Part shown: piece by piece, positions 1 through 64,000 of the stretch
Layout: each line of letters opens with the position of its first letter
How positions within the stretch are numbered: the stretch's first letter is position 1
Origin: Oscillospiraceae bacterium
GTDB lineage: Bacteria > Bacillota > Clostridia > Oscillospirales > Oscillospiraceae
DNA length: 64,000 nt
Assembly: GCA_015067765.1 (NCBI GenBank)
Contig: SVLV01000004.1
Coordinates: 1-64,000 of the forward strand
Reading direction: 5' to 3'
Program-made: the position numbers and the translations under genes
Notes under the pieces: model-generated
The model's input: the letters and a program-made list of their open reading frames with translations, nothing else
Told to the model about the DNA's origin: nothing
The model's database searches: none

Positions 1-20
1 TTTCTTAGGAGGAGCAAATA

Positions 21-137
21 ATGCGGGGAGATGTCAGCTTTACCTTTCTGCATCGTGTGGAAGAAGTGGAACTGAATATAGCCGATGGGCGATGGCAGTC
101 TGCGTTGGCATTGGCATTGACCTTGCCAAGCGTGTAG
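21..137 (+). pseudogene. Truncated 5' end of a small accessory gene
   Basis: A strong ribosome-binding sequence (AGGAGGAG at 7-14) precedes an ATG at 21 and 38 codons ending at TAG 135-137. The peptide ends in ALALALTLPSV, which looks like the beginning of a motif rather than a natural C-terminus. The stop lies where the sequence changes into integrase-like code, so I read this as the front of a small gene cut by a deletion. The parent family is not identified with certainty. It could still be expressed as a 38-residue peptide, because the translation signal is good. Confidence 0.4.
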
Positions 138-463
138 CACCGAAAGTGGAGCCGATGGTGGATGGATATGCCGGATTCCTGTTCCTGGACAAGAATGACA
201 GGCCGATGGTTGCACTGCATTGGGAGAAATACCTGCAGCACATTGTCGAGAAGTACAACAAGATCTACCGCATCCAGATGCCCAAAGTAACCCCTCATGT
301 ATGCAGACACACCTTCTGTTCCAATATGGTGAAATCCGGAATGAACCCTAAGACATTGCAGTATATCATGGGTCATTCGGACATCAGCGTGACGCTGAAT
401 GTCTACACCCATGTGCAGTTCGATGACGCACAGGCGGAGCTGCTCCGAGTAGCGGAAGCCTAA
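92..463 (+). pseudogene. Tyrosine recombinase (integrase) C-terminal remnant
   Basis: The frame encodes about 105 residues matching the C-terminal catalytic half of Tn916-type tyrosine integrases. Visible are a KVEPMVDGYAGF block, the box HVCRHTF (His-x-x-Arg), GHSDISVTL with the second histidine, and the nucleophile region NVYTHV. The N-terminal arm-binding and core-binding domains and the first catalytic arginine are missing. Recognisable integrase sequence begins near base 140; the codons before it belong to another gene read in a different frame. It therefore cannot be an active recombinase and marks the scar of a lost integrative element. No att repeat was recognised. Bases 464-646 hold no further gene that I can support. 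Confidence 0.85.
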
Positions 464-646
464 ACCCTCCGTTGGTACAGAACGATTATTTACCAATGGA
501 TTTACCAATATTGCAGGAAAAAGCATGAGAAAATACGGGAAGATTTGAGAAGATATCCCGAAAACAAAGAAACATGAAAATGCCGAAAACCCAGCAATAT
601 TGGGCATTTGAGAAGAAATACAAGACTTATATGGAGATATAAGACG

Positions 647-1144
647 ATGATAAAAATACTATTCGTCTGCCACGGCAATATTTGCCGCAGTCCCATGGCG
701 GAATATGTGATGAAGGATCTGGTGGCCCGGGCAGGCCGGAGCGAAGAATTCTATATTGAATCTGCAGCCACCAGCAGCGAGGAGATCGGCAATCCGGTCT
801 ATCCTCCGGCGCGGCGGAAGATGGCACAGCATGGCATTGATTGCAGCGGTCATCAGGCCCGGCGAATGACCCGGGCAGATTATGACCGGTGGGATCTGCT
901 GATCGGTATGGACCGGGAAAATCTGCGGGGAATGCAGCGGCATTGCGGCGGCGATCCGGAGGGGAAGATCCATCTGTTGATGGAGTTCACCGACCGCCCA
1001 CAGGCGCAAGTAGCCGATCCCTGGTTTACCGGCGACTTTGATGCCACCTGGCGGGATGTGAATGCCGGCTGCCGGGGCCTGCTGGCCTGGCTGGACCGGG
1101 CGGCAGACTTTGCGCGCAGCAAGGAAAGAAGAAAGAGGAACTGA
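647..1144 (+). CDS. Low-molecular-weight protein-tyrosine/arginine phosphatase
   Basis: A 165-residue protein of the LMW-PTP family, cytoplasmic enzymes that remove phosphate from protein tyrosine or arginine through a cysteinyl-phosphate intermediate. The N-terminus carries the signature FVCHGNICRSPMAE, i.e. the C-x5-R-S phosphate loop with Cys8 and Arg14, and the general-acid loop is seen as ADPWFTGD near residue 120. The ATG at 647 is preferred over an in-frame start 13 codons upstream, because it begins right before the catalytic loop as in the family and has GGAG at 633-636. The next gene starts 7 bases after the stop, so the two are probably cotranscribed. The substrate cannot be inferred from context. 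Confidence 0.88.
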   Translation: MIKILFVCHGNICRSPMAEYVMKDLVARAGRSEEFYIESAATSSEEIGNPVYPPARRKMAQHGIDCSGHQARRMTRADYDRWDLLIGMDRENLRGMQRHCGGDPEGKIHLLMEFTDRPQAQVADPWFTGDFDATWRDVNAGCRGLLAWLDRAADFARSKERRKRN

Positions 1145-1151
1145 GAAACCG

Positions 1152-1979
1152 ATGAATATCATTGAGATCAAAGACTTTGCCGATCCGGCGCTGGATATCT
1201 ATGCCCGCCTGACGGAGAACCAGCTGGTAAACCGGGCAGACCCCGACCATGCCATGTTTGTAGCGGAGAGCCCGCTGGTGATCGGCCGGGCGCTGGATGC
1301 CGGCTGTGTTCCCATCTCGTTTTTGATGGAGCGTAAGCATGTGGAGGGGCGGGGGCGCGAGGTGCTGGAACGCTGCGCTCCGGATATCCCTGTCTATGTA
1401 GCGGATCTGGAGGTGCTGACCCAACTGACAGGTTTTCATCTGACCCGCGGTATGCTGTGTGCCATGTATCGGCCGAAGCTGCCCACGGTGCAGGAAGTTT
1501 GTACTGGAGCGCGGCGGATTGCGGTGTTGGAAAACATTATGAATCCCACCAATATTGGAGCCATCTTCCGTTGTGCAGCGGCGCTGGGTATGGATGCCGT
1601 GCTGCTGACCGAGGCGGGCAGTGATCCGCTGTATCGCCGGGCCAGCCGGGTCAGCATGGGAAATGTGTTCCTGGTCCCCTGGACCTATCTGCCCCAGGGA
1701 GAGGATTGGACCCAGGTGCTTCATGAATTGGGGTTTGTCACGGTGGCCATGGCTCTGCGGGACGACTCCCTGCAGCTGCATGACCCGCGGTTGATGCAGC
1801 AGGAGAAACTGGCCGTGGTGCTGGGAACAGAGGGGGACGGTTTGGCAGGGGATACCATCGCCCAGTGCGACTACACGGTGAAGATCCCCATGTCTCACGG
1901 GGTGGACTCCCTGAATGTGGCGGCAGCCAGCGCGGTAGCCTTCTATCAGTTGGGCCTTATGAGCCAGATGGGAGAGTAA
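1152..1979 (+). CDS. TrmH/SpoU-family RNA 2'-O-methyltransferase
   Basis: A 275-residue SAM-dependent RNA methyltransferase of the SpoU (SPOUT) class, which methylates the 2'-OH of a ribose in tRNA or rRNA. The three family motifs are visible: NIMNPTNIGAIFRCAAALG (motif 1, catalytic Arg), LGTEGDGL (motif 2) and IPMSHGVDSLNVAAA (motif 3, knot). The N-terminal ~110 residues form the RNA-binding substrate domain typical of RlmB/TsnR-like members. The start at 1152 has GAGGAA some 12 bases upstream; a longer in-frame extension overlaps the phosphatase gene and lacks family similarity. It is probably cotranscribed with the phosphatase and ends at the hairpin at 1991. The target nucleotide cannot be assigned. 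Confidence 0.85.
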   Translation: MNIIEIKDFADPALDIYARLTENQLVNRADPDHAMFVAESPLVIGRALDAGCVPISFLMERKHVEGRGREVLERCAPDIPVYVADLEVLTQLTGFHLTRGMLCAMYRPKLPTVQEVCTGARRIAVLENIMNPTNIGAIFRCAAALGMDAVLLTEAGSDPLYRRASRVSMGNVFLVPWTYLPQGEDWTQVLHELGFVTVAMALRDDSLQLHDPRLMQQEKLAVVLGTEGDGLAGDTIAQCDYTVKIPMSHGVDSLNVAAASAVAFYQLGLMSQMGE

Positions 1980-1990
1980 AAACAATAAGA

Positions 1991-2021
1991 AACTGCTTCG
2001 GCTATGCCGAAGCAGTTTTTT
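1991..2021 (+). terminator. Rho-independent terminator, possibly bidirectional
   Basis: A perfect 12-bp stem (1991-2002 with 2006-2017, loop TAT) is followed by a run of T on the plus strand. It sits between the convergent methyltransferase gene and the last gene of the transporter array, and on the minus strand it is followed by a T-rich stretch, so it may serve both. Confidence 0.85.
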
Positions 2022-2028
2022 GTTGAGG

Positions 2029-2985
2029 TTATTCTTCGGGGGATTCCACGGCAGGGACCGCATCTTTCTTGGCCTGTACCACCTTGGTGACTTGCCAGAT
2101 ACCGACGATGGCCAAAATGGAACCGGTGACGGACATAGCGTTGATGGGCTCATGCAGGAAGATGATGCCCAGCAACGTGGCGGTGATGGTGCTGACAGCG
2201 CCCACAGAGGCGGACTTGATGACCGGCAGATAGATGAAGGAGTAGTTGACCAGCGTATTGCCCACGATGGAGCAGAACACGGACATCAATGCGGTGGAGA
2301 CCAGGAACTCCGGCTCCTTCAGCGCATTGGTGTAGTGGCTGAGATCCCCACCCACACTGATCAGCGCTACAATGGTGAACACTAGTGCACCGGCACCGAA
2401 GGTAACGTAGGTACGCTCCCAGGCGGTGAAGTCCGCCGCCCACTTGCGGTTAATGATACGGTTACCGGTGCTGACTAGACAGGCGAGAGCCAGAATGACA
2501 ATGCCGATCGTAGTGACAGAACCCATCTCACTGTTGGCCAGAGTGATGAGGATCACACCGACCACCGGGAAAAAACTGAAGAAGACCTGACGGCGGGTAG
2601 GATACTCTTTCAGAAGGATCGCTGCAGCGACCAAAGCCAGGACGGGTACCAAGGTCAGAGCGAGGCTGGCAAAGGAACTGTTGGTGTAATAGACGCCGCT
2701 GCTTTCGCAGTAATAGAACAGAGGCATCATAAAGCCGATGATCAGCAGATGCCGAATATTTTTGCCCTTCAGAGAGACCAGAGACGGTTTGAAGAGCAGC
2801 ATAATGCTCATGATCACAAAGGTCAATATAAAGCGGATGGACAACTGCACAGCGGGAATAGCGTACTGCTGGGCGGTGCGGGTCAGCAGATAGCTGAAGC
2901 CCCAGAGGAAATTGCCCGTAAGGCAGCAGACCATGGCGATATAGTATTTTTTCTTATCCTGAACGACGCTGACGTTATTGCTCAT
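2029..2985 (-). CDS. EamA/DMT-family transporter, array copy 1 (distal)
   Basis: A 318-residue integral membrane protein with the two EamA repeats (about ten hydrophobic helices) of the drug/metabolite transporter superfamily; members usually export or exchange small metabolites. Shared landmarks of the array are present: GNFLWGFSYLLTRTAQQ in helix 1, VYYTNSSFASL near residue 90, LKEYPTRRQVFFSF, LANSEMG, LHEPINAMS and GIWQV near the end. Its N-terminus (MSNNVSVVQDKK) is nearly identical to that of the next gene, so these two are the most recent duplicates. It is the last gene of the seven-gene minus-strand run, 33 bases after its neighbour and followed by the hairpin at 1991. The substrate is unknown. 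Confidence 0.88.
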   Translation of the reverse strand: MSNNVSVVQDKKKYYIAMVCCLTGNFLWGFSYLLTRTAQQYAIPAVQLSIRFILTFVIMSIMLLFKPSLVSLKGKNIRHLLIIGFMMPLFYYCESSGVYYTNSSFASLALTLVPVLALVAAAILLKEYPTRRQVFFSFFPVVGVILITLANSEMGSVTTIGIVILALACLVSTGNRIINRKWAADFTAWERTYVTFGAGALVFTIVALISVGGDLSHYTNALKEPEFLVSTALMSVFCSIVGNTLVNYSFIYLPVIKSASVGAVSTITATLLGIIFLHEPINAMSVTGSILAIVGIWQVTKVVQAKKDAVPAVESPEE

Positions 2986-3018
2986 GATAGAATCGTCCTT
3001 TCTGTAACGGAGAAGTTG

Positions 3019-3987
3019 TTATTCACCGTCCGCCTGAGCGGGCAGAGCTTCGGAGGATTCGGCACTTTTCTTGGGAGGAACCACCTTGGTAACCTGCCAG
3101 ATACCGATGATGGCCAGCGTGGAGCCGATGACAGAGATAGCGTTAATGGGCTCGTGCAGGAAGACGATACCCAGCACCGTGGCGGTGATGGTGCTGATGG
3201 TGCCGATAGAAGCGGACTTGACCACCGGCAGGTAGATGATGGAATAGTTTACCAGCGTGTTGCCTGCGATGGAGCAGAAGATAGCCATCAGGAAGGTGGA
3301 GATCAGGAAGTTGGGCTCTTTCAGTGCATTCATATACACGGAGAGGTCACCCTTTACGGTGATCAGAGCCACAACGGTGAACACCAATGCGCCGGCGGCG
3401 AAGCAGGCATAGGTACGCTCAAAGGCGGAGTAGTCAGAGGCCCACTTGCGGTTAAGGATACGGTTGAAGGTGCTGACCAGGCAGGCGATGGCAAGGATGA
3501 AGATGCCGATGGAGGTGATGGACCCCATAGTACTGTTGGCCAGCGTGATGCAGATGACACCGGCAATGGGGAAGAAACTGAAGACCGTCTGACGGCGGCT
3601 GGGATATTCCTTCAGGAATAGGGCGCCGGCGATCAGTGTCAAAACAGGAACCAGAGAGAGGCACAGACTGGCGAAAGAACTGTTGGTGTAATAGACGCCG
3701 CTGCTCTCCAGATAATAGAAGACGGGCATCAGGAAACCAATGATCACCAGATGACGGATCGGCTTACCCTTCAGGGAAATCAGCGAGGGTTTGAAGAGCA
3801 GCATGATGTTCATCAGGATGAAAGTGATCAAAAAGCGGCAGGACAACTGTACAGCGGGGATAGCGTACTGCTGGGCAGTGCGGGTCAGCAGATAGCTGAA
3901 GCCCCAGAGGAAGTTGCCCATAACACAGCAGAACATAGCGACATAGTATCGTTTCTTATCCTGAACGACACTGACATTATTGCTCAT
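3019..3987 (-). CDS. EamA/DMT-family transporter, array copy 2
   Basis: A 322-residue ten-helix DMT transporter, closest to copy 1 along its whole length. It keeps VYYTNSSFASLCLS, LKEYPSRRQTVFSF, LANSTMG, LHEPINAIS and GIWQVTKVV. The ATG at 3987 is chosen because the protein then starts like copy 1 (MSNNVSVVQDKK) and AGAAAGGATCC lies upstream; a 52-codon extension overlaps the preceding gene and has no family character. Thirty-one bases separate it from copy 3. The charged C-terminal tail differs from its paralogs. Function beyond membrane transport of a small molecule is not determined. Confidence 0.88.
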   Translation of the reverse strand: MSNNVSVVQDKKRYYVAMFCCVMGNFLWGFSYLLTRTAQQYAIPAVQLSCRFLITFILMNIMLLFKPSLISLKGKPIRHLVIIGFLMPVFYYLESSGVYYTNSSFASLCLSLVPVLTLIAGALFLKEYPSRRQTVFSFFPIAGVICITLANSTMGSITSIGIFILAIACLVSTFNRILNRKWASDYSAFERTYACFAAGALVFTVVALITVKGDLSVYMNALKEPNFLISTFLMAIFCSIAGNTLVNYSIIYLPVVKSASIGTISTITATVLGIVFLHEPINAISVIGSTLAIIGIWQVTKVVPPKKSAESSEALPAQADGE

Positions 3988-4018
3988 AAGAGAGGATCCT
4001 TTCTGTAACGGGGAGTGA

Positions 4019-4975
4019 TTATTCGTTATCTGCCTGAGCAGGGAGTTCCTCGGCGGGTTTGGACATGCTGGCCATGGAGACCTGCCAGATGCCGAAGAGC
4101 GTAATGGCCACACCGACCAGGGAGATGGCGTTGACCGGCTCACGCAGCAGCAGGATGCCCACCAGCGTGGCGACGGGAGTGGGCAGTGTGCCGATGGCGG
4201 TCAGCTTGATAACCGTCAGGCGGCCGGAGGCGAAGTTCACCAGCAGGCTGGAACCGATGGAGCAGCAGATGCTCAAAGCCAGCGTGCAGGCCACAAAGGA
4301 GGGCTGAGACATGGCGTACATAAAGGGCTCCAGACTACCCTTGGTCTCCACCAGTGCGGTGGCGAGGGTGCCGGCAGAGCAGATCAGCAGGATGAAGTAA
4401 GTACGCTCAAAGGGAGTGTAGCTCTGAGAGACCTGGCGGCTGATGATCTGGTTGGCGCAGGAGGCCAAACAGGCCAGGGCGATGATCACAACACCGATGG
4501 CCTGCACGGCGCCCATAGCGCTGTTGGCCAAAGTGATGATGATCACGCCGACCACAGGGAAGATGCTGAAGAAAATCTGCTTTTTGGAGGGGTACTCCTT
4601 CAGCAGTATGGCGGCGGCGATGATGGACAGCACCGGCACCACGGACATAGCCAGACTGGTGAAGGAACTGTTGGTATAGTAGATACCGGTACTCTCCAGA
4701 ATGTAGTAAATCTCCAGAGAGGCACCCAGCATGACCAGAGGCCCAATCTTCTTGCCCTTGAGATTGAACTGATCCCGCTTGAAACCGAAGATCAGAATGT
4801 TCAGCAGGGCAAAGGCAATGATGAAACGGAGGGCCAGCTGCACGGAGGGGATGGCGGAGCGCTGGGCAACACTGGTAAACAGGTAGCTGAAGCCCCAGAG
4901 CAGATTGCCGATCACACAGGCGGCGATACCGATCAGGGTCTCCTTGCGGGTAAAGTTGTCTTTCAGTTTAGCCAT
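4019..4975 (-). CDS. EamA/DMT-family transporter, array copy 3
   Basis: A 318-residue DMT transporter with two EamA halves. It carries GNLLWGFSYLFTSVAQ, IYYTNSSFTSLAMS, LKEYPSKKQIFFSI, LANSAMG, LREPVNAIS and GIWQVSMA. It is more divergent from copies 1 and 2 than they are from each other; the second-half helix pair contains a distinctive FASGRLTVIKLTAIGTL segment. Gaps are 31 bases to copy 2 and 20 to copy 4, consistent with one transcript. No enzyme or regulator is interleaved, so its substrate cannot be read from context. Confidence 0.87.
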   Translation of the reverse strand: MAKLKDNFTRKETLIGIAACVIGNLLWGFSYLFTSVAQRSAIPSVQLALRFIIAFALLNILIFGFKRDQFNLKGKKIGPLVMLGASLEIYYILESTGIYYTNSSFTSLAMSVVPVLSIIAAAILLKEYPSKKQIFFSIFPVVGVIIITLANSAMGAVQAIGVVIIALACLASCANQIISRQVSQSYTPFERTYFILLICSAGTLATALVETKGSLEPFMYAMSQPSFVACTLALSICCSIGSSLLVNFASGRLTVIKLTAIGTLPTPVATLVGILLLREPVNAISLVGVAITLFGIWQVSMASMSKPAEELPAQADNE

Positions 4976-4995
4976 AGGTTCCAGTTCCTTTCCAA

Positions 4996-5949
4996 TCAGT
5001 TGTTGTTATCGGGAGCGGAGACTGCCTCCGCGGGGACCTCTTTGGGGGCTTTGTTGACCTGCCAGATACCGATCAATGTCAGCGCGGCGCCCAGGATGGA
5101 CATGGCATTGAAGGGCTCATGCAGGAATACCACGCCAACCACCAGCGAACAGGTGGTGGACAGGGCGCTGATGGCAGAAATCTTAACAACGGGCAGAACA
5201 CCAAAAGAATAGTTTACCAGCATGTCTGCCACGATGGAGCAAAAAACGCACAGAACCACTGTGGAGATCATAAAGGAGGGCTGGGAGAGTGCATAGGCAT
5301 AGGCGGACGGAGCATCCTCCACCGTGAGAAAAGCGGCGACAGTGAAGGAGACTGCACCGACCAGTTGTGTGGAAAATGTGCGCTCAAAAACCGTAAACAT
5401 GGAGGCGCAGACCCGGTTCAGGATGCGACCGGCAGCACCTGCAACGCAGCACAGCAGCAGAAGTACTACACCGATGGTGGTGATGGTGCCCATCTGACTG
5501 TTGGCCAGAGTGATCAGCACAACGCCGAGAAAAGGCAGAAAACTGAAAATGATCTGATGGCGTGTCGGATGCTCTTTCAGAAAGACAGCGGCCATCAGCA
5601 TAGCCAGCAGGGGGTACAGAGCCAGTACAACAGCGGCAAAAGAACTGTTGGTATAGTAGACACCGTTGCTCTCCAGCACATGATAGATCGGGAGAATCAG
5701 ACCATATGCCAAAAGCTTCCAAAGACGGCTGCCACCCTGCAGCTTTAAAGTGCCGGGTTTGAGGATCGCTGGTACGCACATCATCAGGAATGAGAGGATG
5801 AAACGAATGGATAGCTGCACGATGGGTTCAGCACTCTGCTGGGCCACACGGGTAAACATATAGCTGGTGCCCCAGATCAGTTGACCGGTAATGCAGGCGG
5901 CAAAGGCAAACTGTGTGCGATTGCGGTCATTGAGAAGATTTTTGGGCAT
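4996..5949 (-). CDS. EamA/DMT-family transporter, array copy 4
   Basis: A 317-residue DMT transporter: GQLIWGTSYMFTRVAQQ, VYYTNSSFAAVVLAL, LKEHPTRHQIIFSF, LANSQMG, LHEPFNAMS and GIWQVNK are visible. The ATG at 5949 has GAGG five bases upstream; a TTG eight codons earlier overlaps the stop of copy 5 and is less likely. It shares the rare RHQ variant of the loop motif with copy 5, suggesting those two form a subgroup. The intergenic gaps are 20 bases on each side. Expected in the cytoplasmic membrane; substrate unknown. Confidence 0.87.
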   Translation of the reverse strand: MPKNLLNDRNRTQFAFAACITGQLIWGTSYMFTRVAQQSAEPIVQLSIRFILSFLMMCVPAILKPGTLKLQGGSRLWKLLAYGLILPIYHVLESNGVYYTNSSFAAVVLALYPLLAMLMAAVFLKEHPTRHQIIFSFLPFLGVVLITLANSQMGTITTIGVVLLLLCCVAGAAGRILNRVCASMFTVFERTFSTQLVGAVSFTVAAFLTVEDAPSAYAYALSQPSFMISTVVLCVFCSIVADMLVNYSFGVLPVVKISAISALSTTCSLVVGVVFLHEPFNAMSILGAALTLIGIWQVNKAPKEVPAEAVSAPDNNN

Positions 5950-5969
5950 AGAGACCTCGTTTCTTTGAA

Positions 5970-6977
5970 TCAATCATTCTCCTCAGCGGGGGTGGATTCG
6001 GCGGGAGTGGTCTCTTTTCCAACAATTACTCCGGCAGCTTTCTGTGCGGCAGGATCCAGCTTCATCTCACTGTTGGGCACCTTGTTGACCTGCCAGATAC
6101 CGATCAGGGCGATGCAGCAGCCGAACAGGGACAGGGCATTGACCGGCTCATGCAGGAAGACCACGCCGACCACCAGAGAGCAAATGGTGGACATGGCGCT
6201 GATGGAGGAGACCTTCACAATGGGTAGGACACCATAGGAATAGTTGACCAGCAGCTCACCGGCCACCGTGCACATGACGCACAGGAACAGAGTGGAGAAG
6301 ATGAAGGAGGGCTGAGACAGCGCGTGTACATAGGCGGCGGGCGCATCTTCCACCGTGACAAGGGCAACGATCGTAAAGATAATGGCACTGTTGAGCACAT
6401 TGAAGTAGTTACGCTCGAAAGCCGTAAACCTACGGGCCATGTAACGGCTCAAAATACGGCCGAAGGCACCCACCAGGCTGCACAGCAGCAGGAACACCAC
6501 GCCGATGGCCTGAATGGCACCCATCTGGCTGTTGGCCAAGGTGATCATGATCACGCCGATGATGGGCAGGAAACTGAAGATCACCTGATGGCGGGTGGGG
6601 AACTCTTTCAGGAAGATGGCGGCCAGGGCAAGGGCCAGAATGGGAAGAAGGGACAGTGCGATAGCGGCGAAGGAACTATTGGTATAGTAGATGCCGCTGC
6701 CCTCCAGGAAATGGTAGACCGGCAGGAACAGACTGCCTGCCAGCAGGATCAGCAGACGGTGGCCCTTCAGATTCAGGCGGCTGGGACGGAAGATGACCGG
6801 AAGGGTCATCAGAATAGCGGAGATGATAAAACGGATGGATAGCTGCACCATGGGAGGAGCACTTTCCTGGGCGATGCGGGTGAACATGAAGCTAAAGCCC
6901 CACAACATCTGACCGGTGATGCAGGCAGCCAGAGCAAGATGGGTCTTGTCCAGGCGGGAAAAGAGTTTTTTAAACAT
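5970..6977 (-). CDS. EamA/DMT-family transporter, array copy 5
   Basis: A 335-residue DMT transporter, the longest of the array because of a C-terminal tail of about 35 residues rich in Ala, Lys, Thr and Glu. The core has GQMLWGFSFMFTRIAQE, IYYTNSSFAAIALSL, LKEFPTRHQVIFSF, LANSQMG, LHEPVNALS and GIWQVNKV. Together with copy 4 it forms the subgroup with RHQ in the first cytoplasmic loop motif. It is separated from copy 6 by 18 bases, the shortest spacing in the run. Role: inner-membrane transport of an unidentified small molecule. Confidence 0.87.
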   Translation of the reverse strand: MFKKLFSRLDKTHLALAACITGQMLWGFSFMFTRIAQESAPPMVQLSIRFIISAILMTLPVIFRPSRLNLKGHRLLILLAGSLFLPVYHFLEGSGIYYTNSSFAAIALSLLPILALALAAIFLKEFPTRHQVIFSFLPIIGVIMITLANSQMGAIQAIGVVFLLLCSLVGAFGRILSRYMARRFTAFERNYFNVLNSAIIFTIVALVTVEDAPAAYVHALSQPSFIFSTLFLCVMCTVAGELLVNYSYGVLPIVKVSSISAMSTICSLVVGVVFLHEPVNALSLFGCCIALIGIWQVNKVPNSEMKLDPAAQKAAGVIVGKETTPAESTPAEEND

Positions 6978-6995
6978 AGCGGTGCAGTCCTTTCC

Positions 6996-7940
6996 TTATT
7001 CGTCGCTGTTGGTTGCGGAGGGGATGGGATCTTTCGATTTATCGGGACGGCTGACCTGCCAGATACCGTACAGGGTCAGCACAGAGCCGAACAGGGACAT
7101 GGCATTGACGGGTTCGCGCAGCAGCACGAAACCGGCCACCACACCGACCACTGTGGAGATGGTGTTGATGGCAGAGATGGTTACGACGGGCAAAACACTG
7201 TAGGAGTAGTTCACCATGGTCTGTGCCACCAGCGAGCAGAGGATGCACAGAGCCAGCGTGGACAGGAGGAAGGAGGGCTGGGTCAGCGGATAGATAAAGA
7301 CACTCAGGTCACCCTTCACAGAGATCAAAGCGGTGGTGGTAAAGCAGATGCTGCCGAAAAACAGAAGGCTGTAGGTACGGGTGAAGGCGGTGAATTCCGG
7401 GGCAATTTTCCGGCCCACCAAACGGCTGAAGATGGTAGCCACGCAGCAGAGCAGCGTGACCAGAATACCGATCAGATCTACAACGCCCATCTGATTGTTG
7501 GCCAAAGTGATAAAAATCACGCCTACGATGGGGAAGAAACTGTAGATCACCTGCCGGCGGGAGGGGTACTCCTTCAGGAAAATGGCAGCGCCGATCAGGC
7601 AGAAGACCGGCAGGACGGCCATCACCAGGCTGGCAAAGGAACTGTTGGTGTAGTACACGCAGAGACTTTCGGTGTAGAACACTGCCACAGCAGCCAACGA
7701 GGTCACCGGCAGATGCCACAGATGGGGGACCTTCAGCTGGAGCTTGGCCTTGCCCGACAGGACCAGAAGATTCACCAGCACAAAAGCAATCAGGAAACGC
7801 AGGGACAACTGCACGGCAGGGGGGGCACTCTGCTGGGCGATACGGGTGAGCATATAGCTGACGCCGTAGAAAATGTTGCCGATGGTGCAACCGGCCAGTG
7901 CCAGCATCTGCGGGTCTTTCCCCTGCAGAAGATTCTTCAT
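6996..7940 (-). CDS. EamA/DMT-family transporter, array copy 6
   Basis: A 314-residue DMT transporter with GNIFYGVSYMLTRIAQQ, VYYTNSSFASLVMAV, LKEYPSRRQVIYSF, LANNQMG (Asn for Ser in the array motif), LREPVNAMS and GIWQVSR. The N-terminus MKNLLQGKDPQ resembles that of copy 7, as does the tail RPDKSKD, so copies 6 and 7 form the upstream subgroup. Forty bases separate it from copy 7. The start codon has a purine-rich AGAAGG before it. Substrate unknown. Confidence 0.87.
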   Translation of the reverse strand: MKNLLQGKDPQMLALAGCTIGNIFYGVSYMLTRIAQQSAPPAVQLSLRFLIAFVLVNLLVLSGKAKLQLKVPHLWHLPVTSLAAVAVFYTESLCVYYTNSSFASLVMAVLPVFCLIGAAIFLKEYPSRRQVIYSFFPIVGVIFITLANNQMGVVDLIGILVTLLCCVATIFSRLVGRKIAPEFTAFTRTYSLLFFGSICFTTTALISVKGDLSVFIYPLTQPSFLLSTLALCILCSLVAQTMVNYSYSVLPVVTISAINTISTVVGVVAGFVLLREPVNAMSLFGSVLTLYGIWQVSRPDKSKDPIPSATNSDE

Positions 7941-7980
7941 GGAAGCGCCTTCTTTCTTTGGTGTTTAAAATATTTTGAGA

Positions 7981-8904
7981 TTATGCTTTTTCTTTGTCGG
8001 GACGATTGACCTGCCAGATACCGAACAGAGTCAGGGCAGAACCGGTCAGGGACAGGGCATTGACCGGCTCGTGCAGGATAAAGATGCCGGCCAGCACGCC
8101 GATTACGGTGGACAGGGTGCTCATAGCGGACAGTTTCACAACGGGGAGCTTGCTGTAGGAGAAGTTCACCAAAATCTGTCCCACTACGGAGCACAGCACG
8201 CACAGGGCCAGCGTGGAGGCCAGGAAGGAGGGCTGAGTAAGAGGATACAGGAACGCGCCCACATCCCAGCTGACAGAATTGAGTGCCGTAATGCTGAAGC
8301 AGACAGAGCCGGCAAACAGAGTGGCATAACTACGCTCAAAGGTGCTGTAGTCGTTGGCATATTTGCGGCAGAGGATACGGCTGGTGCAGCTGACCAGGCA
8401 GCAGAGAATCATAACGGCAATGCCGATGGGGCCCACCACACCCATGTCGCTGTTGGCCAGGGTGATCAGAATCACGCCGATTACAGGGCAAAAACTGAAA
8501 ATGACCTGCCGGCGAGTGGGATGTTCCTTTAGGAAGATGGCGGCGCCCACCAGAGAAATTACCGGCATGATGGAGAGCACAAGACTTGCAAAAGAACTGT
8601 TGCTATAGTACACGCCGAGACTCTCCAAATAGTAGATCGCCACAACAAACAGGGTGATGACCACCAGAGGAAGAATGGGGCGGCCCTTCAGGGAGGTGCG
8701 GTTTTTCTTGTTCAGCAGCATGAAACTCATGATAATAAAGGAGATGCTGAACCGCAGAGCCAACTGCACATCGGGGCTGGCAGTCTGCTGGGCAACACTG
8801 GTGAACAGAAAACTCAGACCATAAAACATCTGGCCGACGAAAGAGGCCAGCAGGCCAATGGTCTGATCATTTTTTCCCTGCAGGGAAGAGGCGAACTTAT
8901 TCAT
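7981..8904 (-). CDS. EamA/DMT-family transporter, array copy 7 (promoter-proximal)
   Basis: A 307-residue DMT transporter, first gene of the run. It shows GQMFYGLSFLFTSVAQQ, VYYSNSSFASLVLS (Ser for Thr), LKEHPTRRQVIFSF, LANSDMG, LHEPVNALS and GIWQVNRPDK. The ATG at 8904 is supported by CTGGAGG seven bases upstream on the minus strand; a 75-codon upstream extension runs through AT-rich promoter-like DNA and is not coding. A sigma-A-like promoter candidate lies at 8932-8961. The seven genes look like an in-place amplification from one ancestor. Confidence 0.88.
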   Translation of the reverse strand: MNKFASSLQGKNDQTIGLLASFVGQMFYGLSFLFTSVAQQTASPDVQLALRFSISFIIMSFMLLNKKNRTSLKGRPILPLVVITLFVVAIYYLESLGVYYSNSSFASLVLSIMPVISLVGAAIFLKEHPTRRQVIFSFCPVIGVILITLANSDMGVVGPIGIAVMILCCLVSCTSRILCRKYANDYSTFERSYATLFAGSVCFSITALNSVSWDVGAFLYPLTQPSFLASTLALCVLCSVVGQILVNFSYSKLPVVKLSAMSTLSTVIGVLAGIFILHEPVNALSLTGSALTLFGIWQVNRPDKEKA

Positions 8905-8931
8905 AAAACGGCCTCCAGAACTTCCATAAAA

Positions 8932-8961
8932 TTTATATAAATAGGTGTAAAAAGTGCGCAA
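8932..8961 (-). promoter_or_regulatory. Candidate promoter of the seven-transporter array
   Basis: On the minus strand TTGCGC (8956-8961) and TATAAA (8932-8937) are 18 bases apart, within AT-rich DNA just upstream of copy 7. The -35 match is only moderate. No operator or riboswitch was recognised in 8905-9183, which otherwise also holds the sigK upstream region. Confidence 0.4.
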
Positions 8962-9183
8962 AAAAAATATCCCGTTTGCCACATTGTAACAGGGGTGGAG
9001 CGGGTTGTAAAATATCGAAATTTCATATCTCTTATTGAGTTTAATCAATAGGTTGAGGCGGATGAAAGGTGACCGACTGTAAGGGAAAACGTGCCCTGCT
9101 GTGGGAAGCAAAAAGCTTTGAAACGGCAAAGGAATAGGGACTTCCTTCTGTCACATAGGATGGCGGCAAGGAGGATTGATCAT

Positions 9184-9882
9184 ATGCTTTCTGCAGCCCT
9201 GCTGTTGTTGACCAACAGTTTATTCTTTTCCCTGCAACTGGCAGGCAGTCCCAGTTCCTTTCCCAAACCGTTGACACCGCAGGAGGAGATGGAATGTCTG
9301 GCCCGTTGGGCCGCCGGAGATTTGGAGGCTCGTAATACACTGGTGGAGCATAATTTGCGCTTGGTGGCACACATTATCAAGAAATATTACACGCAGGTGG
9401 ATGATCAGGAGGATCTGGTCTCCATTGGTACCATTGGACTGATCAAGGCAGTAAATACATTTCGGGCTGACCGCAATATTCGTTTGGCAACCTACGCATC
9501 CCGGTGTATTGAAAATGAGATCCTGATGCATTTCCGCGCACAAAAAAAGCTTCAGGGGACCGTATCCCTGTCGGATACGATCGAATCTGACTCCGATGGC
9601 AATGCCTTGTACCTGATGGATGCGGTAGGGACAGAGGATACCATGCTGGAGGACCTGCAGGATCAGGAAGATTGCCGCTTGATCCGCAAGCTGGTGCGGC
9701 AATGCCTGACAGAGCGGGAGGCGGAGATCATCCGCCGACGTTATGGATTGGAAGGCTATCCCATGCAGACACAAAAGCAGATTGCGCAGCAGTACGGGAT
9801 CAGCCGCAGCTATGTATCACGGATCGAAAAGCGGGCTCTGGAGAAGCTGGAAGAGGCCCTGCGAGAGAGGGATGACAGGTAA
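9184..9882 (+). CDS. sigK: Sporulation sigma factor SigK (pro-sigma-K)
   Basis: A 232-residue sigma-70-family factor that directs late mother-cell transcription during sporulation. The N-terminus has the hydrophobic pro-sequence (LSAALLLLTNSLFFSLQ) that anchors inactive pro-SigK to membrane until SpoIVFB cleaves it, followed by region 2 (LVEHNLRLVAHIIKKYY, EDLVSIGTIGLIKAV, LATYASRCIENEILM) and region 4 (LTEREAEIIRRRYGL, ISRSYVSRIEKRALEKL). The ATG at 9184 has AAGGAGG nine bases upstream. The gene is contiguous, with no skin-type element interrupting it. By family knowledge it would be SigE-dependent, but I could not find a convincing SigE promoter here. Confidence 0.92.
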   Translation: MLSAALLLLTNSLFFSLQLAGSPSSFPKPLTPQEEMECLARWAAGDLEARNTLVEHNLRLVAHIIKKYYTQVDDQEDLVSIGTIGLIKAVNTFRADRNIRLATYASRCIENEILMHFRAQKKLQGTVSLSDTIESDSDGNALYLMDAVGTEDTMLEDLQDQEDCRLIRKLVRQCLTEREAEIIRRRYGLEGYPMQTQKQIAQQYGISRSYVSRIEKRALEKLEEALRERDDR

Positions 9883-9961
9883 ATTTTTCCCCGGAAAGAC
9901 GGTTTTGTGTTAAAATACAATAAAAGTTTTGCATACTGAGAATTTTGATGCGTTTTTACAG

Positions 9962-9990
9962 TTGCAATTTGTTAAAAAAATAGCTATAAT
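9962..9990 (+). promoter_or_regulatory. Sigma-A promoter of the hydrogenase gene
   Basis: TTGCAA (9962-9967) and a perfect TATAAT (9985-9990) are separated by 17 bases, about 65 bases before the hydrogenase start. This is one of the best vegetative promoters in the window. Confidence 0.8.
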
Positions 9991-10055
9991 GAAAAATGTG
10001 AGGAAAATGCCTGGGAACACGGGTAAAAGTGAATTTTTTAAACCGGAGAAAGTGT

Positions 10056-11597
10056 ATGAGAAATATTTACTGTGGTATTGCCGATATCAGAAAGCGCGTG
10101 TTTGCTGAGGTGGCAAAGCTGGCTTATGAGGGCGGAGATTACAGTCGTATCGAAAAAATCCCTTATGAGATTATCCCCGGCGAGGTAGGCGATCAGAGAG
10201 ATTCGATCTTCCTGGAACGCGCTATCGTGGGTGAGCGTCTGCGTCTGGCGATCGGTATGTCCCTGCGGCCTGCCAGTGAGCAGGGCCTGCTGTCTGATGG
10301 CCTGGAGGAGACTGCCATTGCGGAGAAGTACTATGATCCTCCGCTGGTCAACATCATCAAGTATGCCTGCAATGCCTGTCCTGAGACCCACTATGAGATC
10401 ACCAATGCCTGCCAGGGCTGCCTGGCCCGGCACTGCATCAATGCCTGCCCCAAGGAGGCCATCAGCCTGCGCCACGGTCAGGCCACCATCGATCAGACCA
10501 AGTGCATCAAGTGCGGCAAGTGCAAGAGTGCCTGCTCCTATCAGGCGATCATCAAGTTTGAGCGCCCCTGCCAGGAGGCTTGCGGTATGAATGCCATCGG
10601 CAAGGATGAGTATGGCCGTGCCGAGATCAATCAGGATAAGTGCGTCTCCTGCGGTCAGTGCCTGGTCAACTGTCCCTTCGGTGCTATTGTGGATAAGGGT
10701 CAGATCTTCCAGCTGGTACACGCCATGAAGACCGGTGCCGATGTTATCGCCATCATCGCTCCCGCGTTCTGGGGTCAGTTCGGTGAGAATGTGACGCCCG
10801 GTCAGATCGTGCAGGCCATGAAGATGCTGGGCTTTGCCGCGGTGGAGGAAGTTGCCATCGGTGCAGACCTGTGTGCCGTGGAGGAGGCGGAGGAGTTCCT
10901 GCGTGTGGTTCCCGAGAAGCAGCCCTTTATGGCAACTTCCTGCTGTCCTGCCTGGTCCGTGATGGCAAAGAAGGAATTCCCCGGCATGGCCCCCTATATC
11001 TCCATGACCATGACCCCTATGGTACTGACGGCCCGTCTGTTCAAGAAGAAGAACCCCAAGGCCAAGATCGCCTTCATCGGCCCCTGCGCAGCCAAGAAAC
11101 TGGAGGCCAGCCGTCGCACGGTTCGCAGCGATGTGGACTTCGTGCTGACCTTTGAGGAACTGCGCGGCATGTTCGAGGCGAAGCGGATCGACTTCAGCCA
11201 GATTGAGGATGTGCCTGCCAGCTATGCTGCTTCCGCACCTGCCGTGGGCTTTGCACATTCCAGCGGCGTTGCCAAGGCGGTGGAGGAGGTTATCCATCGC
11301 GAGCATCCTGAAGTGGAGGTCAAGACCGTCTTTGCCGAAGGCCTGCGGGAGTGTCGTCAGATGCTGCGCATTGCCCGTACCGGCAAGTACGACGGTTACC
11401 TGCTGGAGGGTATGGCCTGTCCCGGCGGCTGCATTGCCGGTCCCGGCACCATCCAGCCTCCGGAGAAGTCCCGTCGTCTGCTGGAGCAGTATAAGGCGAA
11501 GGCGCCTCTGAGCAATCCGCTGGAATCCGACTATCTGGAGAACGTGGATATGATCTACGAGGAGAACGACAGCTGGCAGTCCAGCAGCCGCCACTAA
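10056..11597 (+). CDS. [FeFe] hydrogenase, group B-type
   Basis: A 513-residue iron-sulfur protein whose catalytic domain holds the H-cluster motifs TSCCPAW (L1), FIGPCAAKK (L2) and EGMACPGGCIAGPG (L3). Ahead of it are several cysteine clusters: CNACPETHYEITNACQGC, CIKCGKCKSAC and CVSCGQCLVNCPF, which fit [4Fe-4S] ferredoxin-type centres. The N-terminal ~100 residues resemble the group B (B1) family rather than group A enzymes; the final motif reads GPG instead of the usual GGG. Expected role: cytoplasmic proton reduction or H2 oxidation coupled to ferredoxin. The ATG at 10056 has GGAG seven bases upstream; a GTG nine codons earlier is less likely. No maturase genes (hydEFG) are in the window. 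It stands alone between its own promoter and terminator. Confidence 0.85.
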   Translation: MRNIYCGIADIRKRVFAEVAKLAYEGGDYSRIEKIPYEIIPGEVGDQRDSIFLERAIVGERLRLAIGMSLRPASEQGLLSDGLEETAIAEKYYDPPLVNIIKYACNACPETHYEITNACQGCLARHCINACPKEAISLRHGQATIDQTKCIKCGKCKSACSYQAIIKFERPCQEACGMNAIGKDEYGRAEINQDKCVSCGQCLVNCPFGAIVDKGQIFQLVHAMKTGADVIAIIAPAFWGQFGENVTPGQIVQAMKMLGFAAVEEVAIGADLCAVEEAEEFLRVVPEKQPFMATSCCPAWSVMAKKEFPGMAPYISMTMTPMVLTARLFKKKNPKAKIAFIGPCAAKKLEASRRTVRSDVDFVLTFEELRGMFEAKRIDFSQIEDVPASYAASAPAVGFAHSSGVAKAVEEVIHREHPEVEVKTVFAEGLRECRQMLRIARTGKYDGYLLEGMACPGGCIAGPGTIQPPEKSRRLLEQYKAKAPLSNPLESDYLENVDMIYEENDSWQSSSRH

Positions 11598-11622
11598 TCG
11601 TTTCTGTAAGCACACAAAAAGA

Positions 11623-11660
11623 ATCCCCGCCGCATCATCGATGCGGCGGGGATATTTTTT
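11623..11660 (+). terminator. Terminator between hydrogenase and dinB-like genes
   Basis: A perfect 14-bp GC-rich stem (11623-11636 with 11640-11653) with loop ATC is followed by ATTTTTT. It lies between convergent genes, and the minus strand also offers a T-rich tail. Confidence 0.9.
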
Positions 11661-11681
11661 CAGCAGTTATTGTGCAGAAGA

Positions 11682-12896
11682 TTATTGAGGATCGTGGGGC
11701 AGCTTACGGCCGTTGGTATCCCCAAAGGAGATGACGGATTTGCCGTACTTGTCCCGCAGCAGACTCATGGTACTCTCCAACTTCTCCTGCCGTTCATCCG
11801 CCTGCTGATGGCCTCCGGACAGCAGATCCAGCTGCTGGAAGGATTCGGCATTTTGGGTAATATACAGGGCGGTCACCGTCAGCGCACGGACAGGGGTAGG
11901 AGCTTTCCAGGCCCCTTGGGTCAGTTCCGCGGCCGCCTGCAGAATATCCTTCATCAAACGGGTGGGGGAGGGAAGCTGTTTTTGACGGGTGAAGGAGTGG
12001 AATTGGCTGTCCTTGATGGTGACAGCCACCCCGCTGCAATAAAGCCCGTGGTGCCGCAGGCGCATGGCAACACTGTCCGCCAGCAGAGCAAGGCCGCTGC
12101 GAATTTCCTCCCAGTGAGTCAAGTCCTGCCGGAAAGTAGTGCCGTTGCCAACGGATTTTACCGGCTCCGGATCATGCTGGGCCCGGACGGGACTGTGTTC
12201 CTGCCCGGTGGCATATTCGTATAGCTGCAGGCCCTGTTTGCCCAGCAGTTCCTCCAACATATTGGGTTGACAGGCGGCCAGCTGGCCGATGGTCCGGATT
12301 CCGAATTGGGTCAGTGTCTGCCGTGTGGAGCGGCCCACAAACAGAAGACTTTCCACCGGAAGCGGCCAAACAATCTCTTGCCAGTTGTTTTGCCCGATCA
12401 CTGTGACGGCGTCCGGCTTCTTATAGTCGCTGCCCAGCTTGGCAAAGATCTTGTTGAAGGATACACCCACCGAGATGGTGAGGCCCAGCTCCTGCCGGAT
12501 GCGCTGACGCAACTGATGGGCCAGCTGCTCCCCGTCCCCGCCAAACAGATGCAGGCTGCCGGTCACATCCAGCCAGCTTTCATCGATGCCAAAAGGTTCT
12601 ACCAGATCGGTGTACTGACCATAAATTTCATTCACTTTTTTGGAATACTGGTGATACAGATCGTGGTGCGGAGGCAGCAGCACCAGCCCGGGACATTTCT
12701 TCCTCGCCTGCCAGATGGTCTCCGCCGTTTGGACACCGCAGCGCTTGGCCGGCTCGTTTTTGGCCAGGATGATACCGTGGCGGGACAGAGGGTCTCCGCA
12801 GACGGCAGTCGGCACATTCTGCAGTTCCGGACGGCTCAGCAGCTCCACCGAGGCATAGAAACAGTTCAGATCACAGTGTAAGATCACCCGGTCCAT
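11682..12896 (-). CDS. Y-family DNA polymerase (DinB/Pol IV-like)
   Basis: A 404-residue translesion DNA polymerase. The palm motif VILHCDLNCFYASVE at the N-terminus and FGIDESWLDVT around residue 100 contain the catalytic acidic residues; SVGVSFNKIFAKLGSDYKKP matches the family finger/palm block, and the C-terminal little-finger region carries KSVGNGTTF. The ATG at 12896 is preceded by GGGAGG and starts directly before the first catalytic motif; a 42-codon extension upstream is not supported. There is no C-terminal clamp-binding motif that I can name with certainty. Monocistronic; no LexA-like box recognised upstream. Confidence 0.87.
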   Translation of the reverse strand: MDRVILHCDLNCFYASVELLSRPELQNVPTAVCGDPLSRHGIILAKNEPAKRCGVQTAETIWQARKKCPGLVLLPPHHDLYHQYSKKVNEIYGQYTDLVEPFGIDESWLDVTGSLHLFGGDGEQLAHQLRQRIRQELGLTISVGVSFNKIFAKLGSDYKKPDAVTVIGQNNWQEIVWPLPVESLLFVGRSTRQTLTQFGIRTIGQLAACQPNMLEELLGKQGLQLYEYATGQEHSPVRAQHDPEPVKSVGNGTTFRQDLTHWEEIRSGLALLADSVAMRLRHHGLYCSGVAVTIKDSQFHSFTRQKQLPSPTRLMKDILQAAAELTQGAWKAPTPVRALTVTALYITQNAESFQQLDLLSGGHQQADERQEKLESTMSLLRDKYGKSVISFGDTNGRKLPHDPQ

Positions 12897-12974
12897 CCGG
12901 ACACCTCCCATCCAATCAATCGTTTGTTCTATCATTATACAATGAAATGGAATATTTGAAAAGAGGAAATCAGC

Positions 12975-13017
12975 AAAAGAATCCCGATCTGTTGCAAAAG
13001 CAGATCGGGATTCTTTT
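12975..13017 (-). terminator. Terminator of the csoR-copA operon
   Basis: A 17-bp perfect stem (12975-12991 with 13001-13017), loop of nine bases, A-rich on the left and T-rich on the right, follows the copA stop on the minus strand. Confidence 0.85.
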
Positions 13018-13029
13018 GTCATATGGATT

Positions 13030-15507
13030 TTACTGGATGGAGATCACCTGATAACCGGCATCCTCCACGGTTTTGCGCAGCAGCTCATCACTTACTTCTG
13101 CGCTGAGGGTAACGGTAGCGGTCTTGGCGGCCAGGTCCACCGTGGCGCTGACACCCTCCAGTGCATTGAGTACGGTCTCCACACGGCCGGAGCAGTGGGT
13201 GCACATCATGCCTTCGATGGTCATCTTCTTGGTCATAGTTATGTCCTCCTTGTTTGTTATTTCGGTTTCAGTTTCCGGATTGGAGTGCGGCAGCACGGGA
13301 GCTTTCCAGCCACGCAGGCGCAGGGCGTTGGAGACCACGCATACGGAACTGAGACTCATGGCGGCCGCAGCGATCATGGGGTTAAGCGTAATGCCAAAGG
13401 CGGGGAACAGGACACCGGCAGCTACAGGGAGGCCGATGGAGTTATAGAAAAATGCCCAGAACAGATTCATGCGGATGTTAGCCAGCACGGCCTCCGACAG
13501 GCGAAGGGCCGAGACGATATCCCACAGGGAACTGCGCATCAGCACCACATCGGCCGACTCCATGGCGATGTCTGTGCCGGCGCCAATGGCCAGTCCCACA
13601 TCAGCCCGGGCCAGCGCCGGGGCATCGTTGATGCCGTCACCCACCATAGCCACCAGCTTGCCCTCTGCCTGCAGTTTTTCCACGCAGGCAGCTTTCTCCT
13701 GAGGCAGTACCTGAGCCAATACCCGCTCCACACCTACCTGACGGGCGATGGCCTGAGCAGTCCGCTGGTTGTCACCGGTCAGCAGCACCACCTGTCGGCC
13801 CATCTCCTGCAGGGCGGCAATAGCAGCAGCACTGTCGGGTTTTACGGTGTCGGCTACGGCGATGAGGCCCAGCAGGCGGGTGTCATCGGCAAAATACAGG
13901 GGAGTCTTACCCTCCTCGGCCAGTTCCTCGCCGGCCTGGAGAAGGGGGCCTTCCTCCAACTGCAGCAGGCGACGGTTTCCGGCGCGGATGATCCGACCCT
14001 CCAGCTGTGCCTGCACACCGCCGCCGGGGATGGCGGAGAAATCGGTGACCGACAGAAGCGGGATGCCCTGTTCCCGGGCAGCCTCGCCGATCGCCAGAGA
14101 AAGCGGGTGCTCTGAGGGCTGTTCCACCGAAGCCGCAATCTGCAGCAGATCCCGCTGACAGATCCCCTCACTGCAGAGAATATCGGTGACCCGGGGTTTT
14201 CCTTCGGTGACCGTGCCGGTTTTATCCAGCACCACTGTCTGCACATGGTGCAGCTGCTCCAGACTTTCTGCGGACTTGATCAGAATGCCGGATTGGGCGG
14301 CCTTTCCGGTGCCCACCATGATGGCCACGGGGGTGGCCAGACCCAGCGCGCAGGGACAGGAGATCACCAGAACAGCGATACCGATGGACAGGCAGAACCG
14401 CAGATCCTGACCGCCTGCAAAATACCACAACAGGGCAGCCGTTACGGCGATGACGATGACTACGGGGACGAAGATGCCGCTGATCTTGTCAGCCAGACGG
14501 GAGATGGGAGCCTTGGAGGAAGCGGCCTCCTCCATCAGGCGGATGATTTGGGACAGGGTGGTGTCATCTCCCACGCGGATGGCCTGTAGTTCCAGATAAC
14601 CGGAGCGGCTGACGGTGGCAGAGGTGACAGAATCCCCCACATGCTTCTCCACCGGCAGGCTTTCGCCGGTGATGGCGGACTCATCCACCGTGGCGGAACC
14701 GGAGGTGACGATACCATCCACCGGAATTTTGCCGCCCTGGCGGACAATCACCGTCTCGCCTTGCAGGATCTGTGCCACGGGGACGGTCAATTCCCGGCCG
14801 TCTCGGCGGACTACAGCGGAATCGGGCGCCAGTGCCAGCAGAGCGGCGATGGCGCCGGTGGTCTTGCCCCGGGAACGCTCCTCCAGGAACTTGCCCACGG
14901 TGACCAGGGCCAGGATCATACCGGCAGATTCAAAATACAGGTCAGGCATACCGGAAATCTGTCCGCTGGCCAAAAGGCCCAACTCGATGAGACTGTATAC
15001 CAGACCGGCTGCAGCGCCCAAGGCCACCAGAGAATCCATGTTGGGGCTGCCCTGCAGCAGCCGACGGAATCCCACGGTAAAATAGGTCCGGTTCAGAATC
15101 AGAATCGGGATCACCAGCACCAGTTGCAAAGCGCCTGCCAGCAACGGTGCTCTGTGCAGCTGCGGCGGCTGCGGCAGACCCAGCATATGGCCCATGCTGA
15201 GATAGAACAGGGGCAGCAGGAACAGCAGGGACCAGAGGAGACGCCGCTTCATCCGCTGCAACGAGGAGTCCGTATCCGGAACGGTGGTGGCCTCAGAAGC
15301 CAGTTTGGCCCCATAGCCGGCGGCCTCCACGGCGGCCATAATATGAAGGGCGGTGACGAGGGACTCGTCATAAGTAACTACCATGCTGCCCAGCATCAAA
15401 TTCACGGCGGCGCTCTCTACACCCTCCAGTTGGTTGACAGCTTTTTCCACATGGGCTGAGCATGCAGCGCAGGTCATGCCTGTGACAGCAAATTTTTCGT
15501 GCATCAT
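13030..15507 (-). CDS. copA: Copper-exporting P1B-ATPase with N- and C-terminal HMA domains
   Basis: An 825-residue Cu+ efflux ATPase. An N-terminal heavy-metal domain has GMTCAACS (Cys13, Cys16); the membrane core shows [12 protein letters not shown] (CPC metal site), [11 protein letters not shown] (phosphorylated Asp), TGESLPVEK and [11 protein letters not shown]. After the last helices a 68-residue second HMA domain with [12 protein letters not shown] follows, resembling a CopZ chaperone. The join is preceded by AGGAGG (13245-13250) and an in-frame ATG at 13236, so the last domain could also be made separately. Start at 15507 is supported by GAGGTG eight bases upstream. It lies 10 bases after csoR and shares its promoter. 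Confidence 0.93.
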
Positions 15508-15517
15508 GGAGAACACC

Positions 15518-15811
15518 TCACTTCATCAGCTTCTGCAAAGTTGCCACCAATTCCTCCACCACATTCTCATCCCCCTGACGGATCCCCTCGGCGACGCAGG
15601 TGTGAATGTGGTTGGACAGAAGTTCCCGGCTGAAACTGTTGAGGGCGGCGGTGGCGGCGGAAACCTGCACCAGAATATCGGGGCAGTAGGCATCCTTCTG
15701 CAGCATCTCCCGCAGACCGCGGATCTGCCCCTCCACACGGCTCAGCCGGTTGTCCAGCCTTCGCAGTTCCTCCGGTGTGCGTACTTTTTTCTTTTCGCAG
15801 ATACAATCCAT
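15518..15811 (-). CDS. csoR: Copper-sensing repressor CsoR
   Basis: A 97-residue all-helical repressor of the CsoR/RcnR family. The Cu(I) ligand set C-H-C is present as Cys43, His68 and Cys72, with exactly the 25- and 4-residue spacing of characterised CsoR proteins. Other family blocks are [17 protein letters not shown] and [16 protein letters not shown]. Copper binding is expected to release it from DNA and switch on its own operon with copA. The ATG at 15811 has GGGAGG upstream, and that ribosome site overlaps an operator half. A longer open frame upstream runs through spoVAE and is not real. Confidence 0.93.
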
Positions 15812-15815
15812 ATTA

Positions 15816-15874
15816 ATACCTCCCGGGGGTATATTTCTTGTGCCTATAATATACCCCCGGTGGGTATTTGTCAA
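15816..15874 (-). promoter_or_regulatory. csoR-copA promoter with two CsoR operators
   Basis: On the minus strand TTGACA (15869-15874) and TATTAT (15846-15851) are 17 bases apart. The spacer is occupied by the dyad ATACCCCCGGTGGGTAT (15851-15867), and a second dyad ATACCTCCCGGGGGTAT (15816-15832) sits between the start of transcription and the ribosome-binding site. Both fit the G/C-tract inverted repeat known for CsoR. Their centres are 35 bases apart, so repressor could block both polymerase binding and clearance. Confidence 0.85.
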
Positions 15875-15878
15875 GAAA

Positions 15879-16235
15879 CTATCGCTTGTGATTGGGGCGA
15901 AACAGAAGGGCGGCCAACAGCGCAAAGAAAATGGCAGCAGTGATTCCACCGGCGGTGGAAGTAAGACCACCTGTGAGGGCGCCCAGCAGACCATTCTCCG
16001 CGATGGCGCGGACGACTCCTTTGGCCAGTGCAGCCCCAAATCCCAGCAGAGGGACGGTGGCACCGGCTCCGCCCCATTGGGACAGATACGGGAAGATGCC
16101 CAGTGCCTGCAGCAGCACTCCGGTCACCACATAACCGGTGAGGATACGGGCCGGAGTCAGGCGGGTCTTGTCGATGAGCAGCTGCCCAACAGCACAAAAC
16201 AAACCGCCGCAGAGAAAGGCATTCAGGTATTCCAT
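15879..16235 (-). CDS. spoVAE: Stage V sporulation protein AE
   Basis: A 118-residue membrane protein with four hydrophobic segments, matching SpoVAE, part of the inner-membrane SpoVA channel that moves dipicolinic acid and calcium into and out of the spore. Family features are the N-terminal MEYLNAFLCGGLFCAVGQLL and the glycine-rich GALTGGLTSTAGGITAA near the end. It starts three bases after spoVAD stops, so the two are translated together. Its stop lies only five bases from the csoR promoter -35 box. The short length is normal for the family. Confidence 0.88.
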   Translation of the reverse strand: MEYLNAFLCGGLFCAVGQLLIDKTRLTPARILTGYVVTGVLLQALGIFPYLSQWGGAGATVPLLGFGAALAKGVVRAIAENGLLGALTGGLTSTAGGITAAIFFALLAALLFRPNHKR

Positions 16236-16238
16236 AGG

Positions 16239-17264
16239 TTAACGCACCTCCTTTGTGGTGGAAAATACCACTGCGTGACAGATCCCGGGGATGGATTGCC
16301 CCTGAAAGGAGGAGGTGGGAGACAACAGGGCACCGGTGGGGGCAAAAAGGACCTTCCGCCACCGGCCTTCCTGCATGCCCCGCAGTACATATCCGTTGAG
16401 CACAGCGGCAGAGCAGCCGCAGCCGGAGCCGCCGGCATGCATATCCTGCTTCTCCCGGTCATAGAGCAGCAGGCCGCAATCGGTGTAGCGGTCCCCCAGT
16501 TTCACTCCGTCTTTGGCAAACTGCTCCCGTACGATCCGGCTGCCTAAAGCACCCAGATCTCCGGTAAGGATCAGGTCGTAATCGTTGGGAGTGGTGCTGC
16601 TTTCCTGAAACAGAGCCGAGAGGGTATCGTAGGCGGCGGGTGCCATAGCGGCACCCATATTGGAGCTGTCTGTGATCCCCAGATCCACGATTTTCCCGCA
16701 GGTCACATGGGTCAGATAGGGGCCGTCTCCCTGAGATCCTAAAATGCAGCAGCCGGCGGCGGTAGCAGTCCATTGGGCGGTGGGAGAACGCTGACTGCCG
16801 TAAGGGACCGGCATACGGTATTGCCGCTCGGCAGTGCAAAAATGGGAACTGGTCTGGGCACCGACCAATTGGGCGAAGCCGCCGTCAATCAGCAGGGCAG
16901 CCAGCGCCAACCCCTCTCCCATGGTGGAGCAGGCTCCGTAGATGCCGAAGAAGGGGATCTGAAAATCCCGCAGGCCGAAGGAGGAGCCAATGCACTGATT
17001 CAGCAGGTCTCCAGCAAAGAGGTAGTCCAGATCCTCCCGCTGCAGACCACCCTTGTGCAGAGCGCGGCTCAGTACACGCTCCTGCATGGCAGCCTCTCCC
17101 TGTTCCCAGGTGGTCTTCCCAAAGAAGGAGTCCGGACACAGTTCGTCGAAGTATCCGGCCAGAGGGCCTTTGCCCTCCTGTTTACTGCCGATACAGGCAT
17201 AGGATACTACACTGGGCGGCCGGGTCAGCTTTACAGTCTGGCGGCCCATTCGTTTGTTTGCCAT
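16239..17264 (-). CDS. spoVAD: Stage V sporulation protein AD
   Basis: A 341-residue protein with the thiolase-like fold of SpoVAD, the soluble dipicolinic-acid-binding member of the SpoVA complex. Recognisable segments include LAGYFDELCPDSFFGKTTWE, GIYGACSTMGEGLALAA, and the C-terminal GGSGCGCSAAVLNGYVL. The ATG at 17264 has GAGGTG upstream; a 64-codon extension runs through the neighbouring plus-strand leader region and is rejected. Unlike the usual spoVAC-spoVAD-spoVAE order, no spoVAC lies upstream. A possible forespore promoter is at 17285-17314. Confidence 0.92.
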   Translation of the reverse strand: MANKRMGRQTVKLTRPPSVVSYACIGSKQEGKGPLAGYFDELCPDSFFGKTTWEQGEAAMQERVLSRALHKGGLQREDLDYLFAGDLLNQCIGSSFGLRDFQIPFFGIYGACSTMGEGLALAALLIDGGFAQLVGAQTSSHFCTAERQYRMPVPYGSQRSPTAQWTATAAGCCILGSQGDGPYLTHVTCGKIVDLGITDSSNMGAAMAPAAYDTLSALFQESSTTPNDYDLILTGDLGALGSRIVREQFAKDGVKLGDRYTDCGLLLYDREKQDMHAGGSGCGCSAAVLNGYVLRGMQEGRWRKVLFAPTGALLSPTSSFQGQSIPGICHAVVFSTTKEVR

Positions 17265-17284
17265 AGTTTGATTCACCTCACGGA

Positions 17285-17314
17285 TAGTTTGGCAAAAGTG
17301 CAGGAAAATATTTA
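17285..17314 (-). promoter_or_regulatory. Possible SigG-type promoter of spoVAD-spoVAE
   Basis: On the minus strand TAAATA (17309-17314) and CAAACTA (17285-17291) are 17 bases apart and 20 bases before the spoVAD start, similar to forespore (SigF/SigG) promoters. The match is partial, so this rests mainly on the known SigG control of spoVA genes. Confidence 0.35.
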
Positions 17315-17342
17315 GAAAGAGCTTAAAATATACCCCCAGCCA

Positions 17343-17371
17343 TTGACAGGGGCGGGGAATGGCTCTATAAT
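17343..17371 (+). promoter_or_regulatory. Strong sigma-A promoter upstream of the CorC-type gene
   Basis: A perfect TTGACA (17343-17348) and a perfect TATAAT (17366-17371) are exactly 17 bases apart. Transcription should start near 17378, leaving a leader of about 200 bases before the transporter start at 17580. Confidence 0.88.
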
Positions 17372-17408
17372 ATGGATAATATTTCTGCAAGGAGGACCAG
17401 TTCACAAC

Positions 17409-17468
17409 ATGGACGATGGCGATACCCACCGAAACAATGTGAATGTGCGTTATCACGATATCAAGTAG
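17409..17468 (+). CDS. Candidate 19-residue leader peptide
   Basis: A short ORF, MDDGDTHRNNVNVRYHDIK, lies inside the transcribed leader of the CorC-type gene. AAGGAGG (17389-17395) precedes its ATG with a rather long 13-base gap. Three of its first five residues are aspartate. Leader peptides with acidic residues are known to sense low magnesium through ribosome destabilisation (for example MgtL), and the downstream gene is of a magnesium/cobalt-efflux type, so a regulatory role is plausible but inferred. No M-box or manganese riboswitch consensus was recognised around it. Confidence 0.4.
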   Translation: MDDGDTHRNNVNVRYHDIK

Positions 17469-17579
17469 GACATGACCTGTGCCGCCCGTTTTGGAGCATA
17501 GGCCGTGTTTTTGTGCGTTTTTAGAGAAATCATGGGGATAGCAAAGCCGCTCCCCGCAGAAGAAAGAGGTTTATTTGAC

Positions 17580-18926
17580 ATGGAAGCATCCATAGGAATG
17601 TTATTGCTGCTGCAGTTGGTGTTGATCGCTCTCAATGCCATTTTTGCCTGTGCCGAGATCGCTGTGCTGTCTATTAACGAGACGAAGCTGGAGCGGATGG
17701 CAGAGGAGGGCAGCAAAAAAGCCAAGCGCTTGTTCCGTCTGACCCGTGAGCCCGCCAGGTTCCTGGCAACCATTCAGGTGGCCATCACCCTGTCCGGCTT
17801 TCTGGGCAGTGCATTTGCTGCAGACAACTTCTCCGAGCCCCTGGTGGATTGGGTGGTCAGCTTGGGCGTGACCCTGCCCCGCGGCACTATGGATACCATC
17901 GCCGTGGTACTTATTACGCTGGTGCTGTCCTATTTCACCCTGATTTTCGGTGAGCTGGTTCCCAAGCGCCTGGCCATGAAGAAGTCGGAGCAGATTGCCA
18001 TGGGTCTGTCCGGAATCGTCAGCGGGATTTCCGCTCTGTTCCGTCCCATTGTGTGGTTTCTGTCCGTTTCCACCAATGTGGTGCTGCGCCTGTGCGGCGT
18101 GGATCCCACGGAGGCAGAGGACGATGTGAACGAGGAAGAGATCCGCATGATGGTGGATGCCGGCAGCGAGAAGGGCACCATCGATTCTCAGGAGCGGGAA
18201 TTCATCCAGAATGTGTTTGAGTTCAACGACATCAATGTGGGCGATATTGCCACCCACCGTACGGATGTGGATATTCTGTGGCTGGAGGATGACGATGCTC
18301 AGTGGGAGACCACCATCCATGAGGCCCGCCATACCCGCTATCCCATCTGCGGTGATACCGCTGATGATATCGTGGGTGTGCTGAACACCAAGGACTACTT
18401 CCGCCTGGCGGATAAGAGCCGGGAGAATGTGATGGCCGAGGCCGTGTATCCCGTGTATTTTGTGCCGGAGACTGTGACGGCAGATGTGTTGTTCCGCAAT
18501 ATGCGCAAGAACCGCAACTCTATGGCGGTGGTGCTGGATGAGCACGGCGGCATGGTGGGTATCGTGACCCTCAACGACCTGATCGAGGAGTTGGTGGGTG
18601 AGCTGAACGACGAGCCCGAGGACCGGGACGATCCCGATCCCTACATCGAGAAGCTGGATGAGTCCAGCTGGCGTTTGGTGGGCAATGTGGATCTGGGTGA
18701 CCTGGAGGAGGCCACCGGTTTGGATCTGCCCGATGAGGACTATGATACTTTCACCGGCCTGATCTTCGATACGCTGGGTGAGATTCCCAGTGACGGAGAG
18801 CAGCATCTGGAGGTGGAACTGGAAGATCTGATGGTAGTGGTGGAGAAGATTGAAGGCCACCAGATCGAACTGGCCACTGTGCGTCTGAAGAATCCTGCGG
18901 TAGAAGATGAGGACAAGGACGAATAA
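17580..18926 (+). CDS. CorC/HlyC-type (CNNM) transporter with CBS domains
   Basis: A 448-residue membrane protein with an N-terminal DUF21/CNNM domain (about four helices; LLLLQLVLIALNAIFACAEI, LVLSYFTLIFGELVPKRLA), a CBS-pair region (around residues 200-330, with MAVVLDEHGGMVGIVTLNDL) and a C-terminal CorC_HlyC domain (LVGNVDLGDLEEATGLDLP). Family members are linked to Mg2+/Co2+ efflux or homeostasis although often named hemolysins. ATG 17580 has AGAGG ten bases upstream and begins just before the first helix. It is preceded by a strong promoter and an unusual leader, and followed by a good terminator, so it is a single-gene unit. Confidence 0.88.
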   Translation: MEASIGMLLLLQLVLIALNAIFACAEIAVLSINETKLERMAEEGSKKAKRLFRLTREPARFLATIQVAITLSGFLGSAFAADNFSEPLVDWVVSLGVTLPRGTMDTIAVVLITLVLSYFTLIFGELVPKRLAMKKSEQIAMGLSGIVSGISALFRPIVWFLSVSTNVVLRLCGVDPTEAEDDVNEEEIRMMVDAGSEKGTIDSQEREFIQNVFEFNDINVGDIATHRTDVDILWLEDDDAQWETTIHEARHTRYPICGDTADDIVGVLNTKDYFRLADKSRENVMAEAVYPVYFVPETVTADVLFRNMRKNRNSMAVVLDEHGGMVGIVTLNDLIEELVGELNDEPEDRDDPDPYIEKLDESSWRLVGNVDLGDLEEATGLDLPDEDYDTFTGLIFDTLGEIPSDGEQHLEVELEDLMVVVEKIEGHQIELATVRLKNPAVEDEDKDE

Positions 18927-18931
18927 AAAAG

Positions 18932-18969
18932 AAAAAGCAGCGGACTCCATAGGAGTCCGCTGCTTTTTT
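18932..18969 (+). terminator. Terminator after the CorC-type gene
   Basis: A 17-bp stem (18932-18948 with 18952-18968), loop ATA, flanked by A-run and T-run; it may work in both directions as the next gene is convergent. Confidence 0.9.
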
Positions 18970-18994
18970 GCTGATAGGGAGATGTGTCCGTCTG

Positions 18995-19621
18995 TCAGAA
19001 AAGCTGACCGGGCAGGACCAGTTTTTCTTTGTGGGGAAACTGCCGGTCAAATTCCTCGGCATCCTCCGCGTCCACAAAGTAGCCCTTGGGGGGTGCGTAT
19101 TCGCCTTTGATCCCGTGAAGGTATCCCGGGATCAACTCCCTGCACAGAAAGAAGGAGGCATCTTCCCCCTCGGGCAGTCCGTGGTAGCGGATCCCATAGG
19201 AAGAAGCATAGGTGAAGCCGCTTTTGCCATAGAAGTGGATATTTCCCTCAAAGCAAAGGGCCCCGCAGCCCAGCCGGGCAGCCTGCTCCAGAGAATAGTC
19301 CAGAAGAATCTTCCCCAGACCGCTTCTTTGCAGCGCAGGATGGATGCAGATGGGACCCATAGTCATGATGGGGATCTCCCGGCCGTCGTCTGCCCGGATC
19401 ATAGCATGCATAAACATATTCTGTCCGATCAGTACGCCGTTCTGCTCCATTACAAAATCCAGTTCCGGCACAAAAGCGGGATCCTTTCTCAGCTGGTGCA
19501 GGACATAGTGCTCCAGGCATCCGGGGCGGTATACGTTCCAGAAGGATTCCCGGACAAGGGTCTCCACAGTGCGGTAGTCGTCTTCTCTTTCCAAACGGAT
19601 GATGTAGTCATTTTTACTCAT
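18995..19621 (-). CDS. GNAT-family N-acetyltransferase
   Basis: A 208-residue acetyl-CoA-dependent N-acyltransferase. The acetyl-CoA-binding motif A is seen as ICIHPALQRSGLGKILLDY (Q/R-x-x-G-x-G/A pattern), followed by CGALCFEGNIHFYGKSGF, a typical GNAT beta-bulge end. The N-terminal IIRLEREDDYRTVETLVRE is the usual first strand and helix. AGGAGG lies right before the ATG at 19621. The substrate (small molecule or protein) cannot be told. It is a lone gene; bases 19622-19855 upstream show no other gene. Confidence 0.85.
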   Translation of the reverse strand: MSKNDYIIRLEREDDYRTVETLVRESFWNVYRPGCLEHYVLHQLRKDPAFVPELDFVMEQNGVLIGQNMFMHAMIRADDGREIPIMTMGPICIHPALQRSGLGKILLDYSLEQAARLGCGALCFEGNIHFYGKSGFTYASSYGIRYHGLPEGEDASFFLCRELIPGYLHGIKGEYAPPKGYFVDAEDAEEFDRQFPHKEKLVLPGQLF

Positions 19622-19855
19622 TGTTTTTCCTCCTGATGATTGTTGACTGCAATGCGGGGAGGTTGTGTGGGATTGTAGTGGCACCAACCTCCCGGTCAGG
19701 CTACAATCTCCAAGGTGTTGTTTGTTCTCAAACAGCAATCTCCTTCAAAATATATTGTGACCGCTGTTCCGGTCCTCTATAGGATAGCACATCAGCAGAG
19801 ATTCTGCTACAGGAATTTTTATTGTAGCAGGAAGGGGCGGTTATATTATCGGAAA

Positions 19856-19889
19856 AAATAAACGGTACTCGACAGAGTACCGTTTATTT
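19856..19889 (-). terminator. Terminator of tRNA-Leu
   Basis: A 15-bp perfect stem (19856-19870 with 19875-19889), loop of four, followed on the minus strand by a T-run. It begins at the CCA end of the tRNA, so the transcript ends immediately after the tRNA. Confidence 0.8.
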
Positions 19890-19976
19890 GGTGCGCGAGG
19901 CGGGACTTGAACCCGCACGCCCGTAATGAGCACTAGAACCTGAATCTAGCGAGTCTGCCAATTCCACCACTCGCGC
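19889..19976 (-). tRNA. tRNA-Leu (anticodon CAG)
   Basis: The minus strand folds as a class II tRNA. The acceptor stem is GCGCGAG with CTCGCGC; the D-arm contains GTGGAATTGGCAGACTC; the anticodon loop TTCAGGT lies in the stem CTAGA/TCTAG; a long variable arm follows (TGCTCATTACGGGCGT); the T-arm is GCGGGTTCAAGTCCCGC. The 3' CCA is encoded. The long variable arm and anticodon CAG identify a leucine tRNA reading CTG, a very common codon in this window. Confidence 0.95.
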
Positions 19977-20117
19977 GCATCTATTTGATTGGGGCTCTCA
20001 AATGAGCCTTGCTTATTATAGCATGTTGCCGACATTTGTCAACCCCTAAATTCAGACTTTTTTTACATTTTCCGGTGTCGCCGGAAAAAGCCGACGACAC
20101 CGGAAAAATCACATCAT

Positions 20118-21485
20118 TCAACGCTGAGCCAGAGGGGTATAGGGCCGGCGCTTTTCCACACACTTGCAGGAGGGGCGGATGATCTTGCCGCCCTCACTGA
20201 GCTCCTCCATTCGGTGAGCGCTCCAACCGGCCATACGGGCGATGGCAAACAGGGGGGTATACAGCTCCGTAGGCAGCCCCAGCATCTGATACAGGAAGCC
20301 GCTGTAGAAGTCCACATTGACAGCCACCGGGCGCTTGGTGCGGCTCTTCAGCAGCTGGCAGGAGACACGCTCCACCATCTGATACAGAGCCAGTTCGTCC
20401 TCCTTGCCCTTCTCCTTGGCCAGATCCTCCACGAAGCTGCGCAGCACCTCCGTGCGGGGATCGGAGAGGGAATAGACGGCGTGGCCCATGCCGTAGATAA
20501 GGCCGGCGCGGTCGAAGGCCTTTTTATCCAGCAGGCTCTGCAGATAGGCGGTAACTTCCGCCTCATCTGTCCAGTCGGAGACGGTTTTCTTCAGATCGGT
20601 CATCATGTGCATGACCTTGATGTTGGCGCCGCCGTGACGGGGGCCCTTCAGGGAGCAGAGGGAGGCCACCATGGCGGAATAGGTATCCGTGCCGGAGGAG
20701 GACACCACATGGTTGGTGAAGGTGGAGTTATTGCTGCCGTGGTCTGCGTGGAGGATCAGAGCGGCATCCAGTGCCCGGGCCTCCGTGATGGTGTACTGCT
20801 TATCCTGCCGCAGCAGATACAGAATATTCTCCGCAATGGAGAGGTCTGCCCGGGGTTCGTGGATATACAGATCGTCCCCCTCGGTGCTGCGATAGGCCAG
20901 ATAACTATAGATGGCCAGCTGAGGCGTGTTGGTGGTCAGCTGCAGGCACTGGCGCAGGGTATTGGGCAGGCTGGTGTCGTTGGCCTTATCATCATAACAG
21001 TAGAGGGTCAGCAGACTGCGGGCCAAGGTGTTCATCATATCGCCGGTAGGGGCTTTCATGACCACATCGCGGACGAAGTTTTTGGGCAGACGCCGATACT
21101 CTGCCAAAAGGGCGCAGAACTCCTTCAGCTCTGCCTCGGTGGGCAGCTGACCGAACAGGAGCAGATAGGCCGTCTCCTCAAAACCGAAACGGTTATCGGC
21201 CAAAGCGCCCCGCACCAGTTCCCGGGTATCCAGACCGCGGTAATACAGCACGCCCTCACAGGGAATGGTCTCACTGTCATCCACCGTGTAGCCCTTCACC
21301 TCGGAGATACGGGTCAGATTGGTCAGCACACCACGGCCGGTACTGTCGCGCAGGCCGCGCTTTACATCGTATTTCTGATAGAGATCACGGTCGATGTGCG
21401 CGCTGAGACTCCAGCGATCCAGCATGCTCTCGATCTGGGGTGTGATGCGGCAATATTCCTCTTTGGAAACCTGTACCGGGGCCAT
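20118..21485 (-). CDS. gltA: Citrate synthase
   Basis: A 455-residue citrate synthase that condenses oxaloacetate with acetyl-CoA. Catalytic blocks are ALILHADHGSNNSTF (first active histidine), IYGMGHAVYSLSDPR (second histidine) and VAVNVDFYSGFLYQML (catalytic aspartate). The N-terminal extension of about 50 residues before GVLTNLTRISEVKGY is typical of the Clostridia form. AAGGAGG precedes the ATG at 21485. No other TCA-cycle gene is adjacent, so it probably feeds glutamate synthesis. It has its own promoter (21519-21547). Confidence 0.93.
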   Translation of the reverse strand: MAPVQVSKEEYCRITPQIESMLDRWSLSAHIDRDLYQKYDVKRGLRDSTGRGVLTNLTRISEVKGYTVDDSETIPCEGVLYYRGLDTRELVRGALADNRFGFEETAYLLLFGQLPTEAELKEFCALLAEYRRLPKNFVRDVVMKAPTGDMMNTLARSLLTLYCYDDKANDTSLPNTLRQCLQLTTNTPQLAIYSYLAYRSTEGDDLYIHEPRADLSIAENILYLLRQDKQYTITEARALDAALILHADHGSNNSTFTNHVVSSSGTDTYSAMVASLCSLKGPRHGGANIKVMHMMTDLKKTVSDWTDEAEVTAYLQSLLDKKAFDRAGLIYGMGHAVYSLSDPRTEVLRSFVEDLAKEKGKEDELALYQMVERVSCQLLKSRTKRPVAVNVDFYSGFLYQMLGLPTELYTPLFAIARMAGWSAHRMEELSEGGKIIRPSCKCVEKRRPYTPLAQR

Positions 21486-21518
21486 GGCATATACCTCCTT
21501 GTGAGTGCTGTTTTTGCA

Positions 21519-21547
21519 ATATTACCACAGTGCACTTGCATAATCAA
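21519..21547 (-). promoter_or_regulatory. Promoter of citrate synthase
   Basis: On the minus strand TTGATT (21542-21547) and TAATAT (21519-21524) are 17 bases apart, about 33 bases before the start codon. The spacer contains GTGCAC, a small palindrome with no assigned role. Confidence 0.6.
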
Positions 21548-21604
21548 GAGAAAATGCCTGCGAATATGTAAAAATATTGGTAAAAATTGAAGGAAAATTT
21601 ATAA

Positions 21605-21646
21605 AAAACTGCACACAACCCGGCTGGCGGTGCAGCTGGGTTGTGT
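21605..21646 (-). terminator. Terminator of the sirtuin gene
   Basis: Arms 21613-21626 and 21633-21646 pair over 14 bases with one G-U pair; on the minus strand the hairpin is followed by a run of T before 21604. Confidence 0.8.
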
Positions 21647-21667
21647 TTTGGGCGGTGGTGTGCTATA

Positions 21668-22384
21668 TTACAGTTGAGAGAGCACCTGGCCGATAGGACC
21701 ATCGATGACCAGATCGGCATGGAGATCCCGGCCGGCGGGGCCCTTGTTGATCACCACCAGTTTGTTGCCCTGATAGTAGCGTACCAACCCGGCAGCAGGG
21801 TAGACCACCAGGGAAGTTCCGCCGATGATCAGCATATCGGCCTGCCGGATATAGCGCAGGGCGCGGTCCATGATGTCCTCGTCCAGCCCCTCCTCATAGA
21901 GGACCACGTCCGGCTTGATGGTGCCGCCGCAGCTGCAGCGGGGAATTCCGCGGGAATGGAGGATGCGGTTCAGATCATAGAACTTGCCGCAGCGCTGGCA
22001 GTAGTTGCGCAGGGTGCTGCCATGAAGCTCCAGCACCTCACGGCTGCCTGCCTTTTGGTGCAGACCGTCAATGTTCTGGGTGATGACAGCTTTCAGTTTA
22101 CCCTCCTGCTCCCACTGTGCCAGCTTTTTGTGGGCGGCGTTGGGCTGGGCATCGGGGGCCAGCATTTTGGCGCGGTAAAAATCGAAGAATTCCTCGGTGT
22201 GCTGCAGGTAAAAGGTGTGGCTCAGCATGGTCTCCGGCGGGTAGGCAAACTTTTGCTGATACAATCCGTCCACGCTGCGGAAATCCTTGATGCCGGATTC
22301 TGTGGATACACCGGCACCGCCAAAAAAGACGATGTTGTGGGAACTGTCGGTCAGTTCCTTTAACTTGCGGATACTTTCTTCCAT
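21668..22384 (-). CDS. SIR2-family NAD-dependent protein deacylase
   Basis: A 238-residue sirtuin that removes acyl groups from protein lysines using NAD+. Visible are FFGGAGVSTESGIKDFRS (NAD-binding), ITQNIDGLHQKAG, the catalytic histidine in VLELHGS, and a zinc ribbon with CQRC and CSC. The ATG at 22384 is chosen because GGAGG lies eight bases upstream; the ATG five codons earlier has no ribosome site. It is divergent from the ArsC-like gene with only 36 bases between starts. Confidence 0.9.
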   Translation of the reverse strand: MEESIRKLKELTDSSHNIVFFGGAGVSTESGIKDFRSVDGLYQQKFAYPPETMLSHTFYLQHTEEFFDFYRAKMLAPDAQPNAAHKKLAQWEQEGKLKAVITQNIDGLHQKAGSREVLELHGSTLRNYCQRCGKFYDLNRILHSRGIPRCSCGGTIKPDVVLYEEGLDEDIMDRALRYIRQADMLIIGGTSLVVYPAAGLVRYYQGNKLVVINKGPAGRDLHADLVIDGPIGQVLSQL

Positions 22385-22420
22385 GGGAGTGTCCTCCATT
22401 TCTTTATAAGGAGTGTAGAG

Positions 22421-22756
22421 ATGAATATTCAGATTTTTGGAATGTCCAAGTCCTTTGATACCAAAAAGGCGGAGCGGTGGTTTAAGGAGCGGCGCATCAA
22501 GTATCAGTACATCGATCTGCTCAGCAAGGGCGTGTCACCGGGGGAATACCGTTCCATCCGCGCTGCGGTGGGATATGATAAGCTGGTGAACAAGGATTGC
22601 CTTGCCTACAAGGAATTGGGTATGGACTATCTGCTGCCGCAGGCCGCCGAGGAAAAGCTGCTGGAATACCCCGAATTGTTCCGGGCTCCTATTGTGCGCA
22701 ATGGGAAGCAGGCTACGGCCGGCTACTGCCCGGAAGTATGGGAGAAATGGGAATAA
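22421..22756 (+). CDS. ArsC/Spx-family protein lacking the usual cysteine
   Basis: A 111-residue protein with the thioredoxin-like ArsC/Spx fold: MNIQIFGMSKSFDTKKAERWF at the N-terminus is compared with GxxxCxTxxKA of YffB/ArsC-like proteins (the stretch quoted is 21 residues only if the Met is counted; its key part is GMSKSFDTKKA), and the C-terminal FRAPIVRNGKQATAGY matches the conserved P-x-x-x family end. The active cysteine is replaced by serine, so arsenate reductase activity is unlikely; a regulatory or unrelated thiol function is possible. AAGGAG precedes the ATG. It is followed by its own terminator. Confidence 0.75.
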   Translation: MNIQIFGMSKSFDTKKAERWFKERRIKYQYIDLLSKGVSPGEYRSIRAAVGYDKLVNKDCLAYKELGMDYLLPQAAEEKLLEYPELFRAPIVRNGKQATAGYCPEVWEKWE

Positions 22757-22771
22757 AGAATTCCATATGCT

Positions 22772-22807
22772 GCAGGCCGCATGGAGCTCCATGCGGCCTG
22801 CTTTTTT
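22772..22807 (+). terminator. Terminator of the ArsC-like gene
   Basis: A 30-base perfect palindrome (22772-22801) is followed by TTTTTT. It separates two convergent genes. Confidence 0.9.
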
Positions 22808-22824
22808 ATGGCCGCGCTGGCCCG

Positions 22825-23991
22825 TTATACATAGGAATTTTCCACTTTCACCACGGCAAAGTAGTTGCCGGGCAGCTGCTGCACCAGTGCCTTGATTTGC
22901 GTTTCCGCCTCCTGATCGGAGAGCTCTCTGTCAAAGGGACGCACGGCATCAAAGATCAGATTGGTGTGGGTGGGTCCGGGCACCATTCGGAAATCGTGGA
23001 TGGTGAAGGTTTCATCCACCTGTTTGACCAGCTCCGCTACCTGCTGGCGCAGGGCATTTGTGGCCTCATCATCGGTGAGGATCGGATCCATATGGATCAC
23101 GGCCTCGCAGTTGAGGGTGCTGCCCAATTCCTGCTCGATATTGTCGATCAGATCATGGATCTCCAGAACACTGCGGTCCGCGGGAACTTCGGCGTGGAGG
23201 GAGATGATCAGGCGGCCGGGGCCGTAGTTGTGTACCATGAGATCATGGATGCCGCAGATTCCGTCATGGGCCAGGACGATCTGCTCAATTCGTTCCACAA
23301 ATTCCCGTTCGGGCGGTTGTCCCAGCAGTGGATCCAGCGTTTCCTTGGCGGCTCGATATGCCGAAAACAGAATGAACAGGGCGACGATCATACCCATCCA
23401 GCCATCCAGCATCAGGTCCGTGAAGTGTCCCAACAGCATGGCGGCCAGTACGGCGAGGGTGGAGATGGCATCGGAGACGGAGTCCATGGCGGTGGCTGCC
23501 ATAGCGGTGGAGTGAATCTTACGGCCGATTTGCCGGTTATACAAAAACATGTACAGTTTTGCTGCCACAGAGACCATGAGGATCACCAGGGCGACAGGGG
23601 AAAAGGCAACCGGGCTGGGATGCAGGATCTTATCCAACGAGGATTGAGCCAGTTCCATGCCCATCAGCAAAATGAGGCCTGCGACCACCAGACCGGAAAC
23701 ATACTCCATCCGTCCGTGACCGAAGGGATGCTCCGGATCCGGTTTGCGGCTGGCCAGCCGAAAGCCCAGAAGAGTCACCACGGAGGAGCCGGCATCGGAG
23801 AGGTTATTGAAGGCATCTGCCATGACGGCCACAGAATTGCTGAGGAGGCCGGCGAAGAATTTTCCGAAAAACAGCAGAAGATTCAGCGCAACTCCCATCC
23901 AGCCGCATAACCGGCCATAGGCCTGCCGGACGGCAGGCGAGGTGGGATCCTCGTGGTTGGGGATCAGCCATTTCGACAAGAGAGAAATCAT
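22825..23991 (-). CDS. Cation diffusion facilitator (divalent metal efflux)
   Basis: A 388-residue CDF transporter, a proton-coupled exporter of divalent cations such as Zn2+, Mn2+ or Fe2+. Six helices lie in the first ~210 residues. Metal-site motifs are ADAFNNLSDAGSS in helix 2 (N-x3-D) and AMDSVSDAIST in helix 5 (D-x3-D). The long cytoplasmic C-terminal domain (about 170 residues) contains HDLMVHNYGPGRLIISLH, usual for the family, and is longer than in the smallest members. GGGAG precedes the ATG at 23991. Metal specificity is not decided by sequence alone. Confidence 0.88.
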   Translation of the reverse strand: MISLLSKWLIPNHEDPTSPAVRQAYGRLCGWMGVALNLLLFFGKFFAGLLSNSVAVMADAFNNLSDAGSSVVTLLGFRLASRKPDPEHPFGHGRMEYVSGLVVAGLILLMGMELAQSSLDKILHPSPVAFSPVALVILMVSVAAKLYMFLYNRQIGRKIHSTAMAATAMDSVSDAISTLAVLAAMLLGHFTDLMLDGWMGMIVALFILFSAYRAAKETLDPLLGQPPEREFVERIEQIVLAHDGICGIHDLMVHNYGPGRLIISLHAEVPADRSVLEIHDLIDNIEQELGSTLNCEAVIHMDPILTDDEATNALRQQVAELVKQVDETFTIHDFRMVPGPTHTNLIFDAVRPFDRELSDQEAETQIKALVQQLPGNYFAVVKVENSYV

Positions 23992-24019
23992 GCGGTTTGG
24001 CTCCCTTCTTCAAGAGAAA

Positions 24020-24613
24020 TTATTTGCTATGGATTTGCAGCGTCATCTGGCAGCAGAGACGGTCCAGATCTTCATCGGTGGCAGCGGGCAGGCGCAGCTT
24101 GCCGCCGCACTGACTGCAGATCAGATCCACAGCATCCCGGTTGACCCGGATACTGTATTCCCGGCTTCCGCAGCTGCAGCTGACACCGCCGCGGGCGGCA
24201 ATATCTTTCAGTTCGGACAATACCTCATACATAATAATGTTGTCGGTGAAGCTCTCGGGATCTTCGCTTTTTTCTTTCTCGGCGCGGATGGCCAGCTCTT
24301 CCATCTGCTGCATCACCTGCTGTTCCTGCCCCACATAGCAGCAGAGCTGCTTGGTTTCCGGACAGGCCAGGCCGATGCCGCGGCCCTCCAGCAATGCCTC
24401 GCTGCTGCATTCGGCCTGATGGGTCTTACCGCAAAGACCACAGGGGACCCAGAGGCGGAATCGGTAGCCGTCCGTTTCCACGCGCAGGTCGGACTTTTCG
24501 CATTCACATTCGATGCGGGCTGCTGCAGCCGTCAGGGCAAAACGGGTGCGCTGGGCGATGACGGGTTTGCCGCATTTGGGGCAGAGATAACCAAAGCTGC
24601 GAGTTTCTTCCAT
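24020..24613 (-). CDS. Cysteine-rich protein with several zinc-ribbon knuckles
   Basis: A 197-residue soluble protein that I do not recognise. It has repeated cysteine pairs: CPKC near the start, CEC, CGLC, CCYV, CSCG and CSQC near the end, forming at least two zinc ribbons around an acidic, helical middle (MEELAIRAEKEKSEDPESF). No catalytic motif is evident. ATG 24613 has GTGAGG nine bases upstream; an ATG seven codons earlier lacks one. It lies 28 bases downstream of the CDF start region on the same strand orientation as that gene, i.e. it precedes it and is probably cotranscribed, which hints at metal handling or RNA/DNA binding. Confidence 0.7.
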   Translation of the reverse strand: MEETRSFGYLCPKCGKPVIAQRTRFALTAAAARIECECEKSDLRVETDGYRFRLWVPCGLCGKTHQAECSSEALLEGRGIGLACPETKQLCCYVGQEQQVMQQMEELAIRAEKEKSEDPESFTDNIIMYEVLSELKDIAARGGVSCSCGSREYSIRVNRDAVDLICSQCGGKLRLPAATDEDLDRLCCQMTLQIHSK

Positions 24614-24765
24614 GATCGTATCCTCACTTTTCAAGGGGTAATCTGTTGCTCTATTATATCCTATTGCAGATCGCTTTTCCAGTACCCTGTGGGGTTAATT
24701 TTCCCCTTGCAATCCCGATGCTTTTTCTATATAGTGAAGAAAGATTTTTCGACAAGAGGTGTTTC

Positions 24766-25473
24766 GTGTTGGAACAGAAAAAACAGAATGGGAAGCTGGT
24801 AGCTCTGCGGGCGGCCTTTCCCCACACCATTCCCATTCTGACCAGCTTTTTGGTGCTGGGCATGGCCTATGGTGTACTGATGTCCTCCAAGGGTTATGGA
24901 CCCCTGTGGTCCGGTTTTGTCAGTGCCTTTGCCTTCTGCGGCAGCATGCAGTATGCTGCGATCACCCTGCTGACGGCGGCATTTGATCCGTTGGGGGCAT
25001 TTCTGCTGAGCTTTATGGTGAATGCCAGACATCTGTTTTACGGCATCTCCCTGCTGAAAAAATACCGGGGTCTGGGGATGCTGCGTCCATTCCTCATCTA
25101 CACCATGTGCGATGAGACTTTCTCGGTGGTGGCCACTGTGGATCCGCCGGAGGAGGTGGATCGCGGATGGTTCTATTTCTTCATCTCTCTGCTGGATTGG
25201 GTCTATTGGGTCACCGGCACAGTGCTGGGCGGTGTGGCCGGAAGCCTTATCATGTTCAACACCGCCGGTATGGACTTTGCTCTGACGGCAATGTTTGTGG
25301 TGCTGTTTCTGGAGCAGATGCTGCAGCCTGCCAGGCGGCGGGCCGGTATCATGGGGCTTGCGTGCACGGTAGCGGCACTGGCGGTGTTTGGCGCTGAGCG
25401 CATGGTGATCCCCGCCATGATGCTGATTCTGGTGGTGCTTTTGTTGGGAGGCAGAAAACATGAGACTGAATGA
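24766..25473 (+). CDS. azlC: AzlC-family branched-chain amino acid exporter, large subunit
   Basis: A 235-residue membrane protein of the AzlC family, which with AzlD exports branched-chain amino acids or analogues. Features are LGMAYGVLMSSKGYGPLW, AFAFCGSMQYAAITLL, and NARHLFYGISLLKKY, the family hallmark. A GTG start at 24766 is preferred, preceded by AGAGG; an ATG 40 codons upstream would add an unrelated segment. The stop overlaps the azlD start by 14 bases, implying translational coupling. Confidence 0.87.
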   Translation: MLEQKKQNGKLVALRAAFPHTIPILTSFLVLGMAYGVLMSSKGYGPLWSGFVSAFAFCGSMQYAAITLLTAAFDPLGAFLLSFMVNARHLFYGISLLKKYRGLGMLRPFLIYTMCDETFSVVATVDPPEEVDRGWFYFFISLLDWVYWVTGTVLGGVAGSLIMFNTAGMDFALTAMFVVLFLEQMLQPARRRAGIMGLACTVAALAVFGAERMVIPAMMLILVVLLLGGRKHETE

Positions 25474-25795
25474 TATGCAGACCCTGTGGATGGTGGTGGC
25501 GGTTGCGGCGGCAACTATGCTGACACGCTTTCTGCCCTTTGTCCTGTTTCCGGAGGGGAAGAAACTGCCGCCTTTTGTAGACCGGCTCAGCGAGCTGCTG
25601 CCTCCGGCCATGATGGGCCTGCTGGTGGTGTATTGTCTGCGGAATGTAAATTTCCTGTCCGGCAGCTATGGCCTGCCGGAGGGGATCGCGGTTGCGGTAA
25701 CGGCAGCGCTGCATCTGTGGCGACGCAATACGCTGCTGTCCATCGGAATCGGTACGGTGGTCTATATGCTGCTGGTGCAGCAGGTTTTTGTGTAA
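25460..25795 (+). CDS. azlD: AzlD-family branched-chain amino acid exporter, small subunit
   Basis: A 111-residue protein with four predicted helices, the small partner of AzlC. The family block TMLTRFLPFVLFP is present near residue 20, followed by LPPAMMGLLVVYCLRNV and a closing helix LLSIGIGTVVYMLLVQ. It overlaps azlC and is followed by a terminator, so the two form a closed operon. Substrate range is inferred from the family only. Confidence 0.87.
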   Translation: MRLNDMQTLWMVVAVAAATMLTRFLPFVLFPEGKKLPPFVDRLSELLPPAMMGLLVVYCLRNVNFLSGSYGLPEGIAVAVTAALHLWRRNTLLSIGIGTVVYMLLVQQVFV

Positions 25796-25807
25796 GATAA
25801 AACGAAG

Positions 25808-25837
25808 AAAAGAGATGCCGGCGGGCATCTCTTTTTT
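25808..25837 (+). terminator. Terminator of azlCD
   Basis: A 12-bp stem (25808-25819 with 25824-25835) with loop GGCG and trailing T bases. Confidence 0.88.
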
Positions 25838-25909
25838 GCTTTTCTGGCAGGTTTTTGGGACAGTGGAGGTGATATGCTGAGACCAAAGAAAAGAAAGGGG
25901 TATCACACA

Positions 25910-25999
25910 ATGACGATGATCACTATGATTTGCACTTTGGCGGGTGCCGCTACTTTGGCTGGCAGTATGATGAAATTGATTGAGCGGCTGGAGAAGTAA
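25910..25999 (+). CDS. Possible 29-residue membrane peptide
   Basis: A short ORF encodes MTMITMICTLAGAATLAGSM followed by MKLIERLEK: a hydrophobic segment then a charged amphipathic end, like a small single-pass membrane peptide. AAAGGGG precedes the ATG by nine bases. It sits alone between the azlCD terminator and the rubrerythrin promoter. No clear promoter of its own was found, so it is only a candidate. Confidence 0.4.
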   Translation: MTMITMICTLAGAATLAGSMMKLIERLEK

Positions 26000-26042
26000 G
26001 GAGTCGGACCATAAATAAAACGATCAGAAAGCAAAATAAAAA

Positions 26043-26071
26043 TTGCCAAACAGGGAAATACTTGTTATAAT
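26043..26071 (+). promoter_or_regulatory. Sigma-A promoter of rubrerythrin
   Basis: TTGCCA (26043-26048) and a perfect TATAAT (26066-26071) with a 17-base spacer, 37 bases before the rubrerythrin ATG. No PerR-type box was recognised. Confidence 0.8.
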
Positions 26072-26107
26072 GATCCCAACTTATCCGTTGAAAGGAGTTT
26101 TACTGTT

Positions 26108-26641
26108 ATGGAACTGAAAGGCAGCAAGACTGAGAAGAACCTGTGGGAGGCTTTTGCCGGTGAAACCCAGGCTCGCAGCAAGTATGACTATTTTGCATCT
26201 GTGGCCAAGAAGGCCGGCTATGAGCAGATTGCAGCAATTTTTCAGCAGACCGCCAACAACGAGAAGGAGCATGCCAAGCTGTGGCTGAAGGCTCTGGGCG
26301 GTATTGGTACCACGGAGCAGAATCTGGCAGCAGCTGCCGCCGGTGAAAACTACGAGTGGAGCGATATGTACGACCGTATGGCACGGGATGCTGAGGAAGA
26401 GGGCTTTGTGGAACTGGCCGCCCGTTTCCGCGGCGTTGCCGCTGTTGAGCGCGCCCACGAGGAGCGCTATCGCAAGCTGCTGAACAATGTGGAGATGCAG
26501 AAAGTCTTTGAGAAGAGCGAAGAGATCATGTGGGAGTGCCGCAACTGCGGTCATCTGGTGATCGGCAAGAAGGCACCTCAGATCTGCCCCGTCTGCAGCC
26601 ATCCCCAGAGCTACTTCGAAGTGAGAAAAGAGAACTATTAA
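26108..26641 (+). CDS. rbr: Rubrerythrin
   Basis: A 177-residue di-iron peroxidase that reduces hydrogen peroxide in anaerobes. The ferritin-like domain has the iron ligands in [26 protein letters not shown] and [14 protein letters not shown]; the C-terminal rubredoxin-like domain has CRNCGH and CPVCSHP. AAAGGAG lies ten bases upstream. It has its own promoter and terminator and needs a rubredoxin/ferredoxin partner encoded elsewhere. Confidence 0.95.
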
Positions 26642-26652
26642 GTCGTTCGTTG

Positions 26653-26683
26653 AAAACGAAGGGCGAAAGCCCTTCGTTTTTCT
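26653..26683 (+). terminator. Terminator of rubrerythrin
   Basis: A 12-bp stem (26653-26664 with 26669-26680) with a GAAA tetraloop and following T bases. Confidence 0.9.
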
Positions 26684-26705
26684 TTGACATGAGGAGAGGA
26701 TCCTG

Positions 26706-27464
26706 ATGCATACACCCGCTGAAATCGCAAAAAATTATATTGCCATTGGAACAGGAAAGGCCAATCAAAAGGCGGACCGCATGTTCCTGTTGGCTGTGCT
26801 GGCAGGCATGTTTATCGCACTGGCCGGTGCGGCGGCTACCCTGGGCAACTGCTACATCAACCGGGCGGCCGGCGCAGCTATTTTCCCGGCGGGTCTGGCG
26901 ATGGTACTTCTTGCAGGCAGTGAACTGTTCACCGGAAACTGCCTGTTGGTGATCCCGTTGCTGGAGCGGAAGGTCCGTGTGTGTCGGGTGCTGCGCAACT
27001 GGGGGATCGTCTATCTGGGAAATCTGGTGGGAGCCCTGTTGGTGGTGTGCGGCACCGTGTATGCGGGAACCTTTGACGGTGTGTGGGAGACCGTGGTGGC
27101 AACTGCCGAGGTAAAGGTGAGTTTGTCCTTTGGCGTGGCACTGGTGCGCGGCATTTTCTGCAATGTGTTGGTCTGCCTGGGTGTATGGATGGCCTTTGCG
27201 GCCAAAAGTGTGGGTGGAAAGATCGCAGGTCTGTTTTTTCCCATTTTTGTGTTTGTCATTTGTGGGTTTGAACATAGCATCGCCAACATGTTTTACATAC
27301 CGGCCGGTCTGCTGTCTGCGATTCGCTTTGACGCAGATACCACGGTGACCCTGCTGGGCTTTGTGTGGAGCAATCTGGTGCCGGTGACGCTGGGTAATAT
27401 TCTGGGCGGCGCAGGCCTGGGCGTGTTTTACTGGGCAATTTATCTGAGGGGAGCGGAGCAATGA
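26706..27464 (+). CDS. Formate/nitrite (FNT) family channel
   Basis: A 252-residue pentameric-channel protein of the FNT family, which moves formate, nitrite, hydrosulfide or other small anions. Six helices are seen. Family motifs include LAGSELFTGNCLLVIP, FCNVLVCLGVWMAFAAKSVGG and GFEHSIANMFYIPAGL with the central histidine. A ribosome site AGGAGAGG stands before the ATG. The last four bases overlap the Nudix gene start, so they are coupled. Substrate cannot be settled from context. Confidence 0.88.
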   Translation: MHTPAEIAKNYIAIGTGKANQKADRMFLLAVLAGMFIALAGAAATLGNCYINRAAGAAIFPAGLAMVLLAGSELFTGNCLLVIPLLERKVRVCRVLRNWGIVYLGNLVGALLVVCGTVYAGTFDGVWETVVATAEVKVSLSFGVALVRGIFCNVLVCLGVWMAFAAKSVGGKIAGLFFPIFVFVICGFEHSIANMFYIPAGLLSAIRFDADTTVTLLGFVWSNLVPVTLGNILGGAGLGVFYWAIYLRGAEQ

Positions 27465-28027
27465 AATCACTTTTGGAACAGATTGAGGCATTTGTGCCCG
27501 GCTGCCCGCAGGAAGAGCGGGATCGGGAGACGATGCTGACCTATCTCCGTACCCATCCCGATGCCCTGACCCGGGAGGATGAACAGGCCCATATGACGGC
27601 CTCCGCCTGGGTGCTGAGTCCGGACCGGCGCCGTGTGGTGATGGTCTACCACAACATCTATCAGTCCTGGTCCTGGACGGGGGGTCATGCAGACGGAGCG
27701 TGTGATATGCTTTCGGTGGCCCTCCGGGAGGTCCGCGAGGAGACGGGATTGAAAGAGCTGACCCCCATCACAGAGGACATCTTCTCGCTGGAATGCCTGC
27801 ATGTGGCTGCCCATGAAAAGAACGGGAAGTTTGTTGCGGATCACATCCATATGAATGTCACCTATCTGCTGCAGGCCGGAGAAGAAACTGTCCGCAAGAA
27901 GTCCGATGAGAACAGTGCGGTGGCATGGTTCCTCCCAGAGGAGGCTTTGGCGGCCTCTACGGAACCCTGGATGGTGGAGCAGGTATATCGCAAGCTGGTC
28001 GATCGTGCAGCTTCCTATATGAAGTAA
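27461..28027 (+). CDS. Nudix hydrolase
   Basis: A 188-residue Nudix protein that hydrolyses a nucleoside-diphosphate-linked compound. The Nudix box runs from GGHADGACDM to VALREVREETGL; the catalytic REVREE part is intact, while the first glutamate position of the consensus holds cysteine. The N-terminal ~45 residues form a helical extension. It overlaps the FNT gene by ATGA and is followed by a bidirectional terminator. Substrate unknown. Confidence 0.82.
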   Translation: MKSLLEQIEAFVPGCPQEERDRETMLTYLRTHPDALTREDEQAHMTASAWVLSPDRRRVVMVYHNIYQSWSWTGGHADGACDMLSVALREVREETGLKELTPITEDIFSLECLHVAAHEKNGKFVADHIHMNVTYLLQAGEETVRKKSDENSAVAWFLPEEALAASTEPWMVEQVYRKLVDRAASYMK

Positions 28028-28066
28028 AAAAGAAGGTCTCTGCATTGTGCAGAGACCTTCTTTTTT
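28026..28066 (+). terminator. Bidirectional terminator between Nudix and plsY genes
   Basis: A 19-bp perfect stem (28026-28044 with 28048-28066) with loop TTG, A-run on the left and T-run on the right, lying between convergent genes. Confidence 0.92.
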
Positions 28067-28069
28067 GAA

Positions 28070-28702
28070 TCAATCCTTTTTGACCAATCGGTCATCGCCG
28101 CGGTTGGCGCGGCGGAGGCCGATTTCTGTTCCGTTCCAGATCCGCACATAGTTTTCCCGATGCTTCCAGAGGACCACAGCAGTTGCGATAGCCAAAATTG
28201 CAGCGACCCAAAAGCTGTTGGACAGAACCCCCAGAGAGATGGGGGCGGAGACAACAGTGAATACCGTGCCTACCACGATGTAGTCGGTAATCAGGGTCAC
28301 CAGGACGACTACCACCAGAATAGCGAGTGCGACCCGCCAGTCGAGTGCGAGAGTCATGCCGATATAGGAGGCGAAGCCCTTGCCGCCTTTAAACTTCAGG
28401 TAGAAGGGGAAGATATGGCCCAGGACACAGGCGACGCCTGCTGCCGCATCGATATAGGGCAGTTGGGAAAAGAAACAGCGGGCCAACACCACAACAAGGA
28501 CGCCCTTGAGAATGTCATGCAGGGCAACCAGGACGGCGGCTTTCCAGCCCATAAGGATCAGAGCGTTGGAGGCACCCAGATTTTTGGAGCCGGATTTGCG
28601 GATGTCGACGGAATGCAATTTAGATAAGTAAAGTGCCATGCTGGAACTGCCGATGGCATAGGCTGTGGCAATTACTGCGATGTAGAGAAGAATGGTAAGC
28701 AT
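28070..28702 (-). CDS. plsY: Glycerol-3-phosphate acyltransferase PlsY
   Basis: A 210-residue membrane enzyme that transfers an acyl group from acyl-phosphate to glycerol-3-phosphate, the first step of phospholipid synthesis. Motifs are SGSKNLGASNA (motif 1), LGHIFPFYLKFKGGKGFAS (motif 2) and KHRENYVRI (motif 3). Five to six helices are visible. The charged C-terminal tail is slightly longer than the minimal family length. It lies downstream of the DUF554 gene on the same strand with a 45-base gap. Confidence 0.93.
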   Translation of the reverse strand: MLTILLYIAVIATAYAIGSSSMALYLSKLHSVDIRKSGSKNLGASNALILMGWKAAVLVALHDILKGVLVVVLARCFFSQLPYIDAAAGVACVLGHIFPFYLKFKGGKGFASYIGMTLALDWRVALAILVVVVLVTLITDYIVVGTVFTVVSAPISLGVLSNSFWVAAILAIATAVVLWKHRENYVRIWNGTEIGLRRANRGDDRLVKKD

Positions 28703-28747
28703 AAAAGAGCCTCCTTGGCTATGTGAAGCATGCTTGGTGCCGCAATA

Positions 28748-29425
28748 TTACAGAAAATGACACAACACGATGGGGAGCAGTGCGGCGGGAGTCATATTCA
28801 TAATTTTCAGCTTGGTGATCCCCAACAGGTTGGTGCCAATGGCGGCGATCAGGAGAGACCCCACGAAAGAAATTTCTGCCATCACGGGATCGGTAAAGAC
28901 GGGGGAGACCACGGATGCCAGAAGGGCGATGCCGCCCTGCCAAAGAAATACGGGGATGGCGGAAAAGGCCACACCGATGCCCAGCGTGGAGGCAAAGACG
29001 ATGGAGGTGATGCCGTCAATGATGGACTTGGTGATCAGGATGGTGTGATCGTTCTGCAGCCCACTCTTCAGACCGCCCAAAATGGCCATGGCACCCACCA
29101 CAAACACCAGCGAGGCGGTGACAAAGCCCTCACTGAATTTGCCCTGTCCCTTGAACTTGGACTGCAGGAAATCACCCAGCTGATTGATGCGGCGGTCCAG
29201 ATCCAGAGCCTCACCGATGAGGGTGCCCAGTACCAGCGAGAGGATGGCCACCAGTGTGTTCTGGCTCTCCATCATGCCCGGCACGGAGATACCGATGACG
29301 ATCAAACCAATGGCGCCCATCAGCGCTTTCTCCAGTTTGGGAGTCAGCAGTCTGCCGGCGAACAGGCCGACAACGGCACCGGCCAGAATGGCAAAGAAAT
29401 TCACAATACTGCCTGTGAGGATCAT
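28748..29425 (-). CDS. DUF554 membrane protein
   Basis: A 225-residue integral membrane protein of the DUF554 (YdfK/YqgA-like) family, with six to seven helices. The characteristic start ILTGSIVNFFAILAGAVVG and the segment FVVGAMAILGGLKSGLQND are present. Function is not established; transport has been proposed for relatives. Its start overlaps the stop of tcdA by four bases (ATGA), indicating coupling. Confidence 0.82.
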   Translation of the reverse strand: MILTGSIVNFFAILAGAVVGLFAGRLLTPKLEKALMGAIGLIVIGISVPGMMESQNTLVAILSLVLGTLIGEALDLDRRINQLGDFLQSKFKGQGKFSEGFVTASLVFVVGAMAILGGLKSGLQNDHTILITKSIIDGITSIVFASTLGIGVAFSAIPVFLWQGGIALLASVVSPVFTDPVMAEISFVGSLLIAAIGTNLLGITKLKIMNMTPAALLPIVLCHFL

Positions 29426-30147
29426 AGAGAAGTCTCCTTTGCGTGAATAAGATCAGAAACCACCGCGCCAGCCATCATCAGGCCTGCACAGGAGGGAACC
29501 CAGGGCACACTGGCCGGAACACTGCGCCGACCGGGAGGCGGGGTCTCCAATTGACGGGTGGATGCAGCTTCCTCAGGGCTGAACACGACTTTTAAATGGT
29601 GGATGTTTCGGGCGCGCAGTTCTTTGCGCATGACCCGGGCCAGCGGACAGCCGCTGGTTTTGGCAATGTCGGTGATCTGCAAAAGGGAGGGATCCAGCTT
29701 ATTGCCGGTGCCCAATGCGGAGAGAATGGGGATCTGATGCTGCCGGGCCTGGCAGATCAGATCCAGCTTACAGGATACCAGATCGATGGCATCGACAATA
29801 TAATCATACTGTGCCGGAAAGAACTCCTCCCGGGTATCGGAGGTATAGGCGGCGCAGATAGGGTGCAGGATCAGATCGGGGTTGATGTCCCGGCAGCGAT
29901 CGGCAGCGGCCTGCGCTTTATACTGCCCGATGGTGGAGTGGAGGGCATACAGCTGGCGGTTAATGTTGGTGGCACTCAAAGTGTCCGGGTCGACCAGGGT
30001 CAGCTCACCTACACCTGCCCTTGCCAGTGCTTCGGCGGCGTAGCTGCCGACTCCGCCCAGTCCGAAAATGGCCACATGGCAGCCGGACAGATGCGTTATC
30101 GCCTCATCGCCCAGCACCATAGCGGTACGGATGAATTGTTCTTTCAT
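29422..30147 (-). CDS. tcdA: tRNA threonylcarbamoyladenosine dehydratase
   Basis: A 241-residue ThiF/E1-like enzyme that uses ATP to cyclise t6A37 in tRNAs to ct6A. The nucleotide-binding loop is IFGLGGVGSYAAEALARAG; VDPDTLSATNINRQLYAL is the adenylation block; TSGCPLARVMRKELR carries the family cysteine. It heads a tcdA-DUF554-(plsY) run. AAGGAGGTCC precedes the ATG at 30147. Alternative: another E1-like enzyme, but the NINRQLYAL pattern favours TcdA. Confidence 0.9.
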   Translation of the reverse strand: MKEQFIRTAMVLGDEAITHLSGCHVAIFGLGGVGSYAAEALARAGVGELTLVDPDTLSATNINRQLYALHSTIGQYKAQAAADRCRDINPDLILHPICAAYTSDTREEFFPAQYDYIVDAIDLVSCKLDLICQARQHQIPILSALGTGNKLDPSLLQITDIAKTSGCPLARVMRKELRARNIHHLKVVFSPEEAASTRQLETPPPGRRSVPASVPWVPSCAGLMMAGAVVSDLIHAKETSL

Positions 30148-30182
30148 GGCCGTAAAGGACCTCCTTCTGCGAATGCAAGAGA

Positions 30183-30218
30183 AAAGCCAGCCAAAAAGAA
30201 ACCTTTTTGGCTGGCTTT
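30183..30218 (-). terminator. Terminator of the foldase gene
   Basis: A 16-bp stem (30183-30198 with 30203-30218) followed on the minus strand by TTTTC, between the foldase stop at 30253 and tcdA. Confidence 0.85.
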
Positions 30219-30252
30219 GATTTAGATTATACAGGAGTCAGCCGATTTGTGC

Positions 30253-31815
30253 TTAGCCTACAAACACCATGCCGAAGCTGTCGGTGACGGAGTAGTCAGC
30301 GATGAGGCTGTTGCGCCACTCAGCATACTCCTCGGCGCGCAGGGTGTCCTCGGCCAGAGCCTTCCAATAGGGGACATCCTCGCCCTTGAAATAGATGATG
30401 TGATAACCGTAATCGCTCTTGACGATCCCACAATCGCCCTCCTTGCGGCTTTCATCGAAGATCCACTCATCGAAGCCTTCCACCATCTGGCCGCGATGGA
30501 CACGCTCATACAGGCCGCCCTCGGCATTCTTGGCATCGTCGGAGAACTCGTCCACCAGTGCAATAAAGGCTTCTTCAGTAGCGCCATCCAGCTGCCAGGC
30601 CTCATACACGATGCCGGCTTCCTGCTGGGCCAGCTCGAAGAGGGCCTCCAGGCTTTCCTCGTAATCATCGGCGGTGGTGTCCAGAGCAGAGTCGTCCACC
30701 TCAAAAAGGATGTGGCGGACATTGACGGTGTTCTCGTCCAGACGGGCGCGGCTGTTGAAGCGGATCAAATAGAGACCACCCTCAACGGTCAGCAGCTCGT
30801 AATCGCCCTCCTTGCGGGCGGAGTCAAAGGCCCACTTGTCGATAACGGTTTCGGCATAGGTAGCCTTTTCCAGATGGGTGTAGGAAGCCTGCGCCATCTC
30901 GTTGCCCATGGCAGACAGATCGGTGTCGCCGTTCTTATACTGCTGCAGGGCAGATTCGGCAGACTCCTTAGCCAGCTTCATAGCGGCAGCATTCTCCTCA
31001 TCCGTGGGCTGGACAGTATTGCCGTCTGCATCGGTGACAGTATCGCCTACGCCCTTGAAGAAGACATACTCATAGTCAACGGTGTCGAAGGTGGAGCGGT
31101 CCTTGTTGTAGCGGTCCAGCAGATCCTGTTCGGTATAGACCAGACTGTCGTTGTACTGCTGATGATAGGCATTGGCCAGCAGGGTATCCATCAGCAGCTC
31201 CTCATACAGGGAGTAGCTCATGGTGCTGCCATAGACATACTTTACATAGCCGTCAACACTGTAACCGGCCTCGGTGGCAGCGGCCTTCAGATCCTTCAGG
31301 CTGGCTTCATAGAGTTCCTGAGTCTTTTCGGAGATGGTGAAGCCATCCTTTTCGGCAGCAACCTTGGCAGCTTCCACGGTGACCAGAGAGCTCTTGGCGG
31401 TGTCTGTGAAATACTCATCCCAGGTCAGGGTCTTCTCGGTGTCGATGCCCAGCACCTGCTTGGCGATGAGGGTCATCTCCTGCTGGTTGAAGGGGGCATA
31501 GACATTCAGGCTGGTGTAGCCATAGTAGGCGCTGTTGGTGATATCACTGACTGCAGAATGATAGTAGTAATTCATCACAGCGGCACTGTAGCTCTTGCCG
31601 TTCACGGTGACAGCAGGGGCGTTGCGCTGGATCACATGGCTATTCCACACCAGAAGGGCAGCAGCGACGACAACGAAGATGATGGCGATAGCGGCATACA
31701 TCCGGTTGCTCTTGCGCTGCTTGGCCAGTTCTTCGGCCTCGCGGGCCTTCCGGGGATCTACATAGCCCTCGGCGATCCGCTGCTGGCGTTCTTTCTTTAC
31801 TCTAGATGCACTCAT
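30253..31815 (-). CDS. Membrane-anchored peptidylprolyl isomerase (SurA/PrsA-like)
   Basis: A 520-residue extracytoplasmic foldase. After a basic cytoplasmic N-terminus comes one helix (MYAAIAIIFVVVAAALLVW, about residues 39-57), then a SurA-like chaperone region and parvulin rotamase sequence (VNVRHILFEVDD … YGYHIIYFKG, about residues 370-485). An earlier stretch ending GGLYLIRFNSRARLD looks like a second, degenerate rotamase. There is no lipobox, so unlike classic PrsA it is tethered by a helix. ATG 31815 fits an upstream GAGAGG at 12 bases. It should assist folding of exported proteins such as PBPs. Confidence 0.83.
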   Translation of the reverse strand: MSASRVKKERQQRIAEGYVDPRKAREAEELAKQRKSNRMYAAIAIIFVVVAAALLVWNSHVIQRNAPAVTVNGKSYSAAVMNYYYHSAVSDITNSAYYGYTSLNVYAPFNQQEMTLIAKQVLGIDTEKTLTWDEYFTDTAKSSLVTVEAAKVAAEKDGFTISEKTQELYEASLKDLKAAATEAGYSVDGYVKYVYGSTMSYSLYEELLMDTLLANAYHQQYNDSLVYTEQDLLDRYNKDRSTFDTVDYEYVFFKGVGDTVTDADGNTVQPTDEENAAAMKLAKESAESALQQYKNGDTDLSAMGNEMAQASYTHLEKATYAETVIDKWAFDSARKEGDYELLTVEGGLYLIRFNSRARLDENTVNVRHILFEVDDSALDTTADDYEESLEALFELAQQEAGIVYEAWQLDGATEEAFIALVDEFSDDAKNAEGGLYERVHRGQMVEGFDEWIFDESRKEGDCGIVKSDYGYHIIYFKGEDVPYWKALAEDTLRAEEYAEWRNSLIADYSVTDSFGMVFVG

Positions 31816-31946
31816 TGGTTGATTCCGTCCTCTCAAAATGGGTATAATCCTAGTGGATATTACAAAATTACCAATTTATTATACAGGAACTTGCTTTGAT
31901 AAGCAAGAGGAAAAATTGAACAGGTTGAAAATGGGGAAAATCGCGG

Positions 31947-32216
31947 AAAAAGGCGCCTGTCCCGGCGGGACAAGCGCCTGAAACTGCCGCAGGGCAGTTG
32001 CCCCGCCTCGGCCGTGCGAGCCAAGTTATAACCTGCACCACTTAAGCAGGTGGGTTGTCTCCAGCTTGCTTTATTGCTTCCAACGTCCAGCCGCAGACGG
32101 CAGCCGGGAGGCCTGCAAACCACATACTGATCCGACATCCCCTATAACGAAATGTGAGGATAAAAAAGACCCGACACGCACCGCGCAGGGCGATCAGACA
32201 GCAGAGCTGTGAGATC
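31947..32216 (-). ncRNA. ssrS: Structured non-coding RNA, probable 6S RNA
   Basis: The 465 bases between the foldase and DUF1292 genes hold no ORF but a promoter-structure-terminator unit on the minus strand. TATACT (32223-32228) would start transcription near 32216. A closing stem joins 32185-32191 with 32000-32006 and 32177-32181 with 32014-32018, around a ~160-base central region with apical hairpins, the 6S RNA plan. A 5' hairpin (32192-32216), a 7-bp hairpin and a terminator (31951-31963 with 31967-31979, then T-run) flank it. Assignment to 6S is by shape and size, not by alignment. Confidence 0.55.
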
Positions 32217-32280
32217 ACTTACAGTATACCAAACCGTACGGGAAAAGAAAAGGGATTTGTGGAGAGCGGGAGCAGGAATT

Positions 32281-32568
32281 TTATTCCTCCTCTTCCTCCA
32301 GCTGCTCCATGAACAGATCGTAAACCTCGTTGGCCTCCTCTTCGCTGTCCAGCGTGCTGAGAAGCTCTTCTCCGTTTTCCATAACAGTTTTAAGAATGAC
32401 CAGACCGAAGTCCTCGGCATTTACCTCGTCTTCGCCCTCTTCCAGAACGGGCAGGAAGGCCATATAGGTCTGTCCCTTATGCTCCAGAGCATCCACATAC
32501 TCCAGTTCGATATCGTTGCCGTCTTCGTCGGTGATGGTGACAAAATTGGGACCGTATTCATTCTGCAT
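32281..32568 (-). CDS. DUF1292 (YrzB-like) protein
   Basis: A 95-residue acidic protein of the DUF1292 family: FVTITDEDGNDIELEYVDAL and YMAFLPVLEEGEDEV are the hallmarks, followed by a C-terminal Glu-rich tail. Function is unknown; in many Firmicutes it neighbours ruvX, but here ruvX is about 7 kb away. GGAGG precedes the ATG at 32568. A longer open frame upstream runs into the AT-rich intergenic DNA and is rejected. Confidence 0.85.
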   Translation of the reverse strand: MQNEYGPNFVTITDEDGNDIELEYVDALEHKGQTYMAFLPVLEEGEDEVNAEDFGLVILKTVMENGEELLSTLDSEEEANEVYDLFMEQLEEEEE

Positions 32569-32748
32569 GAAAGGTTCCTCCTTCGTTGTGATGATGGGAA
32601 TACTATATCGGACAGAAAAGAAAAAATCAAGAATGGAAGGCATGAATTTACCGAAAAAACAGAACTTTTCCAACAAAAAATCAAAGATGAATTCCAATGA
32701 TTGATATAATTTGAAATATTTGGAAGGGAAAAGGCACTTTTTTTCGCC

Positions 32749-32777
32749 TTGACAGATATGATAGAATAATTTTTATA
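32749..32777 (+). promoter_or_regulatory. Candidate promoter of the class A PBP gene
   Basis: A perfect TTGACA (32749-32754) is followed after 17 bases by TTTATA (32772-32777); TATACT three bases further is an alternative -10 with a longer spacer. Confidence 0.6.
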
Positions 32778-32855
32778 CTGGACAACTATGTAGTATGGCG
32801 GTTTGTGTCCATTGGGCAGAAACCGGAAAAACATAAGAAAGGAAGGTGCCCTGAG

Positions 32856-35450
32856 ATGGCAGAGAATAACCGCGGCAAAAAGCCTGCTGACTTTTTGGCC
32901 AACATCAAGCAGAGCGCCGGTCGATTCGTAGATCAGGTGAAAAATCGAGAAAAGACGCCGAAGAAGTCCAGAAAGGACATGACTCCGGCTGAGAAACGGG
33001 CAAGCAGAAAAAAAGTGTGGTTCTGGGTTGGAACCGCCGGTCTGGTCTGCGTGCTGACACTGGTGATCTTTGTGGGAATTTTCCTCACCTATATCAACCA
33101 GACCATGAAGGGCAAAGTGGAGGTCAATATGGACGAGTTTGACCTGTCCGTCTCCACGGAGCTGTATTACAAGGATCCTGCCGCCGCAGAGGAGACCTGG
33201 GTCATGTACCAGACGCTCTACAAGGGCGAAAACCGCATTCTGGTGAGCAGTGAGCAGATCCCTCAGCATGTGAAAAATGCGGCCATTGCCATTGAGGACC
33301 GGCGTTTTGAGAGCCACAAGGGCGTGGACTGGATCGGCACCATGCGTGCCATCTTCAAGACGGTCACCGGCGGCAGCGTGCAGGGTGGTTCTACCATCAC
33401 CCAGCAGCTGATCAAGAATACCACCGGTGATGATGAGGTGACCATCAAGCGTAAGGTAACGGAGATCTACCGTGCCCTGGCGCTGGAGAAGGAATATGAT
33501 AAGGACGAGATCTTGACGGCCTACCTCAATACCATTTATTTCGGCCAGTCCTGCAACGGTGTGCAGACCGGTTCCCGCACCTACTTCGGTAAGGATATCG
33601 AGGAACTGACGGTGGCAGAGGGCGCCTGCCTGATCAGTATCACCAATAACCCCTCCATGTACGACCCGCTGATCAGCGACTGGACCCGCGAGAAGAACCG
33701 CGAGCGTCAGCTGCTGGTGCTGGGCGCCATGCTGGAGCAGGAGATGCTGGACCAGGCCACCTACGATGCTGCTGTGGCAGAGGAGATCGTCTTTACCAAC
33801 GGCTACACCAACCTGGGCAACTTTACCGGTGAGAAGGGCGATGGTGAGGGCGACAAGGAAGAGGTCAGACCCGCCAACAACTCCTACTTCACCGATACGG
33901 TGATCGAGGATGTGGCCAAGGCCTTCATCGAGCTGTTTGACCTGAAGGATGACGAGGAGCGCACCGCCTATCAGAAGGCCGTCAACATGGTCTATGCCGG
34001 CGGCTACAAGATCTATACCACGCAGAATATCAACTATCAGAAGATCATGGAGGAGGAGTTTGCCAACACCAGCATTCGCAATCATACCGACTCCTTCGGT
34101 CAGCCGCTGCAGGCGGCCATGACCTTGATGGATCCCTACACCGGCGATGTGCTGGGTATTGTGGGCGGCACCGGTGTCAAGACGGTGGACCGCGGCTGGA
34201 ACTGGGCCATTGAGCCCCGTCAGTGCGGTTCGGCCATCAAGCCCATCTCTGTGTATGCCCCCGCTCTGGATGATAAGACCATCAGTGCCGCCACGGCGAT
34301 TGATGACTATCCTGTGAATCTGGAGGGCAAGGGTGCATATCCTCAGAACGTTACCCTCCGCTATGACGGTATCATCTCTGTACGGGATGCGATCTTCAAC
34401 TCTGTGAATACCGCTGCCGTGCGTGTCTGCCTGGATTACGGCGTCAAGAAGTCCTACACCTTCCTGACGGAGACGCTGGGCTTCACCACCCTGACGGATA
34501 CCGACTCCAAGCAGGTGGGTAATATGGCTCTGGGCGGCTTTGATGTGGGCGTCACTCCTCTGGAGATGACTGCAGCCTACTGCATCTTCCCCAATGACGG
34601 CGTCTACACCACGCCCCGCACCTTTGTCCGCGTGGAGGACAGTGAGGGCAACCTGGTGCTGAGCAACGAGACGGAGTCCCGTGCTGCCATCAAGGCCAGC
34701 ACCGCCTATCTGATGCGCGGCTTCCTGTCTGCTGCCGCTCAGAACTCCAGCGCTCCCTTCTCCGGTATGTCTGTGGGCGGTAAGACCGGCTCCACCAACG
34801 ACTACCGTGACCGCTATTTCGTGGGTTATACCCCCTATTACTGCGCCGCTGTCTGGACCGGTTATAAGTCCAATGAGATCATCAGCGGTGTCAGCGGCAA
34901 CCCCAGTGCAAGACTGTGGGAGGCTGTCATGATCCGTGTCCACGAGGGCAAGTCCAATCCCGGCTTCAGCGGTGCAACCGGCGTCACCTCTGTGACGGTC
35001 TGCAAGGACAGCGGCCTGCTGGCCACCGATGCCTGTGCCCACGATGTGCGTGGTGACCGTATCCACACGGTGACCATTGCCTCCGGTACGGCACCCAGCA
35101 AGTCCTGCAATGTGCACAAGATGGTCAGCTACTGCAGTGAGGGCAAGCATATCGCTACGCCCAACTGCCCTGCCTCCACGGTTTCTGAGGTGGCTCTGCT
35201 GGATCTGGAGCGCGAGGAATTCGAGGGCGTCACTGCCACGGATACCGAGTTCACCATCCAGGCTGCCTCCAAGGAGGTACTCTGCCCGGCCCACAGTTCG
35301 GCCCCCGTGCCGCCTCCCGATTCCGGGGATGGCAATGGCGGTGACGGCGACGGAACCGGCGGTGAAGGAACTGGCAGCGAAGGAAACACGCCTTCCGGCG
35401 GAGAGGGAAATAATCCCTCCGGCGGCGAGGGCGATGATTCTGATGATTAA
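32856..35450 (+). CDS. Class A penicillin-binding protein (PBP1A-like)
   Basis: An 864-residue bifunctional peptidoglycan synthase. One transmembrane helix (about residues 50-75) follows a Lys-rich cytoplasmic start. The GT51 glycosyltransferase domain has AIEDRRFESHKGVD and GGSTITQQLIKN; the transpeptidase domain has SAIK (in QCGSAIKPISV), the SVN of FNSVNTAAV and KTGS in VGGKTGSTNDYRD. A C-terminal domain with several cysteines and a ~45-residue Gly/Ser/Asp/Glu low-complexity tail extends past the catalytic core. ATG 32856 has GGAAGG upstream. Followed by a bidirectional terminator. Confidence 0.93.
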   Translation: MAENNRGKKPADFLANIKQSAGRFVDQVKNREKTPKKSRKDMTPAEKRASRKKVWFWVGTAGLVCVLTLVIFVGIFLTYINQTMKGKVEVNMDEFDLSVSTELYYKDPAAAEETWVMYQTLYKGENRILVSSEQIPQHVKNAAIAIEDRRFESHKGVDWIGTMRAIFKTVTGGSVQGGSTITQQLIKNTTGDDEVTIKRKVTEIYRALALEKEYDKDEILTAYLNTIYFGQSCNGVQTGSRTYFGKDIEELTVAEGACLISITNNPSMYDPLISDWTREKNRERQLLVLGAMLEQEMLDQATYDAAVAEEIVFTNGYTNLGNFTGEKGDGEGDKEEVRPANNSYFTDTVIEDVAKAFIELFDLKDDEERTAYQKAVNMVYAGGYKIYTTQNINYQKIMEEEFANTSIRNHTDSFGQPLQAAMTLMDPYTGDVLGIVGGTGVKTVDRGWNWAIEPRQCGSAIKPISVYAPALDDKTISAATAIDDYPVNLEGKGAYPQNVTLRYDGIISVRDAIFNSVNTAAVRVCLDYGVKKSYTFLTETLGFTTLTDTDSKQVGNMALGGFDVGVTPLEMTAAYCIFPNDGVYTTPRTFVRVEDSEGNLVLSNETESRAAIKASTAYLMRGFLSAAAQNSSAPFSGMSVGGKTGSTNDYRDRYFVGYTPYYCAAVWTGYKSNEIISGVSGNPSARLWEAVMIRVHEGKSNPGFSGATGVTSVTVCKDSGLLATDACAHDVRGDRIHTVTIASGTAPSKSCNVHKMVSYCSEGKHIATPNCPASTVSEVALLDLEREEFEGVTATDTEFTIQAASKEVLCPAHSSAPVPPPDSGDGNGGDGDGTGGEGTGSEGNTPSGGEGNNPSGGEGDDSDD

Positions 35451-35470
35451 GCTGCCGGATAACCAATGAA

Positions 35471-35507
35471 AAAAAGACCGTTTCCCACTTGGGGAAACGG
35501 TCTTTTT
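35471..35507 (+). terminator. Bidirectional terminator between PBP and serC
   Basis: A 16-bp stem (35471-35486 with 35492-35507), A-run on the left and T-run on the right, between convergent genes. Confidence 0.9.
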
Positions 35508-35523
35508 CTGTTGTATTGTCCGG

Positions 35524-36612
35524 TTAGCGGTAATTGGCTTCAAACTCCCGCAGGAAATCCACCAGAGCCTGTACGCCCTCCACGGGCATGGCGTTATAGA
35601 TGGAGGCGCGGAGACCGCCCACGGATTTGTGCCCCTTCAGATTGTCAAAACCGGCCGCCTTGCAGGCCGCGGCCACCTGCAGATCCAATTCCTTGTCGAC
35701 GGTCACAAAAGGCACATTCATGAGGCTGCGGTCACCGGGAACCACGGCGCCGCGGAACAGCTGGGAGTGATCCAGGAAATCATAGAGAATTTTGGCCTTT
35801 GCCTCATTCCGACGGGCCATTTCCTCCAGACCGCCTATCTCCAGCAGATAGCGGAATACCTTGCCGCAGCAGTAGATGGCCCAGCAGTTGGGCGTATTGT
35901 AAAGGGAACTGTTGTCGGCGTGGGTCTTGTAGGACAGATAGGTGGGCACATAGGTGGGCAGATCCTCCCGCAGCAGATCCTCCCGGATGATGACTACCGC
36001 CAGACCGGCAGGGCCCACATTCTTCTGCACACCGGCCCAGATAAGGCCGTAGTCGGAAACCTTGCAGGGGCGGGAGAGAAACAGGGAGGACTGGTCCGCC
36101 ACCAGTACATGGCCCTTTGTATTGGGCAGCTGATTCCAGGTGACGCCGTTGATGGTCTCGTTCTCGCAGATATAGACATAGTCGCAGTCGTCCGGGATAT
36201 CCAGCTGAGAGCAATCGGGGATATAGGTGAAATTCTTATCTGCGGAGGAGGCAATGACAGTTACTTCGCCATATTTTTTTGCCTCGGCGATGGCCTTCTT
36301 GGACCAGGAACCTGTCTCCACATAGCAGGCTTTGCCATTTTTCATCAGGTTCATGGGAACCATGGCAAACTGCAGAGTACCGCCGCCCTGAACAAACAGC
36401 ACCTTATAGTTATCGGGAATCTCCATCAGCCGACGCAGATCGGCCTCGGCCTGATCGATGATCTGCTGAAAAACAGGGGAGCGATGGCTCATTTCCATCA
36501 CGCACATACCGCTGCCCTGATAGTTCATCAGTTCCTGCCGGATCTCCTCCAGAACAGGCTCGGGCATCATAGCGGGGCCTGCAGAAAAATTGAAAATACG
36601 ATCGTGTTGCAT
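35524..36612 (-). CDS. serC: Phosphoserine aminotransferase
   Basis: A 362-residue PLP enzyme that converts 3-phosphohydroxypyruvate and glutamate to phosphoserine in serine synthesis. Recognised by IFNFSAGPAMMPEPVLE at the N-terminus, MEMSHRSPVF, FVQGGGTLQFAMVPMNL and the PLP-lysine region AGVQKNVGPAGLAVV; the end GGLRASIYNAMP is family typical. AAGGAGG precedes the ATG. It stands alone; serA is not in the window, whereas the two are neighbours in many Clostridia. Confidence 0.95.
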   Translation of the reverse strand: MQHDRIFNFSAGPAMMPEPVLEEIRQELMNYQGSGMCVMEMSHRSPVFQQIIDQAEADLRRLMEIPDNYKVLFVQGGGTLQFAMVPMNLMKNGKACYVETGSWSKKAIAEAKKYGEVTVIASSADKNFTYIPDCSQLDIPDDCDYVYICENETINGVTWNQLPNTKGHVLVADQSSLFLSRPCKVSDYGLIWAGVQKNVGPAGLAVVIIREDLLREDLPTYVPTYLSYKTHADNSSLYNTPNCWAIYCCGKVFRYLLEIGGLEEMARRNEAKAKILYDFLDHSQLFRGAVVPGDRSLMNVPFVTVDKELDLQVAAACKAAGFDNLKGHKSVGGLRASIYNAMPVEGVQALVDFLREFEANYR

Positions 36613-36705
36613 GGCTTACGCCTCCTTGCTGGGATAATATATCAGTATACTCCCAATTTCCTGCAGAATCAACTGTTGTCGAAGCAGTTTTTCTGCTTGC
36701 AAAAT

Positions 36706-36734
36706 TTGACAGAAACTGAGTGCCATGATATAAG
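36706..36734 (+). promoter_or_regulatory. Sigma-A promoter of the CLC gene
   Basis: A perfect TTGACA (36706-36711) with TATAAG (36729-36734) and a 17-base spacer, 35 bases ahead of the CLC start. Confidence 0.75.
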
Positions 36735-36768
36735 TAATGTAAAGAAAGCGCAAAGGGAGGATGAGGGC

Positions 36769-38019
36769 ATGGAACGTCTGCTGCGGCGTCTGCGGCATAT
36801 GAGCGAATATGCGGTGGTGCTGGCCAAATGGCTGGCGGTGGGCGGTGTCATCGGTGTGATCGGCGGCTTGATCGGCACACTGTTCCACATCGGCGTGGAG
36901 GAGGCCACCCTGTTGCGGGAACATCACCACTGGCTGCTGTACCTGCTGCCGGTGGCGGGCCTTGTGATTGTGGCCCTGTACCGCTTCAGCGGCATGGAGG
37001 GGAAGGGCACCAATGCGGTGATTGAATCCGTGCACTTTGGAAAGAAAGTGTCCAGCATGCTGGTGCCGGTGATTTTCCTCTCCACGGTTTTGACCCATCT
37101 GTGCGGTGGCAGCGCAGGTCGGGAGGGTGCTGCCCTGCAGATCGGCGGTGGTATCGGCCACAAAACGGGCCGTCTGCTCCATCTGGGCGAGAAGGATATG
37201 CCGCTGGCCACCCTCTGCGGCATGAGCGCCCTGTTTGCAGCCCTCTTTGGAACGCCGCTGACTGCCACGGTGTTCGCGCTGGAAGTAGTTAGCGTAGGTG
37301 TATTTTATTACGCAGGACTGGTCCCCTGTATCACTTCGGCCATGACAGCCTTCCTGATCTCCCGGCAAATCGGTGTGGCACCCACCCGTTTGAGTGTGAT
37401 GATCCCACAGGTGGAGCCGGTGACCATGCTGCAGGTGATAGGCTTGGCGGCATTGTGCGGTTTGATCAGCATCCTGTTTTGCCGCAGTCTCCACGCGGTG
37501 GAGCACAAGGTGGAACATCTGCTGCCCAATCCCTGGCTGCGGGCGGTGGTTGGCGGTGCGCTTTTGATCGGCCTGACCTTTTTGGTGGGCACGGCAGACT
37601 ATAACGGCGCAGGAATGGGTGTGATCGAGCGGGCAGTGGCCGGCGAGGCAGATCCCTTTGCCTGGGTGTGGAAACTGATCTTTACGCTGATCACCATCAG
37701 CTTCGGATTCAAGGGCGGCGAGGTGGTCCCCTCCTTCTTTATTGGTGCTACCTTTGGATGTGTGGCAGGCGGCCTGCTGGGGCTGTCTCCCGGATTGGGC
37801 GCGGCCATCGGTCTGATCAGCGTGTTCTGTGGTGCAGTGAACTGTCCCATCGCCTCGACACTTCTGGCAATGGAGCTGTTTGGCACAGGTGAGGTTTTGT
37901 ATTTTGCCATGGCCTGCGCAGTCAGCTATCTGGTATCAGGCTACAGCGGACTGTACAGCAGCCAGACGATCCTCTACTCCAAGCTGCGGGCCGAGTTTAT
38001 CAACAGAAGAAGTAAATAA
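36769..38019 (+). CDS. CLC-family anion channel/exchanger
   Basis: A 416-residue CLC protein with ten or more helices. The anion-path motif GGSAGREGAALQIGGG contains the gating glutamate; GKGTNAVIESVHF and FKGGEVVPSFFIGATFG are further CLC blocks. CLC proteins exchange Cl- (or F- in the CLC-F branch) for protons; the REGA form leaves both possible, and no fluoride riboswitch precedes the gene. ATG 36769 has GGGAGG eight bases upstream; a much longer open frame upstream is antisense to serC and not real. Single-gene unit. Confidence 0.87.
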   Translation: MERLLRRLRHMSEYAVVLAKWLAVGGVIGVIGGLIGTLFHIGVEEATLLREHHHWLLYLLPVAGLVIVALYRFSGMEGKGTNAVIESVHFGKKVSSMLVPVIFLSTVLTHLCGGSAGREGAALQIGGGIGHKTGRLLHLGEKDMPLATLCGMSALFAALFGTPLTATVFALEVVSVGVFYYAGLVPCITSAMTAFLISRQIGVAPTRLSVMIPQVEPVTMLQVIGLAALCGLISILFCRSLHAVEHKVEHLLPNPWLRAVVGGALLIGLTFLVGTADYNGAGMGVIERAVAGEADPFAWVWKLIFTLITISFGFKGGEVVPSFFIGATFGCVAGGLLGLSPGLGAAIGLISVFCGAVNCPIASTLLAMELFGTGEVLYFAMACAVSYLVSGYSGLYSSQTILYSKLRAEFINRRSK

Positions 38020-38021
38020 GG

Positions 38022-38057
38022 AAACAGGCCTGCGGCAATCCGCCGCAGGCCTGTTTT
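38022..38057 (+). terminator. Terminator of the CLC gene
   Basis: A 15-bp stem (38022-38036 with 38042-38056), loop of five, then T bases. Confidence 0.88.
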
Positions 38058-38107
38058 GAAGTATATTATGAAAAATGTTCTTATAGAGATATCTGTTGCA
38101 GAATTGA

Positions 38108-38136
38108 TTGACAGGCACTCTAAATTTGAATATGCT
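38108..38136 (+). promoter_or_regulatory. Promoter of the small RNA at 38143
   Basis: A perfect TTGACA (38108-38113) and TATGCT (38131-38136) with a 17-base spacer; no protein-coding start follows on this strand. Confidence 0.7.
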
Positions 38137-38142
38137 ATTACT

Positions 38143-38212
38143 AGAAAGATGTATCGTTCAACACCGAAGGCACAGTGCTGCCGGAAGTTCTTTGCGGTGC
38201 ATCTTTCTTTTT
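38143..38212 (+). ncRNA. Candidate orphan small RNA (~70 nt)
   Basis: Seven bases after the -10 box a sequence begins whose first nine bases (38143-38151) pair perfectly with 38200-38208, directly followed by TTTT. An inner stem CACCG/CGGTG encloses a GGCA/TGCC hairpin. The unit thus has promoter, stem and terminator but no ORF with a ribosome site. It sits between the convergent CLC and FAD-enzyme genes. I cannot match it to a known RNA family. Confidence 0.55.
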
Positions 38213-38217
38213 CGTAA

Positions 38218-39423
38218 TCAGGTAGTAAGCAGTCCTGCCAGACGGCCACTGGACCAGGCCCACTGCAGGTTAAAGCCGCCGCAGTCACCGTCCACATCCA
38301 GCAGTTCGCCACAGACATAGAGTCCGGGAACCAATCGGCTCTGCATGGTCCGGGGATCAAATTCGTCGGTCACCAAACCGCCGGCGGTGACCTGTGCCTG
38401 ATCAAAACCGCAGACCCCCAGAATGGGAAGGGTGAAGGAACGCAGCTGCCGGGCAATGGCCTGCAGATCCTTTTCGGTCAATGCGGAAACGGGTTGATTG
38501 GTGAACCCTGCCGCCTTGCACAGCATCTGTCCCAGTCGGGTGTGGACCGAACCGGTCAGCAGAAGACCAGCCTCCCGGCCTATCATGGCCTGCTGGCGCT
38601 GCCGCAGCCAAAGGAGGGTATCGTCCCAACTGTAATCCGGAAGGAAGTCCAATTGTGCGGACATTCCTTCGCTGCCTGTGGCAGCGGTGCGGGACACATC
38701 AAATACAGCGGGACCGCTGATGCCGTACTCCGTAAACAGAATCTCACCCTGCCGTTGGGCCACCGTTTCGCCCTCCTGCAGGATCCGCAGACAGGCATCC
38801 GCCTTCACGCCCTTGAGGGCGCGGGGGTAGGTGGGGTCGGTGCGCAGCTGCACCAGAGAGGGGTAGAGCGCCGTGCGGTGATGGCCCATGGATTTGGCCA
38901 GCTGATAGCCGTCCATCACGCCGCCTACCTTGCTGCCGGCGGCGCCTCCTGCTGCCAGAATCACCCGGTCACAGGAGATGGTCTGCCCATCCTCGGTGCG
39001 GGCAGTAAACAGATCCCCTTTTTTCTTCAGGGAGACCACGGGACTTGCAGTGCGCAGTTCAATAGCAGGCTGCTCCAGTGCATACCGCAGGACATCCAAT
39101 ACACTGCCGGCCATGTTGCTGATAGGATATACGCGACCGGAAGGTTCACTGACAGTCAACAAACCCAGGCGGGCGAAGAACTTCAGCGTGTCAGCAACCG
39201 GAAACCGCTCCAGGGCAGGACGGCAGAAATCCGGATCCTGACCGTGGTAGTGGCTGGGATCGGTATGGAGATTGGTGAGATTGCAGCGACCGTTTCCGGT
39301 GGCCATCAGCTTGCGGCCTACCCGGGCCTGCCGCTCAGTCAGGATCACCTGATGACCGGACTCTGCCGCAGTGAGGGCAGCCACCATTCCGGCTGCACCG
39401 CCGCCAATAATCAGAACAGTCAT
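38218..39423 (-). CDS. FAD/NAD(P)-binding oxidoreductase (HI0933/BaiN-like)
   Basis: A 401-residue flavoprotein of the aminoacetone-oxidase/HI0933 family. The FAD loop VLIIGGGAAGMVAALTAAESG is at the N-terminus (GxGxxG pattern), followed by LMATGNGRCNLTN, a family hallmark, and GLYVCGELLDVDGDCGG near the C-terminus. The true reaction is uncertain for most members. It overlaps ruvX by four bases, a recurring arrangement suggesting cotranscription. Confidence 0.85.
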   Translation of the reverse strand: MTVLIIGGGAAGMVAALTAAESGHQVILTERQARVGRKLMATGNGRCNLTNLHTDPSHYHGQDPDFCRPALERFPVADTLKFFARLGLLTVSEPSGRVYPISNMAGSVLDVLRYALEQPAIELRTASPVVSLKKKGDLFTARTEDGQTISCDRVILAAGGAAGSKVGGVMDGYQLAKSMGHHRTALYPSLVQLRTDPTYPRALKGVKADACLRILQEGETVAQRQGEILFTEYGISGPAVFDVSRTAATGSEGMSAQLDFLPDYSWDDTLLWLRQRQQAMIGREAGLLLTGSVHTRLGQMLCKAAGFTNQPVSALTEKDLQAIARQLRSFTLPILGVCGFDQAQVTAGGLVTDEFDPRTMQSRLVPGLYVCGELLDVDGDCGGFNLQWAWSSGRLAGLLTT

Positions 39424-39845
39424 CTCTCACGCTCCAGCTTCCGGCGGGTCAAATAACCCTCCAGCATCAGGGCTGCCGCCACGGCATCCACGGTCTTTTT
39501 CCGCTTCTTGGCATTTTGCCCGTTGCCCATCAGAATATTGTGAGCGTCGATGGTGGTGCGCCGCTCGTCCCAAAGAGTAACGGAGAGGGAGGTCTCCTGC
39601 CGCAGGACTTGGGCAAAGGCGGCGGCCTTCTCGGCCCGGGGACCCAGTGTACCATCCATGTTCTTGGGATAGCCCAGCACCAGTTCCTCAACACCGTGCT
39701 CGGCAATGATCCGTCGGATCTCCTGTACCACCACCTCCGCCTTGCGGCTGTTGATGACGGTGGAGTAGCCGGCCAGAGTTTCGGTAAAATCAGAGATGGC
39801 AATGCCGGTATGGGCATCGCCGTAATCGATGGCCATGATTTTCAC
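39420..39845 (-). CDS. ruvX: Putative Holliday junction resolvase RuvX/YqgF
   Basis: A 141-residue RNase H-fold protein. Motifs are IMAIDYGDAHTGIAISD (catalytic Asp), VLGYPKNMDGTLGPRA and LWDERRTTIDAH, with a final VDAVAAALMLEGYL. It acts in rRNA 5'-end processing and possibly recombination. The GTG at 39845 is chosen: it gives the family length and has AGGAGGCGG about 12 bases upstream, while the ATG three codons later is too far away. A 29-codon extension upstream is rejected. Confidence 0.88.
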   Translation of the reverse strand: MKIMAIDYGDAHTGIAISDFTETLAGYSTVINSRKAEVVVQEIRRIIAEHGVEELVLGYPKNMDGTLGPRAEKAAAFAQVLRQETSLSVTLWDERRTTIDAHNILMGNGQNAKKRKKTVDAVAAALMLEGYLTRRKLERER

Positions 39846-39970
39846 GGGGAAAACCGCCTCCTTTTCAGCAGATTTCTGTCTGGAATCTATCATACACAAA
39901 AAAAGATGGGCCTGCAACCGGAAAAGGTACAAAGAAAATGAAAATTTCGTGGATTTCCCGGAAAAATCAG

Positions 39971-39999
39971 TTGACCTGGAAGAAATATTGTGATATAGT
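39971..39999 (+). promoter_or_regulatory. Promoter of the rpmG-secE-nusG operon
   Basis: TTGACC (39971-39976) and TATAGT (39994-39999) are 17 bases apart; transcription would begin near 40006, giving a 136-base leader. Confidence 0.75.
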
Positions 40000-40005
40000 A
40001 GGCAT

Positions 40006-40141
40006 TACCTGTGAACAGGTGCTTTCTTTTTGCGCGCTTTTTCGCTTCGAGCGGGTAAAGAAAGAGCCCTGCAATCAGGGAGGCAAAGAGTCTTGCCGGC
40101 AGTGCCGGAGCAAGACCAATCTAATAAGGAGGTGCCGTTAG
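40006..40141 (+). promoter_or_regulatory. Structured 5' leader of rpmG
   Basis: The leader can fold into CCTGTGAACAGG, a helix from GCTTTCTTT to AAAGAAAGAGC, and a hairpin GTCTTGC…GCAAGAC with an inner CGGC/GCCG stem just before the ribosome site AAGGAGGTG. It contains no ORF. This amount of structure suggests autoregulation, but I know of no named family that it matches. Confidence 0.45.
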
Positions 40142-40291
40142 ATGCGCGTGAAGATCACTTTGAGATGCAGCGAGTGCAAGCAGAGAAACTACAACACGAT
40201 GAAGAACAAGAAGAATACCCCTGACCGTCTTGAGATGAACAAGTACTGCCCCTTCTGCAGAAAGCATACGGTCCACAACGAAACCAAGTAA
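40142..40291 (+). CDS. rpmG: 50S ribosomal protein L33
   Basis: A 49-residue ribosomal protein. It starts [19 protein letters not shown] and ends [14 protein letters not shown], so the zinc-binding CxxC pairs (CSEC, CPFC) mark it as the C+ form. AAGGAGGTG precedes the ATG. It is followed by secE and nusG, the standard Firmicutes order. Confidence 0.96.
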
Positions 40292-40321
40292 TTGGATTTT
40301 TGAGAAAGGTTGTGTAAAGCG

Positions 40322-40534
40322 ATGGCAGAAGAAAAGAAGACGAAGGACCGCCTGAAGTGGTTCCGTGAGATGAGAAGCGAGCTGAAGAAGGTCGTATGGC
40401 CTACCAAAGAGACCGTTGCCAAGAACACCCTGATCGTGGTGCTGTGCTCCCTGTGTGTGGGTGTCTGCATCTGGCTGTTTGACGCAGTGGCCGTTATGGC
40501 TGTCCGTACCCTGATCGGCCTGTTTACCGGTTGA
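40322..40534 (+). CDS. secE: Preprotein translocase subunit SecE
   Basis: A 70-residue single-helix protein of the SecYEG channel. The conserved cytoplasmic helix is RSELKKVVWPTKETVAKNT, followed by one transmembrane segment (LIVVLCSLCVGVCIWLF). ATG 40322 is used; a GTG four codons earlier leaves no room for a ribosome site. It lies between rpmG and nusG. Confidence 0.93.
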   Translation: MAEEKKTKDRLKWFREMRSELKKVVWPTKETVAKNTLIVVLCSLCVGVCIWLFDAVAVMAVRTLIGLFTG

Positions 40535-40545
40535 GGTAGTATAAC

Positions 40546-41070
40546 ATGGCTGAAAATGCAAAATGGTATGTAATCCACACCTACTCCGGCTATGAGAATG
40601 CGGTGAAGGCCGCCATTGAGAAGTCTGTTGCCAACCGTGGTCTGGAGGATATGATCCACAAGATGGAGATTCCCATGGAGACCGTGACTGAGGTGACGGA
40701 GGCCGGTGTGATGAAGGAAGTGGAGCGTAAGGTATTCCCCGGTTATGTGCTGATCAAGATGGTGCTGACCGATGATACCTGGCATCTGATCCGCAACATC
40801 CGCGGCGTTACCGGCTTCGTTGGTTCCGCCAACAAGGCGATTCCCCTGTCTGAGGAGGAAGTGGCCGCCCTGGGTGTGGAAAAGCGCGAGATCGTTGTGA
40901 TGTACCATGTGGGCGATACCGTGAAGATCACGGATGGCCCCCTGTCCACGTTCACCGGTATCGTGGAGGAGATCGAGCCCGAGAAGAACAAGGTCCGGGT
41001 CGTGGTCTCCATGTTCGGCAGAGAGACCCCTGTGGAGCTGGAGCTGGATCAGGTGGAAGTTCTGTCCTGA
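40546..41070 (+). CDS. nusG: Transcription termination/antitermination protein NusG
   Basis: A 174-residue transcription elongation factor. The NGN domain begins AKWYVIHTYSGYENAVKAA and includes VERKVFPGYVLIKM; the C-terminal KOW motif is GDTVKITDGPLSTFTGIVEE. It binds RNA polymerase and influences pausing and Rho. Twelve bases after secE, same operon. Confidence 0.96.
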   Translation: MAENAKWYVIHTYSGYENAVKAAIEKSVANRGLEDMIHKMEIPMETVTEVTEAGVMKEVERKVFPGYVLIKMVLTDDTWHLIRNIRGVTGFVGSANKAIPLSEEEVAALGVEKREIVVMYHVGDTVKITDGPLSTFTGIVEEIEPEKNKVRVVVSMFGRETPVELELDQVEVLS

Positions 41071-41087
41071 CGCATTGTGCGTTGCAA

Positions 41088-41170
41088 GCCGGTGGTAAAC
41101 CACACCGGCGCAAGTGGGAGAGATGTATATCTCGCCAAAAGCGGGTACGGTATTGACCGTCCGCTACCAC
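41088..41170 (+). promoter_or_regulatory. rplK-rplA leader, probable ribosomal protein L1 site
   Basis: Between nusG and rplK are a hairpin (41088-41094 with 41103-41109) and a branched element bounded by GTGG (41114) and CCAC (41170), with two inner hairpins. The GTGGGAG…TACCAC arrangement resembles the L1-binding leader found before L11-L1 operons in many Firmicutes. Confidence 0.55.
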
Positions 41171-41194
41171 ATTTTTATGAAGGAGGTGCCGATT

Positions 41195-41620
41195 ATGGCA
41201 CAGAAAGTTGTTGGTTATGTAAAGCTGCAGATTCCTGCAGGTAAGGCAACCCCCGCACCCCCCGTTGGCCCCGCTCTGGGTCAGCACGGCGTGAACATCG
41301 CCGCTTTCACCAAGGAGTTCAATGAGCGTACGAAGAACGATATGGGTCTGATCATCCCCGTGGTCATCACGGTGTATGCTGACCGTTCCTTCTCCTTTAT
41401 CACCAAGACTCCCCCCGCAGCTGTTCTGATCAAGAAGGAGTGCAACATTGAGTCCGGTTCCGGCGTGCCCAACAAGGACAAGGTCGCTACCATCTCCAAG
41501 GCCTCCATCCAGAAGATCGCTGAGCTGAAGATGCGCGATCTGAATGCCGCTTCCCTGGAAGCCGCTATGAGCATGATCGCTGGTACCGCACGCTCCATGG
41601 GCGTTGTTGTTGGCGAGTAA
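41195..41620 (+). CDS. rplK: 50S ribosomal protein L11
   Basis: A 141-residue ribosomal protein of the GTPase-associated centre. Identified by [39 protein letters not shown], and the C-terminal RNA-binding [12 protein letters not shown]. The ATG at 41195 follows AAGGAGGTG. Fifteen bases separate it from rplA. Confidence 0.97.
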
Positions 41621-41635
41621 GGAGGGTGTAAGGAT

Positions 41636-42328
41636 ATGTTTAGAGGTAAGAAGTATCAGGAGAGCGCTAAGCAGATCGATAAGGCTCTGCTGTATGATCC
41701 CAAGGACGGTCTGGATCTGATCTGCAAGACCGCTTCCGCTAAGTTCGACGAGACCGTCGAGCTGCATGTTAAGCTGGGTGTTGACTCCCGTCATGCTGAC
41801 CAGCAGGTCCGCGGCGCCATCGTGCTGCCCAACGGTACCGGTAAGTCCGTGAAGGTCCTGGTGTTCGCTAAGGGCGACAAGGCTGACGCTGCCCGCGAGG
41901 CCGGTGCTGAGTATGTCGGCGATATGGACCTGGTGGAGAAGATCCAGAAGGAGAACTGGTTCGATTTCGACGTGGTTATCGCTACCCCCGACATGATGGG
42001 TGTTGTGGGTCGTCTGGGTAAGGTTCTGGGCCCCAAGGGTCTGATGCCCTCCCCCAAGTCCGGCACTGTGACTCCCGATGCTGCCAAGGCTGTTGCTGAG
42101 GCTAAGGCCGGTAAGGTGGAGTATCGTCTGGACAAGACCAATATCATCCACTGCCCCATCGGTAAGGTTTCCTTCGGCGCTGAGAAGCTGTATGAGAACT
42201 ACACCGCTCTGGTTGGCGCTATCATCAAGGCCAAGCCCGCTGCTGCCAAGGGCCAGTATATCAAGTCCTGCGTGGCCGCTTCCACCATGGGCCCCGGCGT
42301 GAAGCTGAACGCCAACAAGCAGATCTGA
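41636..42328 (+). CDS. rplA: 50S ribosomal protein L1
   Basis: A 230-residue ribosomal protein of the L1 stalk and likely translational repressor of its own operon. Family blocks are [49 protein letters not shown] and [15 protein letters not shown]. It is preceded by AAGGAGGG and shows the strong codon bias of highly expressed genes. Confidence 0.97.
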
Positions 42329-42362
42329 GGAATCGTATCCTCGAAAAAAGTTATCTAAGGGC

Positions 42363-42391
42363 TTGACAAGTAGTCCGGTCCCGGATATAAT
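42363..42391 (+). promoter_or_regulatory. Consensus promoter of rplJ-rplL
   Basis: A perfect TTGACA (42363-42368) and a perfect TATAAT (42386-42391) with a 17-base spacer. Confidence 0.92.
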
Positions 42392-42397
42392 ATTGGA

Positions 42398-42510
42398 TGC
42401 GTTCCAAAGACAGCAGGTGGCTTCTGCCGTAAATCCTGCCGAGGATGGCGAATCTTTTTGATTGCTGTACCGTCCTTGTGTCTTTTGGCACAAGGACGGT
42501 TTTCCTTTTT
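42398..42510 (+). promoter_or_regulatory. L10 leader with attenuator
   Basis: The leader contains AAAGACAGCAGGTGGC and CCTGCCGAGG, signatures of the Firmicutes ribosomal L10 leader bound by L10(L12)4. It ends in an attenuator hairpin, 42470-42480 paired with 42489-42499, followed by TTTTCCTTTTT. Excess L10 would favour termination. Confidence 0.85.
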
Positions 42511-42548
42511 GAACGCACCTACAAATCTCATGGAGGTGAAATCAAAGA

Positions 42549-43058
42549 ATGCCCAACGCAAAAGTTCTGTCTGAAAAGCAGGCGATCGTGGCTTCCCTGA
42601 CTGAGAAGCTGCAGAATGCTGCTGCTGGCGTCATCGTTGATTACAAGGGCATCACTGTTGCAGAGGATACCGCTCTGCGCGTGAGCTGCCGCGAGAACAA
42701 TGTTGATTACGCAGTTGTCAAGAACACCCTGCTGCGCTTTGCATTCAACAATCTGGGTATGACCGAGCTGGATGAGCAGCTGAACGGTACCACTTCTCTG
42801 GCCGTTTGCGTGGACGATCCCGTCGCTCCCGCCCGCGTGATTGCTGATTTTGCAAAGAAGCTCAATGGCAAGTTCGAGATCAAGGGCGGTTTCATGGAGG
42901 GCAAGGTTGTCTCTCTGGAGACCGTGAACGCTCTGGCTGCCATCCCCGCTCTGCCCGTGCTGCAGGCACAGGTTCTGGGTACCATGCTGGCACCCATCTC
43001 TGCTCTGGCTTGCGTGCTGAAGCAGATCGCCGAGAAGGACGGCGCCGCTGCCGAATAA
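42549..43058 (+). CDS. rplJ: 50S ribosomal protein L10
   Basis: A 169-residue stalk-base protein that anchors L7/L12. Features are KVLSEKQAIVASLTEKLQNA, VDYKGITVAEDTALR and NTLLRFAFNNLGM. GGAGGTG stands before the ATG. It is controlled by the attenuator leader just upstream and followed by rplL after 82 bases. Confidence 0.96.
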   Translation: MPNAKVLSEKQAIVASLTEKLQNAAAGVIVDYKGITVAEDTALRVSCRENNVDYAVVKNTLLRFAFNNLGMTELDEQLNGTTSLAVCVDDPVAPARVIADFAKKLNGKFEIKGGFMEGKVVSLETVNALAAIPALPVLQAQVLGTMLAPISALACVLKQIAEKDGAAAE

Positions 43059-43140
43059 GCAACGGACTTTCTTCCCTGGGGATGAGGTTGCATCCCGATC
43101 CATTATTTAAAAACTATCTTTAATTTAGGAGGCTATCAAA

Positions 43141-43512
43141 ATGTCTGAGAAGATTACTGCTATGATCGAAGAGATCAAGGGCCTGACCGTTCTGGAGCTG
43201 TCTGAGCTGGTTCACGCTCTGGAGGAAGTGTTTGGCGTTTCCGCTGCTGCTATGGCCGCTCCCGCTGCCGGCGCTGCTGCTCCCGCTGCTGAGGAGAAGA
43301 CCGAGTTCGACGTGATCCTGGCTGGCTTCGATGCCGCTCAGAAGATCAAGGTCATCAAGGTTGTCCGCGAGGTCATGGGTCTGGGTCTGGCTGAGGCCAA
43401 GGCTGCTGTCGAGGGCGTGCCCACCACCATGAAGGAGGGTCTGTCCAAGGAAGACGCCGAGGAGCTGAAGAAGCAGGTCGAGGAAGTCGGCGGCAAGGTC
43501 GAGCTGAAGTAA
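43141..43512 (+). CDS. rplL: 50S ribosomal protein L7/L12
   Basis: A 123-residue stalk protein recruiting translation factors. The N-terminal dimerisation helix region ([19 protein letters not shown]), the Ala/Pro-rich hinge ([14 protein letters not shown]) and the C-terminal domain with [20 protein letters not shown] are complete. AGGAGG precedes the ATG. It ends the ribosomal block. Confidence 0.97.
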
Positions 43513-43530
43513 GTTATTCTTCATCTTCTG

Positions 43531-43567
43531 AAAGAACACTGTCACAAGTGACAGTGTTCTTTTTTTT
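43531..43567 (+). terminator. Terminator of rplJ-rplL
   Basis: A 15-bp stem (43531-43545 with 43548-43562) and a T-run of eight or more. Confidence 0.93.
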
Positions 43568-43571
43568 GCAA

Positions 43572-43610
43572 AAAAGATCCGGAAACACGATCTGTGTTTC
43601 CGGGTCTTTT
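43572..43610 (-). terminator. Terminator of the dnaG-rpoD-cupin operon
   Basis: Arms 43572-43588 and 43594-43610 pair over 17 bases with one G-U; on the minus strand the T-rich arm and following T bases face away from the cupin gene. Confidence 0.85.
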
Positions 43611-43626
43611 CAAGTAAACAATTGTA

Positions 43627-43959
43627 TCAGGGCAACTCCGGTACGATCCCAAGCAGGACCAGAGGCTTCGTGCCCGTGTTGCGGATGGAGTGACTGTGTC
43701 CCTTGGGGCAGTAGTGGCAGTCGCCGGAAGTGATGGTAACCTCTGCGCCATCGTCCAGGCAGGTGCCGCTGCCGGAGAGCACATAGACCACTTCGCAGCT
43801 GGTGTCGTGGGTGTGCAGACCAATGGAGGCACCCACAGGAAGGGTCAGACGCAGAATCTTTCCCATGTCGTCGGTGTGGATGCGGCCCTCAATGACTCCC
43901 TCGCCGCCCTTGAACTGGGTCAGAGCAGTGGAGGGAAGCTGATCAAAATTCAAAAGCAT
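43627..43959 (-). CDS. Small cupin-domain protein
   Basis: A 110-residue single-domain cupin. The first motif GLHTHDTSCEVVYVLSG and the second PKGHSHSIRNTG contain the His/Glu/His metal ligands. Small cupins of this kind bind a metal and often a sugar or small acid, but the activity is not predictable. It follows rpoD by 15 bases and is probably in the dnaG-rpoD operon. Confidence 0.85.
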   Translation of the reverse strand: MLLNFDQLPSTALTQFKGGEGVIEGRIHTDDMGKILRLTLPVGASIGLHTHDTSCEVVYVLSGSGTCLDDGAEVTITSGDCHYCPKGHSHSIRNTGTKPLVLLGIVPELP

Positions 43960-43974
43960 AGATCCGGTCCTTTC

Positions 43975-45312
43975 TTAGCTGAGGAAATCCTTCAGCTTCT
44001 TGCTGCGGGAGGGATGGCGCAGCTTCCGCAGAGCCTTGGCCTCGATCTGACGGATGCGCTCACGGGTCACATTGAACTCCTTGCCCACCTCTTCCAGCGT
44101 GCGGGTCCGGCCATCCTCAATGCCAAAGCGCAGCTTCAACACCTTCTCCTCACGGGGAGTCAGAGTGGACAGCACATCCACCAACTGCTCCTTCAGCAGG
44201 GTGAAGCTGGCAGCCTCACTGGGCTCAGAGGCACCCTCATCGGGGATGAAATCACCCAGATGGGAATCCTCCTCCTCACCAATGGGGGTCTCCAGAGAGA
44301 CGGGCTCCTGTGCGATCTTCAGGATCTCACGGACCTTGTCCACCGGCATATTCATCTCCTCGGAGATCTCCTCAGGACTGGGATCATGGCCCAGCTCCTG
44401 CAGCAGCTGACGACTGACGCGGATGACCTTGTTGATGGTTTCCACCATATGAACGGGGATACGGATGGTACGGGCCTGATCGGCAATGGCACGGGTGATG
44501 GCCTGACGGATCCACCAGGTGGCATAGGTGGAGAACTTGTAGCCCTTGGTGTAGTCGAACTTTTCCACAGCCTTGATCAGGCCCAGATTGCCCTCCTGGA
44601 TCAGGTCCAGGAACAGCATGCCGCGGCCGGCATAGCGCTTGGCGATGGAGACTACCAGACGCAGGTTGGCCTCTGCCAGCTTCTGCTTGGCGCTCTCACC
44701 CCGGCGGGCAGCGGCCTTCAGGGCGGACATCTCCTCATCAGGGAGAATTTCCTCATTCTCCTCCAGCTCAGCCAGACGCTCCTTGGCATTGTTGCCGTCA
44801 GCAATGGTGGTGGCCAAATCCACTTCCTCAGTGGCGGACAGCAGAGCAACCTTGCCGATCTCCTTCAGATACATACGGACAGGGTCATCGATGTTGAAGC
44901 TGTCCACCAGCGTGTTGGGATCGACCAGTTCCTCTTCCTCGATCTCAGCGATCTCGGCCATGGGAGGCTCTTCGTCCTCAGACAGGTCGGGAAGGAAATC
45001 CTCCGTACCCACTTCGATGCCCAGAGTTTCCAGAGAATCGTAGATGCGGTCCATCTGCTCACTTTCCAGATCCATCTCGTCCAGCACCTCGGACAGCTCC
45101 GAGCCACCCAGCTTGCCCTGCTTCTTGCCCTTGACAAACAGTTCCTTCAGTTTCTCGTGGGTAGTCAACAGTGCAGCGGCAGGCAAAGAGGCGATGGTCT
45201 TATCGTCCAGCTTGCCCTTATTCTTCTTGGCAGCTTCCTCCTGTGCCTTCTGATCGGCCAGCAGCAGCTCATCGGCCATTGCTTCCAGATTCTGCTGATT
45301 CATATCACTCAT
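43975..45312 (-). CDS. rpoD: RNA polymerase primary sigma factor RpoD/SigA
   Basis: A 445-residue housekeeping sigma factor. Region 1.1 is acidic ([19 protein letters not shown]); region 1.2 begins [16 protein letters not shown]; region 2 includes [19 protein letters not shown] and [17 protein letters not shown]; region 3 [20 protein letters not shown]; region 4 [20 protein letters not shown] and [20 protein letters not shown]. It overlaps dnaG by four bases, the usual macromolecular-synthesis operon. Confidence 0.96.
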
Positions 45313-47090
45313 GCTTGCTTTCCTCCGTAACCCTTTTTCTCTTTGTATTTTTGTTGAGCAGCCAGCAGAGGATCGATCTCTGCGGCGTGATTGCGCTTGT
45401 TAGATTCTTCGCGGATGATGCGAATATAGTCGGTCAATGCCTGTGCGGCATTGGCGGTTGACTCCGGTTTTTGCAGAATGGAGGTGAGGTGACTCATCTC
45501 ATCCGGTGTCAGCTCTCCGCTGAGACCGGCCAGACTCATTCCGTATCCCTCGGTACAGGCCTTCCACAACAGAGAGAACACCTTCCCCAGCAGCGGCGAG
45601 GAGAAGTCTGCCTCCTGCAGCACCGGCTGACCGGAAAAGAGGGAACTGTCCTGCATCAGAAGCCGGAGGACACCCTCCTCCGCCAAAGCACTGCGCAGAT
45701 TCTCATACCGAAGTCCCCGTTGCTGCGGCTGCAGGGAGGAGGCGGGATTCAGCTCCTTGCGCTCCTGTGCCTTGCGCTCCTTGTTGACCTTGCGGCGGAA
45801 GGCGCGTTTGACCTCCAACTGCATGGCCTCCGGTGACAGACCGGCGGTCTGTGCCGCCCGCACGGTGTAGATCTCGCGCTCCACAGCATTTTCCAGGGTG
45901 GCCAGCACCTCGCTGATGGCGGAGGCGTAGGCGATGCGCTGTTGATCATCGGTCAGATCAAATTGACCGGCAACCTGTGCCATGCGGAATTCAATGCCGT
46001 TTTCACTGCCGGACAGCAGCCGTTCAAAGGCGTCCGGCCCATAGGCCTTGATGAAGTCGTCCGGATCCTGCTTTTTGGGTTGTCCATCTACCATCTTGTT
46101 GGGCAATTTCAGGACCCGAACGGTAAATTCAGAATTGTTGAGGATCTCCAGTGCCCGTTGTGTGGCCAATTGTCCTGCATTGTCGTTATCATAGCAGAGC
46201 ACCAACTCCTTGGTATACCGACTCAGCAGACGGGTTTGCTCCACCGTAAGGGCCGTGCCCATGGAGGCAACGGCATTGTCAAAGCCTGCCTGGTGGAGAG
46301 ATACCACATCCAGATTGCCCTCACAGAGAATGATGTTGGGCCGTTTGGTCTTCTTGGCCAGATTCATGCCGTAGAGCACGCGGCGCTTGCTGTATGTGAT
46401 CGTCTCGGTGGTGTTCATGTACTTGGGCTCGGAGTTGTCGATGACGCGGCTGCCGAAGCCCACCACATCGCCCCGCAGGTCAATAACCGGCAGCATCAGA
46501 CGATTGCGGAATTTATCGTAGATCCGCCCACCCTTGCCCTGTACCACGAGGCCGGCAGACAACAGTTCCTGCTTGGTATAGCCCCGACGGGTCATCTCCT
46601 GCAAAAGACCATCCCAACTGTCGGGAGAGGCACCCATGCCGAAACGAACGGCAACATTGCGGCGGATCTGGCGCTTGTCCAGATAGGCCTGCACACCTGC
46701 CCCCTGAGGGGACTGAAGAATGTCGTAGTACCAGCGGGCGGCATCCCGGTTCAGATCCAGGAGCCTGCGCCGCAGCTTTTCCGATCCGTCCCGATCCTCT
46801 TCGGGGACGGGCAGGTTGACCCGTTTGGCCAGAAAGTGAATGGCATCGGGATAGGACAGATTCTCCACATCCATAATGAAGTTAACCACACCGCCGCCCT
46901 TTTTGCAGCCGAAGCAGTGGTAAAACTGCTTGTCCTGCAGCACATGGAAGGAGGGGGTCTTTTCATTGTGGAAAGGGCAGCAGCCCCAGTAGCTGCCTCC
47001 CTTGAGATTGAGGGGCACATAGCTGCTGACGACATCCACAATATCATTGCGCGCCATCAATTCCTCTAAAAAACGCGGGGAAAAAGCCAT
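45309..47090 (-). CDS. dnaG: DNA primase
   Basis: A 593-residue primase that makes RNA primers for replication. The zinc-binding CHC2 domain ([29 protein letters not shown]) is followed by the TOPRIM domain ([27 protein letters not shown]) and a C-terminal helicase-interacting region. ATG 47090 has AAGGAGGG upstream; GTG two codons earlier is less likely. First gene of dnaG-rpoD-cupin. Confidence 0.95.
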
Positions 47091-47187
47091 GAGCACCCTC
47101 CTTTCGAACCATTTACTTATTAGATACCAAATAAAAATACGTTTTCCTCTTTTTTGAGAAAAATTTTATATAATTTTTGAAAATTTA

Positions 47188-47218
47188 CGTCGGCAAGGAC
47201 ATTGTGCCCTTGCCGACG
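47188..47218 (-). terminator. Terminator of murC-ybaK
   Basis: An 11-bp stem (47188-47198 with 47208-47218), loop of nine, followed on the minus strand by an AT-rich, T-containing tail. Confidence 0.75.
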
Positions 47219-47222
47219 GTCC

Positions 47223-47765
47223 TTATAGATCCACCAGAACCGGCTCGTGGCCGGTGTGAGGCAGGAAAATGTGCAGGATATCCTCTGTCCGAAGGCGCAG
47301 AGAACTGGTGTTCAGACAGGGATGGCAGCCAAACCAGGGGGCCTGTGCAACAGAGCGGTCCAACACCAGCTGAACCCGGTGTATCGGGTCGTTCATCAGG
47401 GCCAGCACTGAGGCAGAGCCCGGCGTTACGCCCAAAAGCTCCAGCAGATCCGCTTCGGAGGCGAAGCTGAGACGGGAGCACTCCATCAGCTTGGAAAACT
47501 CGCGGGTGACAAAGGGCTTGTCCCCGGGCATGCAGAGCAGAAAGTAGACGGAGTGGTTGCGGGTGGTCAGCAGCAGATTTTTGCACATATCCACCCCCAG
47601 CTTTTCCCCGATGATCTCACAATCAGCCATGGTATGGGCGGTGTCATGATCCACACGGGTATAGGGAATGTTCAGTTGAGCCAGCAGGTCATACACCCGC
47701 TGCTCCACATCCGCCCGACGCTCAGCCGGGGCGGCGGAATACACAGGAGACAGTTCCATCATCAT
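47223..47765 (-). CDS. YbaK/ProX-type aminoacyl-tRNA deacylase
   Basis: A 180-residue protein of the prolyl-tRNA editing (ProXp/YbaK-INS) family that hydrolyses mischarged aminoacyl-tRNA. Landmarks are YTRVDHDTAHTMADC, LGVDMCKNLLLTTRN (catalytic Lys region), LTPGSASVLALMND-like GVTPGSASVLALMND, and DPIHRVQLVLD. Three consecutive ATG codons (47765, 47762, 47759) are possible; the third has the best distance to GAGG. It overlaps the murC stop, so translation is coupled. Confidence 0.87.
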   Translation of the reverse strand: MMMELSPVYSAAPAERRADVEQRVYDLLAQLNIPYTRVDHDTAHTMADCEIIGEKLGVDMCKNLLLTTRNHSVYFLLCMPGDKPFVTREFSKLMECSRLSFASEADLLELLGVTPGSASVLALMNDPIHRVQLVLDRSVAQAPWFGCHPCLNTSSLRLRTEDILHIFLPHTGHEPVLVDL

Positions 47766-49147
47766 GCCCTCGCCAAAAGCTTTTCACCGGCCCGGTAGAT
47801 ATCACCGGCGCCCACCGTCAGGATCAGATCTCCGGGCTGAGCAATGCGTTCCAACTCCTCGGCCACCTTATCCAGATTGGAGCAGTAGACGGAGCCGGGG
47901 ATCTTCTTTACCAGATCGTTGGAGGAGATGCCGATATCGTTTTTCTCGCGTGCGGCATAGATCTCTGCCAAAATGGTCACATCCGGGATCTGCAGCTGAC
48001 GGACAAACTCATCAAACAGGGCGTGAGTCCGGGTATAGGTATGAGGCTGGAAAGCGCAGATGACCCGCTTGTAGGGCAGCGTGCGGGCAGTCTGCAGCAG
48101 GGCCTGCAGCTCACCGGGGTGATGGGCATAGTCGTCATACACATCAGCGCCGCGGAAGTTGCCCTTAAACTCAAAACGGCGGCCGGCACCATGGAAAGTG
48201 GAGAGACCCTCCTCCACAGCGCTGCCCTCCACACCCAGTACATAGGCGGCAGAAGCGGCGGCCAATGCGTTGAGGATATTGTGGCGGCCGGCTACGTGCA
48301 GCTGCACATGGGCATAGGTCTGTCCGCGCACCACCACATCAAAGGTGGGGAACCCGTCATGGAAAGCGATATTTTTCGCGGTGCAATCGGCCTCCTTATC
48401 ATTCAGACCAAAGGTGAACAGGGGGCGCTCCAAGCTCTTCAGGGCATCCATGGCGCCGGCATCATCGGCATTGACGATCACATGGCCACGCTGGGGAACC
48501 AGACCGGCAAAGGCGCGGAAGGAGCGCTGAATATCAGCCAGATCCTTGAAGAAATCCAGGTGATCCGCCTCCACATTGAGGACTACCGCCACAGTGGGGA
48601 AAAAGCTGAGGAAGGAGTTGCAGTACTCGCAGGACTCCAGAATAATGGTGTCACCCTTACCAACCCGGTAACCGGAATTCAGCAGAGGCAGAGTACCGCC
48701 AATCATAACGGTGGGGTCAGCCTGAGCGGCCATGAAAATATGGGTGGTCATGGAAGTGGTGGTAGTTTTGCCGTGGGTACCGGAAACACAGATGGCATTG
48801 GGATACTGCTGCATAATGGCGCCCCAGGCCTGTGCCCGCTCATAGACAGGGATGCCGCGGGCGATGGCACCGGCGATCTCGGGGTTTCCGTCAGGGATAG
48901 CGGCGGTGCGGATCACCAGATCGCAATCCTTCAGATTCTCGGCGGAGTGGCCCACGGCCACCTCCATGCCAAGAGAGCGCAGCCGGCGGACCGTTGCACT
49001 GTCATTCATATCAGAGCCCTGCACCTGCAGCCCCATATCAGCCAGCACTTCAGCCAGCGGACACATGGACACGCCGCCGATACCGGCCAGATGGGCCCGC
49101 ACGCCGGGCTTCATAAATTCTTTGATATCCACAGAGGGATGCATCAT
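47762..49147 (-). CDS. murC: UDP-N-acetylmuramate-L-alanine ligase
   Basis: A 461-residue ATP-dependent ligase that adds L-Ala to UDP-MurNAc in peptidoglycan synthesis. Domain 1 has HLAGIGGVSMCPLAEVL and VQGSDMND; the ATP loop is CVSGTHGKTTTTSM; domain 3 has VYDDYAHHPGEL and FQPHTYTRTHAL. ATG 49147 has GGAGG eight bases upstream; a 28-codon extension covers promoter-like DNA. Immediately followed by the tRNA deacylase gene. Confidence 0.95.
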   Translation of the reverse strand: MMHPSVDIKEFMKPGVRAHLAGIGGVSMCPLAEVLADMGLQVQGSDMNDSATVRRLRSLGMEVAVGHSAENLKDCDLVIRTAAIPDGNPEIAGAIARGIPVYERAQAWGAIMQQYPNAICVSGTHGKTTTTSMTTHIFMAAQADPTVMIGGTLPLLNSGYRVGKGDTIILESCEYCNSFLSFFPTVAVVLNVEADHLDFFKDLADIQRSFRAFAGLVPQRGHVIVNADDAGAMDALKSLERPLFTFGLNDKEADCTAKNIAFHDGFPTFDVVVRGQTYAHVQLHVAGRHNILNALAAASAAYVLGVEGSAVEEGLSTFHGAGRRFEFKGNFRGADVYDDYAHHPGELQALLQTARTLPYKRVICAFQPHTYTRTHALFDEFVRQLQIPDVTILAEIYAAREKNDIGISSNDLVKKIPGSVYCSNLDKVAEELERIAQPGDLILTVGAGDIYRAGEKLLARA

Positions 49148-49284
49148 ATGGGATACCTCCTCAAAGGCGCTGCACGCCAGATTGCATTTTAACTCACGAT
49201 ATATTATAATATATGTAAAGAGGAAGTGCAACCGGATTTCCGTCGTTTTTCGGCGGGAGATCCAGGGAAAGGAGGGGGAAAGTC

Positions 49285-50598
49285 ATGATTCCGCAAGGTG
49301 TGAAGCAGATTATGCGTGTGTTGCAGGCGGCCGGGCATCAGGCCTATCTGGTGGGCGGCTGTGTGCGGGATATGCTGCGGGGAGCGCCCCCTCAGGACTG
49401 GGATATGACCACCTCCGCAAGACCGGAGCAGGTGCAGCAGCTATTTGGCGAAAATGCCATCCCGACAGGTTTGCAGCACGGCACAGTGACAGTGCGGCAG
49501 GATGGCATCTGCTGCGAAGTGACCACATTCCGCTGCGACGGCCCCTATGCCGACGGGCGTCATCCGGTGCAGGTGACTTTTTCAGACAGCCTGGAGGAGG
49601 ATCTGGCCCGGCGGGACCTGACCATCAATGCCATGGCCATGGATGCAGCCGGCGGAGTTGTCGATCTTTTTGGCGGCCGGGAGGATCTGCGGCAGGGGAT
49701 AATCCGCTGCGTGGGACAGCCGCAGAAACGGTTTGACGAGGATGCCCTGCGGATCCTGCGGGCGCTGCGTTTTGCGTCCCAGCTGAATTTTTCCATAGAA
49801 GAGCGGACAGATGCGGCCATCCGCACCTGTGGAGAACATCTTGCCCACATCGCTCCTGAGCGGATCCGGGAAGAGATGGAGAAATTGCTGCTGGGCCCCG
49901 GTGCATCAGAGATCCTGATGGCATATCCCCTTGTGCTGGGGGTGTTTCTGCCGGAGGCAACAGCCTGCGTGGGCTTTGAACAGAAAAATCCCCACCATCT
50001 TTACGATGTGTGGGAACATACGGCCCGGGCGGTAGGCGCCGCCTCTCAAGATGCGGTGATTCGCTGGGCGATGCTGCTTCACGATCTTGGGAAACCCGCC
50101 TCCTTCACGGTGGATGAGGCCGGTACAGGCCACTTCTACGGCCATGCAGAGATCAGTGCACAGATAGTGAGGGAGATCACAGCGCGGCTGCGGTTTGACA
50201 AAAAGACGGCGGCGCGTGTTGAGACGCTGGTGGCCCAGCACGGGCGGGAGATCGCCCCCACCGAAAAAGCGGTAGGCCGCGCCCTGCGTATGCTGGGTGC
50301 GGAGGTGTTGCGGCAGTTGCTGGCTGTGAAGCGGGCCGATGCAGCGGCCTGCCATCCCGACTATGCCCGCCGGACGGAGCATATAGATGCGGTGGAGGCG
50401 GTACTGGAGAACCTGCTGGCGAAAAATGCCTGTTTCACCCTCCGGGATCTGGCGGTAAATGGGTATGATCTGCAGTCGATGGGTCTGCAGGGCAGGGAGA
50501 TCGGAATCCTGCTGGAAGAACTGTTGGAGCAGGTCATTGACGGACAGCTGCCCAATGAGCGGGAGGAACTGTTGCAGTGGGCTGGGTCCAGAAGATAG
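49285..50598 (+). CDS. cca: CCA tRNA nucleotidyltransferase
   Basis: A 437-residue class II nucleotidyltransferase that adds or repairs the 3' CCA of tRNAs. The N-terminal polymerase motif AYLVGGCVRDMLRGAPPQDW, the ARRDLTINAMAMDA loop and GIIRCVGQPQKRFDEDALR are present; a C-terminal HD domain shows MLLHDLGKPASF. AAAGGAGG precedes the ATG. Divergent from murC with 137 bases between starts. Confidence 0.93.
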   Translation: MIPQGVKQIMRVLQAAGHQAYLVGGCVRDMLRGAPPQDWDMTTSARPEQVQQLFGENAIPTGLQHGTVTVRQDGICCEVTTFRCDGPYADGRHPVQVTFSDSLEEDLARRDLTINAMAMDAAGGVVDLFGGREDLRQGIIRCVGQPQKRFDEDALRILRALRFASQLNFSIEERTDAAIRTCGEHLAHIAPERIREEMEKLLLGPGASEILMAYPLVLGVFLPEATACVGFEQKNPHHLYDVWEHTARAVGAASQDAVIRWAMLLHDLGKPASFTVDEAGTGHFYGHAEISAQIVREITARLRFDKKTAARVETLVAQHGREIAPTEKAVGRALRMLGAEVLRQLLAVKRADAAACHPDYARRTEHIDAVEAVLENLLAKNACFTLRDLAVNGYDLQSMGLQGREIGILLEELLEQVIDGQLPNEREELLQWAGSRR

Positions 50599-50600
50599 AA

Positions 50601-50636
50601 AAAAGAAAGGTTGAGCACAGCTCAACCTTTCTTTTT
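50601..50636 (+). terminator. Terminator of cca, overlapping the convergent gene end
   Basis: A 16-bp stem (50601-50616 with 50620-50635), loop ACA, A-run left and T-run right. Its right arm contains the stop codon and last codons of the minus-strand transporter gene. Confidence 0.88.
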
Positions 50637-51509
50637 CAGTTTGTTCCAGAGGGAGGACCAGTCCAGTTCCATTAGCAGAAGGCTGAACATCATCAGTGCC
50701 GCGCCGATATAGCCGCGGACCCCCAGCACCTCATTGGCGAAGAGATAGGCAACAAAGGCGGAGAACAGGGGCTCCAAAGTAAAGATCAGACCCACATGGG
50801 AGGCACTGGTGTACTGCTGCTGCACCGTCTGTACCACGAAAGCCACACCAGAGCAGAAGATACCCAAAAACAGAGCTGCGGCCCAGATGCCCGGGGTGGG
50901 AGGCAGAATGGGCTTTTCCAACAGGAAGGACAGAATCAGAGTAACGACACCGACCACGCCCAACTGCAGGATACCCATCTGCAGAGGATCCACATCCGGC
51001 TTGCGGACGGCCCGGTCCGTAATCACCAGGTCAATGGCATAGAAAACAGCGACACCCAAGCAGATGATGTCACCCAGTGCCGGACGGAACTGCTCGTTCA
51101 AAGTCAGCAGAGCAAGACCAATGGTACAGAGAACCAAAGCAACACCCAGCCGGGGGGAGGGCTTTTGCCGGGAGATGAGAAATTCCAGCACGGGAGTAGT
51201 CACCACCGGCAGTGCACAGATGAAGCCTGCATTGGAGATAGAGGTATAGAGCAGACCGTAACTGCAGCAGATATAGACCACCACCAGGCAGAGCCCCACC
51301 AGGACAGCATACTTCAAAGTGGAGCGGGAGATGTTGCGCATCCTCCTATGGTAAATGCCGCCCAGCACAAAAAAGGCCAAAAGAAAGCGGAAGGCATTGA
51401 GATTCATGGGCGGCATGTGCTCCAGGCACATATCTGCCAAAAGGTAGGAGATCCCCCAAAAACCGGTCACCATGACCAAAAGGAGATCTGCTTTTTTCTG
51501 TTTGCTCAA
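50622..51509 (-). CDS. EamA/DMT-family transporter (not part of the array)
   Basis: A 295-residue ten-helix DMT transporter. It has two EamA halves with GFWGISYLLADMCLEHMPP, SISNAGFICALPVVTTPVLE and TLEPLFSAFVAYLFANEVLG, and lacks the YYTNSSFA and GIWQV landmarks of the seven-gene array, so it is a distant relative. A TTG start at 51509 fits GGGAGG nine bases upstream; the GTG three codons earlier lies on top of that site. Its stop is inside the cca terminator. Substrate unknown. Confidence 0.82.
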   Translation of the reverse strand: MSKQKKADLLLVMVTGFWGISYLLADMCLEHMPPMNLNAFRFLLAFFVLGGIYHRRMRNISRSTLKYAVLVGLCLVVVYICCSYGLLYTSISNAGFICALPVVTTPVLEFLISRQKPSPRLGVALVLCTIGLALLTLNEQFRPALGDIICLGVAVFYAIDLVITDRAVRKPDVDPLQMGILQLGVVGVVTLILSFLLEKPILPPTPGIWAAALFLGIFCSGVAFVVQTVQQQYTSASHVGLIFTLEPLFSAFVAYLFANEVLGVRGYIGAALMMFSLLLMELDWSSLWNKLKKKG

Positions 51510-51574
51510 TGAGGTCACCTCCCATCCAGTTTCTTGACCGTATCATACCATGAAGCGGATAAAAAAGGAAGTGG

Positions 51575-52642
51575 TCATTTCCAAAGCCGCAGGTGGCCGG
51601 CATCGTGGAGCTGCTTGATGAAAAGAAGCAGGATAGGCGCCAGCAGCATACCGGCAACCCCCAGTAAGCAGAACCCCACATACATGGCGGCCAAAGCGGC
51701 CAGCGGCGGGAGATTTGCCTGAGCGGCCATGATCCGCGGCTCCAGAATGCTGCGGATCAGGGAAATGATACCGTAGAGGAGCAGCAGATAGATGGCCTGA
51801 GGGATTTGCTCGGTGAGCAGACACAGGGCTGCCCAGGGGAGCAGAACGGTTCCGATGCCGAACACCGGCAGCATATCCACCAGCGTGATCAGGGCAGCCA
51901 GAAGCAGTGCATAGGGCTGGCGCAGCAGCAGAAGACCCAAAAGGAGCTGCAGAAAGGTGATGGCCAGAAGGATACACTCCGCCTTCAGCCACTTGCCCAG
52001 TGTGGTCAGCAGATTTTTCTTGATGGCCCGGACTCTGCAGAGGGTTGTCGGCGCCAGCTGTCGGCGGAAGAATGCCATCATGCCGGGGAGGGTGCCGGTG
52101 GTAAAAAACAGGGCCAGCACAGTGGTGGCGACAAACAGAATGATCTGCGGAAGATTCCCCACGGCGGAGGTGAACAGCCGCAATCCCTCCATGGACAGCT
52201 GCTGAAACCATGTGGCCAGGTGCTGGGAGCTTTCGTCAAAAAAGTCCTGCAGCCAGATGCGCAGCTGATCGGGACAGGCGGCACAGAACCGGTCCAGCCG
52301 CTGCTGCAGCCGGTCAGCCCACAGGGGCAGTGCGCTCAGCTGCTGCGGAAGCTCTGTCAAAAGTTCCATCGCCTGACGGAACATGGTTGTCAGCAGCAGC
52401 GAGGCCATGGTCAGAAGTGCTGCCAGAAAGAGGCAGGTCAGCACGGCGGCGACAAAGCTGCGCTGTAGATGGAGTTTGCGGCGCAGCAGTTGGATTGCGG
52501 GCTCTGCGGCATAGGCAATCCCCCATGCAATGAGAAAAGGGAGTAGCCACAGCAGCAGATACCGTATGATCAGCCAGGCTATCAGAGCCAGTGCGGCAAA
52601 ATAGGCCAGCCGGATCAAAAGGGACAATTCTTTTTGATACAT
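51575..52642 (-). CDS. AI-2E/PerM-family membrane protein, YtvI-like
   Basis: A 355-residue protein of the AI-2E exporter/PerM superfamily with about eight helices and a soluble middle loop; layout and length fit the sporulation membrane protein YtvI. Typical segments are LLLWLLPFLIAWGIAYAAEP near the start and LLAALITLVDMLPVFGIGTV, followed by GIISLIRSILEPRIMA, the family signature. ATG 52642 has AGGGAG six bases upstream. The spore role is inferred from similarity only. Confidence 0.8.
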   Translation of the reverse strand: MYQKELSLLIRLAYFAALALIAWLIIRYLLLWLLPFLIAWGIAYAAEPAIQLLRRKLHLQRSFVAAVLTCLFLAALLTMASLLLTTMFRQAMELLTELPQQLSALPLWADRLQQRLDRFCAACPDQLRIWLQDFFDESSQHLATWFQQLSMEGLRLFTSAVGNLPQIILFVATTVLALFFTTGTLPGMMAFFRRQLAPTTLCRVRAIKKNLLTTLGKWLKAECILLAITFLQLLLGLLLLRQPYALLLAALITLVDMLPVFGIGTVLLPWAALCLLTEQIPQAIYLLLLYGIISLIRSILEPRIMAAQANLPPLAALAAMYVGFCLLGVAGMLLAPILLLFIKQLHDAGHLRLWK

Positions 52643-52749
52643 GTGCATCTCCCTGTCATGATAAAAATAGCTTGTGTTTTTTCGTTAAGCATGATACCAT
52701 TAAGGTGACCACACTGGAAGAACAAACGACCGCGAGAGGTGGAGTGCCT

Positions 52750-53187
52750 ATGGAAAAGAAAAAGTACTATATTGTTTCGGCAGATGCTCTGCCGGAGGTT
52801 TTTATCAAAGTGGCAGAGGCCAAACGGATGCTCCAGGTGGGTGAGGCGGATACGGTGGGTGAGGCTGCCCGCATGGTGGGAATCAGTCGCAGTGCTTTTT
52901 ATAAGTATAAAGATGCCGTGCAGCCTTTTCAGGATATGAAGGCCGGTCAGATCATTACTTTCTATGCGCTGCTGAAGGACAATCCCGGAGTCCTGAGCAA
53001 CTACCTGTCTATATTTGCCAATTCCGGCGCAAATATACTTACCATCAACCAAACCATTCCCACCAGCGGCTGCGCCGGTGTGACCATTTCGGCGGAAACC
53101 AGTGAGATGACGGAGGGGTTGGATGAGATGATCGCCCGGGTCTCCAAAGCCTTTGGCGTGCTGAAATTTGAAATTTTGGCGGGCTGA
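52750..53187 (+). CDS. ACT-domain protein (PheB/UPF0735-like)
   Basis: A 145-residue protein with an N-terminal helix-turn-helix-like part (AARMVGISRSAFYKYKDAV) and a C-terminal ACT domain (ANSGANILTINQTIP, GCAGVTISAET), matching the UPF0735/PheB family. ACT domains usually bind an amino acid, so a small regulatory role in aromatic or homoserine metabolism is possible. GAGGTGGAG precedes the ATG. It is closed by its own terminator. Confidence 0.87.
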   Translation: MEKKKYYIVSADALPEVFIKVAEAKRMLQVGEADTVGEAARMVGISRSAFYKYKDAVQPFQDMKAGQIITFYALLKDNPGVLSNYLSIFANSGANILTINQTIPTSGCAGVTISAETSEMTEGLDEMIARVSKAFGVLKFEILAG

Positions 53188-53220
53188 TACTTGTAATATA
53201 GCAGCGGATCAAAAGAGTTA

Positions 53221-53254
53221 TGCGGATCTCTCCCAGGGAGAGATCCGCATTTTT
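53221..53254 (+). terminator. Terminator of the ACT-domain gene
   Basis: A 13-bp stem (53221-53233 with 53237-53249), loop CAG, then TTTTT. Confidence 0.9.
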
Positions 53255-53306
53255 GCACATATAGGAGGAGAGAGACCACATAGAATGGGAAAAAGGAGGC
53301 GAGGTC

Positions 53307-53795
53307 ATGAGGCGTTACCGGTATCTGTTGGGATGTTTGGCCGCCATAGGAACGGTGGCATTTCTCCTGTGGTTTCATGCCAACTGGCCCAGCCCGCTGA
53401 CCCGGCTGCTGACTCCTGTGTCCGACAGTCCGTGGGAACAGAGCAAAGCAGTGTTTTGGGGATATCTGGCCGGGGCGCTGGTGATGTGGGCATTGTCTGA
53501 CCGGAGGGAAAGCCGGGCCGGACACTGTGTCGTGCTGATCTTGGTGCCTCTGCTGACGGCAATGGCCGGATGGCTTCTGCCGGAGGAGTGGATCCTTTGG
53601 CCATTGGGCTTGGTCGTGGGAGCGATCCTGTATGGCCTGTTTCTGAACAGGAAGGTGTTTGGCGGAGAACTGCTGTGGTACACACTGGCTATCCTGCTGG
53701 GGATCGCGTATATCCTGTTTACGGTGATGCCTCCGGCGGTGGGGCCGTTTCTGGATTCCTCGGCAGCGGCGGTGATGGCCACCATTCCCTGCTGA
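53307..53795 (+). CDS. Small integral membrane protein (DUF6512-like)
   Basis: A 162-residue protein with about five hydrophobic helices. The segment LLTPVSDSPWEQSKAVFWGY, between helices 1 and 2, resembles the P-V-N-E-S-V-W-E-H-x-K motif of DUF6512 membrane proteins; this is from memory. AAGGAGG precedes the ATG. It is a single-gene unit of unknown function. Confidence 0.65.
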   Translation: MRRYRYLLGCLAAIGTVAFLLWFHANWPSPLTRLLTPVSDSPWEQSKAVFWGYLAGALVMWALSDRRESRAGHCVVLILVPLLTAMAGWLLPEEWILWPLGLVVGAILYGLFLNRKVFGGELLWYTLAILLGIAYILFTVMPPAVGPFLDSSAAAVMATIPC

Positions 53796-53797
53796 AA

Positions 53798-53827
53798 AAG
53801 GGAGGAGAGCATTTGCTCTCCTCCCTT
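53798..53827 (-). terminator. Terminator between DUF6512-like gene and queH
   Basis: A 13-bp stem (53798-53810 with 53815-53827), loop ATTT. The T-run is better on the minus strand, so it mainly ends queH. Confidence 0.82.
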
Positions 53828-53830
53828 GCT

Positions 53831-54412
53831 CTATTCGTGGGACAGAATGAATTTCAGCGGCTGGGCCAGATCGCGATCCAGCTGCTTGCGGTAGCGGTCC
53901 TCCTCACTGAACACACAGCCGCAATACTTTTGCATATAGAAATTCAATTCCCGGGCCTGTTTCTGGCCATCCCGGAAACCGGGGCGAAAGTCCCGGTACA
54001 GAAACCGGACCCCATATTGCTGAGCCAGTCGCTGCGCCGTTTGCGCCATCAACTCGTGATTCTGATAGGGGCTGACAAACAGTGTGCTGGTGAAGGAGTC
54101 ATAGCCGTTTTCTGCGGCGAAGCGGGCGGTCTGTTCCAACCGAATCTCATAGCAGTGACTGCAGCGGTGGGCAATATCCCCGGCCACGGCCTGCACAAAG
54201 GGCCGCAGGCCGTAGTCCTCCTGCACAATCAGCTCCAGGTCAATGGTGGGGGCATAGGCCATCAGAGTGTCCCGACGGGCCTTGTATTCCTGATAGGGAT
54301 GGATGTTGGGATTGTACCAATAGGACACCGGCTCGATCCCCTCAGAGCGCAGCAGCTGAATGCAGGAGATGGAGCAGGGGGCACAGCAGGTGTGAAGCAA
54401 AGTTTTGGACAT
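53831..54412 (-). CDS. queH: Epoxyqueuosine reductase QueH
   Basis: A 193-residue iron-sulfur enzyme that performs the last step of queuosine formation in tRNA, replacing QueG. Cysteine motifs are LLHTCCAPCSI, HRCSHCYEIRLEQ and YCGCVFSEEDRYRK, giving the cluster and metal ligands of the DUF208 family. ATG 54412 has AGGAG eight bases upstream. It follows the Fe-S protein gene with a two-base gap. No other queuosine gene is in the window. Confidence 0.9.
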   Translation of the reverse strand: MSKTLLHTCCAPCSISCIQLLRSEGIEPVSYWYNPNIHPYQEYKARRDTLMAYAPTIDLELIVQEDYGLRPFVQAVAGDIAHRCSHCYEIRLEQTARFAAENGYDSFTSTLFVSPYQNHELMAQTAQRLAQQYGVRFLYRDFRPGFRDGQKQARELNFYMQKYCGCVFSEEDRYRKQLDRDLAQPLKFILSHE

Positions 54413-54414
54413 GA

Positions 54415-55578
54415 TCACTTCTCCTTTCGCTGCAGCAGCTTTCCCAGCAGACTCCGGCGCGCCGGCTTGTCTGCCTTGGGGCGGCCGGAGGAGAAGAACC
54501 GGGTATAGACCTGATGGAAGGGTTGCCGGGCATAGGCCTCGAAGAAGGCCTGCCGCTGCGGAGGCATGGGCAGAGGGGTGGAAAGGGCAGGATTGGCGGC
54601 CACGGCTTCGGCCAAAGTGCGGGGGATTCGGCGCAGCGGCAGCGTATCAAAAATCTGTGCGCCCTTGGGGGAATTGACCAGCAGCAGGGAAGGGGATTGA
54701 TTTCCCAACTCCGGGAAAGCCTTTTCCAACCCGCGGAATACACCCAGTGTCAGGTCTCCCTGCCGCTGTGTGCAGGTATAGGGACAGCGGTGGCAGACGG
54801 GACGCAGGAAAAGCTGCCGCATAAGCCCGCGCCCATAGGGGGACTTGCTCAGTGGAGCATCGTAAGGACTTGCATCCCGGAATGTCATATGGAAACGGGG
54901 GTGCCGCTCACCGGCCAACCTCTGGAAAAACTCCACGGACACGGCCGGTTTTTGCTTGATGTAGGACATAGCCTGTACGGTGCGCTCCCAGACACCGGGA
55001 GAGGGGGCACCCTGACAGAGCAGGTCGCAGGTCAGCAGCTGCTCGGGATGATCGCCCAAATATCGGTAGAGGCCGTGAACCTGACAGGGTGTGCCGACGA
55101 AAAGCACTCTGCGGCCCCGATCCAAATAATACCGGACCTTCTGGTAACTGTCACCGATCTGACTCTGCACCAGTTTAACGCCCTGCAGGCGGGGAAGATC
55201 TGCTTTGCTCTGCACGGCAATGTGGGATACATGCAGTTTTTCATCCATCACTGCGCCAAATACAACGCCGCCGGACTCCAATATGTGCTCGGCCAGCGGG
55301 AAAAAGACACCTCCGGCAGAGGACTGCATCCGGACAGACTCCTCCGGATTCCATACGGCAAAAACGGCAGGCTCCGGACGGGGACCGGGCTGCTTGCCGG
55401 CGGGGCAGACATGGGAACAGTGACCGCACTGAATGCAGGCATCTGTCACGGTGGGACGCAAAAAGCCCTCCCGATCCGGCAGCATATGGATAGCGCCCTT
55501 CACGCAGGCATTGGCACAGGCACCGCAGCCGGTACACAAATCATGTGGAGCCAACTGAGGGATGGAGACTTCCTGCAT
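54415..55578 (-). CDS. Fe-S protein with F420-hydrogenase beta-type domain
   Basis: A 387-residue iron-sulfur flavoprotein-like enzyme. Two [4Fe-4S] ferredoxin motifs (CTGCGACANAC, CIQCGHCSHVC) are followed by the coenzyme-F420-hydrogenase/dehydrogenase beta subunit domains, with FVGTPCQVHGLYRYL and CHRCPYTCTQRQGDL. Such proteins move electrons between ferredoxin, flavin and substrates, often in cell-surface carbohydrate clusters. ATG 55578 has AAAGGAG upstream. It is cotranscribed with queH, and could conceivably supply electrons to it. Confidence 0.82.
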   Translation of the reverse strand: MQEVSIPQLAPHDLCTGCGACANACVKGAIHMLPDREGFLRPTVTDACIQCGHCSHVCPAGKQPGPRPEPAVFAVWNPEESVRMQSSAGGVFFPLAEHILESGGVVFGAVMDEKLHVSHIAVQSKADLPRLQGVKLVQSQIGDSYQKVRYYLDRGRRVLFVGTPCQVHGLYRYLGDHPEQLLTCDLLCQGAPSPGVWERTVQAMSYIKQKPAVSVEFFQRLAGERHPRFHMTFRDASPYDAPLSKSPYGRGLMRQLFLRPVCHRCPYTCTQRQGDLTLGVFRGLEKAFPELGNQSPSLLLVNSPKGAQIFDTLPLRRIPRTLAEAVAANPALSTPLPMPPQRQAFFEAYARQPFHQVYTRFFSSGRPKADKPARRSLLGKLLQRKEK

Positions 55579-55638
55579 ATCCGTCACTCCTTTGAGAAAA
55601 GTGTAGTCATTGTACCATGAATTGGGATGAAAAACAAG

Positions 55639-55669
55639 CATACGGCAGGAGCATCGCTCCTGCCGTATG
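55639..55669 (-). terminator. Terminator of the LysR gene
   Basis: A 14-bp stem (55639-55652 with 55656-55669), loop ATC, with CTTGTTTTT following on the minus strand. Confidence 0.85.
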
Positions 55670-55679
55670 GGGTGGGTTT

Positions 55680-56600
55680 TCAGTTGTTCTCGGCTGCCTG
55701 ACGGCAGATGGGCAGATTGGTCAAAAATTCCCGCAGAGACAGGAAATGGGGGTTGCGGGCATTTTCCTGCAGGCACATCAGACACAGCGGGACCCGTTTT
55801 TCCGGGAACATGGGGATAGCGGCCACGCGGGAGTAAGCGCCCAGAGATTCCGGACCGATGGTGATGCCCTTGCCGCTGCGGATCAAGGCCATCATGATGC
55901 TGAAGCTGTCGGTACGGTAGAAGTTGCGGGAGGCAAGATTGTGATCCTTGGCCAGCTTCTGCATGGCCAGATCGTCAATGGAACCCTTGGGACCGGTGAT
56001 GATGCTGCAACCTCGCAGATCCTCAAAGGTCAGGCTGCTGAGGCCTGCCAGCGGGGAAGTGGGGGACATGAGTGCGCACTGCCGCTCCCGGAACAGCTCC
56101 ACGATGCAGAACTCCGACAGGTCGGCAGACTGCAGGATGGGGGAGGGAGGCAGACGGTCAATGACAAAGTCCACGCGATTCTGTCGCAGGGATTCCAAAG
56201 GATTGCCGTTGATATCCATATTGGAAAAAGTGATTTCAAAGCCGCTCTGGTTGTGGTAGAACTCCATGGTCTGATCAAAGATGCCGGTGGAGTGCGTGCG
56301 GAAGCCAAGGCCGAGCCGCAGATGGACCAGCTGCTTGTCCTCCGTGCTGCCCAGAAATTTTTCCTGAAACTGATCCCAGGATTCCATCAGAATGGCAGCT
56401 TCCCGGCAGAAGTTTTCGCCGTCCGGCGTCAGAGTGACACCCTGGGGCGTGCGCAGAAAGAGAGTTTTCTGCAATTCCTGCTCCAGCGTTTTGATCTGCA
56501 GGGAGAGGGCCGGCTGGGAGATATAGATCTGCTCAGCAGCTTTGGAGAAGCTCTGATGCTTTTCCACTGCCAGGGCATAACGAAGCTGAACAATTGTCAT
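55680..56600 (-). CDS. LysR-family transcriptional regulator
   Basis: A 306-residue LTTR. The winged helix is at the N-terminus (SFSKAAEQIYISQPALSLQI, KTLEQELQKTLFLRTPQGV); the effector domain with two lobes follows. It is divergent from the first alanine dehydrogenase gene with 144 bases between starts. A T-N11-A box lies just downstream of its own promoter, suggesting autorepression. Its likely targets are the two ald genes. The co-inducer is unknown, perhaps alanine or pyruvate-related. Confidence 0.9.
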   Translation of the reverse strand: MTIVQLRYALAVEKHQSFSKAAEQIYISQPALSLQIKTLEQELQKTLFLRTPQGVTLTPDGENFCREAAILMESWDQFQEKFLGSTEDKQLVHLRLGLGFRTHSTGIFDQTMEFYHNQSGFEITFSNMDINGNPLESLRQNRVDFVIDRLPPSPILQSADLSEFCIVELFRERQCALMSPTSPLAGLSSLTFEDLRGCSIITGPKGSIDDLAMQKLAKDHNLASRNFYRTDSFSIMMALIRSGKGITIGPESLGAYSRVAAIPMFPEKRVPLCLMCLQENARNPHFLSLREFLTNLPICRQAAENN

Positions 56601-56624
56601 AAACGAACACCTCCTGCGAGGGAT

Positions 56625-56639
56625 ATAACTTTTTCATAT
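56625..56639 (-). promoter_or_regulatory. Candidate LysR-type operator
   Basis: ATAACTTTTTCATAT (T-N11-A) lies just past the lysR -10 box and about 64 bases upstream of the likely ald start of transcription. Its reverse complement resembles the element at 58100-58114 before the second ald gene. Confidence 0.5.
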
Positions 56640-56644
56640 GACGT

Positions 56645-56673
56645 ATTATACAAAAAAAGCTTTCTTTTTGCAA
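56645..56673 (-). promoter_or_regulatory. Promoter of the LysR gene
   Basis: On the minus strand TTGCAA (56668-56673) and a perfect TATAAT (56645-56650) with a 17-base spacer. The plus strand has only a weak -10 (TAAAAT, 56684-56689) for the ald gene, as expected for an activator-dependent promoter. Confidence 0.75.
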
Positions 56674-56744
56674 CACGTCTTGCTAAAATAAGAGCAGAGA
56701 AAAAAACTTTCTCCGAAATTAAAAAAACTATGGGAGGCACTATT

Positions 56745-57887
56745 ATGATTTTTGGTGTTGCAAAAGAGATTAAGGACGGCGAAACTCGCGTAGCTTTCCT
56801 GCCCGCCGATGTTGAAGAGATCGTTGGCCTGGGTAGCCAGGTTCTGATTGAGACCGGCGCTGGTGAACTCAGCGGCCATCCCGATGAGGAATATATCGCT
56901 GCCGGTGCTACTATTGTTGGCTCCATGAAGGAAGTTTGGGCCGGTGCCGATATGGTCGTGGCCATCAAGGAGCTGGAAGAGGAGCACTTCCCCCTGATCC
57001 GTGAGGGTATGGCCATTGCTGCCAGCCTGCACTCCAATGCCCACCCCGACGAAGTGGATGTCCTGCTGGAGAAGAAGGTCACCGCTATCGCTTTCGAGGA
57101 TATCACCGATGAGCACGGCGAGTTCCCCGCTCTGAAGACCCAGAGCCCCATCGCCGGCGCTGGTGCTGTGATCATGGCCGCCTATCATATGTCCGCTGCC
57201 TCCATCCGTCCCGATGGCACCCGCGGCCCTGGCGTCATGATGACCAAGATCACCGGCTGCCCCGTTGCTGAAGTCACCGTTACCGGTGGTGGTTATGCTG
57301 GTATCGCTGCCGCTCAGGCTGCTGCCGGTATGGGCGCCAACGTCACCCTGATGGACGTCAACGTGGATAAGCTGAATGCTGCCCGTGCCGTTCTGCCCGA
57401 CAATGTTCAGTACCTGCTGAGCACCAAGTCCGCCATTGAGCAGCGTCTGGAAGTTTCCGACCTGCTGGTCAACTGCGTGCCTTGGCCCAAGCATCGCAAG
57501 GATCACCTGATCACCCGCGAGATGATGCAGAAGCACGCCAAGCCCACCATGCTGGTTTGCGACGTTGCCTGCGACGTCGGCGGCGCTCTGGAGACCTGCG
57601 TCCAGTCCACCTCTCACTCCGAGCCTCTGTATCAGCTGGACGGCATCACCTACTACTGCGTGGATAACATCCCCGCTGCATTCGGTCGTACCGCTATGGC
57701 CAGCTGCTCCGTGCCTCAGAGACCCATCTTCAGAGAGTTCGCCAAGAAGGGTGTTGTCCAGACTCTGAAGGACAACAAGTACCTGCGTACCGCTCTGACC
57801 ACCCACGAGGGCAAGCTGACTCTGCTGGAGACCGCTCTGAAGCAGAACCGCGAGTACACCCCCGCTGAGGAAGCTCTGGGCATGTAA
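56745..57887 (+). CDS. ald: Alanine dehydrogenase, copy 1
   Basis: A 380-residue NAD-dependent enzyme converting L-alanine to pyruvate and ammonia and back. Landmarks: KEIKDGETRVAFLP at the start, VAIKELEEEHFPLIREGM and AASLHSNAHP (substrate-binding Lys and His), GGGYAGIAAAQAAAGMGANV (NAD Rossmann loop) and LVCDVACDVGGALET (catalytic Asp). GGGAGG precedes the ATG. Codon use is strongly biased to GCT, GTT, CTG and CGT, like the ribosomal genes here, so it is likely abundant. Same length and no indels compared with copy 2. Confidence 0.93.
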   Translation: MIFGVAKEIKDGETRVAFLPADVEEIVGLGSQVLIETGAGELSGHPDEEYIAAGATIVGSMKEVWAGADMVVAIKELEEEHFPLIREGMAIAASLHSNAHPDEVDVLLEKKVTAIAFEDITDEHGEFPALKTQSPIAGAGAVIMAAYHMSAASIRPDGTRGPGVMMTKITGCPVAEVTVTGGGYAGIAAAQAAAGMGANVTLMDVNVDKLNAARAVLPDNVQYLLSTKSAIEQRLEVSDLLVNCVPWPKHRKDHLITREMMQKHAKPTMLVCDVACDVGGALETCVQSTSHSEPLYQLDGITYYCVDNIPAAFGRTAMASCSVPQRPIFREFAKKGVVQTLKDNKYLRTALTTHEGKLTLLETALKQNREYTPAEEALGM

Positions 57888-57950
57888 TCGGAGATCCCGG
57901 ATCTCAACATTACATCGTGCAATGAGAAAAAGGAAGGGATCCTTCCTTAG

Positions 57951-57983
57951 AAAAAAGACATCTCCCGTATCTGCGGGGGATGT
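57951..57983 (+). terminator. Terminator of ald copy 1
   Basis: A long A-run stem (AAAAAAGACATCTCCC) pairs with GGGGGATGTCTTTTTT, ending in T-run near 57991. A second palindrome, AAGGAAGG…CCTTCCTT at 57930-57948, lies just before. Confidence 0.85.
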
Positions 57984-58088
57984 CTTTTTTTCAATGGATG
58001 AAAAGAGACGGCGGCGGAGCTCGGATTGTGATTTTCCTTTATGCGAAACGACTAAAAAGGAGCGGTTTATTTTTGTCATTTAGCTTAA

Positions 58089-58142
58089 TTATTCTAAGAA
58101 TAACAAAAAGTTATTTCCCTTTTTTTTCGGTTGTGCTATAAT
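58089..58142 (+). promoter_or_regulatory. Promoter and operator region of ald copy 2
   Basis: A perfect TATAAT (58137-58142) has no good -35. Upstream are a perfect dyad TTATTCT-A-AGAATAA (58089-58103) and an overlapping repeat AATAAC-N5-GTTATT (58099-58115), which contains a T-N11-A LysR box. This suggests activation by the LysR regulator encoded upstream of copy 1. Confidence 0.6.
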
Positions 58143-58213
58143 ACTAAACGGTAAACATGCCCTGTGGGGCATCCAAAACCACAGACATAAATTTTTTCAG
58201 GAGGAACGAAAAA

Positions 58214-59356
58214 ATGATTTTTGGTGTTGCAAAAGAGATCAAGGATGGCGAGACTCGTGTAGCTCTGCTGCCTACCGATGCTAAGGAACTGATCGAGATG
58301 GGTTGCAAGGTCCTGATCGAGACCGGCGCCGGCGCTCTGTGCGGCCATCCCGATGAGGAGTATGTCGCATACGGTTGCGAGATCGTCCCCACCATGGCTG
58401 ATATCTACAACAAGTCCGACATGGTTCTGGGCATCAAGGAGCTGGAAGAGGAGCACATGGCTCTGCTGCGTGAGGGCCTGGTTCTGGCCACCAGCCTGCA
58501 CTCCAATGCTCATCCCGAGGAAGTGGATGCTCTGCTGAAGAACAAGGTCACCAGCATTGCTTACGAGGATATCACCGATGCTAAGGGCGAGTTCCCCATC
58601 CTGAAGACTCAGAGCCCCGTTGCCGGTTCCGGCGCTGTGATCATGGCTGCCTATCATATGTCCGCTGCTTCCATCCGTCCCGATGGCACCCGCGGCCCCG
58701 GCGTCATGATGACCAAGATCACCGGCTGCCCCGTTGCTGAAGTTACCATCACCGGCGCCGGCTTCGCTGGCATCGCTGCTGCTCAGGCCGCTGCCGGCAT
58801 GGGCGCCAACGTCACCATGATGGACGTCAACGTGGATAAGCTGAATGCTGCCCGCGCTGTTCTGCCCGACAACGTTCAGTACCTGCTGAGCACCAAGTCC
58901 GCCATTGAGCAGCGTCTGGAAGTTTCCGACCTGCTGGTCAACTGCGTGCCTTGGCCCAAGAACCGCAAGGACTATCTGATCACCCGCGAGATGATGCAGA
59001 AGCATGCTAAGTCCACCATGATGGTCTGCGACGTTGCTTGCGACGTTGACGGCGCTCTGGAGACCTGCATCCAGTCCACCTCTCATTCCGAGCCCCTGTA
59101 TCAGCTGGACGGCCTGACCTACTACTGCGTGGATAACATCCCCGCTGCATTCGGCCGCACCTGCTGCCAGAGCTTCACTCAGCCCATGCTGCCCTTCCTG
59201 AAGGAGATCGCTGCTAAGGGTGCTGTCCAGGCTCTGAAGGACAACAAGTTCCTGCGTACCGGCCTGACCTCCTATGATGGCAAGCTGACTCTGCTGGAGA
59301 CCGCTCTGAAGCAGAATCGTCCCTACACCACCCCCGAGGAGGCCCTGGGCATGTAA
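58214..59356 (+). CDS. ald: Alanine dehydrogenase, copy 2
   Basis: A 380-residue paralog of copy 1, in the same orientation, starting 1469 bases later. It keeps KEIKDGETRVALLP, ATSLHSNAHPEE, GAGFAGIAAAQAAAGMGANV and VCDVACDVDGALET; Gly to Asp next to the catalytic aspartate is the notable change. An 87-base stretch (58874-58960) is identical to 57405-57491. AGGAGG precedes the ATG. Own promoter and terminator, so it can be expressed independently of copy 1. Confidence 0.93.
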   Translation: MIFGVAKEIKDGETRVALLPTDAKELIEMGCKVLIETGAGALCGHPDEEYVAYGCEIVPTMADIYNKSDMVLGIKELEEEHMALLREGLVLATSLHSNAHPEEVDALLKNKVTSIAYEDITDAKGEFPILKTQSPVAGSGAVIMAAYHMSAASIRPDGTRGPGVMMTKITGCPVAEVTITGAGFAGIAAAQAAAGMGANVTMMDVNVDKLNAARAVLPDNVQYLLSTKSAIEQRLEVSDLLVNCVPWPKNRKDYLITREMMQKHAKSTMMVCDVACDVDGALETCIQSTSHSEPLYQLDGLTYYCVDNIPAAFGRTCCQSFTQPMLPFLKEIAAKGAVQALKDNKFLRTGLTSYDGKLTLLETALKQNRPYTTPEEALGM

Positions 59357-59389
59357 TCTGTCCCACTGGGATATCATTACAACTCAATC

Positions 59390-59424
59390 AAAAGACGCCT
59401 GCCGTAAGGCAGGCGTCTTTTTTA
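59390..59424 (+). terminator. Terminator of ald copy 2
   Basis: A 14-bp stem (59390-59403 with 59408-59421), loop GTAA, then T-run. Confidence 0.92.
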
Positions 59425-59441
59425 AAAAACAGAAAGAGAAG

Positions 59442-59469
59442 AGCCGACCTGAGTTTGCACAGGTCGGCT
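59442..59469 (-). terminator. Terminator of the two-component operon
   Basis: A 10-bp stem (59442-59451 with 59460-59469), loop of eight, between the ald terminator and the histidine kinase stop. On the plus strand TTTTT follows; on the minus strand CTTCTCTTTCTG then T-run follows. Confidence 0.65.
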
Positions 59470-59480
59470 TTTTCGTTGGA

Positions 59481-61010
59481 TCAGTTTTCGGGTTCTGCCT
59501 GCGGGAGAGTGATCCGGACCTTGAAGAGATCTCCATCCAACAGGATTTGAAAAGTTCCGCGCTGCAGGGAGATGAGCCCTGCGGCAATGGATAGACCCAG
59601 TCCGCTGCCCTCGGTGGAGCGGGAGGCATCTCCGCGGACAAACCGCTCGGTCAGTTCCTCAGGAGCCACCGTGAGCGGATGCTGGGAGATGTTCTTGATC
59701 TCCAGAAGCAGTGCGCCGGACTCCTGGCTGGCGGTCAGATAGACGCGGGTCCCGGGCAGCGCATATTTGCAGACATTGCCCATCAGGTTGTCCAATACTC
59801 GCCACAGAAGTCTGCCGTCGGCCATGGCATAGGGAAGCTGCGGCGCTGCCTGCAGGATCGGTTCGATGCGGGCCTCCTCCAAGCGCTGGGTATATTCTCC
59901 GCAGACCTGATGCAGCAGCACAGACAGGTCGGTGGGCTCCGGATGCACCGGAATATTTCCGCTGGAAGCCTTGGCAGCCTCCACCAGGTCCTCTGTCAGC
60001 TTTTTCAGCCGCTGGGACTGGCGCTGCAGGACCTGCAGATATTCCCGTGTTTCCGGGGCATTGGGATCGGTCTTTTGCAGCAGATCCACATAGTTGACGA
60101 TAGAGGTGAGGGGAGTTTTGATGTCGTGGGAGACATTGGTGATCAGCTCTGTTTTCAGATGCTCGGACTTCATCCGTTCAGTCACGGCCCGCTGCACACC
60201 CTCCTGCACACTGCCCAAATGATAGGCGTGGCGCCGGAATTCCGGCAGCGTATGGCGGAACAGCTGCGGCTGATGGGAGTAGTCGCCCTGCGCCAATTTT
60301 TCGCCCGCCTGCAGCAACCGGTGGAGATCCAAAGTCAGATATAGAAGTACGCCGGTGAGGGGGAGAATCAGCATCAGAATGGTGGCAATGCGTCCCTCAA
60401 CCGGCAGAAGCGTGGTGCACAAAAGCAGGGCTGCAACACTTACCATGCCCAGCAGACATTTCCACAGCAAGGGGAGATTTTTCAGCAGAAGGAAGAGTCC
60501 CCGGAGGAGCTTGCGGAGCAATCTGCGGGAAAAACGGAGCAGGCGATAGAGGAGCGTGTACTTCCACGGTGGTCCCGCCTTACATTGGGCGGTGAACACC
60601 AAAAGCAGAAGTAAAGTGAGCGCAGCGGTAAGCAGCAGAAAGAACAGTTCACTGATCCAACTGCCGTAATAGTGATGGTAACGGAGTGCATTGAGGGTGA
60701 GCAGCAGCACCGCCAGATCGATCTCCAGCGGGATTTGATCCAGCCAGGTGAGATGGATTCCTTCGTGGTCCTCCCAACGGCCGGCAGAGGCCAGGGAGAA
60801 CGCCAGCAGAAGCAGACAGGCGACCGGGCAGGCAACCATGCCGGCCTTGACCCAATTGCGATAGTAGAACAGAGGATGGGCTTTCAACTCAGATCCGCCC
60901 AGGTACATGTCCCACAGAATAACAGCACACAGGAGTGTTCCGGCTGCGAAGATCAGAAGCAGGAGGAAGGCCATCACCTTGGCCCATGGCTTACGCAATA
61001 AATTGCTCAT
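59481..61010 (-). CDS. Sensor histidine kinase
   Basis: A 509-residue membrane kinase. About six hydrophobic segments occupy the first ~230 residues, then a HAMP-like linker (LHRLLQAGEKLAQGDYSHQP), the HisKA box NVSHDIKTPLTSIVNYVD with the phosphorylated His, and the ATPase domain with DNLMGNVCKYA (N box) and STEGSGLGLSIAAGL (G boxes). The large polytopic sensor part suggests sensing within the membrane, as in cell-envelope stress kinases. It overlaps the response regulator by four bases. Confidence 0.92.
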   Translation of the reverse strand: MSNLLRKPWAKVMAFLLLLIFAAGTLLCAVILWDMYLGGSELKAHPLFYYRNWVKAGMVACPVACLLLLAFSLASAGRWEDHEGIHLTWLDQIPLEIDLAVLLLTLNALRYHHYYGSWISELFFLLLTAALTLLLLLVFTAQCKAGPPWKYTLLYRLLRFSRRLLRKLLRGLFLLLKNLPLLWKCLLGMVSVAALLLCTTLLPVEGRIATILMLILPLTGVLLYLTLDLHRLLQAGEKLAQGDYSHQPQLFRHTLPEFRRHAYHLGSVQEGVQRAVTERMKSEHLKTELITNVSHDIKTPLTSIVNYVDLLQKTDPNAPETREYLQVLQRQSQRLKKLTEDLVEAAKASSGNIPVHPEPTDLSVLLHQVCGEYTQRLEEARIEPILQAAPQLPYAMADGRLLWRVLDNLMGNVCKYALPGTRVYLTASQESGALLLEIKNISQHPLTVAPEELTERFVRGDASRSTEGSGLGLSIAAGLISLQRGTFQILLDGDLFKVRITLPQAEPEN

Positions 61011-61696
61011 CGACTGCCCTCCATCTTATAGCCCTTTCCCCATACTACCCGCAGATAGCGGGGCTCGGCGGGGTTGATCTCGATTTTTTCCCGGATATGT
61101 CGGATGTGGACGGCCACCGGATTGTCGGCGGCGGGGGCCTCCTGCCAGACACTGCGGTAGATCTCCTGAGGGGAGAATACCTTACCGGCATTTTGCATGA
61201 GGAACAGAAGAATATCATATTCCCGGGGCGTAAGAGAAACCGGTTCGCCATCCACGGTGACGGATTTGGCATCGTCATCCACTGTGATTCCGCCGATGGT
61301 GATGGCGCTGGGACGGACATTGCTGCCGCCCAACTGCAGATAGCGCCGCAGCTGGGACCGTACCCGGGCCAGCAGCTCCACCGGGTTAAAGGGTTTGGTC
61401 ACATAGTCATCCGCGCCCAGATTCAAACCCAGGATCTTATCGGTATCCTCACTTTTGGCAGTCAGCAGAATTACCGGCAGGTTGGAGATGCGGCGCAGTT
61501 GATCCAGCGTGGAGATGCCATCCATAACGGGCATCATGACATCCAACAGCACCAGATGGATCTCCTCCCGGGAGAGGATGTCCAGTGCCTCCTGCCCGTT
61601 ATAGGCAGGAAAGACCCGATAGCCCTCGGCGGTGAGATAGATCTGCAGGGCGGATACGATGTCCCTTGCATCGTCACAGACCAGAATATGATACAT
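61007..61696 (-). CDS. OmpR-family response regulator
   Basis: A 229-residue regulator. The receiver has the acidic pair in LVCDDARD, the phosphorylated Asp in LVLLDVMMPVMDG, the conserved Thr/Lys in LLTAKSED and YVTKPFNPVE; the C-terminal winged helix has VSLTPREYDILLFLMQNAG and VHIRHIREKIE. It precedes the kinase by an ATGA overlap and lies 12 bases after the glycosyltransferase stop. Targets are unknown. Confidence 0.94.
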   Translation of the reverse strand: MYHILVCDDARDIVSALQIYLTAEGYRVFPAYNGQEALDILSREEIHLVLLDVMMPVMDGISTLDQLRRISNLPVILLTAKSEDTDKILGLNLGADDYVTKPFNPVELLARVRSQLRRYLQLGGSNVRPSAITIGGITVDDDAKSVTVDGEPVSLTPREYDILLFLMQNAGKVFSPQEIYRSVWQEAPAADNPVAVHIRHIREKIEINPAEPRYLRVVWGKGYKMEGSR

Positions 61697-61708
61697 GGGT
61701 AAGCCTCC

Positions 61709-62971
61709 TTAGAAGGGCAGCAGTTCCGCCTGCCTGCGGTGGTGCAGGGAGGCTGCATTGACCCGGTGTTCAATGGGTTTCCACTCCGCTTTGCAGAAGA
61801 AAGCGGACAGGGAAATGGGGATGTAGGTAAAAAGAAACAAAGGAAAAGTGAGGGTGTACAGCAGTTTTTTGGCAGTGGTGGTGTGGATCTGCCGCCATTC
61901 TGTGAGGGTGGTGATCAGACCGATGGCAAAAAGGGTCAGATACATCCCGCCCAACATTCCGGCCAAAGACCATACGACAGGCAACGGAGAATCTCCGTGA
62001 TATATCAGCAGTAGCGCCTGAGCCAGATGGTTGAGAAGGCTCCATGCGGACAGAATAAATGCCGGCATGATGGACATGGACATATCAAAGCAGGAAAAAC
62101 TGCCCGGCAGGATTCCCCGCAGCAGACGCAGGCCGTATTGCCGAAAAACCTGCAGATACCCCTTGGACCAACGGGTCCGCTGCCGCCAGGATTGACGGAA
62201 GGTGGTGGGCTGCTCATCGTAAAGCACCGCATCGGGACAAAAAGCAATGATGTGGCCCTGCAGAATGTGGTGCACGGAAAACTGGATATCCTCGGTCAGC
62301 AGATGGAAGGGCCAGCCGCCCATCTCCTCCAGGATCTGGCGGCTGAAGAGAAAACCTGTGCCGGAGACGGCGCAGCTGGTGTGCAACAGATGTCGGGCCT
62401 GATTGAGATACCGGCTCTCCCGCAGAAACCACAATGCATACCCGGCGGTGATCCAGTTGTCTCCATAGTTTTTGCTGTTGCGGTAACTGGTGACGATGGG
62501 GTGCCCATCGGAGAAGGTGCGGTTCATCTGCTCTATGTAATCGGGCGCCAGCAGATTGTCGGCATCGAAGATGAAATATCCGTCAAAGCCTGCCGGATAA
62601 TCCCGGTGAATCTGTTCCAGCAGAGATTGCAGTGCATAGCCCTTTCCCACCTGGAGGGGATTGTTGCGCTGATAGACGACGGCCCCGGCGGCCTGCGCTG
62701 CCGCAGCCGTGTCGTCTGTGCAGTTATCCGCCATCACAAATGTGGTGATCCGTTCTGCCGGATAGGTCTGTCCGTCAATGCTGGCCAACAAATCACGGAT
62801 GACTGCCTCCTCATTGCGGGCACAAATCAGCACCGCATAGCGGTTGGTGCGGGACGCCCGGTGCGCCGGTGGCTTTTTCAGCCAAACCAGAGGGATGTAC
62901 AGAAGTTGATATGCATAACAGATCAAAAAAATCAGAGCAATTGCCCGGTTGATGAACTCCAAAACCGCCAT
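61709..62971 (-). CDS. Membrane glycosyltransferase, family 2
   Basis: A 420-residue GT2 enzyme with one N-terminal helix and four C-terminal ones. The catalytic domain has AVLICARNEEAVIRDLLASI, GYFIFDADN (DxD metal site), LLTEDIQFS (catalytic Asp) and QSWRQRTRWSKG (QxxRW), the pattern of processive or membrane polysaccharide synthases. It should add sugars from nucleotide donors to an extracellular polymer or lipid. First gene of a three-gene run with the two-component system; AAAGGAC precedes the ATG. Confidence 0.87.
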   Translation of the reverse strand: MAVLEFINRAIALIFLICYAYQLLYIPLVWLKKPPAHRASRTNRYAVLICARNEEAVIRDLLASIDGQTYPAERITTFVMADNCTDDTAAAAQAAGAVVYQRNNPLQVGKGYALQSLLEQIHRDYPAGFDGYFIFDADNLLAPDYIEQMNRTFSDGHPIVTSYRNSKNYGDNWITAGYALWFLRESRYLNQARHLLHTSCAVSGTGFLFSRQILEEMGGWPFHLLTEDIQFSVHHILQGHIIAFCPDAVLYDEQPTTFRQSWRQRTRWSKGYLQVFRQYGLRLLRGILPGSFSCFDMSMSIMPAFILSAWSLLNHLAQALLLIYHGDSPLPVVWSLAGMLGGMYLTLFAIGLITTLTEWRQIHTTTAKKLLYTLTFPLFLFTYIPISLSAFFCKAEWKPIEHRVNAASLHHRRQAELLPF

Positions 62972-63004
62972 GGACGCCGTCCTTTCTCAAATCAGCATGA
63001 ATGG

Positions 63005-63029
63005 GGTGTGTCAAAGAAATTGACACACC
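63005..63029. promoter_or_regulatory. Inverted repeat upstream of the glycosyltransferase operon
   Basis: GGTGTGTCAA and TTGACACACC form a perfect 10-bp inverted repeat around AGAAA, 34 bases upstream of the glycosyltransferase start. It may be an operator for the operon or a hairpin in its leader. No clear -10 boxes pair with its TTGACA. The rest of 62972-63245 shows nothing else firm. Confidence 0.45.
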
Positions 63030-63245
63030 AGCCATATCATATGGGGTAGTTTGCGTGAAAAGAATCGAAATAGGTCAGCTGTCCTGTTTGATAGGCCTAT
63101 TGTATCGGCAGAACACTTAAGAAACAAGAGGAGAAACCTTTAAGATTTCCTTAATTTCTTTCTGCACGGTGGAACTGTACCGAAAAATGGACTTGACTTG
63201 GCGCATAATGGGAGCATAGAAAGAAAAGAAACGGAGGAACACCAC

Positions 63246-63467
63246 ATGAATAAGTTTTTCGATTATCTGGAGATGGATCTGTCTCTGCGGGATATCCGGG
63301 AACTGTTGGGGTATATCCGTCGGTTTATGGCTGCGGTGGCCGGTGAGATCCCGGTGGAAGGGAAGCTGGGCCGCTGTGGATTCTGCGCCAGTCCGGAGGG
63401 CGATCGTGTGCGGGTCCACTGGGTGCAGGTGGGACGCCAGCGCATCGCCATGGATGCCATCGTGTAA
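63246..63467 (+). CDS. Small hypothetical protein
   Basis: A 73-residue protein, not recognised. It has an amphipathic start (MNKFFDYLEMDLSLRDIREL) and a C-terminal stretch with a single CGFC-like pair (RCGFCASPEGD). GGAGG lies about nine bases before the ATG, and TTGACT (63193-63198) could be a promoter -35. A good terminator palindrome follows at 63543. The coding signal is moderate. Confidence 0.55.
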   Translation: MNKFFDYLEMDLSLRDIRELLGYIRRFMAAVAGEIPVEGKLGRCGFCASPEGDRVRVHWVQVGRQRIAMDAIV

Positions 63468-63542
63468 TGCGGCGGCCTTGCGAGGCCAAGCATATGTTTT
63501 TCCGCCCTTCCCGTTTTGTGATGATTACGGGGTCTTCATCAA

Positions 63543-63582
63543 AATGCAAAAGGTCCGGACTGCAGTCCGGACCTTTTGCATT
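63543..63582 (+). terminator. Bidirectional terminator, 40-base palindrome
   Basis: 63543-63582 is a perfect palindrome centred on CTGCAG with A-run and T-run flanks, between convergent genes. Confidence 0.88.
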
Positions 63583-63592
63583 AACCTGAGAT

Positions 63593-64000
63593 TCATTCAT
63601 ACTGTGCCAGCATTTGGCGGCAGTGAGACAGGAAATCCTCCTGTACCTGTTGGGGGCCAAGGATCTGCGCCTGTTTTCCAAACTGGGCCAGCCAGCCGAA
63701 GAAGGTGGGCCCCACCTCCACGGGGGCGGTGAGATGGAAATAGCCGGAGTCTGCCTGGTGCATATGGGCATCGGCGCCGAAGCGGTCGATTACTGCATTG
63801 AGCAGCTGCTGCTCAAACCGGAGCTGCACCATGCGGGTTTCGCCGTTATACATATCAAATACTGTTTTCACATAGGCAGCCAGATCAAAGTTCTGCGGCA
63901 GCTCATCCCGGGGTTGATCGGTGACCGTCAGCTGGAGGATACGGTCCACACGATAGTGGCGGTAATCGGCCAGTTGGGGATCGTAGGCAATCAGGTAGTA
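63593..64000 (-). CDS. WYL-domain transcriptional regulator (5' part outside window)
   Basis: The visible 135 residues are the end of a WYL-domain regulator. The window edge reads YYLIAYDPQLADYRHYRVDRI, here quoted in parts: YYLIAYDP and RHYRVDRI, the second WYL-block pattern (Y/W-x-L). Then VQLRFEQQLLNAVIDRFG and a C-terminal helix-rich WCX domain follow to the stop at 63593. WYL proteins have an N-terminal HTH, which would lie beyond base 64000. Ligand unknown. Confidence 0.82.
   Translation of the reverse strand, partial: YYLIAYDPQLADYRHYRVDRILQLTVTDQPRDELPQNFDLAAYVKTVFDMYNGETRMVQLRFEQQLLNAVIDRFGADAHMHQADSGYFHLTAPVEVGPTFFGWLAQFGKQAQILGPQQVQEDFLSHCRQMLAQYE

Follow-up and report, generated by a model that had tools for sequence, protein, structure and literature searches.

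Seven diverged EamA/DMT transporter paralogues in one apparent operon of an Oscillospiraceae draft genome

The substrates of EamA/DMT transporters can seldom be predicted from sequence. The closest described systems to the locus studied here are the ten-TMS DMT carriers with EamA domains (PF00892), including the structurally solved proteins YddG (5i20) and LicB (7b0k, 7paf). The proteins of the array were 13–17% identical to these structures, among which LicB came closest in a profile comparison (E 4.9e-8). The locus differs from these systems in that seven paralogues lie in one apparent operon. It was found in a window of 64,000 nucleotides (the whole stretch of DNA that was analysed) from an Oscillospiraceae bacterium. 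No paper on a DMT-only array was listed in literature searches, which is not proof of absence from print.

Solitary relatives of the same subfamily were found from genus to phylum level. The 24 contained in the wider profile A3 were 30–44% identical to copy 1, the last gene of the array, and had its invariant residues in common. There was one such gene per place (two in locus L091) compared with seven in the array. Unlike the array, some solitary relatives had a LysR-like neighbour and most kept E87, Y96 and Y175. A head-to-tail pair in the congener G009 (L031; identical proteins in L079, an Oscillospiraceae record) belonged to the same nine-protein clade as the array and carried both private landmarks described below. 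Unlike the seven-copy array, it was limited to two genes, each of the 6/7 type, with a WYL-domain regulator gene on one side and a class V aminotransferase gene on the other. A further tandem DMT pair in the same genome (G009:C14:306817-308715) belonged to another subfamily. The wider family was also represented by two copies close together in Clostridiales bacterium MI.1_11 (L091), but each had its own divergent LysR-like gene, whereas the array had none beside it. Two of the three LysR assignments at this locus were confirmed by Pfam. The L091 pair was a separate duplication (100/100 in the tree), and its locus (85-5089) was a LysR-DMT-LysR-DMT-LysR run in which the regulator was duplicated along with the transporter.

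The array consisted of seven intact, co-directional frames of 307–335 codons on the minus strand (2029-8904), all encoding EamA/DMT transporters. In the order of transcription these were copy 7 (7981..8904, 307 aa) at the head of the apparent operon, copy 6 (6996..7940, 314 aa), copy 5 (5970..6977, 335 aa), copy 4 (4996..5949, 317 aa), copy 3 (4019..4975, 318 aa), copy 2 (3019..3987, 322 aa) and copy 1 (2029..2985, 318 aa) at its end. They were separated by 40, 18, 20, 20, 31 and 33 bases, respectively. The open reading frames confirmed the tight packing of seven minus-strand EamA genes (gaps of 18–40 bases) and the absence of any interleaved gene, both reported in a first-pass annotation of the sequence. 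A purine-rich stretch that could serve ribosome binding preceded all seven starts. Upstream of copy 7, a promoter-like consensus match (8983..9011, minus strand; TTTACA, a 17-nt spacer and TACAAT, with TG before) was the sole 10-of-12 promoter match on the minus strand between 1800 and 9400. Since promoter-like sites in this region were no commoner than in shuffled sequence (8 versus 5.1 expected), its role as promoter of the array is only a proposal. Directly after copy 1 stood a strong terminator-like hairpin (1990..2018, minus strand) with 13 pairs and a T-rich tail; a longer version of the hairpin (1983-2025) also reads as a plus-strand terminator. The remaining minus-strand terminator-like sites had 5–7 pairs and lay within genes. 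The anatomy of the array is apparently that of a single operon, probably read as one transcript, and the promoter-like and terminator-like sites are consistent with the earlier proposal to this effect. No riboswitch or known RNA control element was detected near the array with Rfam at gathering scores across the whole window. The Rfam matches in the window were a tRNA, a 6S RNA (31996-32194, minus strand) and a ribosomal protein L10 leader (42386-42514, plus strand), all away from the array.

All seven products passed the Pfam EamA model (PF00892) with 76.7–105.1 bits against a cut-off of 28.2, with two matching stretches each. Structure modelling, applied to copy 1 alone, gave ten membrane helices (pLDDT 88.2), in agreement with the ten-TMS DMT arrangement. 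The description of all seven as ten-helix EamA proteins was thereby borne out for the EamA assignment in every copy and for the ten helices in the modelled copy 1 alone. The charge bias of the loops, a crude count over hydropathy segments, was alike in all copies and would fit cytoplasmic N- and C-terminal ends; these counts gave no sign of an inverted topology in some copies. All seven copies scored below the equivalog cut-off of the NCBIfam family TIGR00950 (carboxylate/amino acid/amine transporter; 40.1–71.7 versus 230.2 bits). The whole genome encoded 15 EamA proteins, seven of them in the array, which accounted for 14 of the 30 half-domain matches. As stated in the first-pass annotation, an eighth DMT gene in the window (50622-51518) was outside the family; its product was 21% identical to copy 1 and lacked the landmarks.

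A tree was constructed from 46 proteins (a 42-row clade and four outgroup rows) drawn from an 80-row alignment, from which five of originally 85 rows had been dropped (L106-L114; Brevibacterium and Elusimicrobia records). The seven copies and the G009 pair were placed in one nine-protein clade (support 100/99). Within it, copies 1 and 2 (100/100), copies 4 and 5 (100/99) and copies 6 and 7 with the G009 pair (100/99) formed subgroups. Copy 3 branched first, with a support of 83/81 for the next fork. The order of the subgroups was weaker (83/81, 84/82), and the branching of copy 7 relative to copy 6 and the G009 pair was poorly supported (83/18). A clade of the seven copies alone was rejected (p-AU 0.0031), and the expectation of an exclusive clade did not hold, as the G009 pair falls inside. 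The first-pass annotation had named a failure of the copies to form one clade as evidence against its reading; the tree shows this in letter only, the copies being non-exclusive yet descended from an ancestor unshared with the other relatives sampled. The proposed subgroups 1/2, 4/5 and 6/7 and their origin by tandem duplication were supported: the three closest pairs were all gene neighbours, as in 4 of the 105 ways to pick three pairs. The array is one of tandem duplicates, i.e. neighbouring paralogues of common descent, with the G009 pair inside the clade. Either the four types already existed when the two lineages, this one and G009, separated, or a gene of the 6/7 type was acquired by G009.

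Four sequence landmarks had been proposed as private to the array. They were counted in proteins of other genomes scoring at least 100 bits, with identical proteins counted once. Two of them, YY[TS]NSSF and LAN[SN]xMG, were present in all seven copies and both G009 proteins but in none of 106 others, and are private to the nine-protein clade. The other two were not private: LKExP[TS]xxQ occurred in 7/7 copies, one of the two G009 proteins and 52/106 others (24 of those 52 came from a scan that used the pattern itself), and GIWQV in 7/7 copies, both G009 proteins and 14/106 others.

Across the genus, 24 of 32 genomes had a match to the array profile at 1e-20, and G009 was the only genome besides the source with two adjoining array-clade genes. 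Matches to the array profile were found in 25 of 400 genomes of the family sample (1e-60), and matches to A3, which is wider than the array profile, in 12 of 394 genomes of the order sample (1e-50), 39 of 391 of the class sample (1e-50) and 83 of 398 of the phylum sample (1e-45); the source genome is included in all these counts. The searches from family to phylum used strict thresholds and overlapping samples, and scored the 5–6 best candidates per genome. They yielded one match per genome except in the source genome and G009, and in G909, G1108 and G1279, which had two on different contigs. A second such array was not found in the genus, family, order, class or phylum samples (32–400 genomes each). 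Full lists for six of the seven congeners with at least 19 EamA matches contained no stretch of three or more adjacent EamA proteins. No relative was recovered from genome contigs with copy 5 as the lone query, or from viral contigs with the A2 profile. The pure transporter array, described as unusual at first pass, is indeed rare among the genomes sampled; it is unusual in this sample, and uniqueness would be a step beyond what is proven.

The array was flanked by sigK and a SpoU-type methylase gene, which were found in 26 and 28 of the 32 genomes, respectively. No DMT gene of this kind was present near sigK at the 25 other loci or near the methylase gene at the 27 other loci (flanks of at most 1.5 kb, some of them truncated by contig ends). 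The array site is thus unused for such genes in the sampled congeners, and the suggested recurrence of arrays at the sigK locus was not observed. A hydrogenase-like gene follows sigK in the window and adjoined sigK at 10 of the 25 other loci. LysR-like genes were sought with a model built from eight proteins, representing one corner of the family. Of 116 relative rows outside the source genome, a set that includes repeats (the G009 pair is counted three times) and some flanks shortened by contig ends, 13 had one at a distance of up to 1.5 kb; ten of these 13 were among the 29 rows of one set of loci. Pfam confirmed LysR in 8 of 10 neighbours tested. No LysR-like regulator was located beside the array, the sole one in the window being some 47 kb off (55683-56633). 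Inferring function from neighbours of the relatives was tried and rejected: among 39 of 93 listed neighbours scanned, no family dominated, and the top family reached 3/39 (best 25 of 51 families). Amino-acid enzymes and amidohydrolases were among the neighbours; ten further or repeated neighbours were scanned separately.

Residues were compared with those of 31 single-copy relatives. R51, E94, R191 and N247 were invariant (33 aligned sequences). All seven copies had lost E87, Y96 and Y175, which were retained in 24, 28 and 26 of the 31 relatives, respectively, as well as F261 (24/31) and F271 (25/31). All five positions were located within helices of the copy 1 model. Milder changes to small residues, at G107 and T104, ranked equally high. 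Positions 96, 175 and 243 varied among the copies by subgroup, and position 243 carried N, S, D, E or Q (N in 21/31 relatives); positions 87, 96, 175 and 243 were chosen post hoc from longer lists. The L091 pair likewise departed at positions 96 and 175.

The array is probably an operon of seven DMT carriers that arose as stepwise tandem duplicates and diverged to different specificities. One member of an otherwise solitary DMT subfamily would have given rise to the seven carriers, with an early change in the ancestor's membrane core before the copies diverged. Each copy may move a different member of one small-metabolite class, perhaps amino-acid-, carboxylate- or amine-like; this class is a guess, because no neighbour family exceeded 3/39. 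All copies would be expressed together from a single promoter lying before copy 7. Put forward more tentatively is a specific form of this explanation, a regulator-free DMT array whose core was altered by the loss of E87, Y96 and Y175 and retuned at positions 96, 175 and 243 to graded specificities under one promoter. Taken singly, the genes are ordinary representatives of a known family; what is unusual is how long and how old the array is, together with its changed membrane core.

Of the uses suggested in the first-pass annotation, a spread of substrate specificities is judged the likeliest and is ranked ahead of both dosage and partial redundancy. If all seven copies carried the same substrate, the array would raise capacity, as might be read from the invariant R51, E94, R191 and N247 and the single promoter-like site for all copies. 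Arrays that serve dosage are usually kept alike. The seven copies were just 42–77% identical, the closest pairs being 1/2 (77%), 4/5 (61%) and 6/7 (57%), and dS was 0.81–1.43 over the 21 pairs. Near-identical copies, as expected of recent amplification or mis-assembly, were not among the seven. Gene conversion was not detected in the most alike silent-site stretch of any of the 21 pairs, since in every pair that stretch was equalled in 24 or more of 300 shuffles. Together with the variation at membrane positions 96, 175 and 243, this divergence disfavours dosage, which we regard as unlikely. No more likely are partly redundant leftovers, i.e. drifted duplicates of which some copies alone are in use. 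The column entropy of the array tracked the entropy among the relatives (Spearman 0.55 over 291 columns), so that much of the variation between copies may be neutral and reflect general tolerance, a point that also counts against the preferred reading, and G009 (95% complete) had just two array-clade genes, at a different locus. Against this reading, all seven frames were intact and dN/dS was 0.20–0.55, well below 1 in 21/21 pairs, indicating purifying constraint (the copy 2 protein, with one extra residue before the ATG in alignments A1, A2 and A3, was corrected for this calculation). Judged from the sequences, the array is old and each copy maintained under constraint; it is no recent dosage amplification or collapsed repeat.

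Products that form mixed assemblies and depend on each other would fit the retention of every copy, and their co-transcription is likely from the promoter-like and terminator-like sites. Ten-helix DMT carriers are usually described as acting as single chains. The (crude) charge bias was the same in all seven copies and gave no hint of the oppositely oriented partner that antiparallel pairs have, and the two genes of G009 are of one subgroup only; we consider such hetero-oligomers improbable. Least probable is an assembly or binning artefact. The source is a draft genome (79% complete, 58 contigs), and no close relative was seen to carry the array, but the copies are too divergent for a mis-resolved repeat, the flanking sigK and SpoU-type methylase were 69–79% and 58–80% identical to those of congeners, and the GC content of the array genes (0.54–0.58) fits the window. 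If the copies differ in substrate, as the preferred reading proposes, a single operon offers a natural series of variants on one transporter fold, in which core residues are shared and few membrane positions have changed, and the array would help the reading of specificity from sequence in the EamA/DMT family. Redundant copies would still make the locus a clear example of a tandem array long maintained in a small genome.

Copies 2 and 3 shared the C-terminal tail LPAQAD (3019-3060 and 4019-4060, minus strand), while copy 2 was otherwise nearest to copy 1; the tail is perhaps the trace of an old crossover. The contig starts inside an open frame (2-463 of the window, plus strand), the end of which matched the C-terminal part of Phage_integrase (tyrosine recombinase), and the contig break at this point may mark a mobile element. 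Elsewhere in the window, a heavy-metal P-type ATPase gene adjoined a metal-sensitive transcriptional repressor gene (13030-16063, minus strand).
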